Part shown: positions 1-64,000 of the stretch, piece after piece
Layout of the letters: each line of letters begins with the position of its first letter
How positions within the stretch are numbered: the first letter of the stretch is position 1
Made by a program: the position numbers and the translations under genes
NCBI GenBank assembly: GCA_947177525.1
Contig: CAMWUW010000002.1
Span: 1-64,000 of the forward strand
From: an uncultured Bacteroidales bacterium
Lineage (GTDB): Bacteria; Bacteroidota; Bacteroidia; Bacteroidales; UBA932
Length of the DNA stretch: 64,000 nt
Direction of reading: 5' to 3'
Notes under the pieces: model-generated
What the model saw: the letters and a program-made list of their open reading frames with translations, nothing else
Databases searched by the model: none
Told to the model about the DNA's origin: nothing

Positions 1-193
1 CTTGATGCTTTGCTCTCAGCTTTTTGCATATTTGTCCTGACGGACATATATACGCCGGCGCTTCGGCAAAGCATTCAAGCAAGCTTGATGCTTTGCTCTC
101 AGCTTTTTGCATATTTGTCCTGACGGACATATATACGCTGGCGCTTCGGCAAAGCATTCAAGCAAGCTTGATGCTTTGCTCTCAGCTTTTTGC
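1..193. repeat. 83-bp tandem repeat, two full copies plus a 27-bp partial copy; may continue left of the window
   Basis: CTTGATGCTTTGCTCTCAGCTTTTTGCATATTTGTCCTGACGGACATATATACGC[C/T]GGCGCTTCGGCAAAGCATTCAAGCAAG at 1-83 and 84-166 (one difference), then its first 27 nt at 167-193. Confidence 0.95.
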
Positions 194-201
194 TATATTT
201 G
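194..201 (+). promoter_or_regulatory. Putative Bacteroidota -7 box (TATATTTG) for miaA
   Basis: Exact TAnnTTTG match directly after the partial repeat copy. Confidence 0.55.
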
Positions 202-208
202 CACTGCG

Positions 209-1189
209 ATGAGAAAAAAGACATTCATACCAATTCCACCTATGGCAGATCTTCCGCCTGCAGAAAAAATCGATGCGGAGAAACTGCTTGACGACTATCT
301 GTCAGGAAAAATCGACCTGATCTGCATCCTCGGCCCCACTGCATCAGGCAAGACAAAGTATGCCGTAAACCTTGCCAGGGAAATAAACCGCATCGCAGAA
401 TCGCGGAAGATGGCATCAAAAGCAGAAATCATCTCTGCAGACTCCCGCCAGGTCTACCGGGGCATGGACATAGGGACAGGAAAGGATCTTTCAGAATACG
501 GAGAAATCCCTTTCCATCTCATGGATATTGCAGACGCCGGATCCAAATACAACATTTTTGAATATCAGCGCGACTTCGAACGTGCGTATAAAGACATTGT
601 CTCAAGAAACGGGATTCCTGTATTATGCGGAGGGTCAGGCCTGTACATAGAAGCCGCAACCTGCGGATATTCCCTCCCGGAAGTTCCTCCGGACGAAAAT
701 CTGAGGGCAGAACTGGAAAAATACAGCACAGAGGAACTGGTCAGCCGCCTTGCCGCACTCAAGCCTCTTCACAACACCACGGACTACGACACAAGGAAAC
801 GGCTCATAAGAGCACTCGAAATCGCAATATACGAAGCAGAACACCCGGTGACACGCACAATGCACCTGCCGAAAAACACCTTTTACATAGGCACTCTCGT
901 ATCCCGTGACGAACGCAACGCAAGAATTGACAGAAGACTTGACGCAAGGCTGGAAGAAGGCATGACAGACGAAATAAAAGGGCTGCTTGACAGCGGAATC
1001 CCGGCGGAAGACCTTATCTACTATGGGCTGGAGTACAAATTCGTCACACTGTACATCACAGGCAAACTGACATACGGACAAATGCGCGAACAACTTGCCA
1101 CAGCCATACACCAGTTTGCAAAAAGACAGATGACATGGTTCAGAGGAATGGAAAGGAAAGGAATCCGTATCCACTGGACGGAAGTCTGA
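209..1189 (+). CDS. miaA: tRNA dimethylallyltransferase; start may be 209 or 242
   Basis: GPTASGKTKYAVNLAREIN P-loop, EIISADSRQVYRGMDIGTGK, GGSGLYIEA. The track start at 107 lies inside the repeat. Confidence 0.93.
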   Translation: MRKKTFIPIPPMADLPPAEKIDAEKLLDDYLSGKIDLICILGPTASGKTKYAVNLAREINRIAESRKMASKAEIISADSRQVYRGMDIGTGKDLSEYGEIPFHLMDIADAGSKYNIFEYQRDFERAYKDIVSRNGIPVLCGGSGLYIEAATCGYSLPEVPPDENLRAELEKYSTEELVSRLAALKPLHNTTDYDTRKRLIRALEIAIYEAEHPVTRTMHLPKNTFYIGTLVSRDERNARIDRRLDARLEEGMTDEIKGLLDSGIPAEDLIYYGLEYKFVTLYITGKLTYGQMREQLATAIHQFAKRQMTWFRGMERKGIRIHWTEV

Positions 1190-1201
1190 ACCCGGACCGC
1201 A

Positions 1202-2029
1202 TCATTTGCCTTCCGGGTAGAATTTCGATTTTACAGGCGCACCTGCAGGAGTGATGAAATGGTGATTCTCATCTTTCCAGGCATCCTCATCCCAATTCGG
1301 AGACTCGTATTCTCCTTCATGGTCAACAATAAACCCAAGGTAAGTTATTCCTATGCCCTGTGCCAGATACTGGGCCTCATAGAAAGTCTGGACCTCAAAC
1401 AATGCCTCAACGGCATCCCGTCCGCAAACGGACATCAGGCCGCTGTCAAAAAGACGGTCATGGTCATTGCCATATATATCAGTGGCACAAGCCAATATCT
1501 CCAGATTGTTGTGCCTTGCCATCGCCAATGTATATTCATGAAGATACCTGCTGTCAGTCTTCAGGTGCACGATTCCCCCGTTCTTCATGAAACTTCGGTA
1601 CCGGTTCATGAACAGAGGACTTGTAAGGCGTTTTTTTTCACGTCCTATCTGAGGGTCCGCAAAAGTAATCCACACTTCGGAAATCTCCCCAGGCGCAAAA
1701 AGAGAGCAGATGAACTCAATGCGTGTGCGGAGAAAAGCCACATTGCGTATACCGTTCCTCTCTGCATATCCGGCTCCTTTCCACAGGCGCGCCCCTTTTA
1801 TGTCCACACCGATATAATTGCATGAAGGATTGCGCATTGCCAAATCGACAGTGTACTCACCTTTTCCACATCCCAGCTCAAGCACAATCGGATTGTCATT
1901 CCCGAAAAAATCACGGTTCCAATTGCCTTTCAAAGGATGGTCGCAATTAAGTACCTGGTCAGTCGAAGGCTGCACCATACATCTGAAAGTCTCGTTTTCA
2001 CGGAATTTTCTCAACTTGTCCTTTCCCAT
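1202..2029 (-). CDS. trmB: tRNA (guanine-N7-)-methyltransferase
   Basis: VLELGCGKGEYTVDLA SAM motif, ADPQIGREKKRL, HLKTDS. Confidence 0.9.
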   Translation of the reverse strand: MGKDKLRKFRENETFRCMVQPSTDQVLNCDHPLKGNWNRDFFGNDNPIVLELGCGKGEYTVDLAMRNPSCNYIGVDIKGARLWKGAGYAERNGIRNVAFLRTRIEFICSLFAPGEISEVWITFADPQIGREKKRLTSPLFMNRYRSFMKNGGIVHLKTDSRYLHEYTLAMARHNNLEILACATDIYGNDHDRLFDSGLMSVCGRDAVEALFEVQTFYEAQYLAQGIGITYLGFIVDHEGEYESPNWDEDAWKDENHHFITPAGAPVKSKFYPEGK

Positions 2030-2034
2030 GGCGA

Positions 2035-3333
2035 CTACTCCTTATCTGTATTGCCGTCGGCATGATTCCTATGGCCATGATGCCCTTCACCCTGACGTCT
2101 GCGGTCTCCCTGGCGTCCTTTTCCGAAATTTTTCCTGGCTTCAGGCCTGCTCTTGTTTTCTCTTTCCTGGCCACCTGCCTGCGAGGGCTTTCTGCCATTG
2201 CCTGCCGGTTTCTTTTTCTTCTTGCGCTTCCTCGCCTCGTCAAAACGTGTGATGGAATCATCACCTACCGCCGTAACGAATTCAGGTGCCGCAGGTTCCT
2301 GCTCATGCTTGAGCGACTCCGGCTTGACACCGTTCCGGTTCATGCGTATTATATTCCATACCTCCTGTGCGGAAAGCGGGTAAAGATTTGCAAAAGACGA
2401 AGGGTCGTATGAGAAATACATGACTTCTCTAAGAATGTCAGTCTTCATAAGATACGCAAGTCCGTCCTCAAGCTCCAATGGATTGTGGACCTTCGGTATA
2501 CGTGACTGTGCATCCATATATACAGCGGTTTCATAATTCAGGCAGCATTTGAGTTTTCCGCACTGCCCGGCCAGCTTCTGCGGATTGAGCGACAAATCCT
2601 GACAGCGGGCTGCAGCAGTTGTTATGGACTGGAACCCGGAAATATAATTGGAACAGCACAGCTCACGTCCGCACACTCCGAGTCCTCCGATAAGTCCTGC
2701 CTCCTGGCGCGCACCGATCTGCTTCATCTCGATTCTTATCCTGAACTCCTCGGCAAAAACCTTGATCAACTGGCGGAAGTCAACACGCCCGTCCGAGATA
2801 TAATAGAATATGGCCTTTGTGCCGTCCCCCTGAAATTCAACATCACCAATCTTCATCTCCAGTTCAAGCTCGGCGGCAATCTGGCGTGCGCGTATCATTG
2901 TCTCGTGCTCACGGGCTATCGCCTCCTGCCATTTCTCGATGTCAAACAGCTTTGCCTTGCGGTATATCTTCTTGAATTCATAAGTTTCCGGATTGATGCG
3001 CTTGCACTTCATCTGACGCACCACAACAGGTCCTTCAAGTGTCACAATACCGAGGTCATGTCCGTTGGAAGCCTCAACAATAACCAGGTCACCGGTCTTG
3101 ATGCTCTGCCCTGAGACATTTTTGAAAACAGCTTTTCTCGTATTTTTGAAACGGACTTCAAAATAGTCCTTGTACTGCTCCTGGCTCACTCCCTGAAGCC
3201 AGTCATAAACCTCCAGCTTGCAGCAGCCCTGCCGGTAACCGCAGTCCAGTTCTCCGGTTTCAAGCCGCTCAACCGTACATCCGCGTGAGCAGTCGTATTT
3301 TTTAGATTCCTTATCGTTGTTCATAGTTGCCAA
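2035..3333 (-). CDS. PSP1/RicT-family protein
   Basis: YFEVRFKNTRKAVFKN..., GVCGRELCCSNY, GKLKCCLNYE Cys motifs typical of PSP1/RicT; basic C-terminal tail. Confidence 0.85.
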   Translation of the reverse strand: MATMNNDKESKKYDCSRGCTVERLETGELDCGYRQGCCKLEVYDWLQGVSQEQYKDYFEVRFKNTRKAVFKNVSGQSIKTGDLVIVEASNGHDLGIVTLEGPVVVRQMKCKRINPETYEFKKIYRKAKLFDIEKWQEAIAREHETMIRARQIAAELELEMKIGDVEFQGDGTKAIFYYISDGRVDFRQLIKVFAEEFRIRIEMKQIGARQEAGLIGGLGVCGRELCCSNYISGFQSITTAAARCQDLSLNPQKLAGQCGKLKCCLNYETAVYMDAQSRIPKVHNPLELEDGLAYLMKTDILREVMYFSYDPSSFANLYPLSAQEVWNIIRMNRNGVKPESLKHEQEPAAPEFVTAVGDDSITRFDEARKRKKKKKPAGNGRKPSQAGGQERENKSRPEARKNFGKGRQGDRRRQGEGHHGHRNHADGNTDKE

Positions 3334-3397
3334 TGGTCCTCGGACCGGGTTATATATTAGCGTCAGTGCGACGAAATCAAGCAGAATCCCTTAGGAT

Positions 3398-4528
3398 TCA
3401 CATTATATTAAGATACATTCTGTTCACCAAATCACAGAAAACTATCTTGGAGTTGACATTCCTGTCTATCATAGCGGCCGCTCCCTCAATATCTGAGGCT
3501 GCCTTTCTGAGAAAGCGTTCAGTACATTTACCGGCCAGATCAGAATAAAATTGCATTTCTTCCGGAGCGACACCTGCAATCTGCGGAAGTTCCCGCTTTA
3601 TCATAAACAGCTTTCTGATGCAGTCACCTGCAAATATACAAAAAGCTTTCTGTTTTTCACGCGATTCCAAAGAAGCAGCGGCCTCACCACATTCAAGTGC
3701 CCCAAGCAAATCCCGCGAAACAATCCGGCCCATCATATCCGAAAACATGTCCAGAAAAGAGTTGTGCTCCTCCCTCTCTCCAAGCATTTCCATTGCAGCC
3801 CCTACGCTTCCGCCGGATACGGCAGCTGCAGAAACAGCCTCAGACGGATCAATGCCGAACTTCTCCGTCAAAGTCCTTTCAACCTCTTCCCTTGAGCAAG
3901 GCAGCACCCTGACACTCTGGCATCTTGAGAATATAGTCTGAAGCACCTTTTCGGGTGCATGCGTTATAAACAGGAACAGTGTCTTTTCAGGCGGTTCCTC
4001 AACCAGCTTCAGAAGCATATTGGCAGTCTGCTGGTTCATTTTTTCAGGAAGGTAGAAAATCACTGCCTTATATCCTCCTGAAACCGAAGCCAGAGAAAGC
4101 TTTCCTATTATTGACTTTGCCTCAGCAACAGCGACAAGACCAGTCTTGCCCTCTATGCCTATCGCCTTCTGCAGAAGAGACTCAACAAAATACGGATTAG
4201 CCGTCACAAGTTCACGCCAATATTTCACATAAGACTCAGAAACCGGCTTGTCGTCAGAAGTCTTTGGCCCCTTGTTCACGGGATACACAAAATGCACATC
4301 AGGATGTATCAGCCTGGACATCTGACGGCACGACTGACATTCCCCACATGAGTCTCCTCCTGACGGATTCGCACAATTGAGGTACTGTACGTATGCCAAG
4401 GCAAGCGGAAGAGCACCGCATCCGTCATTCTCATAAAGCAGCATGGCATGGGCCACACGCCCGCTGTCTGCCATAGACACCAGAGCGTCAGCCACCTTTG
4501 AATTCCCGATGATGTCCCCGAACCTCAT
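3398..4528 (-). CDS. holB: DNA polymerase III subunit delta-prime-like
   Basis: MRFGDIIGNSKVADALVSM, CGECQSCRQ, LLKLVEEPPEKTLFLFITHAPEKVLQTIFSRCQ. Start shares a nucleotide with the upstream stop. Confidence 0.87.
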   Translation of the reverse strand: MRFGDIIGNSKVADALVSMADSGRVAHAMLLYENDGCGALPLALAYVQYLNCANPSGGDSCGECQSCRQMSRLIHPDVHFVYPVNKGPKTSDDKPVSESYVKYWRELVTANPYFVESLLQKAIGIEGKTGLVAVAEAKSIIGKLSLASVSGGYKAVIFYLPEKMNQQTANMLLKLVEEPPEKTLFLFITHAPEKVLQTIFSRCQSVRVLPCSREEVERTLTEKFGIDPSEAVSAAAVSGGSVGAAMEMLGEREEHNSFLDMFSDMMGRIVSRDLLGALECGEAAASLESREKQKAFCIFAGDCIRKLFMIKRELPQIAGVAPEEMQFYSDLAGKCTERFLRKAASDIEGAAAMIDRNVNSKIVFCDLVNRMYLNIM

Positions 4529-5511
4529 TACACTATTCTTTTTGCAGTAAAATGGGCCAGGTCCACAAGACACTCTTTCTCACGGGACTCAGGGAATATT
4601 TCCAGGGCAGCCACAGCCTCATCCACATAATGTCCAAGCCTTCCGGAAGCATACTCCAGTCCACCGTTTTCACGGACAAAAGCCATAATCTCATCCCTCA
4701 CGGACAAATCCGCCCCTATGCATCTCACCATTTCCCTCACCTCCCGGCTTTTCTCCGCAGAGACAGAAGCAAGGGCACCGAGCAAAGGCAATGTTATCTT
4801 CTTCTCCAGCACATCCACGCCCGTAGGTTTGCCGGCAGAATCTGTACCTGCATAATCAAACATATCGTCACGGATCTGGAAAGCAAGCCCGAGAGAAACC
4901 GCATATTTTCCGGCAGTCCTTTCCATTTCATCAGAAGCATTTACCGACACGGCACCTGAAACACAGGCAGCCTCAAAAAGCGAAGCCGTCTTTCCGTATA
5001 TTATCTTAAGATAGTCACTTTCGTCAGTATCTCCGCTCTGGGCTTTCTGCAGCTGAAGCATCTCTCCTTCTGCAAGATCTCCCAGGGTCTTTGAGAACAG
5101 GCGTATCATGCGGGTATCATCGCCATTGTCGCCAAAGATAAGCTCCATTGCCTTGACAAGCCAGTAATCCCCTACCAGCACAGATACCGAAGGCCCCATA
5201 AGAGACCTTATCGTCGGAAATCCCCTGCGCCTGTCACTGTCATCCGCGACATCGTCATGCAGAAGAGTGGCATTGTGCAGAAGTTCAGCCGCAGCGGCAT
5301 AACGTATGGAGGCATCGGTAATCCGACCTCCGGAACATGCACGTGCCATAAGAACAGAAAGCAATGGGCGAAGCTGCTTTCCGGAATGCGAAAGCACTGT
5401 CACATTGGTGTCGTTCAAAAGGCCGATATCACTCAACAATGCCGAATTGATGCATTCCTGCACCAATGTCCAGTCATTGCCGACGTATGACTTGATAGAA
5501 CCCAGATCCAT
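4528..5511 (-). CDS. Polyprenyl synthetase family protein
   Basis: LLHDDVADDSDRRRG (FARM-type motif), FQIRDDMFDYAG (SARM-type motif). Confidence 0.9.
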   Translation of the reverse strand: MDLGSIKSYVGNDWTLVQECINSALLSDIGLLNDTNVTVLSHSGKQLRPLLSVLMARACSGGRITDASIRYAAAAELLHNATLLHDDVADDSDRRRGFPTIRSLMGPSVSVLVGDYWLVKAMELIFGDNGDDTRMIRLFSKTLGDLAEGEMLQLQKAQSGDTDESDYLKIIYGKTASLFEAACVSGAVSVNASDEMERTAGKYAVSLGLAFQIRDDMFDYAGTDSAGKPTGVDVLEKKITLPLLGALASVSAEKSREVREMVRCIGADLSVRDEIMAFVRENGGLEYASGRLGHYVDEAVAALEIFPESREKECLVDLAHFTAKRIV

Positions 5512-5522
5512 TATAATGTCTT

Positions 5523-6170
5523 TTAAAACAGGAAGGCAACACTTAAGGTGACGCCTGAAAAATTCTTTCCTTTCATTACGGACTCTTTGGCCAGACTCCA
5601 GATTTCCGATGCACCGGGAGCATTGCCGTCTCCGTCAAACAGAGGTCCGAAATTCCAGTTATATCGCCCGATGACCTGTATTTTCCATATCTCCAGTCCG
5701 ACGCCAAGGCCAAGGCCGTACTCAAGGCGGCTGATTCCATCCCAGCGGTTCCGGAACGAGACATCACTGCCGGAAACAGAGAGGCCTGTCACCCTGTTGT
5801 TGAGTCCATAGCCGACATAAGGGGCAACATCAAGGAAAGGACGGAACAGAAGCAGGTCCGGTCCCCACTGGAAAGACACCGGCAGCTCAAGATATCCCAT
5901 CCTGTAGTCAAAGCTGCTCTGCCCCTCGACCACTCCCTCTATGGATGAGGCCTTCATCTGATAGAGAAGAGAGGGCTGTATTGCAAAGCCCAGCGGCAGA
6001 CGGAACTTATATGTCAGACCGGCATGATAACCGGTGGCGAGGCCGCTGCTGACCTCCTTCATTCCGGTAAATCCTGCGCCTCCGACAATTCCGAAGTCAC
6101 CGGCAAAAAGATTCTGCGCACCGGAAAACATCAGCACGCAGAAAGCCAATAAGGCAAACAAACGTTTCAT
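5523..6170 (-). CDS. PorT-like outer-membrane beta-barrel protein
   Basis: Signal peptide; alternating beta-strand pattern with aromatic girdle; terminal Phe. Confidence 0.75.
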   Translation of the reverse strand: MKRLFALLAFCVLMFSGAQNLFAGDFGIVGGAGFTGMKEVSSGLATGYHAGLTYKFRLPLGFAIQPSLLYQMKASSIEGVVEGQSSFDYRMGYLELPVSFQWGPDLLLFRPFLDVAPYVGYGLNNRVTGLSVSGSDVSFRNRWDGISRLEYGLGLGVGLEIWKIQVIGRYNWNFGPLFDGDGNAPGASEIWSLAKESVMKGKNFSGVTLSVAFLF

Positions 6171-6178
6171 CGGAAGAT

Positions 6179-6493
6179 TCAGATGAGCGAATCCAGCTTC
6201 GCCGCGATGTCCGCCTTGGAAGCTGCACCGACAAGCCTGTCAACCAATTCTCCGTTTTTGAAGAAAAGCAATGTAGGGATGCTCCTGATTCCGTACTGCA
6301 TAGGTACATCCTCATTCTCGTCCACATTGCACTTGCCTACGACTGCCTTGCCGTCATATTCTTCCGCCAATTCTTCCACAACAGGAGCAATTGCCCTGCA
6401 TGGTCCGCACCATGTGGCCCAGAAGTCCACAAGAACCGGCATTTCAGTATTCAAAATTTCGCTGAAGTTTCCGTCTGTAACAATTTTTGCCAT
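6179..6493 (-). CDS. trxA: Thioredoxin
   Basis: VDFWATWCGPCRAIAPVVEELA; YGIRSIPTLLFFKNGE. Confidence 0.95.
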   Translation of the reverse strand: MAKIVTDGNFSEILNTEMPVLVDFWATWCGPCRAIAPVVEELAEEYDGKAVVGKCNVDENEDVPMQYGIRSIPTLLFFKNGELVDRLVGAASKADIAAKLDSLI

Positions 6494-6627
6494 AACAAAA
6501 TTCTTTTAATGATGGTATTTTAAAAAACAATCCAACCGCAAATATAACGATTTACGGCTGGATTCACAATAATGATACCGCAATGCCGCCAAGAAGCATT
6601 ATAAATTCATTGCGGCATTTTACGTTT

Positions 6628-6921
6628 CTAATATGCCTTTTCCACGTTCCAGACAAAAGCCCTGAGTCCGAGAGCAGGAGTTTCCTCATCCTTCGCCCTT
6701 ACGGCGGCAAGGATACCGTCAACCTTTTCATCGGGAACGAATGTCAGTATGGCATTGTTCATCGTCGGCCAGGCGTGGTTGCCAAGATGCGGCTCTCCGG
6801 TCTCGCTTCCGCGTCCGGAAATGTCATGCCACATTGTCAGGCCACGGCATCCAAGCTCTTCAAGGACATCCGCAATCTCCATATTATAGGCCTGGTCGTA
6901 GGCTATAAATATTCCTTTCAT
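6628..6921 (-). CDS. PG0541-like, PII-like transporter-associated protein
   Basis: 97-aa protein directly downstream of an RND operon on the same strand; MKGIFIAYDQAYNMEIADVLEELGCRGLTMW. Confidence 0.65.
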   Translation of the reverse strand: MKGIFIAYDQAYNMEIADVLEELGCRGLTMWHDISGRGSETGEPHLGNHAWPTMNNAILTFVPDEKVDGILAAVRAKDEETPALGLRAFVWNVEKAY

Positions 6922-6962
6922 ATTTTATTTTCTTTCATTCGTTAATAGTCATGCAGGACAGG

Positions 6963-9900
6963 CTATGCCTTTGCAGCTTTCTTTGCAGCCTTTCTGCCGG
7001 CACGGTGTTCCTGCCATAATGCCGTGGACACATAGAGCGTAGGGATGATGACAAGGGTCACGAGAGTAGAAATCGAAAGTCCCCATGCCACAACCATACC
7101 GAGCGAACGCCACATCTCAGAACCTTCTCCCTTGCCCACAGCCATAGGTATCATACCGAGCACTGTGGTGAGAGTTGTCATGAGAATCGGACGCAGACGC
7201 GACTTGGAGGCCTCCACTGTCGCATCAACTACGCCTATGCCCCTTTCACGCAATAGGATTGTGTAGTCAATAAGCACAATACCGTTCTTCACAACGATAC
7301 CCATGAGGATAAGGATACCTATAAGTCCCATGACTCCGAGAGGAGTACCTGTCACGGCAAGGCCGAGGAACACTCCCACAAAGGCAAAAGGAATAGAGAA
7401 CATGATGACAAGCGGACTCAAGAACGACTCGAACTGCGAAGCCATGACAATGTAGACAAGGATTACAATCATGACGAGCAGCATTATCAGGTCGCCGAAA
7501 GTCTCCTGCTGGTCTTCATACGAACCGCCGATGCGAACCCTCAGCTCTGACGGTATTTCTATCTCTTCAAGAGTCTTTTCGGTCATTTCCACAACTTCAG
7601 AAAGAGCCTTTCCTGTAGCAACGACTCCGGAGACAGTAATCACGCGCTCACGGTTCTTCCTCTGTATAGAAGGCGGCATCTGTGACTCTACCACGGTACC
7701 GAGATCCTTGATTCTCACGGCATTGCCCATATTGTTGTAGACAAGGATATTCTCAATGTCGTCAATGCTTGTCCTGAACTCAGGAGCATAGCGCACGCGT
7801 ATATCGTACTCATCACCGTCCTCACGATAGAATGACTGTGTAGAACCGTTCATTGCTGCACTTAGATAAGAAGCCGCAGCAGTACTGTTGAGACCATTGA
7901 CTGCGAGCTTTGTCCTGTCGAAGTCCACCTGATATTCAGGGATATACTCATCACGGCTCAAAAGCACCTGGGAGCATCCTCCGTCTTCGAGCATTTTGCG
8001 CTGGACTTCCCTTGCAAGGCGGTCCGTAGTATCAAAGTCGTATCCGTATATCTCGACATCAACAGTAGAGGCACCTCCCATTCCGCCGCCGCCTTCTGTC
8101 ACCTTAATCTTCTTGAACTCAGGATATTCATTAAGTATACCGCGGATAACATCGGCAAGCTGGGAACATGACCTGTCACGTTTTTCCATACTGCCGATGT
8201 TGATGTTGTATGAAATCACGTGGGTACCATTGTTTCGCATGGCTGCCCAGGCATTCTCGGAATCCGCCTGTCCGAGTGAATATGAACAGTTCACAATCTC
8301 AGGGACAGATTCGTGGAACCTTCCGTAAAGTTCATGGGCAACAGACCTTGTTACATTTTGTCCGGTACCGGCCGGAAGCTCAAGTTCAACAGTGATTCGT
8401 CCTTCATCAGATTTCGGGAAGAATTCTGTCTTGATGAGAGGGTAAAGGAAGAAAATTGTAGCCGCAAAAGCTGCCAATGCAATGCTGGCAACAACTATTT
8501 TGTGATTTACACACCATCTTATCAGATGTGAGTATCCCCTCGAAATCCAGTTGAGGAATTTATTGAAGTTTCCGAAAATCAGATCATGCATTTTGCCGTG
8601 CTTTGGCTTGAAGCGCAAAAACTGCGAGCAGAGCATCGGAATGAGCGTAAGGGCACCTACAGTAGACACAATCATGATGATGCTGGTAATCCATCCGAGC
8701 TGCCTGAACATGATTCCGGCCATACCCTTGATCATGGTAAGAGGAAGGAAAACGGCAAGCATTGTAAGCGTAGATGCAATTACGGAGATACCGACTTCCT
8801 GTGTAGCATGCACGGCCGCCTCCTTAGGCTTGGCACCTTTTTCAAGATGTGTGGATATGTTCTCCAGCACCACAATGGCATCATCGACGACCATACCGAT
8901 TGCAATTGACAAGGCTGACATGGATATGACGTTCAGCGTATTGCCGGTACCCCACAGATACATGAGGGACGCAAGCAGTGAAATCGGAATTGCAAGCACG
9001 ATGATGAAAGTGGCCCTCCATCTTCCGAGGAAGAGATACACAACAAGCATCACGATGAGGAAGGTCACGACGATGGTCTCCTTCAGGGAGTTGATGGAGT
9101 TGATGATATTGTCGGAGCTGTCCACCACGGTTCTGATCTGGATATCTGACGGAAGATCCTTTTCAATCTTCTTCATTTCCTTCTTGACACCCTTGATGAC
9201 ATTTACGGCATTGGCTCCGGACTGTTTCTGGATGATGATCTGGGCTCCTTGGCGGCCGTTTATATAAGCCTCCTGGTAACGCTCCTCCACACCGTCGACA
9301 ACACGGGCGACATCACGCAGAAAGATAGTCCTTCCGTTGGAGTGCCCGACCACAATGTCAAGCATCTGGTCAGCATTCGTGAACTCCTTCTCAACACGAA
9401 GCGAATATGCATTCGACCCGATGTCAACTGTACCGCTCGGCACATTTCTGTTCTCTGCAGCGATAATTGAAGATATTCCGCTGACAGTAAGGCCGTATGC
9501 TTCAAGCTTATTCGGGTCGCAATACACCTGGATCTCACGCTGAGGCGCACCGGCAACAGAAACTGTACCTACACCTGAAACGCGTGCGAGCGGCGTTGCC
9601 ACTTTGTCATCCAATATTTTTTCAAGAGCCGGAAGGCTCTCATCCGCTGTGGCTGCCATAATCATGATAGGCATGTCATCAGCACTGAATTTGAAGATTA
9701 CAGGAAGAGATGCCCCGTCTGGAAGAGACGAGTTCACCATGTCCAGCTTGTCCCTGACATCATTGGTTGCCACATCAATATCGACGCCCTCCACAAATTC
9801 AAGAGATATGATGGAGATGTTTTCCTTTGATGTGGATGTAATGTTTTTAAGGTCACTGACACCGTTCAGTGAGTTCTCCAGGACTTTCGAGAGGTTTGTC

Positions 9901-10079
9901 TCGATATCCGCAGCACTGGCTCCCGGATACGATGACATCACCATGATGAAGTTCGCATCAAATTTAGGGAACCTGTCTATTGATATATTTATAAGCGAAA
10001 ACACTCCGAATATTGCCATGGCAATGAAGACCAGGGCCGTAGTCACCGGATTGTTGACCGCTTTTCTGTATATACTCAT
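6963..10079 (-). CDS. RND-family efflux transporter permease
   Basis: 1038 aa; two TM bundles; GMVVDDAIVVLENI and repeated RND core motifs. Confidence 0.95.
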   Translation of the reverse strand: MSIYRKAVNNPVTTALVFIAMAIFGVFSLINISIDRFPKFDANFIMVMSSYPGASAADIETNLSKVLENSLNGVSDLKNITSTSKENISIISLEFVEGVDIDVATNDVRDKLDMVNSSLPDGASLPVIFKFSADDMPIMIMAATADESLPALEKILDDKVATPLARVSGVGTVSVAGAPQREIQVYCDPNKLEAYGLTVSGISSIIAAENRNVPSGTVDIGSNAYSLRVEKEFTNADQMLDIVVGHSNGRTIFLRDVARVVDGVEERYQEAYINGRQGAQIIIQKQSGANAVNVIKGVKKEMKKIEKDLPSDIQIRTVVDSSDNIINSINSLKETIVVTFLIVMLVVYLFLGRWRATFIIVLAIPISLLASLMYLWGTGNTLNVISMSALSIAIGMVVDDAIVVLENISTHLEKGAKPKEAAVHATQEVGISVIASTLTMLAVFLPLTMIKGMAGIMFRQLGWITSIIMIVSTVGALTLIPMLCSQFLRFKPKHGKMHDLIFGNFNKFLNWISRGYSHLIRWCVNHKIVVASIALAAFAATIFFLYPLIKTEFFPKSDEGRITVELELPAGTGQNVTRSVAHELYGRFHESVPEIVNCSYSLGQADSENAWAAMRNNGTHVISYNINIGSMEKRDRSCSQLADVIRGILNEYPEFKKIKVTEGGGGMGGASTVDVEIYGYDFDTTDRLAREVQRKMLEDGGCSQVLLSRDEYIPEYQVDFDRTKLAVNGLNSTAAASYLSAAMNGSTQSFYREDGDEYDIRVRYAPEFRTSIDDIENILVYNNMGNAVRIKDLGTVVESQMPPSIQRKNRERVITVSGVVATGKALSEVVEMTEKTLEEIEIPSELRVRIGGSYEDQQETFGDLIMLLVMIVILVYIVMASQFESFLSPLVIMFSIPFAFVGVFLGLAVTGTPLGVMGLIGILILMGIVVKNGIVLIDYTILLRERGIGVVDATVEASKSRLRPILMTTLTTVLGMIPMAVGKGEGSEMWRSLGMVVAWGLSISTLVTLVIIPTLYVSTALWQEHRAGRKAAKKAAKA

Positions 10080-10125
10080 AATATCCTAATATTATTTTTA
10101 GACGCCGCATTACGCGGCTGTTTCT

Positions 10126-11154
10126 CTATTCGTTGACAGTAACCTTTATGCCGTCCTTCAGACGCGGCTGGCCTCCGGTAACGACAACGGCATTATCTGA
10201 AAGACCTTCAAGAATTTCATACTCTGCCCCAAGACGGCGTCCGAGAACCACTTTCTGATAACTTACAGTCCCGTCCTCAGCAAGAACGTATACAAAGCGT
10301 TCTCCGGATCCCTGCTGCTTGACAACTGCCACATCAGGCACTACAACGCTGTTGTTTGAGCCGAAATTGACAGTCACCCTTGCGAACATTCCGGGACGCA
10401 GGGTCTTGTACTTGTTCTCCACGACAACCTCAACAGTAAATGTTCTTGTGGCAGGGTCTATCGTAGGGTATATTCTGCTGATTTTTCCATAGAATGTCTT
10501 GTCCGGAACAGCGTCAGCAACAATTGTAACCGAGTCTCCCTTCTTTACTTTTGTATAGTCCGACTCTGAAATGCCCACAAGGAGCTTTACAGGCACAATC
10601 TGCTCAACGGTAAACACCGGAGCGCTCATTGAATACATGTCGCCGACATCATAATTACGGGCAGTAACCACACCGTTGATAGGAGAGCGGAGCACAGAAT
10701 TCTCCAGGAGATTCTCGTATGAAGTCCTGCTGACCTTATATGCAAGCTCTATGGCATCCAGATCAGACTGAGAAAGTCCGCCCGCATCATAAAGTCCCTT
10801 GAGGCGGTTATATTCTATCTCATTGTTTTTCATCTGGAGTTCAGCCTGCTGGAGCTGAATCTGGTCCATCTCGGCGAGAACCTGGCCCTTGCTGACAAAG
10901 TCACCGACTTCAACATTGATTTTCTTTATCCTGTTGGCGCTTTGAGGAGCAATATTGTTCTTCACGAATGGCTCTACCGTTGATGTATAGGTGGAAGTCT
11001 GGGGAACTTCGCGCATTGTCACCTTTGCAACTGAGACTTTTGGGGCGATCTCTGCCGCTGCTGTCTCCTGCTGATTGTTCTTTTCATTTCCGCCACAGCC
11101 TGCAATCACTGCCGCCATGGCTCCAAGAAACATTGTTCTGATAATAGTTTTCAT
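10126..11154 (-). CDS. RND efflux periplasmic adaptor (membrane fusion protein)
   Basis: Lipobox-like AAVIAGCGGN; EVGDFVSKGQVLAEMD lipoyl-like motif; RSPINGVVTARNYDVGDM. Confidence 0.92.
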   Translation of the reverse strand: MKTIIRTMFLGAMAAVIAGCGGNEKNNQQETAAAEIAPKVSVAKVTMREVPQTSTYTSTVEPFVKNNIAPQSANRIKKINVEVGDFVSKGQVLAEMDQIQLQQAELQMKNNEIEYNRLKGLYDAGGLSQSDLDAIELAYKVSRTSYENLLENSVLRSPINGVVTARNYDVGDMYSMSAPVFTVEQIVPVKLLVGISESDYTKVKKGDSVTIVADAVPDKTFYGKISRIYPTIDPATRTFTVEVVVENKYKTLRPGMFARVTVNFGSNNSVVVPDVAVVKQQGSGERFVYVLAEDGTVSYQKVVLGRRLGAEYEILEGLSDNAVVVTGGQPRLKDGIKVTVNE

Positions 11155-11171
11155 TGATATATTGAATTTTA

Positions 11172-12692
11172 TTATTCGTTTATGAAATCCTGGCCGAGTG
11201 TCTGCTCAAGCTGGGCCTTGGCCGTTACAAAATTGTATATTGCCTGGGAACCGGCAAGACGCGCCTGGGTAAGTGCAAGCTGTGCATCATTAAGCTCGAT
11301 AAGAGTGCTGCGCCCGACTTTGTATGAGGCTTCGGCAATGTCATACGCCTTCTGGGCCGATCCGATTGCCTCCTGCGCGGCATACCAGCTTTTCATGTTG
11401 GTTTCCATTGTGTTCAGATTCTGTCTGATGGAAATCTTGAGCTGACGTTCCGTGTTCAGGGCCTGAAGCTGCACCTGGCCATGCTGGTTCTTCGCCTGCC
11501 TTATCTGATTGTAGCGTTTTCCGCCGGCGAAAATAGGAATGTTGAGACTGATTCCCACATACGAATATGGAGTCCACTTGTACTCATTGAACTTGAAGTC
11601 ATTTGTCATCGCATTGATGCTGTAGTTGAATCCAAGCGAAAGAGTCGGGATGCAGGCATATTTCTGCAACTTGATGTTTTCCGCAAGCTGTTCAGCCTGA
11701 AGCGCAAGCTGCTTCATTGTGGTGTTGTTTTCCAAGGATATGCTGTCATGCTGGTGCACGTCATAGAACATGTGCTCGGAATAGTCTTCAAGGCTGCCTG
11801 CTATGTCAATGTTAAGGTCCAGGTCAACGCCGAGCACCGCCTTCAGCTGCCACAATGACAAAATGACAGAACTCTCGGCATTGTAGACATTAGGGATGGC
11901 ATTGGCCACCGTCGTCTTCGCCCTTATAAGCTCGAACTCCGAAACTTTCTGTGCGTCATACTTCTTCTGGGCCTCGGCAAGATTCTGCACTGCATTTTCA
12001 TAGACTTGCCGATACACGTCAAAAGCCTCTTTGGCAAGCAAAGTAGAAAAATATGCATTTTTCACCTGTGTAACCATATCAAGTCTGGAAGCCCTCGCTT
12101 TTTCTACGGCAAGCTCCACATCAAGTCCTGAAATCTTTATGCTCTGCCACAGCTGGGCATTTATGATGGGCATCGAAGCTGACAGTCCGGCAGACCATGT
12201 ATTCCATCGTCCGACCTCCAGTCCTCCGCCTGAGGATGCCCTTGCGGATGTCTCACCGGCATCAGGAATCTCCGCACCGGTACCGTCACCCGGATTTTCA
12301 GAACCGTCGCCTCCGGTAATTCCGGAACCGCCGGCGGCACCCATGTCGAAATCCATATACATAACCTGTTTCTTGATGGTTCTCTGATAGTTTCCGGAAA
12401 CATCAATCTGAGGGAACAGAGATGCGTATGTGCCTTTTTTCGCAAAACCAGTCCTTTCAATTTCCATGTCTGCCACTTTGACAGACAGATTTTCGCTCAA
12501 CGCAATTTCAAGCGCCTGCTCCAAAGTGATGACCACAGGGACATCAGAAGAATCGGCCTGCTCAAGAATGAGCACAGCCTTGTTCTCTGAATCGTCCTCT
12601 CCCGACGTCTTTGTCCTGTACTGTGCGTCAGAGACGACAGAAGGAACAATGAGACCTGCGGTGACCACCGTTAAAACCGCTAATTTCTTCAT
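11172..12692 (-). CDS. TolC-family outer-membrane efflux protein
   Basis: Signal peptide, LEQALEIALSENLSVKVADME, tandem helical repeats; last gene type of the efflux operon. Confidence 0.93.
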   Translation of the reverse strand: MKKLAVLTVVTAGLIVPSVVSDAQYRTKTSGEDDSENKAVLILEQADSSDVPVVITLEQALEIALSENLSVKVADMEIERTGFAKKGTYASLFPQIDVSGNYQRTIKKQVMYMDFDMGAAGGSGITGGDGSENPGDGTGAEIPDAGETSARASSGGGLEVGRWNTWSAGLSASMPIINAQLWQSIKISGLDVELAVEKARASRLDMVTQVKNAYFSTLLAKEAFDVYRQVYENAVQNLAEAQKKYDAQKVSEFELIRAKTTVANAIPNVYNAESSVILSLWQLKAVLGVDLDLNIDIAGSLEDYSEHMFYDVHQHDSISLENNTTMKQLALQAEQLAENIKLQKYACIPTLSLGFNYSINAMTNDFKFNEYKWTPYSYVGISLNIPIFAGGKRYNQIRQAKNQHGQVQLQALNTERQLKISIRQNLNTMETNMKSWYAAQEAIGSAQKAYDIAEASYKVGRSTLIELNDAQLALTQARLAGSQAIYNFVTAKAQLEQTLGQDFINE

Positions 12693-12785
12693 TTGAATAA
12701 TACACTAAACATTTTTGAATTACAAGGGGCTGGCTTCGTGCAAAATTTAAGCCAGCGGCATAGCCCAAATTGGTCCAAACAGCTA

Positions 12786-12821
12786 TATATTTGGTTTAAA
12801 TTTATAAAGTAGGTATATTTG
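12786..12821 (+). promoter_or_regulatory. Two tandem TATATTTG -7 boxes (12786-12793 and 12814-12821) upstream of the AraC regulator
   Basis: Both exact TAnnTTTG matches within 55 bp of the start codon. Confidence 0.45.
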
Positions 12822-12840
12822 GTCGGCAAAAATACGAAAA

Positions 12841-13788
12841 ATGAACGAATATAGACAAAAAGCAGCCAAGCCGGCAATAATATTCAGGGCCAAAAACATG
12901 ACCCGGTACGGATATGTTGACGACTTCATTTTCGCCGGAGAAATCAATGGCGGAGACCATATCATATACAAAAAAGCCCTAAGGCCCCAATACCACTTGG
13001 TGATTGTCATTCTTGAGGGGACAATGAGAGCCATCATCAACGGGAAAGAGCATGTATTCGGGGCAAAGTCATATATGAACCTTCCTGCATGGGCAGAAAT
13101 TTCGGAGATACAATACGGAGATGACTTCCATGCCCTGGCAGCTGCGACCGACAATACCATTCTGGAAGACATTATGATGAGCAGGAGTCCTTTCCCGCAT
13201 GACTATCATTTCCGGATTGCACATTTCATAAAAGGAGGAACGCTGACAGACAATGACATCAGCATCCTCGCCCATGACATCACCAATCTGATAAAAGCCT
13301 TAGATTCAAAAGATCATCATTTTATGGAAGAGCTGTCATACGCGTATTTCTACATACTTCTGACGGACATGGCTGACATGATGTGGAAAAAATACGGGAA
13401 AGGCTCTCCGTCACACTACACTGAAATGAAGAGGTCGGACATGCTCATGAAAAATTTCCTGCATCTTCTTACGGAAAATATTGAAACGGAGACAAATGTC
13501 TCTTTTTATGCAGAAAAACTTTGCATATCAAAACAATATCTTTCACTTATAGTCAAAGAGAAGACACAGGTTCCGATAAGTACAATTATATCCGCAATAC
13601 GGACAGACAAGGCGGCCAGACTGCTCCGGGATCCGGAACTGACCATTCAGCAGATTGCCTCAAGGCTTTCTTTCTCCGACCAGTCTGCATTCGGGAAGTT
13701 TTTCCGCAGGAATACGGGAATGTCACCCTTGAAATACAGAAGCAGCCTGAGGAAGACTCTGCTTTCACTCAGGCCGCAGCTGCAATAA
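12841..13788 (+). CDS. AraC-family transcriptional regulator, divergent from the efflux operon
   Basis: C-terminal HTH: YAEKLCISKQYLSLIVKE...IQQIASRLSFSDQSAFGKFFRRNTGMSPLKYR. Confidence 0.93.
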   Translation: MNEYRQKAAKPAIIFRAKNMTRYGYVDDFIFAGEINGGDHIIYKKALRPQYHLVIVILEGTMRAIINGKEHVFGAKSYMNLPAWAEISEIQYGDDFHALAAATDNTILEDIMMSRSPFPHDYHFRIAHFIKGGTLTDNDISILAHDITNLIKALDSKDHHFMEELSYAYFYILLTDMADMMWKKYGKGSPSHYTEMKRSDMLMKNFLHLLTENIETETNVSFYAEKLCISKQYLSLIVKEKTQVPISTIISAIRTDKAARLLRDPELTIQQIASRLSFSDQSAFGKFFRRNTGMSPLKYRSSLRKTLLSLRPQLQ

Positions 13789-13805
13789 GTGTTATCCGAC
13801 GGGAA

Positions 13806-14687
13806 TCAGGCTCCCAGTCCCTTGGCATAATGTGTCTGCGGAGCTTTCGGCTTCTGCGGATGCACAATGGCCGCAGGCTGGCGTCTGATGAAGCTGTAGA
13901 CCAGAATGCCGGCTCCAAGCAGAATGAAAGGTATGCTGAGAAGCTGCCCCATGTTCAGAATCATATTCTCTTCAAATCCTACCTGAGGTTCTTTGATGAA
14001 TTCTATAAGGAAACGCATTCCGAAGAGAATGATAAAGAATATGCCTATAAACGTACCCCGGTACATTTTGTCAAGCCTGTATCTATACAGCAGGAAGAGT
14101 AGTGCTCCAAGGACAGTATAGCTGAATGCCTCATAAAGCTGTGTCGGATGTTTCGGCAAAGTCTCTCCGCGAAGTTCAAAGACAAAGCCCCAAGGAAGAT
14201 TGGTGACGTCACCATATATTTCCGAATTGCAGAGATTTCCGAGCCGTATCAGTGCCCCGGCAAAGCATACTGCAATGCATAGGCGGTCAAGAATCCACAA
14301 GAAATCGAAGTCATATTTTCTGCCGTAATGACGGGCAAACCACCACATTGCAATAAAAAGCGCAATTGTGCCCCCATGGCTCGCAAGCCCGCCTTTCCAT
14401 GGCATAAAAATTTCCAGGAAGCCGTTCCAGCTGCCGAGATAATAGTCCGGCTGGTAAAAGAGACAATGGCCAAGGCGCGCTCCTACGATTGTTCCGAAAA
14501 GAAGAGTGTACAGAAGAGGGTCAAGCAAAGTCTGCGGAACACCTTCTCTTCTGAAGAAATATTTGAATATAAACCATCCCAGGACAAATCCCGAGACAAA
14601 GAGGACAGAATACCATCTCAGAGATAACGGACCTAAGTGCAGTATCTCCGGATTCATGTGCCAATTCACTATAAGAGTCTCTATCAT
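13806..14687 (-). CDS. lgt: Prolipoprotein diacylglyceryl transferase
   Basis: Multi-TM; GLASHGGTIALFIAMWWFARHYG; RLGNLCNSEIYG; HPTQLYEA. Start reset to MIETLIVNW. Confidence 0.93.
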   Translation of the reverse strand: MIETLIVNWHMNPEILHLGPLSLRWYSVLFVSGFVLGWFIFKYFFRREGVPQTLLDPLLYTLLFGTIVGARLGHCLFYQPDYYLGSWNGFLEIFMPWKGGLASHGGTIALFIAMWWFARHYGRKYDFDFLWILDRLCIAVCFAGALIRLGNLCNSEIYGDVTNLPWGFVFELRGETLPKHPTQLYEAFSYTVLGALLFLLYRYRLDKMYRGTFIGIFFIILFGMRFLIEFIKEPQVGFEENMILNMGQLLSIPFILLGAGILVYSFIRRQPAAIVHPQKPKAPQTHYAKGLGA

Positions 14688-14793
14688 GATGTGATTTTTT
14701 AGGCCGACAGCCGATTGCTCCGCAAAGATATAAAAAAAATAAAGAGACCGGCCCATTTGCATGCCGGTCTCCCATGAGTTATTGTGCAGTTTA

Positions 14794-16047
14794 TTATTTG
14801 CGGATTGCAGCAATGCCAGGAAGCTCCTTGCCCTCAAGGTACTCAAGCATGGCTCCGCCGCCTGTTGAGACGTAGCTGACCTTCTTTGCAAAGCCCATCT
14901 GAGTAACTGCAGCAACAGAGTCACCGCCGCCTACAAGCGTAAATGCGCCGTGCTCAGTAGCCTTTGCAAGCATCTCAGCCACCTTGTTGGTACCTTTTGC
15001 AAAAGCAGGTATCTCAAACACGCCGACAGGACCGTTCCAAAGGATGGTCTTTGAGTTCATGATGACATCCTCCCACACTGCAAGTGTACTTGGGGCAGCG
15101 TCGACACCTTCCCACTCGTCAGGAATCTCTGTGTTGAGGCAGATCTTTGTATTTGCGTCATTTGAGAAACCGTCCGCGATGATCACTTCTTTTGACAGAT
15201 ACAGTTTTACGCCTTTTTCCTCAGCCTTCTTCATGATGCTGAGTGCAAGTTCCATCTGGTCATCCTCGCAAAGTGACTTTCCGATTTTGCCGCCCTGGGC
15301 CTTCTTGAATGTATATACCATTCCTCCGCCGATGATCATGTTGTCAACTGCGTCGAAAAGGTGCTCAATGATGCCGATTTTAGAAGACACCTTTGCACCT
15401 CCGATGATTGCAGTCACAGGATGCTCAGGGGTCTTGAGAACACGGTCGATAGCCTTGATCTCGCCTTCCATTACATAACCGAACATCTTGTCCTCAGGGA
15501 AATACTCTGCGATGAGAGCAGTAGAGGCATGTGCACGGTGTGCTGTTCCGAAAGCGTCATTGATGTAGCAGTCTGCATACGAAGCAAGCTTCTTGACGAA
15601 GTTCTTCTGGCTCTCCTTTACGGCAGCCTTGGCAGCTTTCTTGTCCTCGTCAGTAGCATCCTCAGCGAGTCCTCTCGGCTTGCCTTCTTCCTCAGCATAG
15701 AAACGGAGGTTCTCAAGAACAAGCACTTCGCCCGGCTTGAGGGCAGCCACCTTGTCATCGGCATTCATGCAGTCATCGGCAAATTTCACCGGTGCACCGA
15801 GAAGTTCCTCGACACGGCCGAGAATGTGCTTGAGAGAAAATTTGTCAGTCACGCCCTTTGGACGTCCCAGATGCGACATGATGATCAGCGAACCGCCTTT
15901 CTCAAGCACTTTCTTGAGCGTAGGGATTGCAGCCCTGATACGGGTGTCATCGGTAATCTCCATCTTGTCATTCAACGGAACGTTGAAATCAACTCTGACA
16001 ATGGCTTTCTTGCCGGAGAAATCGTAAGTGTCAATAAATTGTTGCAT
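14794..16047 (-). CDS. pgk: Phosphoglycerate kinase
   Basis: [47 protein letters not shown]. Start reset to [10 protein letters not shown]. Confidence 0.96.
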
Positions 16048-16104
16048 ATCAATAAAGTTTTGAAATATCATCCACTGCGGTTCCAATTGCCCGCAAACAA
16101 CCTG

Positions 16105-16112
16105 CAAATTTA
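16105..16112 (-). promoter_or_regulatory. Putative -7 box (TAAATTTG on minus) for pgk
   Basis: CAAATTTA on the + strand upstream of pgk. Confidence 0.45.
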
Positions 16113-16142
16113 GCAAATTTCGGCGAAATGCAAGAAAATACA

Positions 16143-16150
16143 TATCTTTG
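16143..16150 (+). promoter_or_regulatory. Putative -7 box (TATCTTTG) for the methyltransferase gene
   Basis: TAnnTTTG match 28 nt before ATG 16179. Confidence 0.45.
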
Positions 16151-16178
16151 CATAAATTTTCACTTGACTGATTCAGAT

Positions 16179-17114
16179 ATGATGACAATAGAGAGTCCGG
16201 GAGACTTCTGGAAGGACTATGAGCTCATAGATTCCGGCAATTTCGAAAAACTTGAAAGATTCGGCAACTTCATAATGGCAAGGCCTGAGCCTAAGGCTCT
16301 TTGGGACAAGTCCCTGTCGGAAGGCGAATGGAACAGACTCATCCACACGAGATTCAAGACCGGGGCCGGATTCGGCAAGGCCGGAAAAGAAGACAGCGGA
16401 ACATGGGAAAGGCGCAAGAAAATGGATGACCAGTGGTACATAAGATACAACGGTTCACAAAGCGGCCTCGGGTTTTCGCTGCGTCTCGGCCTCACATCAT
16501 TCAAGCATGTCGGCGTCTTTCCGGAACAGTCGCCAAACTGGGAATACATATACCGCCAGACAAAGAGGCTTGTGGAAAAGGCCAAAGCGGAAGGGCTTCC
16601 TGCTCCACGTGTCCTGAACCTCTTCGCATACACAGGAGCGGCATCACTCGCAGCAAAGGCCGCGGGAGCCGACGTGACTCACCTCGATTCCGTCCGGCAG
16701 GTTGTGACATGGGCCAGAGGCAACATGGAATCCAGCCGCATGGACAATATACGGTGGATTGTGGAAGACGCGCTCAAGTTTGCCAAAAGGGAGGCAAAGC
16801 GCGGAAACAAGTATCAGGGAATCATTCTTGATCCCCCGGCATACGGCCACGGTCCGGACGGAGAAAAATGGAAGCTTGACGAATGCCTGAACGAAATGCT
16901 CAAATGCGTATCATCAATCCTTGCGTCCCAGGACAGCTTCATGGTGCTCAACCTGTATTCCAACGGATACTCCGCAGTCCTCGGAGAGACTGTTGTCAGA
17001 CAGGCTTTCTGTACAAAGACCGCCTTCAAATCCCTGGACTACGGAGAACTTGTCCTGAAAGACAATTTCGGAAAGAATCTTCCCCTCAGTGTCTTTGTAA
17101 GGCTTCTAAGATAA
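16179..17114 (+). CDS. Class I SAM-dependent (RlmI-like) methyltransferase
   Basis: [38 protein letters not shown]. Start moved downstream of the promoter box. Confidence 0.85.
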
Positions 17115-20100
17115 GTCATCGGCATCGAGGATGCTGCTGAAGCACTGGCGCAGGTCTTCAGCAAACTCCACGTCACCATAATGTTCCGCCACTTCTGCGA
17201 GGAATGCTATGCAATTATAGCAAAGCTCGAAGGTCTGGCGGGCATAGTCAAATCTCCTGCTGAAGAAATCTGCGGAAACAAGGATTTCATCGGCAAATCT
17301 TTTTGCAAGCGAGAGAGCCTTCTCCGGTGCACCTGCCTTATAATATGTCTCGACCATATCCACGGCCATATATTCGTTCGAGAAGCCGAGATAAGACATG
17401 TCAAGAGGGAAGTTCTCCTCAGGTACGCATTCCTGGCACATGTCGAGAATTTCAATTGCCTTCGCATTGTCACCTGCCTTTATCATCTCCTTGGCGACAT
17501 TGACAAAGAGCTGGCGCTGCGACAGGACACCGCAGAACGTATACAGATTCTGATAGTCGGCAAAATAGTCGGTGCGCTTCAGGGCATCCCACTTATAGAC
17601 GTTCTTCATCTTGAAATAAAGGTCGTCAGGATCTGCAAACCCTATGTCCGTGCTCCTCATCTTGTTCTTGACAGGCACGAATTTATATGAGAAGCCCTCA
17701 TACATCAGATATTCCTTCAGGCCGATATTGATGTCCCCTCCCATGCTGAGCAGATTAAGAGGACGGTCCCACTTATAATTTGACAGAAAGTCGAGCATGA
17801 ACAACTCAGGCTTGGTCAGGTAGTCCTTGTCCTTTGGAATTGACAAGACTATATGGTCAGGGATAATGTCCGCATATTTTTCATCAAGTATCCCGTACTT
17901 CAGGACATTTTCCTTGTCTACAGGCATGATGAATTTCCTTGACATTATATAATCAACCTTCCTGCCGCTCGCAAGCTCAAGCTTTGCCCCCGGATGACGG
18001 AATATCCTCATCACATCAGAGAGAAGAAAGGCCGTGTCACGGGTGTCATAAATATACACGAACTCATTGGTTCCGTAAAGATATTGGCGCGGTCCCACCG
18101 ACAAATCAAGAGGAGCAGACTCATTGACAGCATATTTCATCTGGTCAATATGCCAGTCCGTTCCCAGAAGAGACGTGTTTACTATACGCACATCAGGGCG
18201 GACGTTCTCAACTTCCTGCGCATACCAGAGCGGGAAAGTGTCATTGTCACCGTGAGTCACCAGGATGCCGTTTTCCCCGACAGAGTTGAGATAGTTGACC
18301 GCCATTTCAACTGCAGTATAACGGTTGCTGCGGTCATGGTCATCCCAGTTTTCTGCTCCCATAAGGGCAGGAACACCAAGCATGGCTGCAGATATGGCCG
18401 CCGCCGAAAACAAGGAAATCCTGTCACCGAAGGCATCAGAGGCTCCTTTTTTCTTCCTAAATTCGGCAATCTTGACAAAAAGCGCAGCAACAGCAAGGCC
18501 AATCCAGATGGAAAAGGCATAGAATGAGCCAGCATACGCATAATCCCTCTCACGCACCTGATAAGGAGGCTGGTTGAGGTATATCACAATGGCAATTCCT
18601 GTCATGAAGAACATGAGGAAAGTCAGCCAGCACCCTCTCTTGTCACGGGCAAACTGGAAAAACAGCCCGATGATGCCGAGCAGAAGCGGCAGCATATAGT
18701 AATGGTTCTTGCCTTTGTTATTTCTGAGATAGTCAGGGGCATCGGACTGGTCACCGAGGCGTATATTGTCTATTGCCGGTATTCCGCACTCCCAGTTGCC
18801 GACAAACATGTCACCCGGAGAAGGGCTGTGTATGTCATTCTGGCGGCCGGCAAAATTCCACATGAAATAACGCCAGTACATCCAGTTCATCTGGTAGTCA
18901 AAGAAAAACGCCAGATTCTGGCTGAATGTAGGCTTCTTGTGCTCAGAGCCGGCGACAGTTTTACCTCCCCGCCCCATATATGACTTGTAGAAGTCCATCT
19001 GACTCTTGTCTGACGCGCTCCACATGCGTGGGAAAAGCATTTTTCCGGAAGACTCGTATTTTATCTTTCCCGGCCCCTCGGCCTTTATATATTTTGCCTT
19101 TGTCTTCCCGTCTTTCCCCTCTTCTGCCATAGGAGCCCAATATGTGGTGGTCTCGACAGTATACGGAGCACCGAAATACTGGCCGTACAAAAGCGGATTG
19201 CTTCCGTACTGCTCACGTCCGAGATAACGCACAAGGGTGAAAGGATTGTCCGGCTGATACTCATTTGTAGGAGTTTTCGCGCATGACCTTATAATGACAA
19301 TCGAGAAGATGGAAAAACCTATAACGATGACGGTAAAGCACAGCAGAACTGTATTGGCAAGCACCTGCTGCTTTTTCATTGTGCGGAAAAGCCCGAAGAA
19401 GCATGCAGCAAGAAGTGCAGACATGAAAAAGACGGCGCCGCTGTTGAAAGGAAGTCCGAGGATGTTTACGAAAAACAGGTCGATATATGCTGCAATCTTA
19501 GGAAGATACGGTATAATTCCGAACAGTATGACACCGAGTATGACCACAGATATGGCAAATATCTTCAGGTATTCAGCAAAGCTGTAATGTCCGTTTTCCC
19601 TTTTCCTGTAATAAAACATGAAGACAAGGGCAGGAATGGTCAGGAGATTCAGCAGATGCACCCCTATGGAAAGGCCCATCAAAAAAGATATAAGCACAAT
19701 CCAGCGGTTGGCATAAGGCGTTTCGGCCTGTTCATACCACTTTGTCATCGCCCAGAACACCATAGCTGTGAAAAGTGAGGACATTGCATACACCTCTCCC
19801 TCTACTGCGGAAAACCAGAAAGTGTCACTGAAGCAGTATGCGAGCGCACCCACTGCGCCGGAGCCGAAGACAGCCACGGACTGGGCCGCCGTATACTTCC
19901 CGTCCTCAGAAGGCGTCAGCAGCCTTTTGGCAAAAAAGACGATGGTCAGATACAGGAAAAATATTGTGAACGCAGAGCACAATGCACTCATCGCATTTAC
20001 GGCCACTGCGGCATGGGCACTGTCTGCAAATATTGTAAAGAAACGGGCAAGCAGCTGGAACACCGGGTTTCCGGGAGGATGGCCCACCTCGAGCTTGTAA

Positions 20101-20252
20101 GAAGATGCGATAAATTCTCCGCAGTCCCAGAAAGAAGCGGTCGGCTCAATTGTCATCAGATATGTGACAGAAGCCACAACAAGCACTGCAAACGCGGTAA
20201 GTCTATTGTAGAGATTGAATTTCTTTTTATCCATATCCATGAGTTTGTTCAT
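17106..20252 (-). CDS. DUF2723-family multi-TM membrane protein
   Basis: TIEPTASFWDCGEFIASSYKLEVGHPPGNPVFQLLARF motif, multiple TM helices, large soluble C-terminus. Confidence 0.85.
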   Translation of the reverse strand: MNKLMDMDKKKFNLYNRLTAFAVLVVASVTYLMTIEPTASFWDCGEFIASSYKLEVGHPPGNPVFQLLARFFTIFADSAHAAVAVNAMSALCSAFTIFFLYLTIVFFAKRLLTPSEDGKYTAAQSVAVFGSGAVGALAYCFSDTFWFSAVEGEVYAMSSLFTAMVFWAMTKWYEQAETPYANRWIVLISFLMGLSIGVHLLNLLTIPALVFMFYYRKRENGHYSFAEYLKIFAISVVILGVILFGIIPYLPKIAAYIDLFFVNILGLPFNSGAVFFMSALLAACFFGLFRTMKKQQVLANTVLLCFTVIVIGFSIFSIVIIRSCAKTPTNEYQPDNPFTLVRYLGREQYGSNPLLYGQYFGAPYTVETTTYWAPMAEEGKDGKTKAKYIKAEGPGKIKYESSGKMLFPRMWSASDKSQMDFYKSYMGRGGKTVAGSEHKKPTFSQNLAFFFDYQMNWMYWRYFMWNFAGRQNDIHSPSPGDMFVGNWECGIPAIDNIRLGDQSDAPDYLRNNKGKNHYYMLPLLLGIIGLFFQFARDKRGCWLTFLMFFMTGIAIVIYLNQPPYQVRERDYAYAGSFYAFSIWIGLAVAALFVKIAEFRKKKGASDAFGDRISLFSAAAISAAMLGVPALMGAENWDDHDRSNRYTAVEMAVNYLNSVGENGILVTHGDNDTFPLWYAQEVENVRPDVRIVNTSLLGTDWHIDQMKYAVNESAPLDLSVGPRQYLYGTNEFVYIYDTRDTAFLLSDVMRIFRHPGAKLELASGRKVDYIMSRKFIMPVDKENVLKYGILDEKYADIIPDHIVLSIPKDKDYLTKPELFMLDFLSNYKWDRPLNLLSMGGDINIGLKEYLMYEGFSYKFVPVKNKMRSTDIGFADPDDLYFKMKNVYKWDALKRTDYFADYQNLYTFCGVLSQRQLFVNVAKEMIKAGDNAKAIEILDMCQECVPEENFPLDMSYLGFSNEYMAVDMVETYYKAGAPEKALSLAKRFADEILVSADFFSRRFDYARQTFELCYNCIAFLAEVAEHYGDVEFAEDLRQCFSSILDADDLS

Positions 20253-20287
20253 TGTGTTAAAACTGACAAATATAAGCATATATTGCG

Positions 20288-20295
20288 TATATTTG
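20288..20295 (+). promoter_or_regulatory. Putative -7 box (TATATTTG) for the SUI1-family gene
   Basis: Exact TAnnTTTG match upstream of ATG 20326. Confidence 0.45.
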
Positions 20296-20325
20296 CAAAA
20301 TTATTAATCATTCACAGAAACCAAG

Positions 20326-20670
20326 ATGGCAGAAAACGACTGGAAGAAACGTTTGGGTGTAGTGTTCTCCACAAATCCTGATTTCGTCTATCAGGAAGAA
20401 GAGGCTTCAGAACCCGAGACTCTTGAACCTTCACGGCAGAATCTGACGGTAAGCATTGACAGAAAGGGGCGTGCCGGCAAACAGGTCACCCTTGTGAGCG
20501 GCTTTAAAGGAAGTCAGGACGATCTGGCGGAACTCGGCCGCACACTGAAGATGAAATGCGGAGTCGGCGGAAGCGCCAAGGACGGAGAAATCACGATACA
20601 GGGAGATTTCCGGGACAGGGTGACGGAAATTCTCAAAGGCATGGGATACAAGGCAAAAAGAGGGAACTGA
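20326..20670 (+). CDS. SUI1/YciH-family translation initiation factor
   Basis: GRAGKQVTLVSGFKG...LKMKCGVGGSAKDGEITIQGDFRD. Confidence 0.9.
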   Translation: MAENDWKKRLGVVFSTNPDFVYQEEEASEPETLEPSRQNLTVSIDRKGRAGKQVTLVSGFKGSQDDLAELGRTLKMKCGVGGSAKDGEITIQGDFRDRVTEILKGMGYKAKRGN

Positions 20671-20671
20671 C

Positions 20672-21292
20672 ATGGTGACCGACATTCTCGCCCTCGTATC
20701 CATTGTCTCTGTCATTGTTTTTCTTGACAGATTCGTGAACATACTCCCGTCTTTGGCGGCATGCATGGTGCGGTGGAAAGAAAGCCTCAATCTTGAGGCA
20801 AGCATTAAGTCAGGACGCGACCGTGATCTCGCCGCAATGCTTATGTTCATTCCTTTCTGCCTGATAATTTCCTCATTCAGAATGTATTGTCCTGACTTCA
20901 TGCGAGGGATGGACGAAACGGCAAGACTCGGAAGCACATCTGCAGCATTTGTTGCATATATATTGCTGAGACTTGCCTTGACATATATTCTCAGGCCGCG
21001 TAAAATGAATCCGGCAGTTTACAAAGCCGCCCATAAGCTGTCCCTGAATTTCTTCACTATGCTGACACTGATCCTGCTCGGCATGGCCGGAACAATGTCT
21101 TTTGCAGGCATTTGCCCGTCATTGACAAGAAGTGCAATGCTTTGGGTATCAGCCTTGGTCTATATTTTATTTCTTATCAGAAAAACTCAAATTTTCCTTT
21201 CTTCTTGCTCTCTTTTCACAGCTTTTTCGTACCTTTGCGGCCTTGAAATAATCCCGACTGGGGCTTTTATAGTTTCAGCCATTGTTTTTTAG
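20672..21292 (+). CDS. DUF4271-like membrane protein
   Basis: About 206 aa, several TM helices, between SUI1 and hemD. Confidence 0.6.
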   Translation: MVTDILALVSIVSVIVFLDRFVNILPSLAACMVRWKESLNLEASIKSGRDRDLAAMLMFIPFCLIISSFRMYCPDFMRGMDETARLGSTSAAFVAYILLRLALTYILRPRKMNPAVYKAAHKLSLNFFTMLTLILLGMAGTMSFAGICPSLTRSAMLWVSALVYILFLIRKTQIFLSSCSLFTAFSYLCGLEIIPTGAFIVSAIVF

Positions 21293-21299
21293 ATAGAGA

Positions 21300-22040
21300 A
21301 TGAGCGTTAAGAAGATCTTGATTTCGCAGCAGCAGCCGAAGACGGCTTCGCCCTATGCCAGCATAGCAGAAAAGTTCGGAGTGGAGTTTGACTTCAAACC
21401 CTTCTTCATGATTGAGCCTTTGACTTCCAGGGAGTTCCGTGCTCAGAGAATTAACATCCTCGACCATACTGCCATTGTGTTTTCCGCCAGGACCACGATA
21501 GACGCCTTTTTCCAGCTTTGCGAAGAATTGCGTGTAAAAGTGCCTGAGACAATGAAATATTTCTGCACGACAGAGGCCGTGGCAAATTATCTTCAGAAGC
21601 ATATTGTCTACCGCAAGAGAAAGATATTCTTCGGTGACGGCACCCCGGGTTCCATCCTGAATCTCATTGGAACCAAGCATAAGGACGAAAAATTCCTCAT
21701 CGCCACATCCGAATCCGTAAGCAAGGATGCGGTCACCCTTCTATTTGAAAACACAAAGCTGGATTTTTTGACAGCGGTCTTCGTGAAGCCGGTCTCACAG
21801 GACCTGAAAGACACTGACCTGAGTTCTTACGACATGGTGGTGCTTTTCAATCCTGCAGACGTGAAATCATTGTATGAGAACCATCCGGACTTCGTACAGG
21901 GAGACATAAAGTTTGTCTCATACGGAAAATCAGTCGTAAAGGCAATGACAGACGCCGGCCTTGAAATAGAGATTTCCGCTCCTACGCCTCAGGCTCCTTC
22001 TGTCGCAAAAGCGCTGGAGATATATCTTTCTAAGAACTGA
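21300..22040 (+). CDS. hemD: Uroporphyrinogen-III synthase
   Basis: KKILISQQQP...SPYASIAEKFGVEFDFKPF; C-terminal SYGKSVVKAMTDAGLE; operon context. Confidence 0.83.
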   Translation: MSVKKILISQQQPKTASPYASIAEKFGVEFDFKPFFMIEPLTSREFRAQRINILDHTAIVFSARTTIDAFFQLCEELRVKVPETMKYFCTTEAVANYLQKHIVYRKRKIFFGDGTPGSILNLIGTKHKDEKFLIATSESVSKDAVTLLFENTKLDFLTAVFVKPVSQDLKDTDLSSYDMVVLFNPADVKSLYENHPDFVQGDIKFVSYGKSVVKAMTDAGLEIEISAPTPQAPSVAKALEIYLSKN

Positions 22041-22044
22041 CAAG

Positions 22045-22422
22045 GTGGAGGAGGTTCAGCGGCACTGCACTTTTTCCAAAGAGGAGCGTCTCTGCGGGAA
22101 AACCGGAATATCGTTGCTTCTTGCCGGAGGAAGGCATGGAAAAGTACCTGGACTCAGGTTCACTTTCCGGCGGGACACCGGCAATGAGTGCAGCAGAATT
22201 CTTGTTTCCGTTCCGAAGAAGCTGTTCAAGCGTGCAGTAAAGCGCAATCTGCTGAAGCGCAGAATAAGGGAAAGCTGGCGTAAACAGAAGCACCTGCTGA
22301 ACAACGGGAACGGGATTGATCTGCTGATTACATATTCTGTCAAGGAAATCATGAGCTACGATGACATTTTCCTTGCCGTCACAAAAGTCATAGAAAAGAT
22401 AAATGAAAGAACTGCCGAATAA
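22045..22422 (+). CDS. rnpA: Ribonuclease P protein component
   Basis: [29 protein letters not shown] signature. Confidence 0.93.
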
Positions 22423-22657
22423 ATTCTTCAGAGTCATAAAGAAGGCCGCAATCTTCCCTTTTGTCTTTCTTATACGTTTCTATCAGCTTTGCATCTCCCC
22501 TCTTAAGCCGCCAAGCTGCAGATTTACACCGACATGTTCACAATACGCACTTGAAGCATTCCGCAAGCATGGACCTTTCAAAGGCTTCCTGCTGACAGTG
22601 CGCCGCCTGCTGCGCTGCCACCCCTGGGGCGGAAGCGGTTACGACCCTGTTCCATAA
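22403..22657 (+). CDS. yidD: Membrane protein insertion efficiency factor
   Basis: [33 protein letters not shown]; overlaps the rnpA end. Confidence 0.95.
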
Positions 22658-22685
22658 TCCCTTTTAGCAATATTCCCGAATCATT

Positions 22686-23399
22686 ATGGCAAAAAAAGAA
22701 GGCATCAGAAAACTTTTTGACAAAATCGCCCCGGACTACGACCGTCTGAACCATCTGCTTTCCCTCGACATTGACAAAGCATGGAGAAAAAAGGCCGTGA
22801 AAGAAATTGCAGACATGCAGAAACCGGCTGAAATTCTTGACGTTGCCTGCGGAACAGGTGACTTCACAATAGAAATCGCACGCAAGACAGCGGCAGGGAG
22901 CAATATAACCGGCATTGACATCTCTGAGGGAATGATGGAAATAGGACGGGCGAAAATCGCGGAATCAGGTGTTGGCAAAAACAGGAATGTCACAATGGTG
23001 CAGGGAGACTGCGAAGCTCTTCCATATACAGACAACACATTTGACAGAGTCTCCGCAGGATTCGGGGTCAGGAATTTTGAACATCTCAGCCTTGGACTAA
23101 GCGAAATGTACCGTGTCCTCAAAAATGAAGGGAAAGTCATAATACTTGAGTTGTCAGTTCCTTCTAACCCGATGGTCAGGGCCCTCTACAAAGTTTACTT
23201 CCTCAAGGTTCTTCCTGCAATAGGAGGATGGATTTCCGGCGAGAGGGGCGCATACGAATATCTTCCGGCGTCGGTTCTCCGATTTCCTGCCCCGGACAAA
23301 TTCATTAAAATGATGGAAGAAGCCGGCTTCACAAAGGTAGTGCACCGTTCAATGACGTTCGGTATATGCCGCATGTACACAGGTACAAAAGAGTGCTGA
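22686..23399 (+). CDS. menG: Demethylmenaquinone methyltransferase
   Basis: FDKIAPDYDRLNHLLSLDIDKAWR; ILDVACGTGDFTIE; MTFGICRMYTG. Confidence 0.93.
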   Translation: MAKKEGIRKLFDKIAPDYDRLNHLLSLDIDKAWRKKAVKEIADMQKPAEILDVACGTGDFTIEIARKTAAGSNITGIDISEGMMEIGRAKIAESGVGKNRNVTMVQGDCEALPYTDNTFDRVSAGFGVRNFEHLSLGLSEMYRVLKNEGKVIILELSVPSNPMVRALYKVYFLKVLPAIGGWISGERGAYEYLPASVLRFPAPDKFIKMMEEAGFTKVVHRSMTFGICRMYTGTKEC

Positions 23400-23437
23400 T
23401 GCAAATGCTCCGATGAAAAACGGGCGGCACACCTTCT

Positions 23438-24358
23438 TCATTTCACCATATATATAAGGAATCCTGCACCGGCAAGGACACAAAACAAGAATACAGACAC
23501 CGCAAGTACCGGAAGTGCGGCGTCGAGCTTTTGGGAAGGCTGCTTCCATACCGAATGCAGATGCCATGTAAACAACGGAATGGTCAGGGCGTACAGGTAA
23601 TGCCACGGATCTGCGTACGACAGGATTGAATATGCGGCCATCGCTGCCCATCCGACGGCTATAAGGGCAGTCTGGTATATTTTTGCGCCATGCTTCCCGA
23701 GTTTCCCGGCTACAGTTATGCGGTTATGCCGGTCCGTCTCAATGTCCCTCAAATTATTCAGGTTGATGACAGCAGTACAAAGCACTCCGGAAGAGACTGC
23801 GGGAAGAAGCAGTTTTAATGTCCCGAACGTATGGGTACAAACAAAATACGACCCGAGCACAGCCACAAGGCCGAAAAAAACAAAGACATAGACATCTCCA
23901 CGGCCCCTATATCCGTAAGGATTCTTTCCGAGCGTATAACTGACAGCCGCCTTGACTGAAAAGTACCCGAAAATCATCAGCACGAATGCATCCAGGGAAA
24001 AGACTGTGCCGAAAGACAAATATATCAGGACCAGCCCCGAAATCAATGTCAACACAACAAGACACCTCATGAAAAGTCTCAAGCCGTCCGCTGTAAGTTC
24101 TCCGCTGGCCAAATATTCCGAAGCCGCCCTCTTGTGTCCCGATGAAGTGCCCCGAAGGAAATCGCCCAATTCATTAGCTACATTCGAGACAACCTGAAGC
24201 AGGCATGCCGTAACGAGAATCGAAATGACGACTGCCGGCCTGACATGAAAATCCGCCACTGCAAGCATGCATCCCAACGACACTCCCGCCAAAGAAAGAG
24301 GCAGTGTCCTCAATCTTAGGGAAGATATGTATTTTTTAAGAAAACCCATAATAAACAA
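23438..24358 (-). CDS. menA: 1,4-dihydroxy-2-naphthoate polyprenyltransferase
   Basis: SLRLRTLPLSLAGV; NVANELGDFLRGTSSGHKRA; NNLRDIETDR; next to menG. Confidence 0.92.
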   Translation of the reverse strand: MFIMGFLKKYISSLRLRTLPLSLAGVSLGCMLAVADFHVRPAVVISILVTACLLQVVSNVANELGDFLRGTSSGHKRAASEYLASGELTADGLRLFMRCLVVLTLISGLVLIYLSFGTVFSLDAFVLMIFGYFSVKAAVSYTLGKNPYGYRGRGDVYVFVFFGLVAVLGSYFVCTHTFGTLKLLLPAVSSGVLCTAVINLNNLRDIETDRHNRITVAGKLGKHGAKIYQTALIAVGWAAMAAYSILSYADPWHYLYALTIPLFTWHLHSVWKQPSQKLDAALPVLAVSVFLFCVLAGAGFLIYMVK

Positions 24359-24540
24359 CCTACAACAGGTAAAACAACATTAAAAACAACAATTTCAACA
24401 ACCGGATAACAGAACGGAATACCGACCTTCGCCTTCGGTTAAGAATCTTATTCGTCACTTTCTGCAGATTCCGCTATCATAGAATGTGTGCAATCCTTTT
24501 TGCGGAATCCAGACAGAAAGGCCTCGGATAAAGAGGCATA

Positions 24541-24576
24541 AAAAGGGAAGCCGTGACGGTTTCCCTTTTTTATTTT
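24541..24576. terminator. Intrinsic terminator downstream of lepA
   Basis: AAAAGGGAAgccgtgacggtTTCCCTTTTTT; A/T tracts on both sides. Confidence 0.75.
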
Positions 24577-24593
24577 TCCTTATTCCGGAATCA

Positions 24594-26381
24594 TCAGTCA
24601 AGCTTGAGCACTGCCATGAAGGCACTCTGAGGCACCTCGACAGTTCCTATCTGCCTCATCCTCTTCTTACCCTGCTTCTGTTTCTCCAGGAGCTTCCTCT
24701 TTCGGCTGATGTCACCTCCGTAGCATTTTGCGGTAACATCCTTGCGGACAGCCTTGACAGTCTCACGTGCTATAATCTTTGCTCCCACTGCAGCCTGGAT
24801 TGCGATGTCAAACTGCTGGCGAGGTATAAGTTCCTTGAGTTTCTCGCACATCTTGCGTCCGAAATCGTATGCATGGTCCGCATGGATAAGTGTGGAAAGC
24901 GCATCGGCAGGATCACCGTTAAGCAGAATGTCAAGCTTCACGAGCTTGGCCTCCTTAAAGCCTATTACATGATAGTCAAAAGAAGCATAGCCCTTGGATA
25001 TGGACTTCAGCTTGTCATAGAAGTCAAATACAATTTCAGACAGAGGCATCTCGTAGGTGAGTTCCAGACGGTCTGAGGTCATATAATGCTGATTTATCAG
25101 GATTCCCCTTTTCTCAAGGCAGAGCTTCATGATAGGGCCGTAGTAATCAGACTTGGATATCACCTGCGCCCTTATATAAGGTTCTTCAATCTTGTCAATC
25201 AGAGTTGCAGGCGGAAGACCGGAAGGATTATGTACGTCAAGACATTCTCCCTGGGTCGTATATACCTTATATGAAACGTTAGGGACTGTCGTTATGACGT
25301 CCATGTTGAACTCACGGTAAAGGCGTTCCTGTACAATCTCCAGATGCAGAAGTCCGAGAAATCCGCAGCGGAAACCGAATCCGAGCGCAAGGGACGACTC
25401 CGGTTCAAAAACAAAGGAGGCATCATTGAGCTGGAATTTCTCAAGGGATGCGCGCAGTTCCTCATATTGGTCTGTCTCCACAGGATACATTCCGGCAAAG
25501 ACCATCGGCTTGACCTCCTCAAAACCAGCAATTGCCTCAGCACAAGGCCTTGAGACATGAGTAATGGTATCACCGACCTTCACCTCAACGGCAGACTTTA
25601 TACCCGATATTATATATCCCACGCTTCCGCACGGAATCTCCTTCTTGGAATGCATCTTCATCTTGAGCACCCCGACCTCATCGGCTTCGTATTCCTTTCC
25701 GGTATTGAAGAACTTTACCTTGTCCCCTGCTTTCAAAGAACCGTTCAGGACTTTGAAATATGCAATGATTCCACGGAATGAGTTAAAGACAGAGTCAAAA
25801 ATCAAGGCCTGCAGAGGTGCCTCGGGATCGCCGGACGGTGCCGGAATCCTCTCGATTATGGCGTCAAGGATTCCCCTTACTCCTTCTCCGGTCTTTCCGG
25901 ATGCAAGAAGGACTTCTTCCGGCTTGCAGCCGATAAGCTCAACCACCTGGTCAGTCACAACTTCAACCATTGCCGACTCGACATCAATCTTGTTGAGCAC
26001 CGGTATGATTTCCAGATCATGCTCAATGGCAAGATAAAGGTTTGATATCGTCTGCGCCTGTATGCCCTGTGTTGCATCGACAACAAGCAGAGCACCTTCG
26101 CAGGAGGCTATGGCACGGGACACTTCATACGAAAAATCCACATGGCCCGGGGTATCAATCAAATTAAGCACATACTTTTCCCCTCCGTATGTATACTCCA
26201 TCTGGATGGCATGGCTCTTTATAGTAATACCCTTCTCTTTTTCCAGATCCATTGAATCGAGAACCTGATTCTCCATCTCCCTCGCGTTCAGAGTGTCGGT
26301 GATTTCCAGCATTCTGTCGGCAAGTGTGCTCTTTCCATGGTCTATATGCGCAATGATGCAAAAGTTTCTCGTATTCTTCAT
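24594..26381 (-). CDS. lepA: Elongation factor 4
   Basis: [65 protein letters not shown]-terminus. Confidence 0.97.
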
Positions 26382-26406
26382 TACTGTACAATAAACATAA
26401 ACTCTG

Positions 26407-26414
26407 CAAAGATA
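26407..26414 (-). promoter_or_regulatory. Putative -7 box (TATCTTTG on minus) for lepA
   Basis: CAAAGATA on the + strand. Confidence 0.45.
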
Positions 26415-26464
26415 ACGCATTTTTTCTTACTTTTGTTTCAAACCTTCAATACATTGGAGTGTCT

Positions 26465-26472
26465 TATATTTG
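26465..26472 (+). promoter_or_regulatory. -7-like box (TATATTTG) 3 nt before ATG of an ECF sigma gene
   Basis: Exact TAnnTTTG match; ATG at 26476. Confidence 0.45.
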
Positions 26473-26475
26473 ATT

Positions 26476-27018
26476 ATGACCGACAGTGACATCATAAAGG
26501 CCTATAAAGACGGCAGACATGAAGAAGCGTTCAGGCAGATAGTCGAAAATTACAGCGAGCGGCTATACTGGCATGTACGGCGTTTTCTGTGCTGCCATGA
26601 GGACACGGATGACCTTCTGCAGGACATATTCATAAAAATATGGACGGCCCTGCCCACGTTCCGGGGCGACTCCAAACTATTCACATGGATTTACAGAATA
26701 GCCACCAACGAGGTGCTGAACAGCCTGCGGAAAAACAGGATAAGGGCGGTTTTCAAAAGCGGCAATCCGGAGGATGATTTCCTGAAAAAGATTGACGAAG
26801 ACCCGTACTTCAACGGAGACCACCTGCAGAGAGAACTTCAGAAAGCCATACAGAGACTTCCCGAAAAACAGAGGATAGTATTCAGCCTGAGATATTTCGA
26901 TGAATTGAAATATGAAGAGATTGCCGCAATAACAGGCACATCGGAAGGTGCTCTGAAAGCGTCCTATCACCATGCATACGGAAAAATCAAAAAGACTCTG
27001 GAAGAAAAATTCCTGTAA
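26476..27018 (+). CDS. ECF-type RNA polymerase sigma factor
   Basis: DTDDLLQDIFIKIWTALPTFRGDSKLFTWIYRIATNEVLNSLRK; region 4 YEEIAAITGTSEGALKASYHHAYGKIK. Confidence 0.93.
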   Translation: MTDSDIIKAYKDGRHEEAFRQIVENYSERLYWHVRRFLCCHEDTDDLLQDIFIKIWTALPTFRGDSKLFTWIYRIATNEVLNSLRKNRIRAVFKSGNPEDDFLKKIDEDPYFNGDHLQRELQKAIQRLPEKQRIVFSLRYFDELKYEEIAAITGTSEGALKASYHHAYGKIKKTLEEKFL

Positions 27019-27060
27019 GTGCCCCATAAACTTTTGAAACAGAAAAGTGTCATATATAAC

Positions 27061-27471
27061 ATGAAAAAAGATACAGAAGACATATTGCTGTCATCCGGAC
27101 AGTTGAAAAAAATGCCATTTGACGTCCCTCCGGGATATTTCCCATCACTGGCGGAAAGGACAACGCGCCGGGTAATGCAGGCCGGCACGCAAGAATACGG
27201 CATAATACGGAAACTTGTACCATATTTTGCAACAGCCGCCATGTTTGCAATCATAGCTACTGTGGGAACATTCTTCCTAAGCAGGACCACAGGAGAGAAC
27301 GACTATTCATTTGAGGACTATATCGTGATGTCAGACAGCTTCAGCGAAATGTTTACCTACGCAATGGACAGCCGGCAATATGCGGAGACAGCTCCGGATG
27401 AACAGGACATCGCAGACTACCTTATATACACAGGAGTAAGTACAGAGTGCATAGAACTATCATATAAATAA
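27061..27471 (+). CDS. Small single-TM protein, putative anti-sigma factor
   Basis: Cytosolic N-terminus, one TM (VPYFATAAMFAIIATVGTFFL), extracytoplasmic tail; directly after an ECF gene. Confidence 0.55.
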   Translation: MKKDTEDILLSSGQLKKMPFDVPPGYFPSLAERTTRRVMQAGTQEYGIIRKLVPYFATAAMFAIIATVGTFFLSRTTGENDYSFEDYIVMSDSFSEMFTYAMDSRQYAETAPDEQDIADYLIYTGVSTECIELSYK

Positions 27472-27480
27472 CAATAAGCC

Positions 27481-27963
27481 ATGAAAAGAACAGCATCATT
27501 AATTTTATCAGCAATAATCATCATATCCGCCGGCATTGGCGCAAAAGCCTCCGACAAAAACGACTGGAAGCAAAAAATGATGAGCGAGAAAATTGCCTTC
27601 CTGACAGTTGAGCTTGACCTTACCCCGGAAGAGGCCCAGGCATTCTGGCCGGTATACAACATGGCAAGCACAGAACTTGACAATACCATGCAGGAAATAT
27701 TCAGGACACACAAGGCACTGGCAAAGGCAATTGACGACAACAGGCCGAAAGCCGAGATTTCCTCATTGCTCGACCGCTACCTGGCGGCACAGCAGAAACA
27801 CAGGGAGACTGAAGGAGCAATGGCAGAGAAATACAAAAAGGTGCTGCCAGTGGAAAAAGTCGCCAAATTGTATATAAGCGAAGAAAAATTCCGCCGCCAA
27901 TGCATACACAGGATGCACGGAAAGCAGCAGGGGCAGCAAAAGACGCCTCAGAACAGCAAATAA
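27481..27963 (+). CDS. Spy/CpxP-like secreted helical protein
   Basis: Signal peptide; IAFLTVELDLTPEEAQAFWPVYNMAS; charged helices; third gene of the ECF cassette. Confidence 0.65.
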   Translation: MKRTASLILSAIIIISAGIGAKASDKNDWKQKMMSEKIAFLTVELDLTPEEAQAFWPVYNMASTELDNTMQEIFRTHKALAKAIDDNRPKAEISSLLDRYLAAQQKHRETEGAMAEKYKKVLPVEKVAKLYISEEKFRRQCIHRMHGKQQGQQKTPQNSK

Positions 27964-28688
27964 AAATCCTTGGTGAGGGAAATATACTCAGACGTGTACT
28001 TTCCCTCATTTTGTATCACAAGATTCTCATAAGAAGGCTCCACGCATCTTGTACGTGAAAATTCTGCAATTATCCTGCTGTCACTCTTACGCGGCACAGT
28101 CCTTATTTTTGTCATCCTGAATAAGAACAGGCTGCACATGCGGGCATGACGCAGCAAAGCCTTTTCCTGGTCGGCGGGAAGAATCACTGCCAAGCGGCCG
28201 GAAGCCGATAGCCTCGATGCAGAAAATTCAAGCAATTCCCTATAGGAAAGTCCGGAAGCAGTATGCCTCGCGGCATTCCTCCTGAGCTGCGGAGCCTGAA
28301 GCGAACAATCAAAATAAGGTGGATTGGAAAAAATCAGATCATATTCCGCTGTGCAGTCCGCAGAAAATTCTTCCAGACTTTTATTATATGCATGCAGGAT
28401 TCCTCCCCACGGAGAAGCCGAGAAATTTTCTCCCGCCTCGGCTGCAGACGGCGAATCAGAGTCTATTGCATCAATGCATATCTCCGGCAATGACATTGCA
28501 CCACGCAGGTCTTCGCACCTCTGTGCCGCCATCAAAGCAACTGTTCCCGTACCCGTCCCCACATCAAGAAAAAAACGGTCCTCAGGGACAATCTTCATCA
28601 CTGCCCCCAAAAGCACGCCGTCAGTATTCACTTTCATCGCGCTGGACTCATTTTTGACGGAAAATCTCTTGAAACGGAATATCCCCAT
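27948..28688 (-). CDS. TrmN6-like tRNA1(Val) methyltransferase
   Basis: FRFKRFSVKNESSAMKVNTDGVLLGA; FLDVGTGTGTVALMAAQR; DLIFSNPPYF. Confidence 0.87.
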   Translation of the reverse strand: MGIFRFKRFSVKNESSAMKVNTDGVLLGAVMKIVPEDRFFLDVGTGTGTVALMAAQRCEDLRGAMSLPEICIDAIDSDSPSAAEAGENFSASPWGGILHAYNKSLEEFSADCTAEYDLIFSNPPYFDCSLQAPQLRRNAARHTASGLSYRELLEFSASRLSASGRLAVILPADQEKALLRHARMCSLFLFRMTKIRTVPRKSDSRIIAEFSRTRCVEPSYENLVIQNEGKYTSEYISLTKDFYLLF

Positions 28689-28692
28689 TGGC

Positions 28693-29352
28693 CTACATTT
28701 CCTGTACGAACATTCCGTCACGCATAATCAGCGACCGGTCGCACATGGACGCCAGTTCCGGATCGTGCGTGACAATTACGATTGTCTGCCCATAACGTTC
28801 CCTCAGGGAGAAAAACAGATTATGAATCTCATCCTTGTTTCTTGAATCAAGATTTCCGGAAGGTTCATCTGCAAAAAGTACGGCAGGCCTGTTTATCAAA
28901 GCCCTGGCTATGGCAACCCTCTGCTGCTCCCCTCCTGACAATTGCGACGGCTTATGCGCAAGACGGCCGGACAAGCCCAGGTCTTCAAGAAGAACCTTGG
29001 CCTCGGACTCAGAATCGCGGCGGGAACGCCCGGCAATCATGGCCGGTATCATCACATTTTCGAGAGATGTAAATTCAGGGAGCAAATGGTGGAACTGGAA
29101 TACAAATCCGATATTACGGTTACGGAACGATGCCAATGAATTCCCTTTAAGGGACAATACATCTGTACCGTCAATCACCAAAGTTCCCGAATCCGGGGAA
29201 GAGAGTGTTCCGAGAATCTGGAGCAGAGTGGACTTGCCTGCTCCGGAAGAGCCCATAATCGACACGACTTCCGACTTTGAGGCGCAGAAGTCAAGTCCCT
29301 TTAGGACTTTAAGGTCACCGAATGACTTTTCTATTCCTTTTGCCGATATCAT
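28693..29352 (-). CDS. LolD-type ABC transporter ATP-binding protein
   Basis: Walker [32 protein letters not shown], Walker [13 protein letters not shown]. Start at [12 protein letters not shown]. Confidence 0.92.
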
Positions 29353-29354
29353 TG

Positions 29355-29427
<73 letters not shown>

Positions 29428-29483
29428 GAATCTGAAGAAGCCGGCCGCGGAATGCAAAAACCGGACTTCCGCAAAAACAATAA

Positions 29484-29511
29484 GGGTGACCCAAAATATT
29501 TTGGATCACCC
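29484..29511 (-). terminator. Hairpin between the two tRNAs, possible terminator or processing structure
   Basis: GGGTGACCCAAAATATTTTGGATCACCC, one internal mismatch; minus-strand downstream sequence TTATTGTTTTTG. Confidence 0.45.
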
Positions 29512-29520
29512 TCTTCATGG

Positions 29521-29594
29521 TCGGGGTACTGTGACTCGAACACAGGACCCTCTGGTCCCAAACCAGATGCGCTAGCCAACTGCGCCACACCCCG
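29521..29594 (-). tRNA. tRNA-Pro (anticodon TGG)
   Basis: Minus: CGGGGTGTGGCGCAGTTGGCTAGCGC ATCTGGTTTGGGACCAGA GGGTCCTGTGTTCGAGTCACAGTACCCCGA. Confidence 0.95.
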
Positions 29595-29621
29595 ATTATG
29601 ATTCCCTTTCATTTGGGACTG

Positions 29622-29629
29622 CAAATATA
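29622..29629 (-). promoter_or_regulatory. Putative -7 box (TATATTTG on minus) for the tRNA genes
   Basis: CAAATATA on the + strand upstream of tRNA-Pro. Confidence 0.5.
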
Positions 29630-29639
29630 GGAGTAAAAA

Positions 29640-29681
29640 ATAAAAGTGCAAAATTTTTCTTCAAAATTCTGCACTTTTATA
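29640..29681. terminator. Long A/T-flanked hairpin between mdh and the tRNA promoter
   Basis: TAAAAGTGCAaAATTTTtcttcAAAATTcTGCACTTTTA. Confidence 0.55.
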
Positions 29682-29707
29682 TAAAATTCACTGTATGGTG
29701 CATTAAT

Positions 29708-29755
29708 AAGCCGTCAATTTTGCCTTATTCGGCAAAGCCGACGGCTTTTCACCAA
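29708..29755 (-). terminator. Two-segment hairpin downstream of mdh
   Basis: AAGCCGTCaattTTGCCttattcGGCAAagccGACGGCTT. Confidence 0.5.
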
Positions 29756-29764
29756 AACAATTTC

Positions 29765-30760
29765 CTAAAGATTAGGGTTTACTGTTTTCCAGTCCTTCAC
29801 TGCAGGAATGATTCCGAGGTCAATGATCTCGTCACGCATCTTGCAAAGGTGGGCATAAGACTTGTCAAGGGCAGCCATTTCTTCCTCTGTTCCTGTAACC
29901 TCAGAATAGTGGACACCGTCAGCATCCATCACTGTAGGCATTGCCATCATGACATTCTGGTATTTTTCGTTGTTCACATAGCAACCTGCCGGCCAAGATA
30001 TGCCCTCGCCTCCCATGGCAGCTGCAATCATACGCACTGAGCAGTATGCAGGGCTCTGGAATGAAGAACGTCCGCGGAGCTTGATGATTGCGGCACCGCC
30101 CTGGATAACCTCAACCTTCATTTCAGCCCATCTCTCTGCAGAAATCTTTGTTCCGAGGATTTCTGAGAAAGGAACACCGTCAACAGTCACCTTTGAAGCA
30201 AATACGGCCATCTGCTCGCCATGTCCTCCGTATGTAGAGCAATTCTTGACGAGACTCTGCTGAACACCGCACTCCTTTGCGATTGCGCTCTGGAGACGGG
30301 TTGAGTCAAGAGCGGCAAGAGTTGTCACCTGGGAAGGCTTCAGTCCGGAATGGAGAAGCACTACAAGTCCTGTAAGGTCAGCAGGGTTGAAGATGACAAC
30401 CACATGCTTTACGTCAGGGCAGTATGCCTTCACGTTCTTTCCGAACTCTTCTGCAATCTGGCAGTTGCCTTTAAGCAGATCCTCGCGGGTCATACCCTCT
30501 TTACGTGGGGCACCGCCTGAAGAGATGATGTACTTGGCGTCAGTGAAGGCCTCTTTCGGATCAGTTGTCCAAGTGAGGTTTACACCTTCAAAACCACAAT
30601 GGAACATCTCCTCTGCGACTCCCTTGAGTCCTGGCTCATAAACATCATAGAGGCAGATGTTCGGAGTAAGTTTCATCATCATGGCAGTCTGGGCCATGTT
30701 TGAACCGATCATGCCGGCGGCGCCGACGATGACGAGTTTGTCATTAGTCAAAAATTCCAT
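29765..30760 (-). CDS. mdh: Malate dehydrogenase
   Basis: KLVIVGAAGMIGSNMAQTAMM; SSGGAPRKEGMTREDLLKGN; FNPADLTGLVV; STYGGHGEQMAVF. Confidence 0.95.
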   Translation of the reverse strand: MEFLTNDKLVIVGAAGMIGSNMAQTAMMMKLTPNICLYDVYEPGLKGVAEEMFHCGFEGVNLTWTTDPKEAFTDAKYIISSGGAPRKEGMTREDLLKGNCQIAEEFGKNVKAYCPDVKHVVVIFNPADLTGLVVLLHSGLKPSQVTTLAALDSTRLQSAIAKECGVQQSLVKNCSTYGGHGEQMAVFASKVTVDGVPFSEILGTKISAERWAEMKVEVIQGGAAIIKLRGRSSFQSPAYCSVRMIAAAMGGEGISWPAGCYVNNEKYQNVMMAMPTVMDADGVHYSEVTGTEEEMAALDKSYAHLCKMRDEIIDLGIIPAVKDWKTVNPNL

Positions 30761-30805
30761 AATAATTCAATATAATGCTTTGTCAATATCAAACTGTGCA
30801 AAGCG

Positions 30806-30813
30806 CAAATATA
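30806..30813 (-). promoter_or_regulatory. Putative -7 box (TATATTTG on minus) for mdh
   Basis: CAAATATA on the + strand. Confidence 0.5.
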
Positions 30814-30896
30814 GCAAAAAAAATGAGAGCGGACGCCAATTTGCAAGAATTCACTCCGGTATATGCCAGATAATTTTCAGATATCAAAACATTTCG

Positions 30897-30904
30897 TATA
30901 TTTG
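30897..30904 (+). promoter_or_regulatory. Putative -7 box (TATATTTG) for the structured leader and PPTase gene
   Basis: Exact TAnnTTTG match, 37 nt before the first predicted helix. Confidence 0.5.
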
Positions 30905-30940
30905 CCGACAGATTTTAACATTTAAAGACAAGTGGAACCT

Positions 30941-31114
30941 CCCAGTCCGATATTGACAGATCAGAACAGCAATGCGGGTCAGATGTCTGATGACCCGTTG
31001 TCCCACAATATTTATATGATCATGGGGACCTCTTCGGAACAATGCGAAGAGGCTTATTCTGTGTGCGCATGGTCTGCGCGCACGGGATTGTCGTATATAG
31101 GGTTTTCGGACGGG
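30941..31114 (+). ncRNA. Candidate structured RNA (5' leader or free-standing ncRNA), class unassigned
   Basis: Hand-found nested helices: 30941-30949/31107-31114, 30950-30955/31006-31011, 30975-30981/30991-30997, 31013-31019/31091-31097, 31029-31036/31045-31052, 31063-31068/31078-31083. Confidence 0.5.
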
Positions 31115-31147
31115 ACCGTCTCATAGTCACAAAGAACACATTTTGAT

Positions 31148-31783
31148 ATGGCACTATATTTAAGAAAGAAACTTGACAACAAGGCAGAGATTGCCGTCTG
31201 GCAGATTACTGAAACGGAAGAAGAACTTATGGCACTCATATCTGTGCCGAATGACGAGATGGAGGAAATCTCACTTATCCGCAACCAGAACCAGAGGATG
31301 CAGAAGCTGGCTGTCAGGGCCCTGCTTAACGAAGTCTTTGAAGAAAAGATGTACCTGAATCATCATGACAACGGCAAGCCTTACCTGGAGAATTGCGTGA
31401 CAAACATAAGCATCACGCACACGGACAGATATGTCGCGATAATAACCCATGACGAAGATGACCTCGGCATCGACATCGAATCGCTTGACAGGGACTTTTC
31501 CGCTGTTGAGAAAAAAGTTCTTTCCGAAGATGAAATCGATGACCTGGACGAAGACAAGAGAAATGAGCAGCTTGCCATATACTGGTGCGCAAAAGAAGCC
31601 ATCTTCAAGAGAATGTCCCAGAACAGGGTTGATTTCGCCGAGCAGATAGAGGTAGAGAAATTCCGTCCAAAGGGTGAGGGGGAACTTGAGGCCACATTTA
31701 TCCACAAGGACGAACATGAGGAAGAGTTTGAATTGGAATATATGACATTTGACAGGCATGTCCTCGTATGGCTTGTCGGATAG
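31148..31783 (+). CDS. 4'-phosphopantetheinyl transferase superfamily protein
   Basis: ISITHTDRYVAII; DLGIDIES; YWCAKEAIFK. Confidence 0.87.
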   Translation: MALYLRKKLDNKAEIAVWQITETEEELMALISVPNDEMEEISLIRNQNQRMQKLAVRALLNEVFEEKMYLNHHDNGKPYLENCVTNISITHTDRYVAIITHDEDDLGIDIESLDRDFSAVEKKVLSEDEIDDLDEDKRNEQLAIYWCAKEAIFKRMSQNRVDFAEQIEVEKFRPKGEGELEATFIHKDEHEEEFELEYMTFDRHVLVWLVG

Positions 31784-31875
31784 TTCCGGCCAAATGACGC
31801 AGCCTTGGGCAAAGTGCCCCGCCGTAACTGGCCTGTTACCCCAATTTAGAAAATATCAAAATTAATTTTTATTTT

Positions 31876-31911
31876 AAAACCCTGCTAATCATTCAGTTAG
31901 CAGGGTTTTAA
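31876..31911 (+). terminator. Intrinsic terminator
   Basis: AAAACCCTGCTAAtcattcagTTAGCAGGGTTTT, 13-bp perfect stem. Confidence 0.85.
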
Positions 31912-31967
31912 ACATATTGTTGAAAACTTTTTACAAAAAACACAAGCAATTATCGGAAGTATTGGAT

Positions 31968-31975
31968 TATATTTG
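31968..31975 (+). promoter_or_regulatory. Putative -7 box (TATATTTG) for nrdD
   Basis: Exact TAnnTTTG match, about 110 nt before the nrdD ATG. Confidence 0.5.
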
Positions 31976-31979
31976 TCAT

Positions 31980-32066
31980 CCGGTTTGACAGACTTCTCAC
32001 CGGCATTACAAAAATCAACTAAACACAATCATTTCAGTCCGGTGAAAAACTTATTCGCGGGACTGA
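31980..32066 (+). promoter_or_regulatory. nrdD 5' leader with alternative hairpins
   Basis: CCGGT(31980-31984)/ACCGG(31999-32003) and TCAGTCC(32034-32040)/GGACTGA(32060-32066), versus CACCGG(31998-32003)/CCGGTG(32039-32044). Confidence 0.4.
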
Positions 32067-32084
32067 TTAAATAAGGCTTACATT

Positions 32085-34292
32085 ATGGTCAGAAATGTTA
32101 TCAAGAGAGACGGCAGGGTCGTACAATTCGACAAGCGTAAAATTGTTGACGCCATACTCAAGGCTATGGATGTCACTGAAGAAGGAGAAGATATAGTTCT
32201 TGCTGCAGAAATTGCATCTGCAATCTCCAAGCTTGACGAGGACAGGATGAGTGTAGAGAACATCCAGGACCATGTTGAGCTTGAGTTGATGAACAGTCCG
32301 AGAAAAGAGGTTGCCCAGAAGTACATAGCCTACCGTAACCAGCGCAATCTTGCAAGAAAGGCAAAATCGCGCGAGATTTTCCAGGAAATCATTGATGCAC
32401 AGGCGACTGAGATCACAAGAGAAAATGCAAACATGAATGCGGACACCCCTGCGGGCATGATGATGAAGTTCGCATCAGAGTCAACCAAGTCATACGTTGA
32501 CGAGTGCATGCTTTCCGAAGATGTCAAGGAAGCCGTCAAGGGCAACTATATACACATACACGACAAGGACTACTACCCGACAAAGAGCCTCACATGCATC
32601 CAGCACCCGCTTGACAAGATTCTTGAGGACGGCTTTTTTGCCGGACACGGAGAGTCAAGGCCAGCCAAAAGGATAGAGACTGCCAGCATATTGGGCTGTA
32701 TATCAATGGAAACGGTGCAGAACGAGATGCACGGCGGACAGGCCATTCCTGCTTTCGATTTCTATATGGCACCTTTTGTAAGACGCTCATTCCAGGAAGA
32801 GCTTGACAAAATAGGTGAAATCAACGGTGAAGACTACACAAGGCTTTATGATGCCAAGATAGACGACTATATAAAAAGGGACCTGATCGGCATACAGGGC
32901 GACGACAGGGTCATCCAGCACGCCATCAATATGACTGTAAGCAGAGTGCACCAGTCAATGGAGGCCTTCGTGCACAACATGAACTCAATACATTCAAGAG
33001 GCGGCAATCAGGTTGTGTTCAGTTCCATCAACTACGGTACGGACACATCAGCAGAAGGACGCTGCGTAATCCGCGAAATCCTGAATACCACATACGAGGG
33101 CGTGGGCAACGGCTCTACGGCCATCTTCCCTATCCAGATATGGAAAAAGAAAAGAGGCGTGAGCTATCTTCCGGAGGACCGTAACTATGACCTGTATAAA
33201 TTTGCCTGCAAGGTGTCAGCCAGAAGGTTCTTCCCGAACTTCCTGAACCTTGACGCACCGTTCAACAGGCACGAGCTATGGAGGGAAGACGACCCGAAGA
33301 GATACCAATACGAGGTGGCTACAATGGGATGCAGGACACGTGTTTTTGAAAACAGGTTCGGGCCAAAGACTTCAATCGGCAGGGGCAATCTTTCTTTCAC
33401 TACAATAAACATAGTGAAGCTTGCCATTGAGTGCATGTCATTAGAGAATCAGGAGGACAGAATACATGAATTCTTCAAAAAGCTGGACTGGGCACTTGAT
33501 ATAGCCGCAAAACAGCTCAATGAAAGATTCAATTTCCAGAAGACTGCCCTGAAAAAGCAGTTCCCTCTCCTGATGGGCGCACTTTGGATTGACAGTGACA
33601 AACTTGACAGCAACGACACGATAGAGCCGGTAATCAACCACGGAACCCTCGGAATCGGATTCATAGGTCTTGCCGAGACTCTCATCGCCCTATGCGGAAA
33701 ACACCATGGAGAATCCCAGGAGGCACAGGAACTTGGCCTGAGGATAGTCTCATTCATGAAAGACAAGGTCGGCGAGTTCTCTGAGAAGTACAGGCACAAC
33801 TTCAGTGTGCTCGCAACTCCGGCAGAAGGACTTTCCGGAAGATTCACCAGGGGCGACAAGAAAAAATTCGGCATAATACCGGGCGTTACAGACAAGGAAT
33901 ATTATACCAATTCCAACCATGTACCGGTATATTATAAATGCACTCCGAAACACAAGGCGGAAATAGAGGCACCGTACCATCCGCTCACCGGAGGAGGCCA
34001 CATCTTCTATGTTGAGATTGACGGTGACGCAACCCACAACCCGGAGGCCATCATGACAATTGTAGACCTGATGGACAAGTACAATATCGGCTACGGCTCT
34101 GTAAATCACAACAGGAACCGCTGCATGGAATGCGGATTTGAAAACGCAGACGAGAATCTTACGGAATGTCCGCACTGCGGAAGCAGCAAGATTGACAAGC
34201 TCCAGCGCATAACCGGATATCTTGTAGGCACCACAGACCGTTGGAACGGAGCAAAACTTGCCGAACTTCATGACCGCGTAGTGCATAAGTAA
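32085..34292 (+). CDS. nrdD: Anaerobic ribonucleoside-triphosphate reductase
   Basis: ATP-cone N-terminus; C-terminal CMECGF...CPHCGSSKIDKLQRITGYLVGTTDRWN. Confidence 0.97.
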   Translation: MVRNVIKRDGRVVQFDKRKIVDAILKAMDVTEEGEDIVLAAEIASAISKLDEDRMSVENIQDHVELELMNSPRKEVAQKYIAYRNQRNLARKAKSREIFQEIIDAQATEITRENANMNADTPAGMMMKFASESTKSYVDECMLSEDVKEAVKGNYIHIHDKDYYPTKSLTCIQHPLDKILEDGFFAGHGESRPAKRIETASILGCISMETVQNEMHGGQAIPAFDFYMAPFVRRSFQEELDKIGEINGEDYTRLYDAKIDDYIKRDLIGIQGDDRVIQHAINMTVSRVHQSMEAFVHNMNSIHSRGGNQVVFSSINYGTDTSAEGRCVIREILNTTYEGVGNGSTAIFPIQIWKKKRGVSYLPEDRNYDLYKFACKVSARRFFPNFLNLDAPFNRHELWREDDPKRYQYEVATMGCRTRVFENRFGPKTSIGRGNLSFTTINIVKLAIECMSLENQEDRIHEFFKKLDWALDIAAKQLNERFNFQKTALKKQFPLLMGALWIDSDKLDSNDTIEPVINHGTLGIGFIGLAETLIALCGKHHGESQEAQELGLRIVSFMKDKVGEFSEKYRHNFSVLATPAEGLSGRFTRGDKKKFGIIPGVTDKEYYTNSNHVPVYYKCTPKHKAEIEAPYHPLTGGGHIFYVEIDGDATHNPEAIMTIVDLMDKYNIGYGSVNHNRNRCMECGFENADENLTECPHCGSSKIDKLQRITGYLVGTTDRWNGAKLAELHDRVVHK

Positions 34293-34326
34293 AATACAGC
34301 AGAAGCATCTGCAAAAGAACTGACAG

Positions 34327-34368
34327 TGTTCCCGACAGGGCAGGCTTTGTACCTTCGGGAACATTTTT
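34327..34368 (+). terminator. Terminator/attenuator-like hairpin between nrdD and nrdG
   Basis: TGTTCCCGA...TCGGGAACA followed by TTTTTAT. Confidence 0.6.
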
Positions 34369-34387
34369 ATATGGAAATCAGGGAAAT

Positions 34388-34894
34388 ATGGCAAAAATAA
34401 GAATCCTGGACATAATAGAAGAGACAATGGCAGACGGCCCGGGGCTCCGGACCGCCATCTACTGTGCAGGCTGTGCACACCGCTGCCCCGGCTGTCACAA
34501 TCCGCAGTCCTGGGATTTCGCCGGAGGGCATGAAATGACCGTGGATGAACTGCTTGACATAGTCAAGGCAGACGAGTTCAGCAATGTGTCGTTTTCAGGA
34601 GGAGATCCGTTCTACCAGGCAGAGGCATTCACGGAACTGGCACGCCGCATAAAGGAAGAGACCAGGAAGACCATCTGGTGCTGGACGGGATTCACTTATG
34701 AGGAAATCCTTGCAGACAGCCGGCTCTCAATGCTTCTTCCATATATAGACGTGCTGGTGGACGGGCCTTTCATAAATGAGCTGAAAGACCCGGAACTGAT
34801 GTTCAGGGGCAGTTCCAACCAGCGGCTCATATACCTTACGGAAAAGGAGGACGATGTCATCCCCGGGACTGTGCCCTTAAAACCTGCGAAATAA
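34388..34894 (+). CDS. nrdG: Anaerobic ribonucleoside-triphosphate reductase activating protein
   Basis: YCAGCAHRCPGCHNPQSWDF radical-SAM cluster; downstream of nrdD. Confidence 0.95.
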   Translation: MAKIRILDIIEETMADGPGLRTAIYCAGCAHRCPGCHNPQSWDFAGGHEMTVDELLDIVKADEFSNVSFSGGDPFYQAEAFTELARRIKEETRKTIWCWTGFTYEEILADSRLSMLLPYIDVLVDGPFINELKDPELMFRGSSNQRLIYLTEKEDDVIPGTVPLKPAK

Positions 34895-36314
34895 AGCGGT
34901 TCTTTTCCGTTGTATTCTCAAAGACTTCATCCAGCGGACAGGTCGTGCACCATCCGCCGCCGAGCAGGACAAATTCCAGGGACGCAGGGAAGCGGTGGCC
35001 ATTCTCGCATTCCCACTCGAAAACGGCCCCTTTCACTCCTATCTTTTCTGCAGGACCGATGAAACGGCCTCCTCTGAAAGCTGCCGCTGCCTCGATTTCT
35101 TCGAGGGACAGGTCATAGATGGACTTTGTTTCGTCATACCCATGATCCAGGACGCGCACCTCACCTTTGGCCATTGCCGTGCCAAGATTCTTTTCATAAT
35201 ACGGCGGACGGGCCTGCTCCCATGACTTGATGGAGCGGTAGTTTTCCTCCGACCCGTAGAAGGCATCAAGTTTTTCCCTGTCATTATCCACCCACCACTG
35301 TGTTCCCATGCCTTTCTCAAAGGCATACGCCCTCATGAACATCTTAACAGCAAAGGCCGGAGCAAGAAATGCCAGGTTGTAATACCAGGGAAGACTCTTC
35401 ATCATCTCCTTGAAATAGTCATCTACAGGGACATTGGCCCTGAAATGCAGATAATTCTCCAGAACATCGGCATCAGTATACCACATGCCATGGAAATTCT
35501 GAGTGGCAAACCATTGCGGTTCAAACACTTTCTCCGGAGACGGAAGTCCGAGAGCCTTGAGCATCCTGGTCTCGAACTCATAGTTCGTCATACGGTACTG
35601 CTCGCCGCTGCTTATGTTGTAGAACCTGTTCCAGAAGTCTTCAGGGACCCAGTCCTCCACGACATTGGCCAGGACACGCCCCGAATCCTCTATGGTGGCC
35701 CACTCCAGCATTCCTCTTATAGGGACATGGAAGGCCGTAGGGTTGACAACCTTCAATATGCCGGAATACAATATGCCGGTCTGTCTGATGGAAACCCATT
35801 TCTTGATTCCGGAGTCGGTAATGATTCTTTCTGCCTCGCACTTGGACACAGAATATTTGTCATATCTGCTGGCATAGACAGGATCTCCGGTACGGCCCCA
35901 ATGCACGGGGAAAAGGCGGTCTCCGCACTGCGCCACGGAGCCGATATAGACAACTTTTATATCATCCGCATTTTCCTGCTCAAGTACTGCCTTTGCGATA
36001 TTCCTTGCAGAAGATATGTTGACTTTCAATGTCTTCTCCGGAAAATAGTCAGCCGCCGGGGATACCATTCCCCCCACATGAAGGACATAGTCCGCTCCTG
36101 TCACTCCGGCAAGGACGTCATCATAGTTCGTAAGGTCGCCCCATATAACCGACACCGCAGGGTCATTCATGTATGGCTTAAGTTTTTTTCTGTTTACTTT
36201 GCCTGGACGCGCAAGCAGACGGATGTTGAACCTGTCCTTTTTCTTAAGAAGTTCCTGAAATCCTGCCCATCCCATGTTTCCGGTGGCACCGGTAAGAAAT
36301 ACTGTCTTTTTCAT
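34857..36314 (-). CDS. NAD-dependent epimerase/dehydratase with a C-terminal treble-clef-like Cys/His motif
   Basis: TGATGNMGWAGFQEL Rossmann motif, YDKYSVSKCEAE; C-terminal WECENGHRFPASLEFVLLGGGWCTTC. Confidence 0.8.
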   Translation of the reverse strand: MKKTVFLTGATGNMGWAGFQELLKKKDRFNIRLLARPGKVNRKKLKPYMNDPAVSVIWGDLTNYDDVLAGVTGADYVLHVGGMVSPAADYFPEKTLKVNISSARNIAKAVLEQENADDIKVVYIGSVAQCGDRLFPVHWGRTGDPVYASRYDKYSVSKCEAERIITDSGIKKWVSIRQTGILYSGILKVVNPTAFHVPIRGMLEWATIEDSGRVLANVVEDWVPEDFWNRFYNISSGEQYRMTNYEFETRMLKALGLPSPEKVFEPQWFATQNFHGMWYTDADVLENYLHFRANVPVDDYFKEMMKSLPWYYNLAFLAPAFAVKMFMRAYAFEKGMGTQWWVDNDREKLDAFYGSEENYRSIKSWEQARPPYYEKNLGTAMAKGEVRVLDHGYDETKSIYDLSLEEIEAAAAFRGGRFIGPAEKIGVKGAVFEWECENGHRFPASLEFVLLGGGWCTTCPLDEVFENTTEKNRFISQVLRAQSRG

Positions 36315-36355
36315 TTGTCAGTTTTACTAAGTCAGCTAAAGTACATAATTATTGT

Positions 36356-37546
36356 CTAACGGAGCCAAAGCTCCGGATTCTGAGGGGAAGTGTCCTTCCA
36401 AAGTTCAAAATGCAGCTGGGTCTGCCCCATAATTGTATCTACAGTTCCGAGAGTCTGTCCGACAGACACCTTGTCCCCCACTTTCACGTTCACATTTGAG
36501 AGTTTGCAATAAAAAGTAAAATAATTTTTTCCGTGCTGGACAAGCACACATTTATTATACCCAGGCATGACAAACACCTGCTTGACCACCCCGCTGAACA
36601 CAGAGGCCACGCTCGAGCCAGGGGCTACGGAAATGTCTATTCCATTGTTTGCAGGAAGTTCCAGATTTTTGAAAACCGGATGATAATGCTTGCCGAACCT
36701 TGCCGTCACCGGACCCCGCACAGGCCATGGCAGCTTGCCTTTGTTCTTTACAAACTCAGCAGAAAGTGTAATCTCCGCCGCATCGTCACGCCCGGAAGGA
36801 CTTTTATTGTCCTTTGGTCTGACAGCTTCTGCAACAAGTCTCTGAATCTCACGGTTCAGGGCGTTCACCTCCTTCTTTTTCTGCGAGAGCTGCCTTTCAT
36901 ATTCTTTTCTGTCCTTTTTCAGCTTCCTGACTATCTCGTCCGCCCGAGTTTCGTCTTTCTTCAATTTTTCCAATTCCTTCACGCGCCCGGCACGGACCGT
37001 CTCCGCCTCTTTTTTCATCTGGGCCAGCTGTTCTCTCTCCAGTTCAAGCTCTTCTTTTGCCGAGCGGATTTTTTTTGCCTCATTCTTCATTTCCGAAGAG
37101 AGGTTTTTGAAATAGCCGAAACGGCGATATGCCTGCGCAAGGTCATTGCTGGCAAGCATATACATGTACCAGACCCTGGAGTCACGGTTCTTATATGCAC
37201 TCAGTACAAGGCGAGAATAGTGGTCCACAAGAGTGTCCACACGGGCCTGCATACGATTTATGCTGAGCTGCTTAAGATAGATGCGGTCAGAGTATTCCTT
37301 TATCTGCCGGTCGCTCTCGGCAACAAGTGCCTTCCTGTTGGCCACATTTTTTCTTATAAGCTCAAGGTCGGAAAGCATGGAGCTGCTTTTGGATGCATTG
37401 GCCGCAAGCTGTGCATCAAGTATGGCAATCTCTTGCTCCAGACGCGCCTTTTTCTCCTTATGCCGCTCAATGTCCTGGGCGAATCCATGCAAATGCAGCA
37501 TCAGAAACAATGCTGCGCAGATTATTGTCCTCATTCCGGTCCTCAT
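36356..37546 (-). CDS. EnvC-like murein hydrolase activator (coiled coil plus M23 domain)
   Basis: Signal peptide, long coiled coil, NNGIDISVAPGSSVASVFSGVVKQVFVMPGYNKCVLVQHGKNYFTFY...LHFELW. Confidence 0.9.
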   Translation of the reverse strand: MRTGMRTIICAALFLMLHLHGFAQDIERHKEKKARLEQEIAILDAQLAANASKSSSMLSDLELIRKNVANRKALVAESDRQIKEYSDRIYLKQLSINRMQARVDTLVDHYSRLVLSAYKNRDSRVWYMYMLASNDLAQAYRRFGYFKNLSSEMKNEAKKIRSAKEELELEREQLAQMKKEAETVRAGRVKELEKLKKDETRADEIVRKLKKDRKEYERQLSQKKKEVNALNREIQRLVAEAVRPKDNKSPSGRDDAAEITLSAEFVKNKGKLPWPVRGPVTARFGKHYHPVFKNLELPANNGIDISVAPGSSVASVFSGVVKQVFVMPGYNKCVLVQHGKNYFTFYCKLSNVNVKVGDKVSVGQTLGTVDTIMGQTQLHFELWKDTSPQNPELWLR

Positions 37547-37549
37547 ACG

Positions 37550-39259
37550 CTATTCGTTTACAGCCTGCTTTCTCTGCCGGATTTTTTCATCCAGATCAGG
37601 TATAGAACCGTCATTTTTCTGTTTGGCAAGATTCCAATACACAAAAGCCATGTCATATTCCTTCAATGCATACAGGACTTCGGCATAATGGTCCAGAATG
37701 ACAGCGCTCTCCTTGCCGCCATAAAGCATGGCATGTTTGAAAAACGGCTTTGCCTCAAGGGCCTTTCCCTGAAGGAACAATATCCAGCCGAAGGTATCAA
37801 GATATGTGGCGTTGTCAGGTTCTGCCTCAACGGTCTTTTTGCTCATCGCATAGGCTTTCTTTAGCTTTTTCCCTTCCACACTGAGATAGTAGGCGTAGTT
37901 ATTAAGTACATAAACATAGTCCGGATTTATCTTCAGGGCCTTTTCATAAGCACTGAATGCCTTCTTGGACTCCCCCATTTCATGGTAGACGTCCCCCATG
38001 GTAGACCACGCGCGCAATGCTCTCGAACTGTCGCGCGGAGCAATGTCAAGAATCATCCGGCAGGTTTCCGTCACTTTGTCATATTCTTTCAGATTATAGT
38101 CTCCGACACCGGCCATTTCAAGAAATGCGGTCTCCTCAGGAAAACGGGAGAATGCTTTGCGTCCCTCTTCTGAAAGTTCTTTCCAGTTCTGGGAATACAT
38201 AAGGAATTCCACGAAATTGGCACTTGCAGCAAGACTTGACGGATATGTCTCCATATTTTTACGGAAAGCATTCTCTGCCAGGTCATTCCGTCCGGTCGAA
38301 TAATAATAGAAGCCGGCCGTCTGGAGCAAGGTACTGTCAAGAGGATGAGTATCCACGGCTTTCATGAAGACTGTGTCAATCTGCGGCCTAAAAGAGGTGA
38401 GGAATTTGTTTTCCGTCCTCTGTACAAGAGCCATCAGGTAGTCAGTCTTGGCCTGGACCGGATATGCCGGTTCTTCGGCGAATTTGTACAATACCGGGAA
38501 ATATTCACCGTAACGCCTTGTCATCCTCAGAACTTCTGCCTTGCCAAGAACCGCCGGGATATAGTCAGGGGCAATGTCAAGTGCCTCGTCATAATACGCA
38601 AGTGCAGTGGTGTCATTGTACATAGCCATCTGATAGTCGGCCAGGGTAGAAAGCACATAGGGTGATGAGAATTCCCTGTTGTATTCTTCAAGGGATTTGA
38701 AGGCCTCTTCATGTCTCTCCATCATTCTCAGGAGGTTAAAGCGGTATACGGCAATTGATTCCGTCATGCCGAATACAGTCTGTATCTCATCAAGTGTAGC
38801 CAAGGCCTTGTCATATTCCTTTTGGGCAGAATACAGTTCTGTCAGATCAAAGTACAATTCGCTCTTCTTCGGAAAGTCCTGCAGAAGTTTCTCGTAAATC
38901 TGCGAAGCGAGTTCCTGCCGCGAAGTAAGCGCATACAGCCTTGCCAGCCTGTATCTGTACCAGAAATTGTCCGTATCAAGTCCGGCAGCAAGCCTCAGGT
39001 ATTCTTCCGCAAGCTCAAGGTCACCTCTTCCTGCGGCAATCTGGGCGAGGTAGTACCATGCAGCATCATTTGAGCTGTCCGACGCGGTGATTTTCTTCAG
39101 AATTGCTTCTGCACCCTTGAAATCATTATTGTCGTATTTCTCAACTGCGCTTACAAGCATATTCTCAATTTCTGCCGGCCGAAGCTGCTGGGCTGCGGCA
39201 CCTATATAAATCTGCAGCAGCATGACTGCAGGCAACAATATTCTTGACAAAGTGTTCAT
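37550..39259 (-). CDS. Secreted tetratricopeptide-repeat protein
   Basis: Signal peptide and many TPR motifs (e.g. MGESKKAFSAYEKALKINPDYVYVLNNYAYYLS). Confidence 0.9.
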   Translation of the reverse strand: MNTLSRILLPAVMLLQIYIGAAAQQLRPAEIENMLVSAVEKYDNNDFKGAEAILKKITASDSSNDAAWYYLAQIAAGRGDLELAEEYLRLAAGLDTDNFWYRYRLARLYALTSRQELASQIYEKLLQDFPKKSELYFDLTELYSAQKEYDKALATLDEIQTVFGMTESIAVYRFNLLRMMERHEEAFKSLEEYNREFSSPYVLSTLADYQMAMYNDTTALAYYDEALDIAPDYIPAVLGKAEVLRMTRRYGEYFPVLYKFAEEPAYPVQAKTDYLMALVQRTENKFLTSFRPQIDTVFMKAVDTHPLDSTLLQTAGFYYYSTGRNDLAENAFRKNMETYPSSLAASANFVEFLMYSQNWKELSEEGRKAFSRFPEETAFLEMAGVGDYNLKEYDKVTETCRMILDIAPRDSSRALRAWSTMGDVYHEMGESKKAFSAYEKALKINPDYVYVLNNYAYYLSVEGKKLKKAYAMSKKTVEAEPDNATYLDTFGWILFLQGKALEAKPFFKHAMLYGGKESAVILDHYAEVLYALKEYDMAFVYWNLAKQKNDGSIPDLDEKIRQRKQAVNE

Positions 39260-39420
39260 ATTCGTTTTTTTGAGCATTAAACTTACAAAAATAACACTCA
39301 AATTCGGGAAAAATGCATAAGTTTGGAAAAAATATGCCGACGATGCAACATATCGGGTCCGGATTGCATCTGTTTCGGAGCAAAAGAACAATTGTTTTTC
39401 TGGGCCCAAACTGAGACATT

Positions 39421-39963
39421 TTGGCAGAAGCATTTGACTTACAGCTGATCAACTCATGCATCAAAGGAGACCGGGTTTCCCAGAAGGCCTTATATGACCG
39501 TCTGGCACCACGTATGTTCCCTATATGCATGAGGTATATCGGTGACAGGGTTCTTGCCGAGGATGTCCTGCAGGATGGGTTCATAACATTGTTCACAAGA
39601 CTTGAAAGCTATAAAGGGGAAGGTTCTTTTGAAGGCTGGGCCAGAAAGATTTTCGTAACGACAGCACTGATGAACCTCAGGAAGAAGGATGCTCTGAAAA
39701 TGAGTGACGAGCTGGACCTTGCAAGGGGCATGAAGGCCGAGACAATGTCGCAGACGCAGGCCATGAACTACAAGGAACTGATGGCGCTTGTCATGGGAAT
39801 GCCGCCGGGATTCCGGGCCGTATTCAACATGTACGCAATCGAGGGTTATTCCCACAAGGAGATTGGGGTGATGCTCGGCATAAGCGAGACTACATCAAGA
39901 ACTCAGTTCAGCAGGGCAAGAGCCTGGCTGCAGAACAAAATTAAAGAACGAGAAAATGCTTGA
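39421..39963 (+). CDS. ECF-type sigma factor (Das-like); apparent TTG start
   Basis: LAEDVLQDGFITLFTRLESYKGEGSFEGWARKIF; GYSHKEIGVMLGISETTSRTQFSRARAWLQ. Confidence 0.9.
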   Translation: MAEAFDLQLINSCIKGDRVSQKALYDRLAPRMFPICMRYIGDRVLAEDVLQDGFITLFTRLESYKGEGSFEGWARKIFVTTALMNLRKKDALKMSDELDLARGMKAETMSQTQAMNYKELMALVMGMPPGFRAVFNMYAIEGYSHKEIGVMLGISETTSRTQFSRARAWLQNKIKERENA

Positions 39964-41227
39964 AGACAAGAATAATACTGAATTTGATCTGATGATGAGG
40001 TCTATCCTGCAGGATGGAAGGGAGGAAGTGCCCGGCCATATCTGGGAAGCCGTATCGGAGGGTCTTGATGCAGCTGCGCACAAAAAGAGAATTGCTCTCT
40101 GGTGGCGCAGGGCAGCAGTCGCCGGAAGCATTGCGGCGGCTTTTGCCGTAGGACTGTTCTTCACTTTCAGAGACATTTCAGCACCTGAAGCCGACAGCAG
40201 CATGATTGCGGTAGTGTCGGCCGCTCACGAAGAAGACAGCGCATTCGGCTCCGGGATGCTTGTTGCAGAGCAGACTGAAATTCCGGATATCCGGCAGGAT
40301 GTCACAGCCGTGGCATCTTCGGCAGGAGATTTCAAAAAACAGATTATGTCTTATTCCGCTGAAGAAGAGCAGATGCCAGACGGAGAAAGCCAGGGAAAGG
40401 TCATCGAAAATGAAGGCAAAGGCACTTCTGCCGAAGAGGCATCCATGAACACAGAAAAGACAGACGTAAAAGATGATGCCGAAGACAAGCACAGGATTTC
40501 CGAGATATCGTCAAAAGGGACATTGCAGGATTTTTGGCCGGAAGAAGAAACCTCGAAAGAAGAGAACCGCGTAAAGACTTCCATTGTACTATCCGGAGTG
40601 ACCGGAACAAACAGCACGCGCAGTCATTCAAAACAGAATCTGATGAAACGTCCGACCGTTCCGTCTTCAAAGCCGCAGACAGGGATTACAGAAACAAGCA
40701 CGAACACGACCTACGGAATACCGCTGTCATTCGGAACAGGAGTAAAGTTTGATTTCAACAAAAGATGGTCTGTCGGGACCGGCATAAATTACACTCTGCT
40801 CACCAGAAAATTCTATGGAACCTACACAAAGGCAACTCCCGAGGGCGAAGTGGAGTTTTCAAAATCATCTGACATAAGAAACAGCCAGCATTATATAGGA
40901 ATACCGCTGAATGTGTTCTTCAACATAGTGGACAACAAGTATATAAACTTCTACGCCTACGCTGGAGGGACTGCAGAAAAATGCATCAGCGACCGATATG
41001 AGGTCCTGAATGTTACAGGCAGCAGGCTGACCCACAGGGAAAAGGTCAAAGGGATACAATTGTCTGCGAATATAGGCATCGGAGCGGAATTCATGACCGG
41101 TGAACATCTCGGCATATACATTGACCCAAGCCTAAGATATTATTTCAACAACGGCCAGCCAAAGAGCATAAGAACAGCTCAGCCGCTTATGCTCGGTTTT
41201 GAGATGGGCCTCAGAGTACGCCTGTAG
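39956..41227 (+). CDS. Putative dual membrane-spanning anti-sigma factor: cytosolic N-terminus, one TM, long linker, outer-membrane beta-barrel
   Basis: VPGHIWEAVSEGL N-terminus; TM AAVAGSIAAAFAVGLFFTF; Ser/Glu-rich linker; barrel PLSFGTGVKFDFNKRWSVGTGINYTLL...MLGFEMGLRVRL. Overlaps the sigma gene by 8 nt. Confidence 0.78.
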   Translation: MLEDKNNTEFDLMMRSILQDGREEVPGHIWEAVSEGLDAAAHKKRIALWWRRAAVAGSIAAAFAVGLFFTFRDISAPEADSSMIAVVSAAHEEDSAFGSGMLVAEQTEIPDIRQDVTAVASSAGDFKKQIMSYSAEEEQMPDGESQGKVIENEGKGTSAEEASMNTEKTDVKDDAEDKHRISEISSKGTLQDFWPEEETSKEENRVKTSIVLSGVTGTNSTRSHSKQNLMKRPTVPSSKPQTGITETSTNTTYGIPLSFGTGVKFDFNKRWSVGTGINYTLLTRKFYGTYTKATPEGEVEFSKSSDIRNSQHYIGIPLNVFFNIVDNKYINFYAYAGGTAEKCISDRYEVLNVTGSRLTHREKVKGIQLSANIGIGAEFMTGEHLGIYIDPSLRYYFNNGQPKSIRTAQPLMLGFEMGLRVRL

Positions 41228-41228
41228 A

Positions 41229-41984
41229 CTACCTGTGGCCTTCTATAATATTTCTTGCAAGTGTATTGGCGCAAACAAAGTCACGCAATTCAGTGCAGTC
41301 CGTCTGCAGGATAGTATGACGGTCTCCCTGCCAAAGCATGGAGCCTTTTGATATGAAGCCGATTTTGTCACCTATCTCAAGTATGGAGTTCATGTCATGG
41401 GTGTTGACAACTGTCGTCATGTTGAACTCTTTCGTAAGGTCGCTTATCAGACGGTCTATCAGGATTGAAGTATAGGGATCAAGTCCGGAATTGGGCTCGT
41501 CACAAAACAGATATGACGGATTCAGTGCAATGGCCCGCGCAATGCCCACTCTTTTCTGCATGCCTCCGCTCAATTCATTCGGATACTTGTTGTCAGAGCC
41601 TGTCACATTCACTTTTTCAAGGAAATATTGTGCACGCTCTTTTCTGTATGCAGCAGACCAGTCCGTAAAGAACTCCATCGGGAACATTACGTTTTCAAGC
41701 ACAGTGGCAAAATCAAAAAGTGCACTTCCCTGAAACAGAATGCCTATGTGGCACCTGAGTTCTGTCTTTTCTTTATATGACATACCGGAGAGTTTCCTGT
41801 CACCATAGCATATTTCTCCGCTGTCAGGTTCAATAAGCCCTATCAGGTTCTTGAGGAGCACTGTTTTGCCGGAGCCGCTTGCCCCTATTATCATGTTGCA
41901 TTTTCCGGCTTCGTACTCTACGTTTATGTCTTTCAGGACAGGTACTCCGTCAAAACTTTTATAAAGATGTTCTACTTTTATCAT
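41229..41984 (-). CDS. mlaF: MlaF-like ABC transporter ATP-binding protein
   Basis: IIGASGSGKTVLLKNLIGLIEPDSGEI; ELSGGMQKRVGIARAIALNPSYLFCDEPNSGLDP. Confidence 0.88.
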   Translation of the reverse strand: MIKVEHLYKSFDGVPVLKDINVEYEAGKCNMIIGASGSGKTVLLKNLIGLIEPDSGEICYGDRKLSGMSYKEKTELRCHIGILFQGSALFDFATVLENVMFPMEFFTDWSAAYRKERAQYFLEKVNVTGSDNKYPNELSGGMQKRVGIARAIALNPSYLFCDEPNSGLDPYTSILIDRLISDLTKEFNMTTVVNTHDMNSILEIGDKIGFISKGSMLWQGDRHTILQTDCTELRDFVCANTLARNIIEGHR

Positions 41985-41991
41985 AATGGTC

Positions 41992-42738
41992 CTAATAAAG
42001 CATCAATTGGGTAAGAATCAGGTCAAACAGAAGTATAAGAATGCTTGTGGCAACTATTGACCTTGTGCTTGAGCGTCCGACTCCAAGCGAACCTCCCTTT
42101 GCATAAAATCCGTTGAATGCCGCTATTGAGGATATCATGAAGCAGAATATGGACATCTTGAAACAGCTGTAGAAAATATAGTACCCATTATAGCAGAACT
42201 TGATTCCAGTAATATAGGAAGCCGTCTGTATTATCTGGGTGGTTTCAACAACAAACCATCCGCCGATAAGCCCAAGTACAAGGCTGAGGAGCATAAGCAA
42301 GGGACTCAAGACAGTAGCTGCGGCAACTTTTGGGAGCACAAGAAAGCCGGCAGAGTTCACTCCCATCATATCCATGGCGTCTATCTGCTCTGTAATCCTC
42401 ATGCTTCCTATCTCAGAAGCGATATTTGACCCCATTTTTCCTGCCAGTATCAGTGCAATCATAGTGGAGCAGAATTCAAGAATAAGGCTTTCCCTTACCA
42501 TATATCCGACATACATCTTGTCTATAACCGGATTTTCAAGATTTGAGGCAGTCTGTATGACGAGAACTCCGCCGATAAACAGGGATATCACACCGACAAT
42601 AAGTATTGAGGAGAGTATCAGCTTATCTGATTCATTTACAAACTGACGCCAGAAGAGTCTCCATTTCTCAGGTTTTCTGAAAACCATTTTGAGAAACAGG
42701 AAATACTTTCCGATTGACTCAAAAATTTTTTTTAACAT
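41992..42738 (-). CDS. mlaE: MlaE-family ABC transporter permease
   Basis: LAGKMGSNIASEIGSMRITEQIDAMDMMGVN signature. Confidence 0.9.
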   Translation of the reverse strand: MLKKIFESIGKYFLFLKMVFRKPEKWRLFWRQFVNESDKLILSSILIVGVISLFIGGVLVIQTASNLENPVIDKMYVGYMVRESLILEFCSTMIALILAGKMGSNIASEIGSMRITEQIDAMDMMGVNSAGFLVLPKVAAATVLSPLLMLLSLVLGLIGGWFVVETTQIIQTASYITGIKFCYNGYYIFYSCFKMSIFCFMISSIAAFNGFYAKGGSLGVGRSSTRSIVATSILILLFDLILTQLMLY

Positions 42739-42861
42739 GAATAAGATTCTTTTTAAAGGGCCAAATTTACCACTTTTTTACTTTTTTTAAACAAATTGCC
42801 GATTATTAGTGCAAGATTTGGACAAGTTATGCGACTTAATTAAAAACAAATCTTGACAATT

Positions 42862-44421
42862 ATGATCATCAACATTCATTGTGCAAAGTGCATCGGCATT
42901 GATGCCGTTCCGGTAACCGTAGAGGTGGACTTGGCTTCCGGCATAGGAATACACCTTGTAGGACTTGCAGACGCAGCGGTAAAAGAAAGTCTCCTACGGA
43001 CAATTACTGCCCTGCAGTCCATGGGATTCCGCATTCCGGGGAAAAAGATAGTAATCAATCTTGCACCGGCAGACATGCATAAAAAGGGAAGCGGGTATGA
43101 TGTCCCCATTGCCATTGGAATTATAGCCGCTTCAGGACAAATGAAACTTCCGCTCATGGATAAATTCATAATAATGGGGGAGCTGGGGCTTGACGGAAGC
43201 ATACGCGATGTCCAGGGTGCACTGCCTATAGCAGAACTTGCCTGCAAAGAAGGGCTCAGGGGATGTATACTTCCCACAAAATCATCTTTTGAAGCCATTG
43301 AATACGGAGACATTGAGATTTATGGTGCGGATGTGCTTGAAGATGTGCTGCGTATCTTATCAGGGAATGGTCCATGCAATGACCTGCTTGCATCAGAGAG
43401 GATAAGGGGCCGTAAAAAAGAAAATCCTGCACATAAGCCGGAGAATGCGGACTTTATGGATTTCTCCGAAATCATAGGACAGAGGGAGGCAAAAAGAGGT
43501 ATAGAGATTGCTGCAGCAGGAGGGCATAACGTAATGCTGATAGGACCTCCCGGTTCAGGGAAAAGTTCGCTTGCCAAGGCAATGGCCGGGATTCTTCCAC
43601 CGATGACCCCTGCGGAATCTCTCCAGACCAGCAAGATTTATTCTGTCGCCGGGAAAGGCAAGCCTGCCGAAGGGCTGATGAAACAGCGTCCGTTCCGCTC
43701 GCCACACTACAGCGTGTCGGCAGCGGCAATGATAGGAGGCGGGTCCGACAACATAATGCCCGGAGAAATATCGCTTGCACACAACGGTATTCTGTTCCTT
43801 GACGAATTCTGCGAAGCTCCCAAAAAAGTTCTTGAAGCCCTGCGTGCTCCAATGGAAGACCGCAAGGTTACAATATCAAGGCTCAAGGCAAAGATAGAAT
43901 ACCCGGCAGACTTCACTTTTGTCGCCGCAGCCAATCCATGCCCATGCGGATATTACGGAGAAGAAGACAGATGTACATGCACTCCGTCCAGGAGACTGGC
44001 ATATATGTCAAAACTTTCCGGGCCTATAATGGACAGAATCGACATCCAATTGTGGATGCACCCTGTGAATCCGAAGAAATTGGTGGAAAGGCGTCCGGAA
44101 GAGTCAAGTGCAGAAATAGCTTTGAGGGTTCTGAAGGCAAGGGAGATACAAAAGGAACGCTTCAGCGGAGAAAACGGCATATTCTGCAATGCCGGGATGA
44201 GCAGCCGCATGCTCGACAAATACTGCCCCTTGGACTCAGGATGCAAAAGGCTCATGGAAAAACTGATTGGGCACATGGGGCTTTCCGCCAGAGCATGCTC
44301 ACGCATAATAAAGCTCGGAAGAACAATAGCTGACCTGGAAGGAAGCACAAACATAAATGAAGAACATCTTGGCGAGGCGGCAGGTTACCGATTCCTTGAC
44401 AAAGCCGGCATAGGAATGTGA
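42862..44421 (+). CDS. comM: YifB/ComM-family Mg-chelatase-like AAA ATPase
   Basis: GLADAAVKESLLR; GPPGSGKSSLAKAMAGILPP; AAANPCPCGYYG. Confidence 0.94.
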   Translation: MIINIHCAKCIGIDAVPVTVEVDLASGIGIHLVGLADAAVKESLLRTITALQSMGFRIPGKKIVINLAPADMHKKGSGYDVPIAIGIIAASGQMKLPLMDKFIIMGELGLDGSIRDVQGALPIAELACKEGLRGCILPTKSSFEAIEYGDIEIYGADVLEDVLRILSGNGPCNDLLASERIRGRKKENPAHKPENADFMDFSEIIGQREAKRGIEIAAAGGHNVMLIGPPGSGKSSLAKAMAGILPPMTPAESLQTSKIYSVAGKGKPAEGLMKQRPFRSPHYSVSAAAMIGGGSDNIMPGEISLAHNGILFLDEFCEAPKKVLEALRAPMEDRKVTISRLKAKIEYPADFTFVAAANPCPCGYYGEEDRCTCTPSRRLAYMSKLSGPIMDRIDIQLWMHPVNPKKLVERRPEESSAEIALRVLKAREIQKERFSGENGIFCNAGMSSRMLDKYCPLDSGCKRLMEKLIGHMGLSARACSRIIKLGRTIADLEGSTNINEEHLGEAAGYRFLDKAGIGM

Positions 44422-44536
44422 TTTTTAGCTATCTTTGTCATTGCAGAACAGGAACTGAAAAATCTTTGGCATGACTTCCTGCGGAAAGTTCGTCAAAGAT
44501 TTTTATTATGGAAACATTAAGCTACTAATATACAGC

Positions 44537-44959
44537 ATGAAACAGGAAATTATAATAAATGGCATTGAAGACCTGGAGAGGGCAGCACAGGAATTCATTT
44601 CCAGGATTGGAAACCGTAAATTATTGGCATTCTTCGCCCCTATGGGAGCAGGCAAGACGACATTTACCGCAGCCTTATGCAAGGTTCTCGGAGTAAAAGA
44701 TCCGGTATGCTCCCCTACTTTCACCATAATCAACGAATATGAGAGAGGAAACGGGGAACCGATGTATCATTTTGACTTCTACCGTATCAGCAAATTGGCC
44801 GAAGCGGCGGAAATAGGAATTGAGGACTACCTGTACAGCGGATATCTGTGCATAATGGAATGGCCTGAAAATGTGAATGAACTGCTTCCGGACGAGACAC
44901 TGAGGATAAATATCACTGTAAACCCTGACATGACGCGGACTCTTTCATGGGAAGAGTAG
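44537..44959 (+). CDS. tsaE: tRNA threonylcarbamoyladenosine biosynthesis ATPase TsaE
   Basis: MGAGKTTFTAALCKVLGVKDPVCSPTFTIINEYE; HFDFYRI; CIMEWPEN. Confidence 0.93.
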   Translation: MKQEIIINGIEDLERAAQEFISRIGNRKLLAFFAPMGAGKTTFTAALCKVLGVKDPVCSPTFTIINEYERGNGEPMYHFDFYRISKLAEAAEIGIEDYLYSGYLCIMEWPENVNELLPDETLRINITVNPDMTRTLSWEE

Positions 44960-46181
44960 GACCGCATGCCGCCACGGATGATATATAGCCGTTTATGTCA
45001 AGTTCTTGCACAGAACCGTCTTTCCATACAATAGGCTTACCTCCGGAAACTGAAGATAGTCCGACATTCAGAATGCCATTTACGACTGCAAGAGGAGAAT
45101 TGCCGGCAGGAATATATCCGCAAGGCACCTCTGCCATGTCTCCGAAACGGAAAATTTTCGCAGGTGCGCCTGCTGCAGAAGAGCTGAGAAGGCAGCATAG
45201 TCCGCTTTGCCATGTGCACATTGAGGAGACAGTATATCCCGGATCAAACATCATAAGCATTACCCCGTCCGACCACAGTCCGCTTGTCAGTGTATGGCCG
45301 TCTGCGGAAAACACTCCCTCAACAATGATATTGTCTGAAACAGGAATAAAGCGGCATGCAAGCATCCGTGCAGACTTCGGAAGATTGACGGCAGACATTT
45401 TCTCTCCGCACACTGCCACAGGTACATCGATACCTGTCATGTCGGAAATATAGCAGACTTCTCCATTATAAAAAACAACGTCCCATATTTTCTTGATATC
45501 TTCCCTGACTGCAATCTGGCTCACGCTGCCGTCTTTGACAAAATAATATCTGCCGGCACCGTTTCCGGAATTTATAGGTTCGCAATAAGAAAAACAGATT
45601 CCTTCAGAAGTGTGCTGAAGACCGCCGATAACATATCCCGACTCTTTTTTAAGAACAGGTTCGCCGTTTTTCCTATAGCAGAACCCGGAACCGCTTCTGT
45701 TCTGTCCAAGAATATAGACATCGTCACCATCGCATGTCATTCCGCAGATCATTTCCCTTCCGGAATATCTGAACAATGGCTGTCCGTCTTTCTTGATTAC
45801 CGTTTCGGATGCTGTGGACCAGTCAGTATACAGATGCCCGTCAATGATTCTATGCATATCCGGTTCCCAGCCGACTTCATGGCTTTCTCCTACCGGGATC
45901 TTCATTACCGGCATCATATCGGCAAAAACGACAAGCGAGCATTTTACACTGCCGGCCTGCCTATCTGCCCTCCAGTCATAGCCTTCCGGATAGTCAAATC
46001 CGGTAATATAGCAGACGGCTTTCCCTGTGTTTCCTGCTCCACCATTTCCGTCTCCTGTTCCAGGAGCCACCCATACATCCTGTTTCTGGCTGCCGGCGGT
46101 CCCGCCGATCTCGACAAGACTGCATGAGCATACAACAAATGCAAAAACAATTAAATAAACGAAGCGCATTTTCTTTATCAT
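44913..46181 (-). CDS. Predicted lipoprotein, possibly beta-propeller-like
   Basis: MIKKMRFVYLIVFAFVVCSCSLVEIGG lipobox; recurrent beta-rich 40-50 aa units. Confidence 0.6.
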   Translation of the reverse strand: MIKKMRFVYLIVFAFVVCSCSLVEIGGTAGSQKQDVWVAPGTGDGNGGAGNTGKAVCYITGFDYPEGYDWRADRQAGSVKCSLVVFADMMPVMKIPVGESHEVGWEPDMHRIIDGHLYTDWSTASETVIKKDGQPLFRYSGREMICGMTCDGDDVYILGQNRSGSGFCYRKNGEPVLKKESGYVIGGLQHTSEGICFSYCEPINSGNGAGRYYFVKDGSVSQIAVREDIKKIWDVVFYNGEVCYISDMTGIDVPVAVCGEKMSAVNLPKSARMLACRFIPVSDNIIVEGVFSADGHTLTSGLWSDGVMLMMFDPGYTVSSMCTWQSGLCCLLSSSAAGAPAKIFRFGDMAEVPCGYIPAGNSPLAVVNGILNVGLSSVSGGKPIVWKDGSVQELDINGYISSVAACGPTLPMKESASCQGLQ

Positions 46182-46215
46182 TTGAAGACAAAGAAAGCTA
46201 AAGTGCATATAAAAA

Positions 46216-46257
46216 GACGAATCACACATCCCGCATACGTGAGATTCGTCACTTTTT
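46216..46257. terminator. Intrinsic terminator downstream of ispE
   Basis: GACGAATCacacatcccgcatacgtgaGATTCGTC; T-run on + and AAAAA (T-run on minus) on the other side. Confidence 0.75.
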
Positions 46258-46364
46258 TCTTTTTCTTTAAATTTTTTCTTTTTTTTAAATACTACTCCCA
46301 GGCATACCGTCAGAAGCCGTTGCCGGAAGTGCTCAGCTCATTGTTTTCGGAAAGGGCATCCATG

Positions 46365-47267
46365 TCATACCGGATATACGGCAAACAAAGCGGAACCTGA
46401 GCCTGACATGGACGCATATACTGCACCGCTGTCATACAATGACTTTTTGATGGCCTCAAGTTCAGGATGCTTTGCAAAAACAGTCTTTTCAAAATCATTG
46501 GCCAGCAAGCCGTTCCACTCAGAAACAGGACGGGACAGCACATCTCTCAAAGGAATCTCTGGCATTTGGGGAGTGATTCCACGATAAGCATCGGCAGTGG
46601 AAACGGATATGCCTTCCGGAACGATTACCTTGACTTCATATAAAACAGGAAGTTCTCCGGATTGTCCGCTTTCTTCCCCAAGCCCTATTCCAGAAATACA
46701 ATATGGAGTAAGTATCTCACCACGTCCCTCTCCGATCATTGGACGGTTATAAATAAAGAATGCACAGTCACTTCCCAGTAAGGCCGCATATTCAGCAAGC
46801 TTCTCATCCGCAAGACCAAGTCCGAAGAGAGAGTCAAGCATTTTCAGAGCAAATGCAGCATCCGATGAACCTCCTCCGAGTCCGGCACCGACAGGCGATG
46901 TCTTTTCAAGAAAAATCTTTGCCGGGGGCAGACCATACTCTTTGTCCAAAAGAAAATAGGCCTTTGCACAAAGGTCATTGAGAGGATTCCAGCCGACACC
47001 ATCTTCCTTGGCTATGGTGACCATGAGTTTGCCGTCATCTGAAATTGCCTGTACAAGAGAAGGTGCAGCTTCATCATCAGACAAATTGCCGTACTTTGCT
47101 GCAAGCAAAGCGGAAGTTCGGCTGAAGTCATCTCCGGAAATGATTTCCAAAGTATCGCAGATGCCGAAATAAGGGACAAAAAGTGTTTCCAGATCATGAA
47201 ATCCGTCTTCCCTTTTACGAAGTACATTCAGTCCGAAATTCAGCTTTACATTAGGATGCGTTATCAT
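46365..47267 (-). CDS. ispE: 4-diphosphocytidyl-2-C-methyl-D-erythritol kinase
   Basis: PNVKLNFGLNVLRKREDGFHDLETLF; SPVGAGLGGGSSDAAFALKML; MSGSGSALFAV. Confidence 0.94.
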   Translation of the reverse strand: MITHPNVKLNFGLNVLRKREDGFHDLETLFVPYFGICDTLEIISGDDFSRTSALLAAKYGNLSDDEAAPSLVQAISDDGKLMVTIAKEDGVGWNPLNDLCAKAYFLLDKEYGLPPAKIFLEKTSPVGAGLGGGSSDAAFALKMLDSLFGLGLADEKLAEYAALLGSDCAFFIYNRPMIGEGRGEILTPYCISGIGLGEESGQSGELPVLYEVKVIVPEGISVSTADAYRGITPQMPEIPLRDVLSRPVSEWNGLLANDFEKTVFAKHPELEAIKKSLYDSGAVYASMSGSGSALFAVYPV

Positions 47268-47290
47268 ATTGTCTTTATAAGCCGTTAAAC

Positions 47291-47980
47291 TCAGATTGCC
47301 TTGACGATGGATCTGACAGCCTCCTCCAATTCGGCAGTCTTCTGCCCATGCAGTTCAGGGTCACTTATTGTACCCAGGACTGGAGACAGAAATGAAATCA
47401 TCTGCAGGACTCTTGCATCCTCAAGGCTGATTCCGCGTGAACGCATATAAAACTGTTCTTCCTCATTAAGCCGCCCGATGGTCGCGCCGTGCGAGCATTT
47501 TACATCGTCTGCATAGATTTCCAGCTGAGGCTTCGTATTCACTTTTGCGTAATCAGAAATAAGAATATTATGATTCTCCTGATATGCCTCTGTGTGCTGG
47601 GCGTCTTTCACAACGGTTATCTTACCATAAAAATCCACGGAAGAGTGTCCCCCGGCAATTCCTTTGAAAAGCTGCCGTGAAGTGCAGTCCGGGACTTCAT
47701 GCCTCATGTCTACAGAGATGCGGATTTTCTCATCATGTCCACAGACATAGGCACCGGCTATATCTGCAGAGGCGCCCCTTCCTGCCAAAACAACTTCGAG
47801 AGAGCACTCATACTCTGTACCCGGCATTGAAAGAATCACGATCTCTGCCTTCGCATCCTTCTCAACAACAATTTTTCCCGGCAAAGCCTCCTCATTACCG
47901 GCAATATAGATTTTATTGAATGACTGCCCGGCAGGCACTGTCACTGTATTGTGCACGTCCATAGCATCACAAGCTGTCAT
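47291..47980 (-). CDS. sufD: SufD-like Fe-S assembly protein, short form
   Basis: TEAYQENHNILISDYAKVNTKPQLEIYADDVKCSHGATIGRLNEEEQFYMRSRGIS. Confidence 0.83.
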   Translation of the reverse strand: MTACDAMDVHNTVTVPAGQSFNKIYIAGNEEALPGKIVVEKDAKAEIVILSMPGTEYECSLEVVLAGRGASADIAGAYVCGHDEKIRISVDMRHEVPDCTSRQLFKGIAGGHSSVDFYGKITVVKDAQHTEAYQENHNILISDYAKVNTKPQLEIYADDVKCSHGATIGRLNEEEQFYMRSRGISLEDARVLQMISFLSPVLGTISDPELHGQKTAELEEAVRSIVKAI

Positions 47981-48713
47981 AACCGTTCTCTTCAATTGCA
48001 GCCACAAGTTCTCTTCCAGCTGTCTTTACTATTCGTCCGTCTTTCAGCACATGCACGACATCAGGCACGATATAGTCCAAAAGACGCTGATAGTGAGTAA
48101 TTACAATAGCAGCATTCTCAGGTGTATGAAGAGCATTGACGCCATTGGCCACAATACGTAGGGCATCTACATCAAGCCCGCTGTCCGTTTCGTCAAGTAT
48201 AGCAAGCATCGGGTCAAACATTGCCATCTGGAAGATCTCATTGCGTTTTTTCTCTCCGCCCGAAAAGCCCACATTGACCTCACGTTTTGCAAATTCAGGC
48301 CTCATCTGCACAAATTCCATTTTTTCACGCATCATCTTAAGGAAGTCACCGGCTTTAAGCGGTTCAAGTCCTTTTCCCTTGCGGTGAGAATTCACTGCCG
48401 TCTTCATGAAATTGGTGATTGTTACCCCCGGTATTTCAACCGGATATTGGAAAGACAGGAAAAGTCCTGCCCAGGAGCGTTCTTCCGGTGACATGGACAA
48501 AAGATCCCGTCCCATAAATTCAACAGTTCCGTCAGTGACATTGAACTGAGGTTTTCCGGCAAGTACGGCAGACAATGTACTTTTGCCGGCACCGTTAGGT
48601 CCCATTACCGCATGAATCTCTCCTCTGCGGATAGTAAGGTCAACACCTTTGAGAATCTCTTTTCCCTCAATGCCGGCTCTCAGGCCTTCTACTTTCAACA
48701 ATATATCGTTCAT
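47967..48713 (-). CDS. sufC: Fe-S cluster assembly ATPase SufC
   Basis: GPNGAGKSTLSAVLAGKPQF; VGFSGGEKKRNEIFQMAMFDPMLAILDETDSGLDVDAL. Confidence 0.96.
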   Translation of the reverse strand: MNDILLKVEGLRAGIEGKEILKGVDLTIRRGEIHAVMGPNGAGKSTLSAVLAGKPQFNVTDGTVEFMGRDLLSMSPEERSWAGLFLSFQYPVEIPGVTITNFMKTAVNSHRKGKGLEPLKAGDFLKMMREKMEFVQMRPEFAKREVNVGFSGGEKKRNEIFQMAMFDPMLAILDETDSGLDVDALRIVANGVNALHTPENAAIVITHYQRLLDYIVPDVVHVLKDGRIVKTAGRELVAAIEENGYDSL

Positions 48714-48728
48714 ATCTCTTATATTTTT

Positions 48729-49388
48729 CTATTCTGAGCGTCCGTAAAGTCTATACCAATGATAAAGCGAAACCCCTCCATTGATGAGATAGAGCCCACA
48801 GACTATAGGCATGAAAACATGTCCCACTGAAATGTGCAGAATCATCTGCGTTATATTCACAAGAAGCCATGCGACCCAGCAGTCCCACTTCTTCAGGGCA
48901 GAAAGGAACTGCGCCACAAGAATCAGCACTGTCACGCAGGCATCAAGGTAAGGTATCGGGTCAGACGGGAATATTCCTATGAACCACCTGTTTCCAAGCA
49001 TGCTGAGAAGCCACCCCCATATTCCGGCAAGTATAAAGACCGAAAGAATGGCCAAAAGTCTCTGAGGCCATGTCAGCATACTGACTTTCAATGCCTTGTG
49101 ATCTTTTGCACTTTCTTCATTACGCCTTGGATGAGTCCATCTGTAATGTCCAAGAATATTTATGCCCAATGAAATAGGCTGGAGCAGAAGGCTCGCGTAT
49201 AAATTCTTGTTCCAAAACATCAGAAAAAGCATGAATGTATATAAATACCCAACCCAGAAATTATATTTGCTGTTCCGCCCGGCAAGAAAAACACAGGTCA
49301 GTCCTACCGCAGAAGTCAGCAGGTCAATAAGCAGCACCGGAGTATCTCCTCCGACAGTAAATAATGTATAATTCAGTATGTCGTGCAT
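48729..49388 (-). CDS. pnuC: PnuC-like nicotinamide mononucleotide/riboside transporter
   Basis: NFWVGYLYTFMLFLMFWNKNLYASLLLQ; WCxW-like helices; WLLVNITQMILHISVGHV. Confidence 0.8.
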   Translation of the reverse strand: MHDILNYTLFTVGGDTPVLLIDLLTSAVGLTCVFLAGRNSKYNFWVGYLYTFMLFLMFWNKNLYASLLLQPISLGINILGHYRWTHPRRNEESAKDHKALKVSMLTWPQRLLAILSVFILAGIWGWLLSMLGNRWFIGIFPSDPIPYLDACVTVLILVAQFLSALKKWDCWVAWLLVNITQMILHISVGHVFMPIVCGLYLINGGVSLYHWYRLYGRSE

Positions 49389-49406
49389 ATATATTCCTTT
49401 AAAACA

Positions 49407-50846
49407 TTAACCGACAGAGCCTTCGAGGGAAAGGGACAGAAGCTTCTGAGCCTCCACGGCAAACTCCATAGGAAGCTTCGACAGCACCTCCCTGGCATAG
49501 CCGTTGACAATAAGTCCTACAGCCTCTTCCTGTCCGATTCCTCTCTGATTGCAGTAGAAGAGCTGATCCTCACTTATTCTTGAAGTTGTGGCTTCATGTT
49601 CCACCACTGCCGTCTTATTGGCATTCTCAATATAAGGGAATGTGTGCGCACCGCACTTGTCACCTATCAAAAGGCTGTCACACTGGGAATAATTGCGGGC
49701 ATTTTCTGCTCCTGCAAGCATTCTGACAAGGCCGCGATAGCTGTTCTGGCTATGTCCGGCCGAAATTCCTTTGCTTATGATTCTGCTCCGTGTGTTCTTG
49801 CCGATATGTATCATTTTGGTACCGGTATCCGCCTGCTGATAATTGTTTGTGACTGCTACGGAATAAAACTCAGAAGAAGAATTGTCTCCTTTCAATATGG
49901 TAGAAGGATATTTCCACGTGATAGCAGAACCTGTCTCCACCTGTGTCCATGAGAGATGGCTTCCGGCTCCCTTGCATATTCCCCTTTTGGTAACAAAATT
50001 AAATATTCCTCCCTTTCCCTGGGCATCTCCAGGATACCAATTCTGTACAGTGGAGTATTTCACTTCAGCATCTTTCTCTACTACAATCTCAACAACGGCA
50101 GCATGCAATTGGTTCTCATCACGCATAGGGGCTGTACATCCTTCCATATAGCTCACATACGATCCTTCATCCGCGACAATGAGCGTCCGTTCAAACTGTC
50201 CCGTGCCCTTTGCATTTATACGGAAATAACTTGAAAGTTCCATCGGACAACGCACTCCCTTAGGAATATAACAGAAAGAGCCGTCACTGAAAACAGCTGA
50301 ATTGAGTGCTGCATAAAAATTATCACCCACAGGAACAACCGAAGCAAGATACTTCCGGACAAGCTCAGGGTATTCTCTCACAGCTTCGGAGAAAGAACAG
50401 AAAATAATTCCTTTTTCTGCAAGCGCAGCCCGGAATGTAGTTGTTACGGAAACTGAATCAAACACGGCATCCACAGCCACTCCGGCAAGTGCAGCCCTTT
50501 CATGAAGAGGAATTCCCAATTTGTCAAATGTCTTTTCCAGCTCCGGATCAATTTCATTAGGACGTTCGCTGTCCTTTTTAGGGGCCGCATAATAAATTAT
50601 ATCCTGAAAATCAATCTCAGGAATTTCAAGATGTGCCCATGTCGGAAGCGTCATCTTCTGCCATTTGCGGAATGCCTCCAAACGGAAGTCCAGCATCCAT
50701 TCCGGCTCACCTTTCTTTGCAGAAATAATGCGGATGACATCTTCATTGATGCCTTTGGGAATGAATTCCTGCTCAAGGTCAGTCACAAAGCCATGTTCGT
50801 ATTCCTTATCTGCAAGGCCATCCAATATTTCTTTATCATTACTCAT
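49407..50846 (-). CDS. sufB: Fe-S cluster assembly protein SufB
   Basis: [51 protein letters not shown]-terminal SufB core. Confidence 0.96.
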
Positions 50847-51033
50847 AAACCATGTCACCTTAGGTTACACCTGTCTCCTCAAAGACCAGGCTAAAATAAA
50901 ACCTGCACCCATGCAATATCAAGGCCCTTAAGGCCCAATTTGCAAAGATACAGGTTTTTATTGATTATACTTGCTGCACATCCACAAATAATACTTTTCT
51001 CCTTTGCAGACCAGGCAATCAAGAAAGTGACAT

Positions 51034-54000
51034 TTATCGGTCCAGTATCGAAACTATCTGGTAATAACTTTTCCCTTCCGAATCTCTTTCTTCATATTTG
51101 CCTGTCCCTGAACTGTTCATTCTGCTCATTATTCCAGGATTGTCATACTTAAACAACGCAGGCAGGACATTGTTGTAGACTCCGGGGGCAGCGGCATGGG
51201 ATTTCTTCCCATTTGAAAGGATGAATTCATAATCAAGCCCAGGAAAGCCTATCACGCGGTAAAGCATATTATTTATGCCTTTCCGGGAGTATTGTCCGAC
51301 AGAAGGGTCATACTTTTCACATCCGCCCTGTAAGCGCATTGCATTTCCATGACGGCTCTTCAGAACATTTGAAATCACTATTCTCGCATTATTGTCAGAA
51401 GAGCCGAAGGCAACCATACCGGAGGATGTCCTGGCACATCCGGCATCTGCACCGTCACTGAGGGCTCCCTCAGGCGTCCCTGACATGACCTCAGAATATA
51501 CGGCGTCATACATCCCCGTACAATCCGTACCGATCTGTGAAGATGATGACATCATGTCGTTGAACTTGTCAGTGGTTGTGTAATGCACAGCAAATACAAG
51601 ACTCATGTCATAATACACCCACCTGGTAAATACAGAGTAAAAGTCTCCTATGCCAAGGTCTGTAAAAAAATTATCTTTACTGCGGAGCTTGAGTTCCATC
51701 ATAGGCAATGAATAATAAGCTCCTCCGGAATAAGTGTCACTTTGTATGTCTCCTATACATTCATAATAGGCAAACAACGGGTAAAGTCCGCACGGGACAT
51801 TTCCGGCAGCCGGAAGCGGATACCCTTCTGCACTGGAAAAGAAAAACGGATAATACTGCTGGATGTTTCCGTTTATGACATACCCGGCACCGGAAACTCC
51901 CCCGCCGTTCGGCTTCTGCAATTCAAATGCGCCTTCATTACGTTTCCATGCCAGCTGCCCATAAACATAAAAATCTATATATCCCTGCACTATACCTATT
52001 TTTTCATTTGAACGTCTGTTCACATAGTTGAAACGAACATATTTTTTCCCGGCAACATGACTGTACATGTCAAAACCCTCCTCAGAGCGGCCGAACTCTT
52101 TGTCATATTCATATTTCCCATTTAAAAGATCCTTGACTTCATAGTAACATACCGGCCAGAACTTTAGCTGTGTCCCCTCTTCTGCCAAGTCATACCTCAT
52201 CCAAGATCCCCTGTAAGCATAACTGGTTGTATGCAGACGGCTTGCTCCCGGATATACCTGCCTTGTAATGTCATCAACCGTCACCGATGATATCTGGAGA
52301 GAAGACTGCGCAGCTTTGTTTCCTATATAAATATACTTGTAGTCAAACTCATATCTTCCAGGTTCACGGCAATATATATCATTACCGGTATAAGCTATAT
52401 CATTCTCAAGACAGAACTGCTTTCTCAAAGGCCTGTAGGTCAGCAGGCTGTAGTCATCGATACGCCCAAGCCTTGTATTACGGTCCTCCTTTACGGGAAA
52501 GGTGAACATCACTTTGAATCCTGAGAATGCCGTGCCAGCGCAATCCCTGAAATTGAGATCTACAGGAAAGACCTGTCCGTCATGCCTTATCATTTCATCG
52601 TCCACATGACATACATATACGTCCACTGACATCTCACCAGGCTTCACATCAATGCCGAGATATGACAAGGCCGGCTCCTGCATAACCGGAACAGGGGCAA
52701 GATATTCAAGCACAGCATTTTCATCCAGATTAGGAACCGCATTATTATTTTCATCGACAATTGAATATGGCACATTAACCTCATTTCCGACAACATCAAG
52801 CTTACAGACAGGCACATTCCTGTCCACTGCCAGACCCGGCCGCCTCACATTCACAACAACCTCAGAGCGCTGTCCTCCGTCTTTATTTGCAAAGGTGATT
52901 ACAGAACGCCCCTGACGGCAGGCAACAATCTTAAATTCGGTTCCGGCCTCATTCAGCGGAACAATCCGGACCACCTCACCTGATTCAGATGAATTATATT
53001 TGGTTTCGGATTTCACATAGCTTACCGGCCAAACTTCTTCCGGCACATCTCCAATTGACAATTTGCCATACTGACCGACATACGACGGGATGATGTCCCA
53101 CTTTAGATTCATCGGCCATTCCACCGAATCCGTAACGACAATATTTGCGACAGCCTTCTTCCGGCCGTCATACGTTTCAGCAGAGATGGAATATGTTCCT
53201 GTTGCAGCCGTCTCAGGAATATCATATTCAACAACATGCATAACTTCACCACGGCTGCCGGGTATCGCTCCTATGTCATATTTCACCGATGACGCCACCC
53301 CTCTCTCCACCAAGGCCCCGACACTGCTGCAATAGTCCCAGTCCACTTTATAAAATTCAGTCTGAGATGATGCTGCGCCGGAAGTTGTACGGTGATAAAA
53401 GGCATAGACCCGGTTTTTGTTTCCTGTAAGGAAATAATAGACAGGCACTCCGTCCCTTACCTCTTTTGCACCTCTAAATGACAGAGACCGCAGATCGCTT
53501 CCTGAAAATTCAACTTTCCATGAAGGACGCATGACATTGTCATAATCAGGCATTACCGTTATTTCATAAACCGAATTTCGGCAAACGTCAAAATTAGACA
53601 CATTATCCTTGCCTATGAAAAATTTATATTTTACGTTTCCTACCCAACCTTTTATCGGATAGGTACACACCGCACCTATTTCAATATAAGTGCACTTTCC
53701 GGAAAAATCATTGCCGGCAGACACAAGATTTTCAGATGTCTTTTTCCACGGATCATCGTTTCCAGGCAAAAGCGTGCCCATCATATTTTCAGGGACATAA
53801 AACTCTGCTGTGAATGAATCTGTTTCTGACTGTTCCACAAAAGCCCCGAAACTGCCCTGGCAGTCCGATTGGCCCGTAACGTCAGCGGCATCTGCGGCTG
53901 CACTGTCTCCGAACGGAAGCAAAAGCGTATTTGCATTGCGCACATATATATTTTGCAGGAAAAAGGTGTTCTTGCCGTTGTCCGGATTTATGAATGAATC

Positions 54001-54513
54001 GTCTTTTACAATAGTTACACGTATTTTTGCGAACAATCTTTCAAGGGCGACATGCAAAGACGGATTTCCGTCCCAATCAACCCTGGAGCACATCGGTATC
54101 CCCTTCTCGGAAAGTTCATCAAAATCGGCAATCCGGTATGAAAGACCGCGCACTGCATCCTCATTCTCAGGAAATGATGATGACATGTCGCCCATATTGG
54201 CGGTAAAATAAAATGTCTTTACATTCAAAGGCACTGTCAGAACACATGAAGAGGCATCATCCAGATGCCATGTGCCAAGCAGATTGCCGTTATATGCAGC
54301 TACAGTAATATCCGTCACAATGCTCTCCGCACTGCTTTCCGGCAGCAGCACAGACTTGACATGCGGCTCCATGGCCGAAAATGAGACTTCAACACGGGCA
54401 CAATTCTTTCCGGAATCAAATGCCGTTTCTTCAATAGGTTCACCCTGCTCCAAATTTCCGCATCCCAACAATATGCACAAAGACATTGCTGCAATCTGAA
54501 AATATTTTTCCAT
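51034..54513 (-). CDS. Large predicted surface lipoprotein, N-terminus resembling fimbrillin-associated/DUF4906-type proteins
   Basis: MEKYFQIAAMSLCILLGCGNLEQG lipobox; about 1160 aa beta-rich; N-terminal Mfa2/FimB-like pattern. Confidence 0.6.
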   Translation of the reverse strand: MEKYFQIAAMSLCILLGCGNLEQGEPIEETAFDSGKNCARVEVSFSAMEPHVKSVLLPESSAESIVTDITVAAYNGNLLGTWHLDDASSCVLTVPLNVKTFYFTANMGDMSSSFPENEDAVRGLSYRIADFDELSEKGIPMCSRVDWDGNPSLHVALERLFAKIRVTIVKDDSFINPDNGKNTFFLQNIYVRNANTLLLPFGDSAAADAADVTGQSDCQGSFGAFVEQSETDSFTAEFYVPENMMGTLLPGNDDPWKKTSENLVSAGNDFSGKCTYIEIGAVCTYPIKGWVGNVKYKFFIGKDNVSNFDVCRNSVYEITVMPDYDNVMRPSWKVEFSGSDLRSLSFRGAKEVRDGVPVYYFLTGNKNRVYAFYHRTTSGAASSQTEFYKVDWDYCSSVGALVERGVASSVKYDIGAIPGSRGEVMHVVEYDIPETAATGTYSISAETYDGRKKAVANIVVTDSVEWPMNLKWDIIPSYVGQYGKLSIGDVPEEVWPVSYVKSETKYNSSESGEVVRIVPLNEAGTEFKIVACRQGRSVITFANKDGGQRSEVVVNVRRPGLAVDRNVPVCKLDVVGNEVNVPYSIVDENNNAVPNLDENAVLEYLAPVPVMQEPALSYLGIDVKPGEMSVDVYVCHVDDEMIRHDGQVFPVDLNFRDCAGTAFSGFKVMFTFPVKEDRNTRLGRIDDYSLLTYRPLRKQFCLENDIAYTGNDIYCREPGRYEFDYKYIYIGNKAAQSSLQISSVTVDDITRQVYPGASRLHTTSYAYRGSWMRYDLAEEGTQLKFWPVCYYEVKDLLNGKYEYDKEFGRSEEGFDMYSHVAGKKYVRFNYVNRRSNEKIGIVQGYIDFYVYGQLAWKRNEGAFELQKPNGGGVSGAGYVINGNIQQYYPFFFSSAEGYPLPAAGNVPCGLYPLFAYYECIGDIQSDTYSGGAYYSLPMMELKLRSKDNFFTDLGIGDFYSVFTRWVYYDMSLVFAVHYTTTDKFNDMMSSSSQIGTDCTGMYDAVYSEVMSGTPEGALSDGADAGCARTSSGMVAFGSSDNNARIVISNVLKSRHGNAMRLQGGCEKYDPSVGQYSRKGINNMLYRVIGFPGLDYEFILSNGKKSHAAAPGVYNNVLPALFKYDNPGIMSRMNSSGTGKYEERDSEGKSYYQIVSILDR

Positions 54514-54676
54514 ATATATTGTTTTAATCGTTTCCGGCCAAAAGTTCCCGTGTCTCACGACAGGAGAACTTGTTAACATGAAAAGCATTTAAAATAAAAT
54601 CAGACCTGCAACCTTAAAATAAAAAGGTCTGGCCATAAAGTCACCGGCAAAGATGCAGGAAGAAATTCCAACCGTG

Positions 54677-54714
54677 TTTAAAAAAGAGAAAAAGCATTTT
54701 AAAAAAGAGAAAAA
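54677..54714. repeat. Tandem 21-bp A-rich direct repeat
   Basis: TTTAAAAAAGAGAAAAA at 54677-54693 and 54698-54714. Confidence 0.85.
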
Positions 54715-54783
54715 TGGCTGCCGGAAAAATTAAAAATAAATTTTTAATACAGGAAAAACATTAAGAAAAGTGACATAATTACA

Positions 54784-54821
54784 AAAAGGGCCTGAATAAA
54801 AATTTCATTCAAGCCCTTTTT
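54784..54821. terminator. Intrinsic terminator downstream of hppA
   Basis: AAAAAGGGCcTGAATaaaaatttcATTCAaGCCCTTTTT. Confidence 0.8.
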
Positions 54822-54841
54822 GAGTCATTTTGTTTATATGG

Positions 54842-57034
54842 CTAATGAATCCAGACAGTAAGTCCAGCCATTACTATTGAGACCATGCTCATCAATTTTA
54901 TCAGTATATTCAATGACGGTCCTGAAGTATCTTTGAAAGGATCCCCCACAGTGTCTCCCGTCACAGTTGCCTTGTGGGCCTCTGAATTCTTGCCTCCAAG
55001 ATTTCCTTCTTCCACATATTTCTTTGCATTGTCCCATGCTCCGCCTGAATTTGCCATAAAGACAGCAAGCACAAAACCGCTTCCAAGGCCTCCAATAAGA
55101 AGTCCCATGACACCGGCCACTCCAAGCAGCAATCCGACAAGCACAGGTACAACTATGGCAATGAGTGAAGGAACCAGCATCTCACGCTGTGCACCTTTTG
55201 TGGATATTTCCACACAGCGGGCATAGTCAGGAACAGCTTCTTTCGTAAGTATTCCCTTGATTTCACGGAATTGCCGGCGTACCTCTGTCACCATACTTTG
55301 TGCGGCACGTCCGACAGCATTCATGGTAAGTCCGCAGAAAAGGAATGACATCATGGCACCGATAAACACTCCCACCAGCACAAGAGGATTCATGAGATCC
55401 ACATGATAATATGACATGATGTCAGGAATCGTAGCCTGAGCGGCATCTACAAGTTCACCGGAGACACCGACAATCTGCTTGCCTATATGGCTGAGGCCAA
55501 TCTTTATTTCTTCAATATATGAAGCCAGCAGAGCCAATCCGGTAAGAGCTGCAGAGCCTATGGCAAAGCCTTTTCCTGTTGCAGCAGTTGTGTTTCCAAG
55601 AGCATCCAGCACATCTGTACGTTTGCGGACCTCAGGATCAAGTTCGCTCATCTGCGCATTTCCTCCTGCATTGTCGGCAATAGGCCCGTATGCATCAGTT
55701 GCCAGCGTGATACCAAGAGTAGAAAGCATGCCGACTGCGGCAATTCCGATTCCATACAACCCCAGGCTGAGGCTTTGTGCGGAAAACGACAGGTCAAATC
55801 CATTAGCACAGAGATAGGCCAAAAGTATAGCCACGGCAATCGTCACCACCGGAACGGCAGTAGAAAGCATGCCCAGCCCGACACCGGAGATAATGACAGT
55901 CGCCGGACCGGTCTCCGCACTTTCTGCCAGTTTTTGGGTAGGACGGTAAGAGTGCGAGGTGTAGTATTCGGTTGCCTGTCCGATTATCACACCGGCGACA
56001 AGACCGACAACGACAGAAAAAGATATCTGCCACCAGTTCTCCATTCCAAGCAGCCACATTATAAGGAATGTCGCACCGGCTATCAGCACAGAACTTACAT
56101 TAGTCCCCAGACTGAGAGATCTGAGAAGCTGCTTCATTCCTGCTCCCTCTTTTGTGCGTACCAGATATATGCCTATAATTGAAAGTACAACTCCGACAGC
56201 AGCAATAAGCATTGGGGCAAATATTGCCTTAAGCTGCAATTCCGTTCCTCCGATATAATATGCAGACGCACCAAGGGCACACGTTGCCAAAATGGAACCG
56301 CAATATGACTCATAAAGGTCTGCACCCATGCCGGCAACGTCTCCTACATTGTCTCCTACATTATCTGCAATGGTGGCAGGATTACGCGGGTCATCCTCCG
56401 GAATGCCTGCTTCAACCTTTCCGACAAGATCGGCCCCGACATCAGCCGCTTTGGTATAAATACCTCCGCCTACTCTTGCAAACAACGCCTGGGTTGACGC
56501 TCCCATACCGAAAGTCAGCATTGTGGTAGTTATTATCACAAGGTTCTGAGGATCTTCGGCCGGATAAAAGCCAGACAATATAAGCCACCATATTGCTATG
56601 TCAAGAAGGCCGAGTCCTACAACAGTAAGTCCCATTACGGCACCGCTGCGGAAGGCAACTCTAAGACCGGAATTCAATGAGCGCATAGCAGCATTGGCAG
56701 TTCTTGCAGAAGCGTATGTGGCTGTTTTCATACCGACAAATCCGGCAAGTCCGGAAAAGAAGCCACCGGTAAGAAATGCAAACGGAACCCAAGGATTCTG
56801 CACATGAAAGACGTATGCCAGGACTGCAAAGAAAATTGCAAGAACAAAGAATACAACTGTCACGACTTTATATTGCTGCTTCAGATAAGCCATCGCCCCT
56901 TCTCTTACGAATTTGGCGATTTCTTTCATTGTCACAGTACCTTCACTTTCCTTCATCATCTGTCGGAAAAACAGGTAGGCAAACAGCAGAGCCACAATTG
57001 CAGCAGCCGGCACAAGATAGAACAGATTAGTCAT
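54842..57034 (-). CDS. hppA: Membrane-bound ion-translocating pyrophosphatase
   Basis: GGGIYTKAADVGADLVGKVEAGIPEDDPRNPATIADNVGDNVGD signature. Confidence 0.97.
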   Translation of the reverse strand: MTNLFYLVPAAAIVALLFAYLFFRQMMKESEGTVTMKEIAKFVREGAMAYLKQQYKVVTVVFFVLAIFFAVLAYVFHVQNPWVPFAFLTGGFFSGLAGFVGMKTATYASARTANAAMRSLNSGLRVAFRSGAVMGLTVVGLGLLDIAIWWLILSGFYPAEDPQNLVIITTTMLTFGMGASTQALFARVGGGIYTKAADVGADLVGKVEAGIPEDDPRNPATIADNVGDNVGDVAGMGADLYESYCGSILATCALGASAYYIGGTELQLKAIFAPMLIAAVGVVLSIIGIYLVRTKEGAGMKQLLRSLSLGTNVSSVLIAGATFLIMWLLGMENWWQISFSVVVGLVAGVIIGQATEYYTSHSYRPTQKLAESAETGPATVIISGVGLGMLSTAVPVVTIAVAILLAYLCANGFDLSFSAQSLSLGLYGIGIAAVGMLSTLGITLATDAYGPIADNAGGNAQMSELDPEVRKRTDVLDALGNTTAATGKGFAIGSAALTGLALLASYIEEIKIGLSHIGKQIVGVSGELVDAAQATIPDIMSYYHVDLMNPLVLVGVFIGAMMSFLFCGLTMNAVGRAAQSMVTEVRRQFREIKGILTKEAVPDYARCVEISTKGAQREMLVPSLIAIVVPVLVGLLLGVAGVMGLLIGGLGSGFVLAVFMANSGGAWDNAKKYVEEGNLGGKNSEAHKATVTGDTVGDPFKDTSGPSLNILIKLMSMVSIVMAGLTVWIH

Positions 57035-57096
57035 AATGTTATGTTTTATTATGTATGTACTGCATATCAAAAGCATCAGCTTTTATGTCGGAAGAA

Positions 57097-57104
57097 CAAA
57101 TTTA
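57097..57104 (-). promoter_or_regulatory. Putative -7 box (TAAATTTG on minus) for hppA
   Basis: CAAATTTA on the + strand. Confidence 0.45.
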
Positions 57105-57210
57105 TTTAATTTTTCAAGAAAAACAAGCCCAAAACAATACATTTTTAAAGCAAATTCCGCTTTTTCTTAATAATTATTAAAAACATCAGCTTGTCGTATG
57201 AATTTTTCCT

Positions 57211-57218
57211 TATCTTTG
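57211..57218 (+). promoter_or_regulatory. Putative orphan + strand promoter -7 box (TATCTTTG)
   Basis: TAnnTTTG match with TTG 17 nt upstream (57191-57193); no + strand gene follows. Confidence 0.45.
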
Positions 57219-57223
57219 CAATA

Positions 57224-57312
57224 GTCCGGATTTTGGTTGTCCGGACAACAGCAGCAACTTCACGCATCATACAACAAAAAATCCGGAATCCTATACGAGA
57301 TTCCGGATTTAT
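57224..57312 (+). ncRNA. Candidate small RNA (hairpin plus terminator)
   Basis: GTCCGG/CCGGAC hairpin (57224-57246) followed by a 12-bp perfect terminator stem (57279-57310). Confidence 0.35.
57279..57310. terminator. Bidirectional intrinsic terminator after rplQ
   Basis: AAATCCGGAATCctatacgaGATTCCGGATTT, perfect 12-bp stem with A/T flanks. Confidence 0.85.
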
Positions 57313-57343
57313 TTTGTGCAGCATAAGCTGCCTTTTGATCTGA

Positions 57344-57811
57344 TTACTCAGCTGCAGGAGCCTCTGCAGCAGGAGCAGCCTCAGCAGCCTTCTTTGAGCT
57401 GCGGCGGGTTGTCTTCTTAGCAGCCTTTGGAGCAGCTGAAGCAAGAGCAGCCTCATTGAAGTCAACAAGCTCGATAAGAGCCATGTCAGCTCCGTCACCA
57501 AGACGGAAACCGGTCTTCAGGACACGTGTATATCCGCCCGGACGCTCAGCGACCTTAGGGGCGATTGTACGGAAGAGCTCTGTAACGGCCTCCTTGTTCT
57601 TGAGATAGCTGAACACGATACGGCGTGAATGTGTCGAATCGTTTTTTGACTTGGTGATAAGCGGTTCAACATAAACCTGCAGAGCCTTGGCCTTGGCAAC
57701 CGTAGTCACAATTCTCTTGTGGAGAATAAGAGAGGTAGCCATATTGGCAAGGAGAGCTTTACGATGACCACTCTTGCGGCCAAGGTGGTTGATTGCTTTA
57801 TTATGCCTCAT
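57344..57811 (-). CDS. rplQ: 50S ribosomal protein L17 with Ala/Lys-rich C-terminal tail
   Basis: [37 protein letters not shown]. Confidence 0.97.
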
Positions 57812-57816
57812 ATTGC

Positions 57817-58824
57817 TTAAACGTTCTTTTTCTTAGGTTCAATATTATACTTGGTGACATCCATTCCGAATGAAAGTTTCATCTTCTCCACAAGAAGATC
57901 TATTTCATTGAGTGACTTGCGTCCGAAGTTCCTGAATTTCATGAGCTCAGCTCTTGAATAGGAAACAAGGTCTGCAAATGTGTCAATGTCCGCAGCTTTC
58001 AGACAATTGTAAGCCCTTACGGAAAGTCCCATGTCAGAAAGCTTGGTAAGGAGAAGATGTCTCAAGTGGAGTGATTCCTCGTCAAGTTCCTTTGACTCAG
58101 ACTCGATGGAACTCTCAAGAGAGAGTTTCTTGTCATCAGTAAAGAGCTTGAAGTGGTAAATCAGGATGTTTGCTGCCTCCTGAAGAGCTATGTTAGGAGT
58201 GATGGAACCGTCAGTCACAATCTCCAGGTTAAGCTTTTCATAGTCGGTCTTCTGCTCTACACGCCAGTTCTCTACAGTCCAGTTCACGTTTTTGATCGGA
58301 GTATAGATTGCATCTACCGGAATGGTTCCGATAGGAGCATCAGTATCCCTGTTTTCATCAGCAGGCACGAAACCGCGTCCCTTGCCGACAACCAGAGTCA
58401 TCTCGATCTTCACTGCAGGCTCAAGAGAACAGATGTGCAGTTCAGGGTTAAGCACCTTGAAAGAAGACAATCCTTTTGAGATATCCTCTGCGGTAAACTC
58501 CTGTTTGCCGCTGATTACGATATTTGCTACCTCTGAGTCTACAGTTTCCACCATTCTCTTGAAACGCACCTGCTTAAGGTTGAGAATGATGTCCTGCATA
58601 CCCTCGATCACGCCGGGGATAGGAGCGAACTCCTGGTCCACACCGGAAACCTTGACCGATGTGATAGCAAAACCTTCCAGAGAAGACAATAAGATACGAC
58701 GGAGTGCGTTGCCGATGGTCTGTCCGTATCCAGGCTCCAAAGGTCTGAATTCGAAACGGCCTACGGTATCGGTTCCTTCGAGCATTATCACCTTGTCCGG
58801 TTTCTGAAATGCCAAGATTGCCAT
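57817..58824 (-). CDS. rpoA: RNA polymerase subunit alpha
   Basis: [29 protein letters not shown]-terminal alphaCTD. Confidence 0.98.
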
Positions 58825-58851
58825 ATTAATTCTTTTTTGTGGTGTTAATCA

Positions 58852-59454
58852 TTACTTAGAATACAACTCGACGATAAGCTGCTCATTGATGTTCTCAGGA
58901 ATCTCTGCCCTTACCGGAACATTGAGATACTTGCCTGTGAGAGCCTTAGCATCAAATTCTATCCATGAGTACTTGGCTGCGGATGCCACACTGTTTGTAA
59001 TAACCTCAAGGCTCTTTGACCTCTCTCTTACGGCAACCACGTCACCCGGCTTTACGAGAGCTGAAGGGATGTTGCAGACTACGCCATTGAGAGTAATGTG
59101 AGCATGTGAGACAAGCTGACGGGCAGCAGCTCTTGTAGGAGCAACGCCCATACGGTACACGATGTTGTCCAGACGAGACTCAAGAAGAATCACAAGGTTC
59201 TCACCTTTCTGTCCCTTCATGCGTGAAGCTTTCTCATAGAGGTTGCGGAACTGCCTTTCAAGAAGACCGTAAGTATATTTTACCTTCTGCTTCTCTTTGA
59301 GCTGAATACCGTACTCTGATTTCTTTTTGCGCTTGCTTGCCAAGCCGTGCTGTCCCGGAGGATAATTCCTTTTCTCAAAGTCCTTGTCTGTTCCGAAAAT
59401 CGGCTCGCCAAACTTACGTGCGATCTTTGTGCTTGGTCCAGTATATCTTGCCAT
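58852..59454 (-). CDS. rpsD: 30S ribosomal protein S4
   Basis: [35 protein letters not shown]. Confidence 0.98.
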
Positions 59455-59482
59455 AGTAATTTATCCTTTAAATGTTACAAAA

Positions 59483-59872
59483 TTAAACTTTACGACGGCC
59501 TTTTGGTCTACAGCCATTGTGTGGCATAGGAGTAACGTCGATGATCTCTGTAACCTCGATACCTGCACCATGGATAGTCCTGATTGCAGACTCACGTCCA
59601 GCTCCAGGTCCTTTCACGTATGCTTTCACCTTGCGTAGTCCAAGGTCGTATGCAGTCTTGGCTGCATCTTCTGCCGCTACCTGAGCTGCGTATGGAGTGT
59701 TCTTCTTTGAACCTCTGAAACCGCTCTTACCAGCAGAGGACCAGCTGATAACCTGTCCTATACTGTTTGTGAGGGTAACGATAACATTATTGAAGGTTGA
59801 TGAAATATGGGCCTCGCCATAAGCTTCAACCTTAACAACTCTTTTTTTGGTTGATGTTGTTTTCTTTGCCAT
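59483..59872 (-). CDS. rpsK: 30S ribosomal protein S11
   Basis: [44 protein letters not shown]. Confidence 0.98.
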
Positions 59873-59884
59873 AATTCATCTCAA

Positions 59885-60262
59885 TTATTTAGTTGCCTTC
59901 TTCTTGTTTGCAACAGTTTTCTTCTTACCCTTTCTTGTACGGGCATTGTTCTTGGTGCTCTGTCCGCGTACCGGAAGACCGATACGATGGCGGATTCCTC
60001 TGTAGCAACCGATATCCATCAAACGCTTGATGTTCATCTGGATGGTAGAACGGAGCTCACCCTCAATCTTGTACTCGTTAGCAATTACGCTACGGATACC
60101 GGAGATCTGCTCGTCATTCCACTCACCAACCTTTGTATCGAAATCAATGTCGAGCTGAGAAAGAATCTTTCTTGCAGAGCTGCGACCGATACCGAAGATA
60201 TAGGTAAGACCTATCTCTCCTCTTTTGTTGTTAGGTAAATCAACACCGGCTATTCTTGCCAT
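59885..60262 (-). CDS. rpsM: 30S ribosomal protein S13
   Basis: [27 protein letters not shown]. Confidence 0.98.
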
Positions 60263-60298
60263 AATTATCTTAACTTAATTTGTTTATACAACTAAAAA

Positions 60299-60415
60299 TT
60301 ATCCCTGGCGCATCTTGAATTTAGGATTCTTTTTGCAGATCACATAAAGACGTCCTTTACGCTTAACAATCTTGCAATCTTCGCTGCGCTTCTTAATGGA
60401 TGCTTTTACTTTCAT
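60299..60415 (-). CDS. rpmJ: 50S ribosomal protein L36 (absent from the ORF track)
   Basis: Manual translation: [38 protein letters not shown]. Confidence 0.96.
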
Positions 60416-60492
60416 TTTCTTAAAGTTTTTAAATGCTGCATCTCGGCATAATCAGAATAAATTCTGCTTCTGCGCTCAATTTGCAATTTATT

Positions 60493-60711
60493 TTATTTGT
60501 ATCTGAAAGAAATTCTTCCTTTTGATAAATCATAAGGTGACATCTCAACTTTAACCCTGTCCCCAGGCAGGATCTTGATATAATTCATCCTCATCTTGCC
60601 TGAGATGTGAGCAATGATGACGTGACCGTTCTCGAGTTCAACTTTGAACATCGCGTTAGGCAGAGTTTCAATTATTACTCCTTCCTGTTCAATTGCTGAT
60701 TGTTTTGGCAT
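60493..60711 (-). CDS. infA: Translation initiation factor IF-1
   Basis: [56 protein letters not shown]. Confidence 0.98.
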
Positions 60712-60722
60712 CGATAATCACT

Positions 60723-61502
60723 TTAAAATTTAACATCTTTCTCAATAAAGTCAAAGGTAGACAATAATTCAGCCTGGCCTTTTCTGACAACAACCGTAAG
60801 TTCGAAGTGCGCTGCCCTGCTGTGGTCCGCCGTGTGTACTGCCCAACCGTTACCAGCTAAATACACATCTTTGGCCCCAGCATTGATCATCGGTTCGATA
60901 CAGATAGTCATTCCGTCGACAAGTCTGATGCCCTGCCCCTTCCTGCCGTAATTAGGCACTCCTGGACTTTCATGCATCTTCTTTCCGATTCCGTGTCCTT
61001 CAAGTTCACGAACGACGGAGAACCCGAATGACTCAGCATACGATTGCACCGCGTGTCCTATATCGCCAATTCTGTTTCCGGCTACAGCAGCTGCAATGCC
61101 TCTGTACAGAGACTCCTTTGTCACGTCAAGAAGGCGGCGGGCATCGGCATCCACTTCACCTACAGGAAAAGTGTAGGCCGAGTCCCCGTTGTAGCCTTTA
61201 TAAAACGTACCGCAGTCAACTGAAACAATGTCACCGTCACGAAGCACGTAGTCTGACGGAAAACCGTGTACCACGACATCATTCACGGAAATACAAAGAG
61301 CTGCAGGAAAGCCGTCATAACCCAAGAAGCTAGGAACAGCCCCGTGATCACGGATGAAGGTCTCTGCCACCCTATTCAACTCAAGAGTTGTCACACCAGG
61401 GGCGACCAGCTTACCGACCTCAGCCAATGTCCTGGAAACGAGAATCCCGTTTTCACGCATCAGCGCTATCTCTTCTTCTGTCTTTGGTCTTATCATCTTC
61501 AA
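60723..61502 (-). CDS. map: Type I methionyl aminopeptidase
   Basis: CISVNDVVVHGFPSDYVLRDGDIVSVDCG; GHGIGKKMHESPGVPNYG. Confidence 0.97.
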   Translation of the reverse strand: MKMIRPKTEEEIALMRENGILVSRTLAEVGKLVAPGVTTLELNRVAETFIRDHGAVPSFLGYDGFPAALCISVNDVVVHGFPSDYVLRDGDIVSVDCGTFYKGYNGDSAYTFPVGEVDADARRLLDVTKESLYRGIAAAVAGNRIGDIGHAVQSYAESFGFSVVRELEGHGIGKKMHESPGVPNYGRKGQGIRLVDGMTICIEPMINAGAKDVYLAGNGWAVHTADHSRAAHFELTVVVRKGQAELLSTFDFIEKDVKF

Positions 61503-61520
61503 TGAACTCCATTATTGGGA

Positions 61521-62867
61521 TTACATGCCGGAACGTCCTTTCAGACGACCGGTTTTCATCAGTCCGTCATAGTGACGCATAAGAAGGTGGCTTTCAATCT
61601 GCTGAAGAGTATCAAGCACAACACCGACGAGAATCAGGAGGGATGTTCCTCCATAGAAGCTCGCAAACTGGTTATTCACTCCGCAAAGCATCGCAAATGC
61701 AGGGAGAATGGCAATAAGTGCAAGGAATACTGATCCTGGAAGAGTTACTCTTGACATTACTGAATCAATGAACTCAGCAGTCTTTTTTCCAGGCTTGACT
61801 CCAGGGATGAATCCGCCGTTCTTTCTCATATCATCCGCCATCATGGTAGGGTTTACCGTTACTGCGGTATAGAAATATGTGAAAAGTACTACGAGGATTG
61901 CAAATACAGCGTTATACCACAAACCGGTATAATTGCTCATGACCGCAGCAAAACCCTGTGTAGCCTCAAATCTTGAGAATATCATAGGGAACAGCATGAG
62001 TGCCTGAGCAAAAATGATAGGCATCACGCCTGCTGCATTGATCTTCATCGGAATGTACTGGCGTACTCCGCCGTACTGCTTGTTTCCGACAACTCTCTTG
62101 GCATACTGTACAGGAATCCTCCTCACAGCCTGCACGAGAGCGATTGCGGCAACAAACACAAAGAACAGTATCAGAAGCTCGACAATAAGGAGAAGAGGTC
62201 CTCCGACACCGTTTCCGTTGAATTTAGACATAACCTCAGCAGTAAGGGCATAAGGAAGTCTCGCAATGATTCCGACCATGATGATCAGTGATATTCCGTT
62301 GCCGATACCGCGGTCGGTAATACGTTCTCCGAGCCACATCACGAACATTGTTCCTCCGAGAAGAATCACAGTGGAAACAAGATTGAACCAGAAGCTGCTC
62401 CATCCAAGCTGATGTATGGCCATGAAAGCGGCCTCAGGAATCTGGCTGTGAAGAGTAGCCATGTAGGCAGGACCCTGTATGCAGATGATACCGATGGTAA
62501 GATACCTCGTGTACTGATTCATCTTGCGGCGTCCGCTTTCGCCCTCCATCTGAAGTTTTCTGAAGTAAGGGACGAAAACACCAAGAAGCTGGATAACGAT
62601 TGATGCCGAGATATAAGGCATCACTCCCAGCGCAAAGATAGAGGCACTTCCGAATGCACCGCCTGAGAACATGTTCAAAAGGCCCATAAGACCTTCTGAT
62701 GAGTTCTGGGCAAGATCCGAATTCGCAATCATAGCTGAATCTATGCCCGGAAGCACGATAAAGCTTCCGAGGCGATAGACGAGCAACAGGAGAAGCGTAT
62801 AACCGATTCTCGTGCGAAGTTCCTCAATCTTGAAGATGTTCTTGATTGTCTGGATAAGTTTCTTCAT
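61521..62867 (-). CDS. secY: Preprotein translocase subunit SecY
   Basis: TLLLLLVYRLGSFIVLPGID; MGVMPYISASIVIQLL-like motif; ten predicted TM helices. Confidence 0.98.
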   Translation of the reverse strand: MKKLIQTIKNIFKIEELRTRIGYTLLLLLVYRLGSFIVLPGIDSAMIANSDLAQNSSEGLMGLLNMFSGGAFGSASIFALGVMPYISASIVIQLLGVFVPYFRKLQMEGESGRRKMNQYTRYLTIGIICIQGPAYMATLHSQIPEAAFMAIHQLGWSSFWFNLVSTVILLGGTMFVMWLGERITDRGIGNGISLIIMVGIIARLPYALTAEVMSKFNGNGVGGPLLLIVELLILFFVFVAAIALVQAVRRIPVQYAKRVVGNKQYGGVRQYIPMKINAAGVMPIIFAQALMLFPMIFSRFEATQGFAAVMSNYTGLWYNAVFAILVVLFTYFYTAVTVNPTMMADDMRKNGGFIPGVKPGKKTAEFIDSVMSRVTLPGSVFLALIAILPAFAMLCGVNNQFASFYGGTSLLILVGVVLDTLQQIESHLLMRHYDGLMKTGRLKGRSGM

Positions 62868-62870
62868 CTT

Positions 62871-63317
62871 TTAGATTGTTGTTGCAGTACCTCCGGCAGC
62901 CTCAATCTTTGCGATTGCAGACTTAGAGAAGGCATTTGCAGATACTTCCAATTTTGCAGTAAGCTCACCGTTTCCGAGAATCTTCACAAGATCATTCTTG
63001 CCGGCGAAACCAGCCTGCCTGAGGGTCTCGATATTGATTACCGAAACATTTGCGGCTTCTGCAAGAGTCTGGAGAACGGAAACATTGATTCCCTTGTACT
63101 CCACACGTGTAGGATTGGTGAATCCGAACTTAGGAAGCCTTCTCTGAATAGGCATCTGACCTCCCTCGAAGCCAATCTTGCGAGAATAGCCGGAACGGGC
63201 CTGGGCACCTTTGTGACCACGGGTAGAAGTGCCGCCGTGACCAGAGCCTTCACCGCGTCCGATTCTCTTCTCTCTGCCTTTAGAGCCTGCGGCAGGTGTC
63301 AAATTATGTAATTTCAT
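62871..63317 (-). CDS. rplO: 50S ribosomal protein L15
   Basis: MKLHNLTPAAGSKGREKRIGRGEGSGHGGTSTRGHKGAQARSG. Confidence 0.98.
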   Translation of the reverse strand: MKLHNLTPAAGSKGREKRIGRGEGSGHGGTSTRGHKGAQARSGYSRKIGFEGGQMPIQRRLPKFGFTNPTRVEYKGINVSVLQTLAEAANVSVINIETLRQAGFAGKNDLVKILGNGELTAKLEVSANAFSKSAIAKIEAAGGTATTI

Positions 63318-63333
63318 CTGTCTGTCCTCCTAT

Positions 63334-63513
63334 TTAAATTTCCTCAACGATTACAAGGTGACGAACCTTCTCAACCATACCTTTGGTAACAGGAGTGAGT
63401 TCCACCTCTACAGTCTGGTGCAGTCTGTGGATACCAAGAGACTGAAGATTTGCAATCTGCCTCTTGGTTGCACCGTTCTTGCTTTTTATCTGAGTTATCT
63501 TAAGTTTTGCCAT
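63334..63513 (-). CDS. rpmD: 50S ribosomal protein L30 (absent from the ORF track)
   Basis: Manual translation: MAKLKITQIKSKNGATKRQIANLQSLGIHRLHQTVEVELTPVTKGMVEKVRHLVIVEEI*. Confidence 0.95.
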   Translation of the reverse strand: MAKLKITQIKSKNGATKRQIANLQSLGIHRLHQTVEVELTPVTKGMVEKVRHLVIVEEI

Positions 63514-63527
63514 TTTTCTGTCCTCCT

Positions 63528-64000
63528 TTAACCTTTGAATACTCTGCTCATCGGAATACCGCGAAGTCCGGCAACAGTGTAGGCATCCCTCATCTCAACC
63601 AAAGCGGCAACTGTAGCCTTCACAAGGTTGTGAGGATTTGATGATCCCTTTGATTTTGCAAGCACGTTCTGCACTCCTACAGACTCGAATACGGCACGCA
63701 TGGCACCACCGGCCTTAACTCCGGTACCAGGTGCTGCAGGCTTCATGAACACCCTTGCTCCTCCGAACTTAGCTTCCTGCTCGTGAGGAATAGTCTTGTT
63801 GAGCACAGGAACCTTTACCAGATTCTTCTTTGCATCCTCTATTCCTTTTGATATTGCAGTAGTGACCTCATTGGCTTTTCCAAGACCATAACCTACAACG
63901 CCGTTCTCGTCACCAACTACAACGATGGCTGCAAAGCTGAAGTGACGACCACCCTTAGTAACCTTGGTCACTCTCTGGATGGCTACCAATCTGTCCTTAA
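63528..64000 (-). CDS. rpsE: 30S ribosomal protein S5, N-terminus cut by the window edge
   Basis: [44 protein letters not shown]; frame open to the edge. Confidence 0.96.

Follow-up and report, generated by a model that had tools for sequence, protein, structure and literature searches.

A conserved sigma factor–barrel protein gene pair

The window, as we call the whole 64,000-nt stretch of DNA analyzed, comprises positions 1 to 64,000 of contig CAMWUW010000002.1 from an uncultured Bacteroidales bacterium (lineage UBA932; assembly GCA_947177525.1). Its plus strand carries a gene for an ECF-type RNA polymerase sigma factor (39421–39963; 180 aa, TTG start) and, on the same strand, a gene for a 423-aa protein (39956–41227) predicted to be a dual-membrane-spanning anti-sigma-type protein. 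The second gene starts inside the end of the first, and the coordinates confirm the 8-nt overlap described in the first-pass annotation. The identity of the sigma factor is supported by TIGR02937 and by Pfam matches to both Sigma70_r2 (E = 5e-13) and Sigma70_r4_2 (E = 3e-13). Among the NCBIfam matches listed, only the generic sigma70-ECF model scored above its cut-off; the RpoE equivalog TIGR02939 reached 48 bits against a cut-off of 236. Likewise, no RseA-type anti-sigma factor accompanies the window sigma factor, as its partner is, according to Pfam, a barrel protein.

The pairing of the two genes is highly conserved. It was retained in all 29 relative loci first examined, as two adjacent genes in 28 and as a fusion in one. 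In 80 further loci, the sigma gene lies immediately 5′ of the barrel gene in 78, the remaining two being cut by contig ends. With such regularity, the pairing cannot be due to chance. The fused case (L033, contig 12 of genome G024) is a 528-aa frame joining the sigma factor to the barrel anti-sigma protein in a Dma3-like manner. Among the orthologous sigma genes in the 80 loci (L071–L150), the assigned start codon is GTG or TTG in 66 of 78 and ATG in 12, so that translational tuning is possible.

The surroundings of the pair are conserved as well. Directly upstream and divergent from it is a gene for a TPR protein with a signal-peptide-like N-terminus (37550–39259, minus strand), followed by one for an EnvC-like protein with an M23 domain (PF01551; 36356–37546, minus strand), whereas mlaFE lies downstream; both Pfam and the gene map thus agree with the neighbors named earlier. 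The divergent TPR–envC block is present in 77 of the 80 loci, even at a barrel-protein identity of only about 31%. These loci, collected in a scan of public genomes, belong mostly to Candidatus Cryptobacteroides and unnamed Bacteroidales metagenome-assembled genomes, and many come from ruminant or poultry gut. A profile search gave matches in 217 of 247 Bacteroidales genomes, some of them to the barrel only. The sigma/barrel pair is therefore real and old.

A conserved predicted promoter upstream of the sigma gene

Upstream of the sigma gene we identified a predicted promoter (39344–39371, plus strand) consisting of a −35-like element, TGCAAC (39344–39349), a 15-nt spacer and a −10-like element, TGCATCT (39365–39371). 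Its core, GCAAC-N16-GCATC, is found in 73 of 78 regions upstream of orthologous sigma genes, with a spacing of 16 in every case, while the distance from the promoter to the start codon varies between 43 and 110 nt. The five regions without it belong to distant orthologs. Moreover, an exact search, in which the sigma gene was recognized by its translation, detected the promoter before the related sigma gene in 8 of 8 genomes representing three genera, two of them sister genera and one from another family. Such invariant spacing at a variable distance from the start codon, kept in other genera and in a second family, is the hallmark of ECF autoregulation. This pattern suggests that the window sigma factor drives the TGCAAC-N15-TGCATCT promoter, including that of its own operon.

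The predicted regulon

The regulon had been considered unknown in the first-pass annotation, but comparative footprinting now yields a predicted one. The exact 13-base motif was counted in 61 congeneric genomes: it is present 131 times, compared to 3 times for the reversed control. We clustered the frames downstream of the fetched sites and analyzed them with Pfam. They include the sigma factor itself (15), LpxD (11), M6 peptidases (23), NigD-like proteins (4; PF17415) and PagL (3), in addition to barrels and to VWA and other lipoproteins. Five promoter sites from as many genomes (L216, L319, L323, L325 and L311) are followed by similar DNA that has no long frame in common. The window genome has five exact sites, located before the sigma gene, lpxD, two genes for barrel-looking secreted proteins, neither of which has a Pfam match, and one non-coding stretch.

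The site before lpxD calls for caution. Among the 30 lpxD loci checked, it is exact in seven of the eight closest genomes and differs at one position in the eighth, but it is absent from the remaining 22. By eye, its −35 half seems to extend over the start of a divergently oriented gene, probably rimP. Because of this restriction to the eight closest genomes and the overlap with the probable rimP start, control of lpxD can be regarded only as a clade-level prediction.

A candidate small RNA

At 35 sites the promoter leads into a shared core, AGGTTTAGGTTTTAGTACACG, followed by a terminator-like hairpin, often with a T-run. We consider the AGGTTTAGG element after the promoter a candidate small RNA of roughly 60–70 nt. 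In the window genome, its copy is on contig 60 (promoter and core at 12044–12099, minus strand). When the core was searched for independently of the promoter, it turned up once per genome in 47 of the 61 congeneric genomes (46 exact copies and one with a single mismatch), while the reversed core did not occur in any of the 61. With up to two mismatches allowed, the core was present in all six sampled genomes of the family and in none of 387 genomes outside it. Each of the 48 distinct copies is preceded by the promoter, with no more than one mismatch and nearly always at 7 nt from the core. The hairpin is more stable than its shuffled counterparts, with a median z of −3.9 and values below −2 in 98% of the 48 copies, and its six consensus stem pairs all show two-sided changes. 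At least six T residues are found within the 12 nt following the hairpin in 31 of the 48 copies.

The element matches no Rfam family: there were three sub-threshold matches, none of them on the copy of the window genome. Searches for targets gave no signal either. Counts of 13-nt complements in 12 genomes were no higher than in the control, and duplex energies at 662 gene starts, which cover roughly one third of the genome, were no better than those for shuffled cores. A coding role for the core was also considered and rejected, as the nearby ATG frame in the window genome's own copy, read by eye (ATG TGT CAG GTT TAG), stops after four codons. In two sister-genus genomes (L445 and L440), the promoter leads into another short similar stretch, TGATTGGCAAATCAA, which has no downstream frame.

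Could the conserved element instead act as 5′ leader or attenuator for the M6 peptidase gene located downstream? In 23 genomes this gene begins 46–159 nt after the promoter site, and there the element could indeed be a leader. However, both core and hairpin are kept without the M6 gene in the window genome and in at least nine relatives. We therefore find it unlikely, though not negligibly so, that the element is a leader rather than a free small RNA.

Architecture of the anti-sigma-type protein

Next, we focused on the 423-aa protein, for which an AlphaFold2 model was built with 58 aligned natural sequences. At the N-terminus, the model has two helices, 6–20 and 27–73, the second of which runs through the membrane helix. 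The cytosolic part contains a conserved motif, EEVPxxxWxxVSxxLD (residues 22–38; 40019–40069, plus strand), defined by the alignments and coinciding for the most part with the beginning of the long helix. Its Trp 30 is invariant across the 58 aligned rows, and the VPxxxW helix is probably the one that binds the sigma factor. The hydropathy profile has a single clear transmembrane segment (residues 53–71; 40112–40168, plus strand; maximum 19-residue mean of 2.01) with KKR..WWRR just before it. Together with the long modeled helix, this substantiates the single inner-membrane crossing proposed in the first-pass annotation.

The membrane helix is followed by a Glu/Ser/Ala-rich stretch, predicted to be a disordered periplasmic tether (residues 74–206; 40175–40573, plus strand). 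Its pLDDT is mostly below 50 over residues 74–199. The length of some 170 residues proposed in the first-pass annotation has to be reduced to about 133, as the first barrel strand starts at about residue 207. Among the 58 aligned sequences, the conservation of the tether is 0.22 and its length ranges from 101 to 186 residues. Thus, its sequence is free, yet its length is limited, never dropping below about 100 residues in orthologs.

The remainder of the protein is an eight-stranded OmpA-type outer-membrane β-barrel (residues 207–423; 40574–41224, plus strand), so that the C-terminal barrel claimed at the outset is indeed seen in the predicted structure. Strands extend from residue 207 to 422, the count of eight being obtained after merging those that DSSP splits, and pLDDT exceeds 90 from residue 241 on. 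Pfam assigns residues 246–397 to OMP_b-brl_2 (PF13568; E = 2.4e-10, above the gathering score). The best PDB matches found by Foldseek, which include OmpA, Ail, OprF, NspA, OmpW and OmpX, are mostly eight-stranded barrels of the OmpA class. Loop L4, FNNGQPKSIRTAQP (residues 397–410; 41144–41185, plus strand), predicted to be extracellular, has a conservation of 0.78 compared to 0.29–0.41 for L1–L3. Being so unusually conserved, L4 appears to be the best candidate for a sensing surface. The protein has a single cysteine, Cys 343 (40982–40984), within the barrel motif EKC; it is common to many relatives, including a paralog on contig 4 of the same genome, and a redox role is possible.

A disordered and poorly conserved linker might also mean that the tether is constitutively cleaved, leaving two ordinary proteins, a barrel and an anti-sigma factor of the conventional single-TM kind; proteolysis is known for other classes of anti-sigma factor. 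However, the relatives examined all keep one open frame, and the lower limit on linker length would be expected if the tether must cross the periplasm. Moreover, Reo has been described as a protein that spans all compartments (PMC13114119). We consider constitutive cleavage rather improbable.

Relationship to Dma/Reo systems

The Dma/Reo proteins, a recently described class, have an N-terminal sigma-binding part, a transmembrane helix, a disordered tether and a C-terminal barrel, and are encoded next to an ECF sigma factor (PMC13088901, PMC9308784). All these anatomical features are found in the window pair, with the VPxxxW helix as the putative sigma-binding part. That the window protein has the architecture of this already known kind of anti-sigma protein is therefore well supported, the likeness being one of anatomy. 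The same four-part protein beside an ECF sigma factor is seen in Dma1/Das1 and Dma2/Das2 of Bacteroides thetaiotaomicron (PMC13088901) and in EcfO/Reo of Bacteroides fragilis and Phocaeicola vulgatus (PMC9308784, PMC13114119). Dma3 of B. thetaiotaomicron shares the design but has the sigma domain fused at the N-terminus (PMC13088901), as in the fusion locus L033 and unlike the window pair. There are also differences in the genes controlled: Dma1 acts via nigD1 and Dma2 on its own operon and on PUL genes (PMC13088901), whereas the predicted regulon of the window pair comprises the small RNA and genes for barrels and lipoproteins besides the pair itself and, in some clades, lipid A genes.

The same genome encodes a second Dma-type pair on contig 4. 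The 423-aa protein is homologous to its barrel protein (E = 1.5e-13), while the two sigma factors share 33% identity. This second pair directly follows the only NigD_N gene of the genome; the locus (L151, 45775–50409) reads nigD, sigma factor, anti-sigma barrel, NfeD-like and flotillin-like, the last two assigned by eye. In P. vulgatus, the locus numbers of nigD (03762), ecfO (03761) and reo (03760) point to a nigD-ecfO-reo order (PMC13114119, PMC9308784), with nigD adjoining ecfO. The contig 4 pair has this arrangement and is likely the ecfO-reo counterpart in this genome. The window pair does not have it: no nigD adjoins it, and its neighbors are the TPR and envC genes.

When the sigma factors of about 60 loci were compared by score with those of the window and contig 4, two lineages emerged. 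Ten loci have a NigD match beside the pair; nine of these are closer to the contig 4 sigma factor, and in the tenth (L063), which is not, the NigD match is weak. Also, no TGCAAC-N15-TGCATCT promoter was found upstream of the contig 4 sigma gene. By these comparisons, the window pair belongs to a lineage other than that of the NigD-adjacent contig 4 pair.

These results bear on the link to Dma1 and outer-membrane vesicles drawn in the first-pass annotation. If the window pair were the Dma1/Reo ortholog of the species, it would control NigD and vesicle formation the way its counterparts in Bacteroides and Phocaeicola do; its architecture is identical in kind, and NigD-like genes follow the promoter in four relatives. 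However, the nigD-ecfO-reo order, the 33% identity between the two sigma factors and the affinity of nine of the ten NigD-adjacent loci with contig 4 make such orthology very unlikely. While the architectural part of the earlier claim holds, it would be wrong to name the window pair Dma1 or to transfer the vesicle phenotype to it, since the nigD arrangement and almost all NigD-adjacent loci belong to the contig 4 lineage. It is just as doubtful that the promoter and small RNA are under another ECF sigma factor, one that would drive the window operon as well: the motif was assigned by position and at least one further ECF sigma factor is encoded in the genome, but the motif precedes the window sigma gene in nearly all orthologs and in another family, as is usual for ECF autoregulation, and was not found upstream of the contig 4 sigma gene.

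A putative envelope-to-cytosol switch

Taken together, the data make it likely that the window pair is the center of an autoregulated envelope-to-cytosol switch resembling that of sigma-E, composed of a dual-membrane anti-sigma protein, an ECF sigma factor, an envelope regulon and a small RNA arm. In the proposed mechanism, the barrel would anchor the second protein in the outer membrane, the disordered tether would cross the periplasm and a single helix the inner membrane, and the cytosolic VPxxxW helix would hold the sigma factor. Once the outer membrane is disturbed or a ligand arrives at the surface, perhaps sensed via loop L4, the sigma factor would be set free. From TGCAAC-N15-TGCATCT promoters it would then transcribe the small RNA and the genes for outer-membrane barrels and lipoproteins, as well as its own operon and, in some clades, lipid A genes.

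The behavior of published relatives, which restrain their sigma factor and respond to envelope damage (PMC9308784, PMC13114119, PMC13088901), is in line with this scheme. EcfO/Reo is induced by envelope-damaging toxins, with strong induction of its own sigma gene (PMC9308784, PMC13114119), and in P. vulgatus the relative reacts to antibacterial toxins, with envelope stress as the probable trigger (PMC9308784).

The logic would also be like that of sigma-E with its small RNA arm, except that here the sensor itself would span the envelope. With RpoE/RseA and its small RNAs RybB and MicA in enterobacteria (PMC1804206), and VrrA in Vibrio (PMC2628432), the proposed switch would have in common an envelope-controlled, autoregulated ECF sigma factor, lipid A and outer-membrane genes, and a small RNA with a conserved 5′ part. 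Sigma-E small RNAs of other phyla are described as acting on omp mRNAs (PMC1804206) and on vesicle release (PMC2628432). On the other hand, the anti-sigma proteins are unrelated, the small RNAs are unrelated in sequence, and a protease cascade is known from the sigma-E side.

In the open-access literature searched, we found no description of the window lineage, its promoter, its predicted regulon or the small RNA, and no definition of direct promoters for the Dma/Reo class. With a promoter shared by two families, a predicted regulon and a candidate small RNA, this class becomes directly testable. If the proposed switch is real, a logic of the sigma-E/RybB/MicA kind would have arisen separately in Bacteroidota, built around a different sensor, and a candidate envelope-stress small RNA would become available in a lineage that is common in livestock gut metagenomes.
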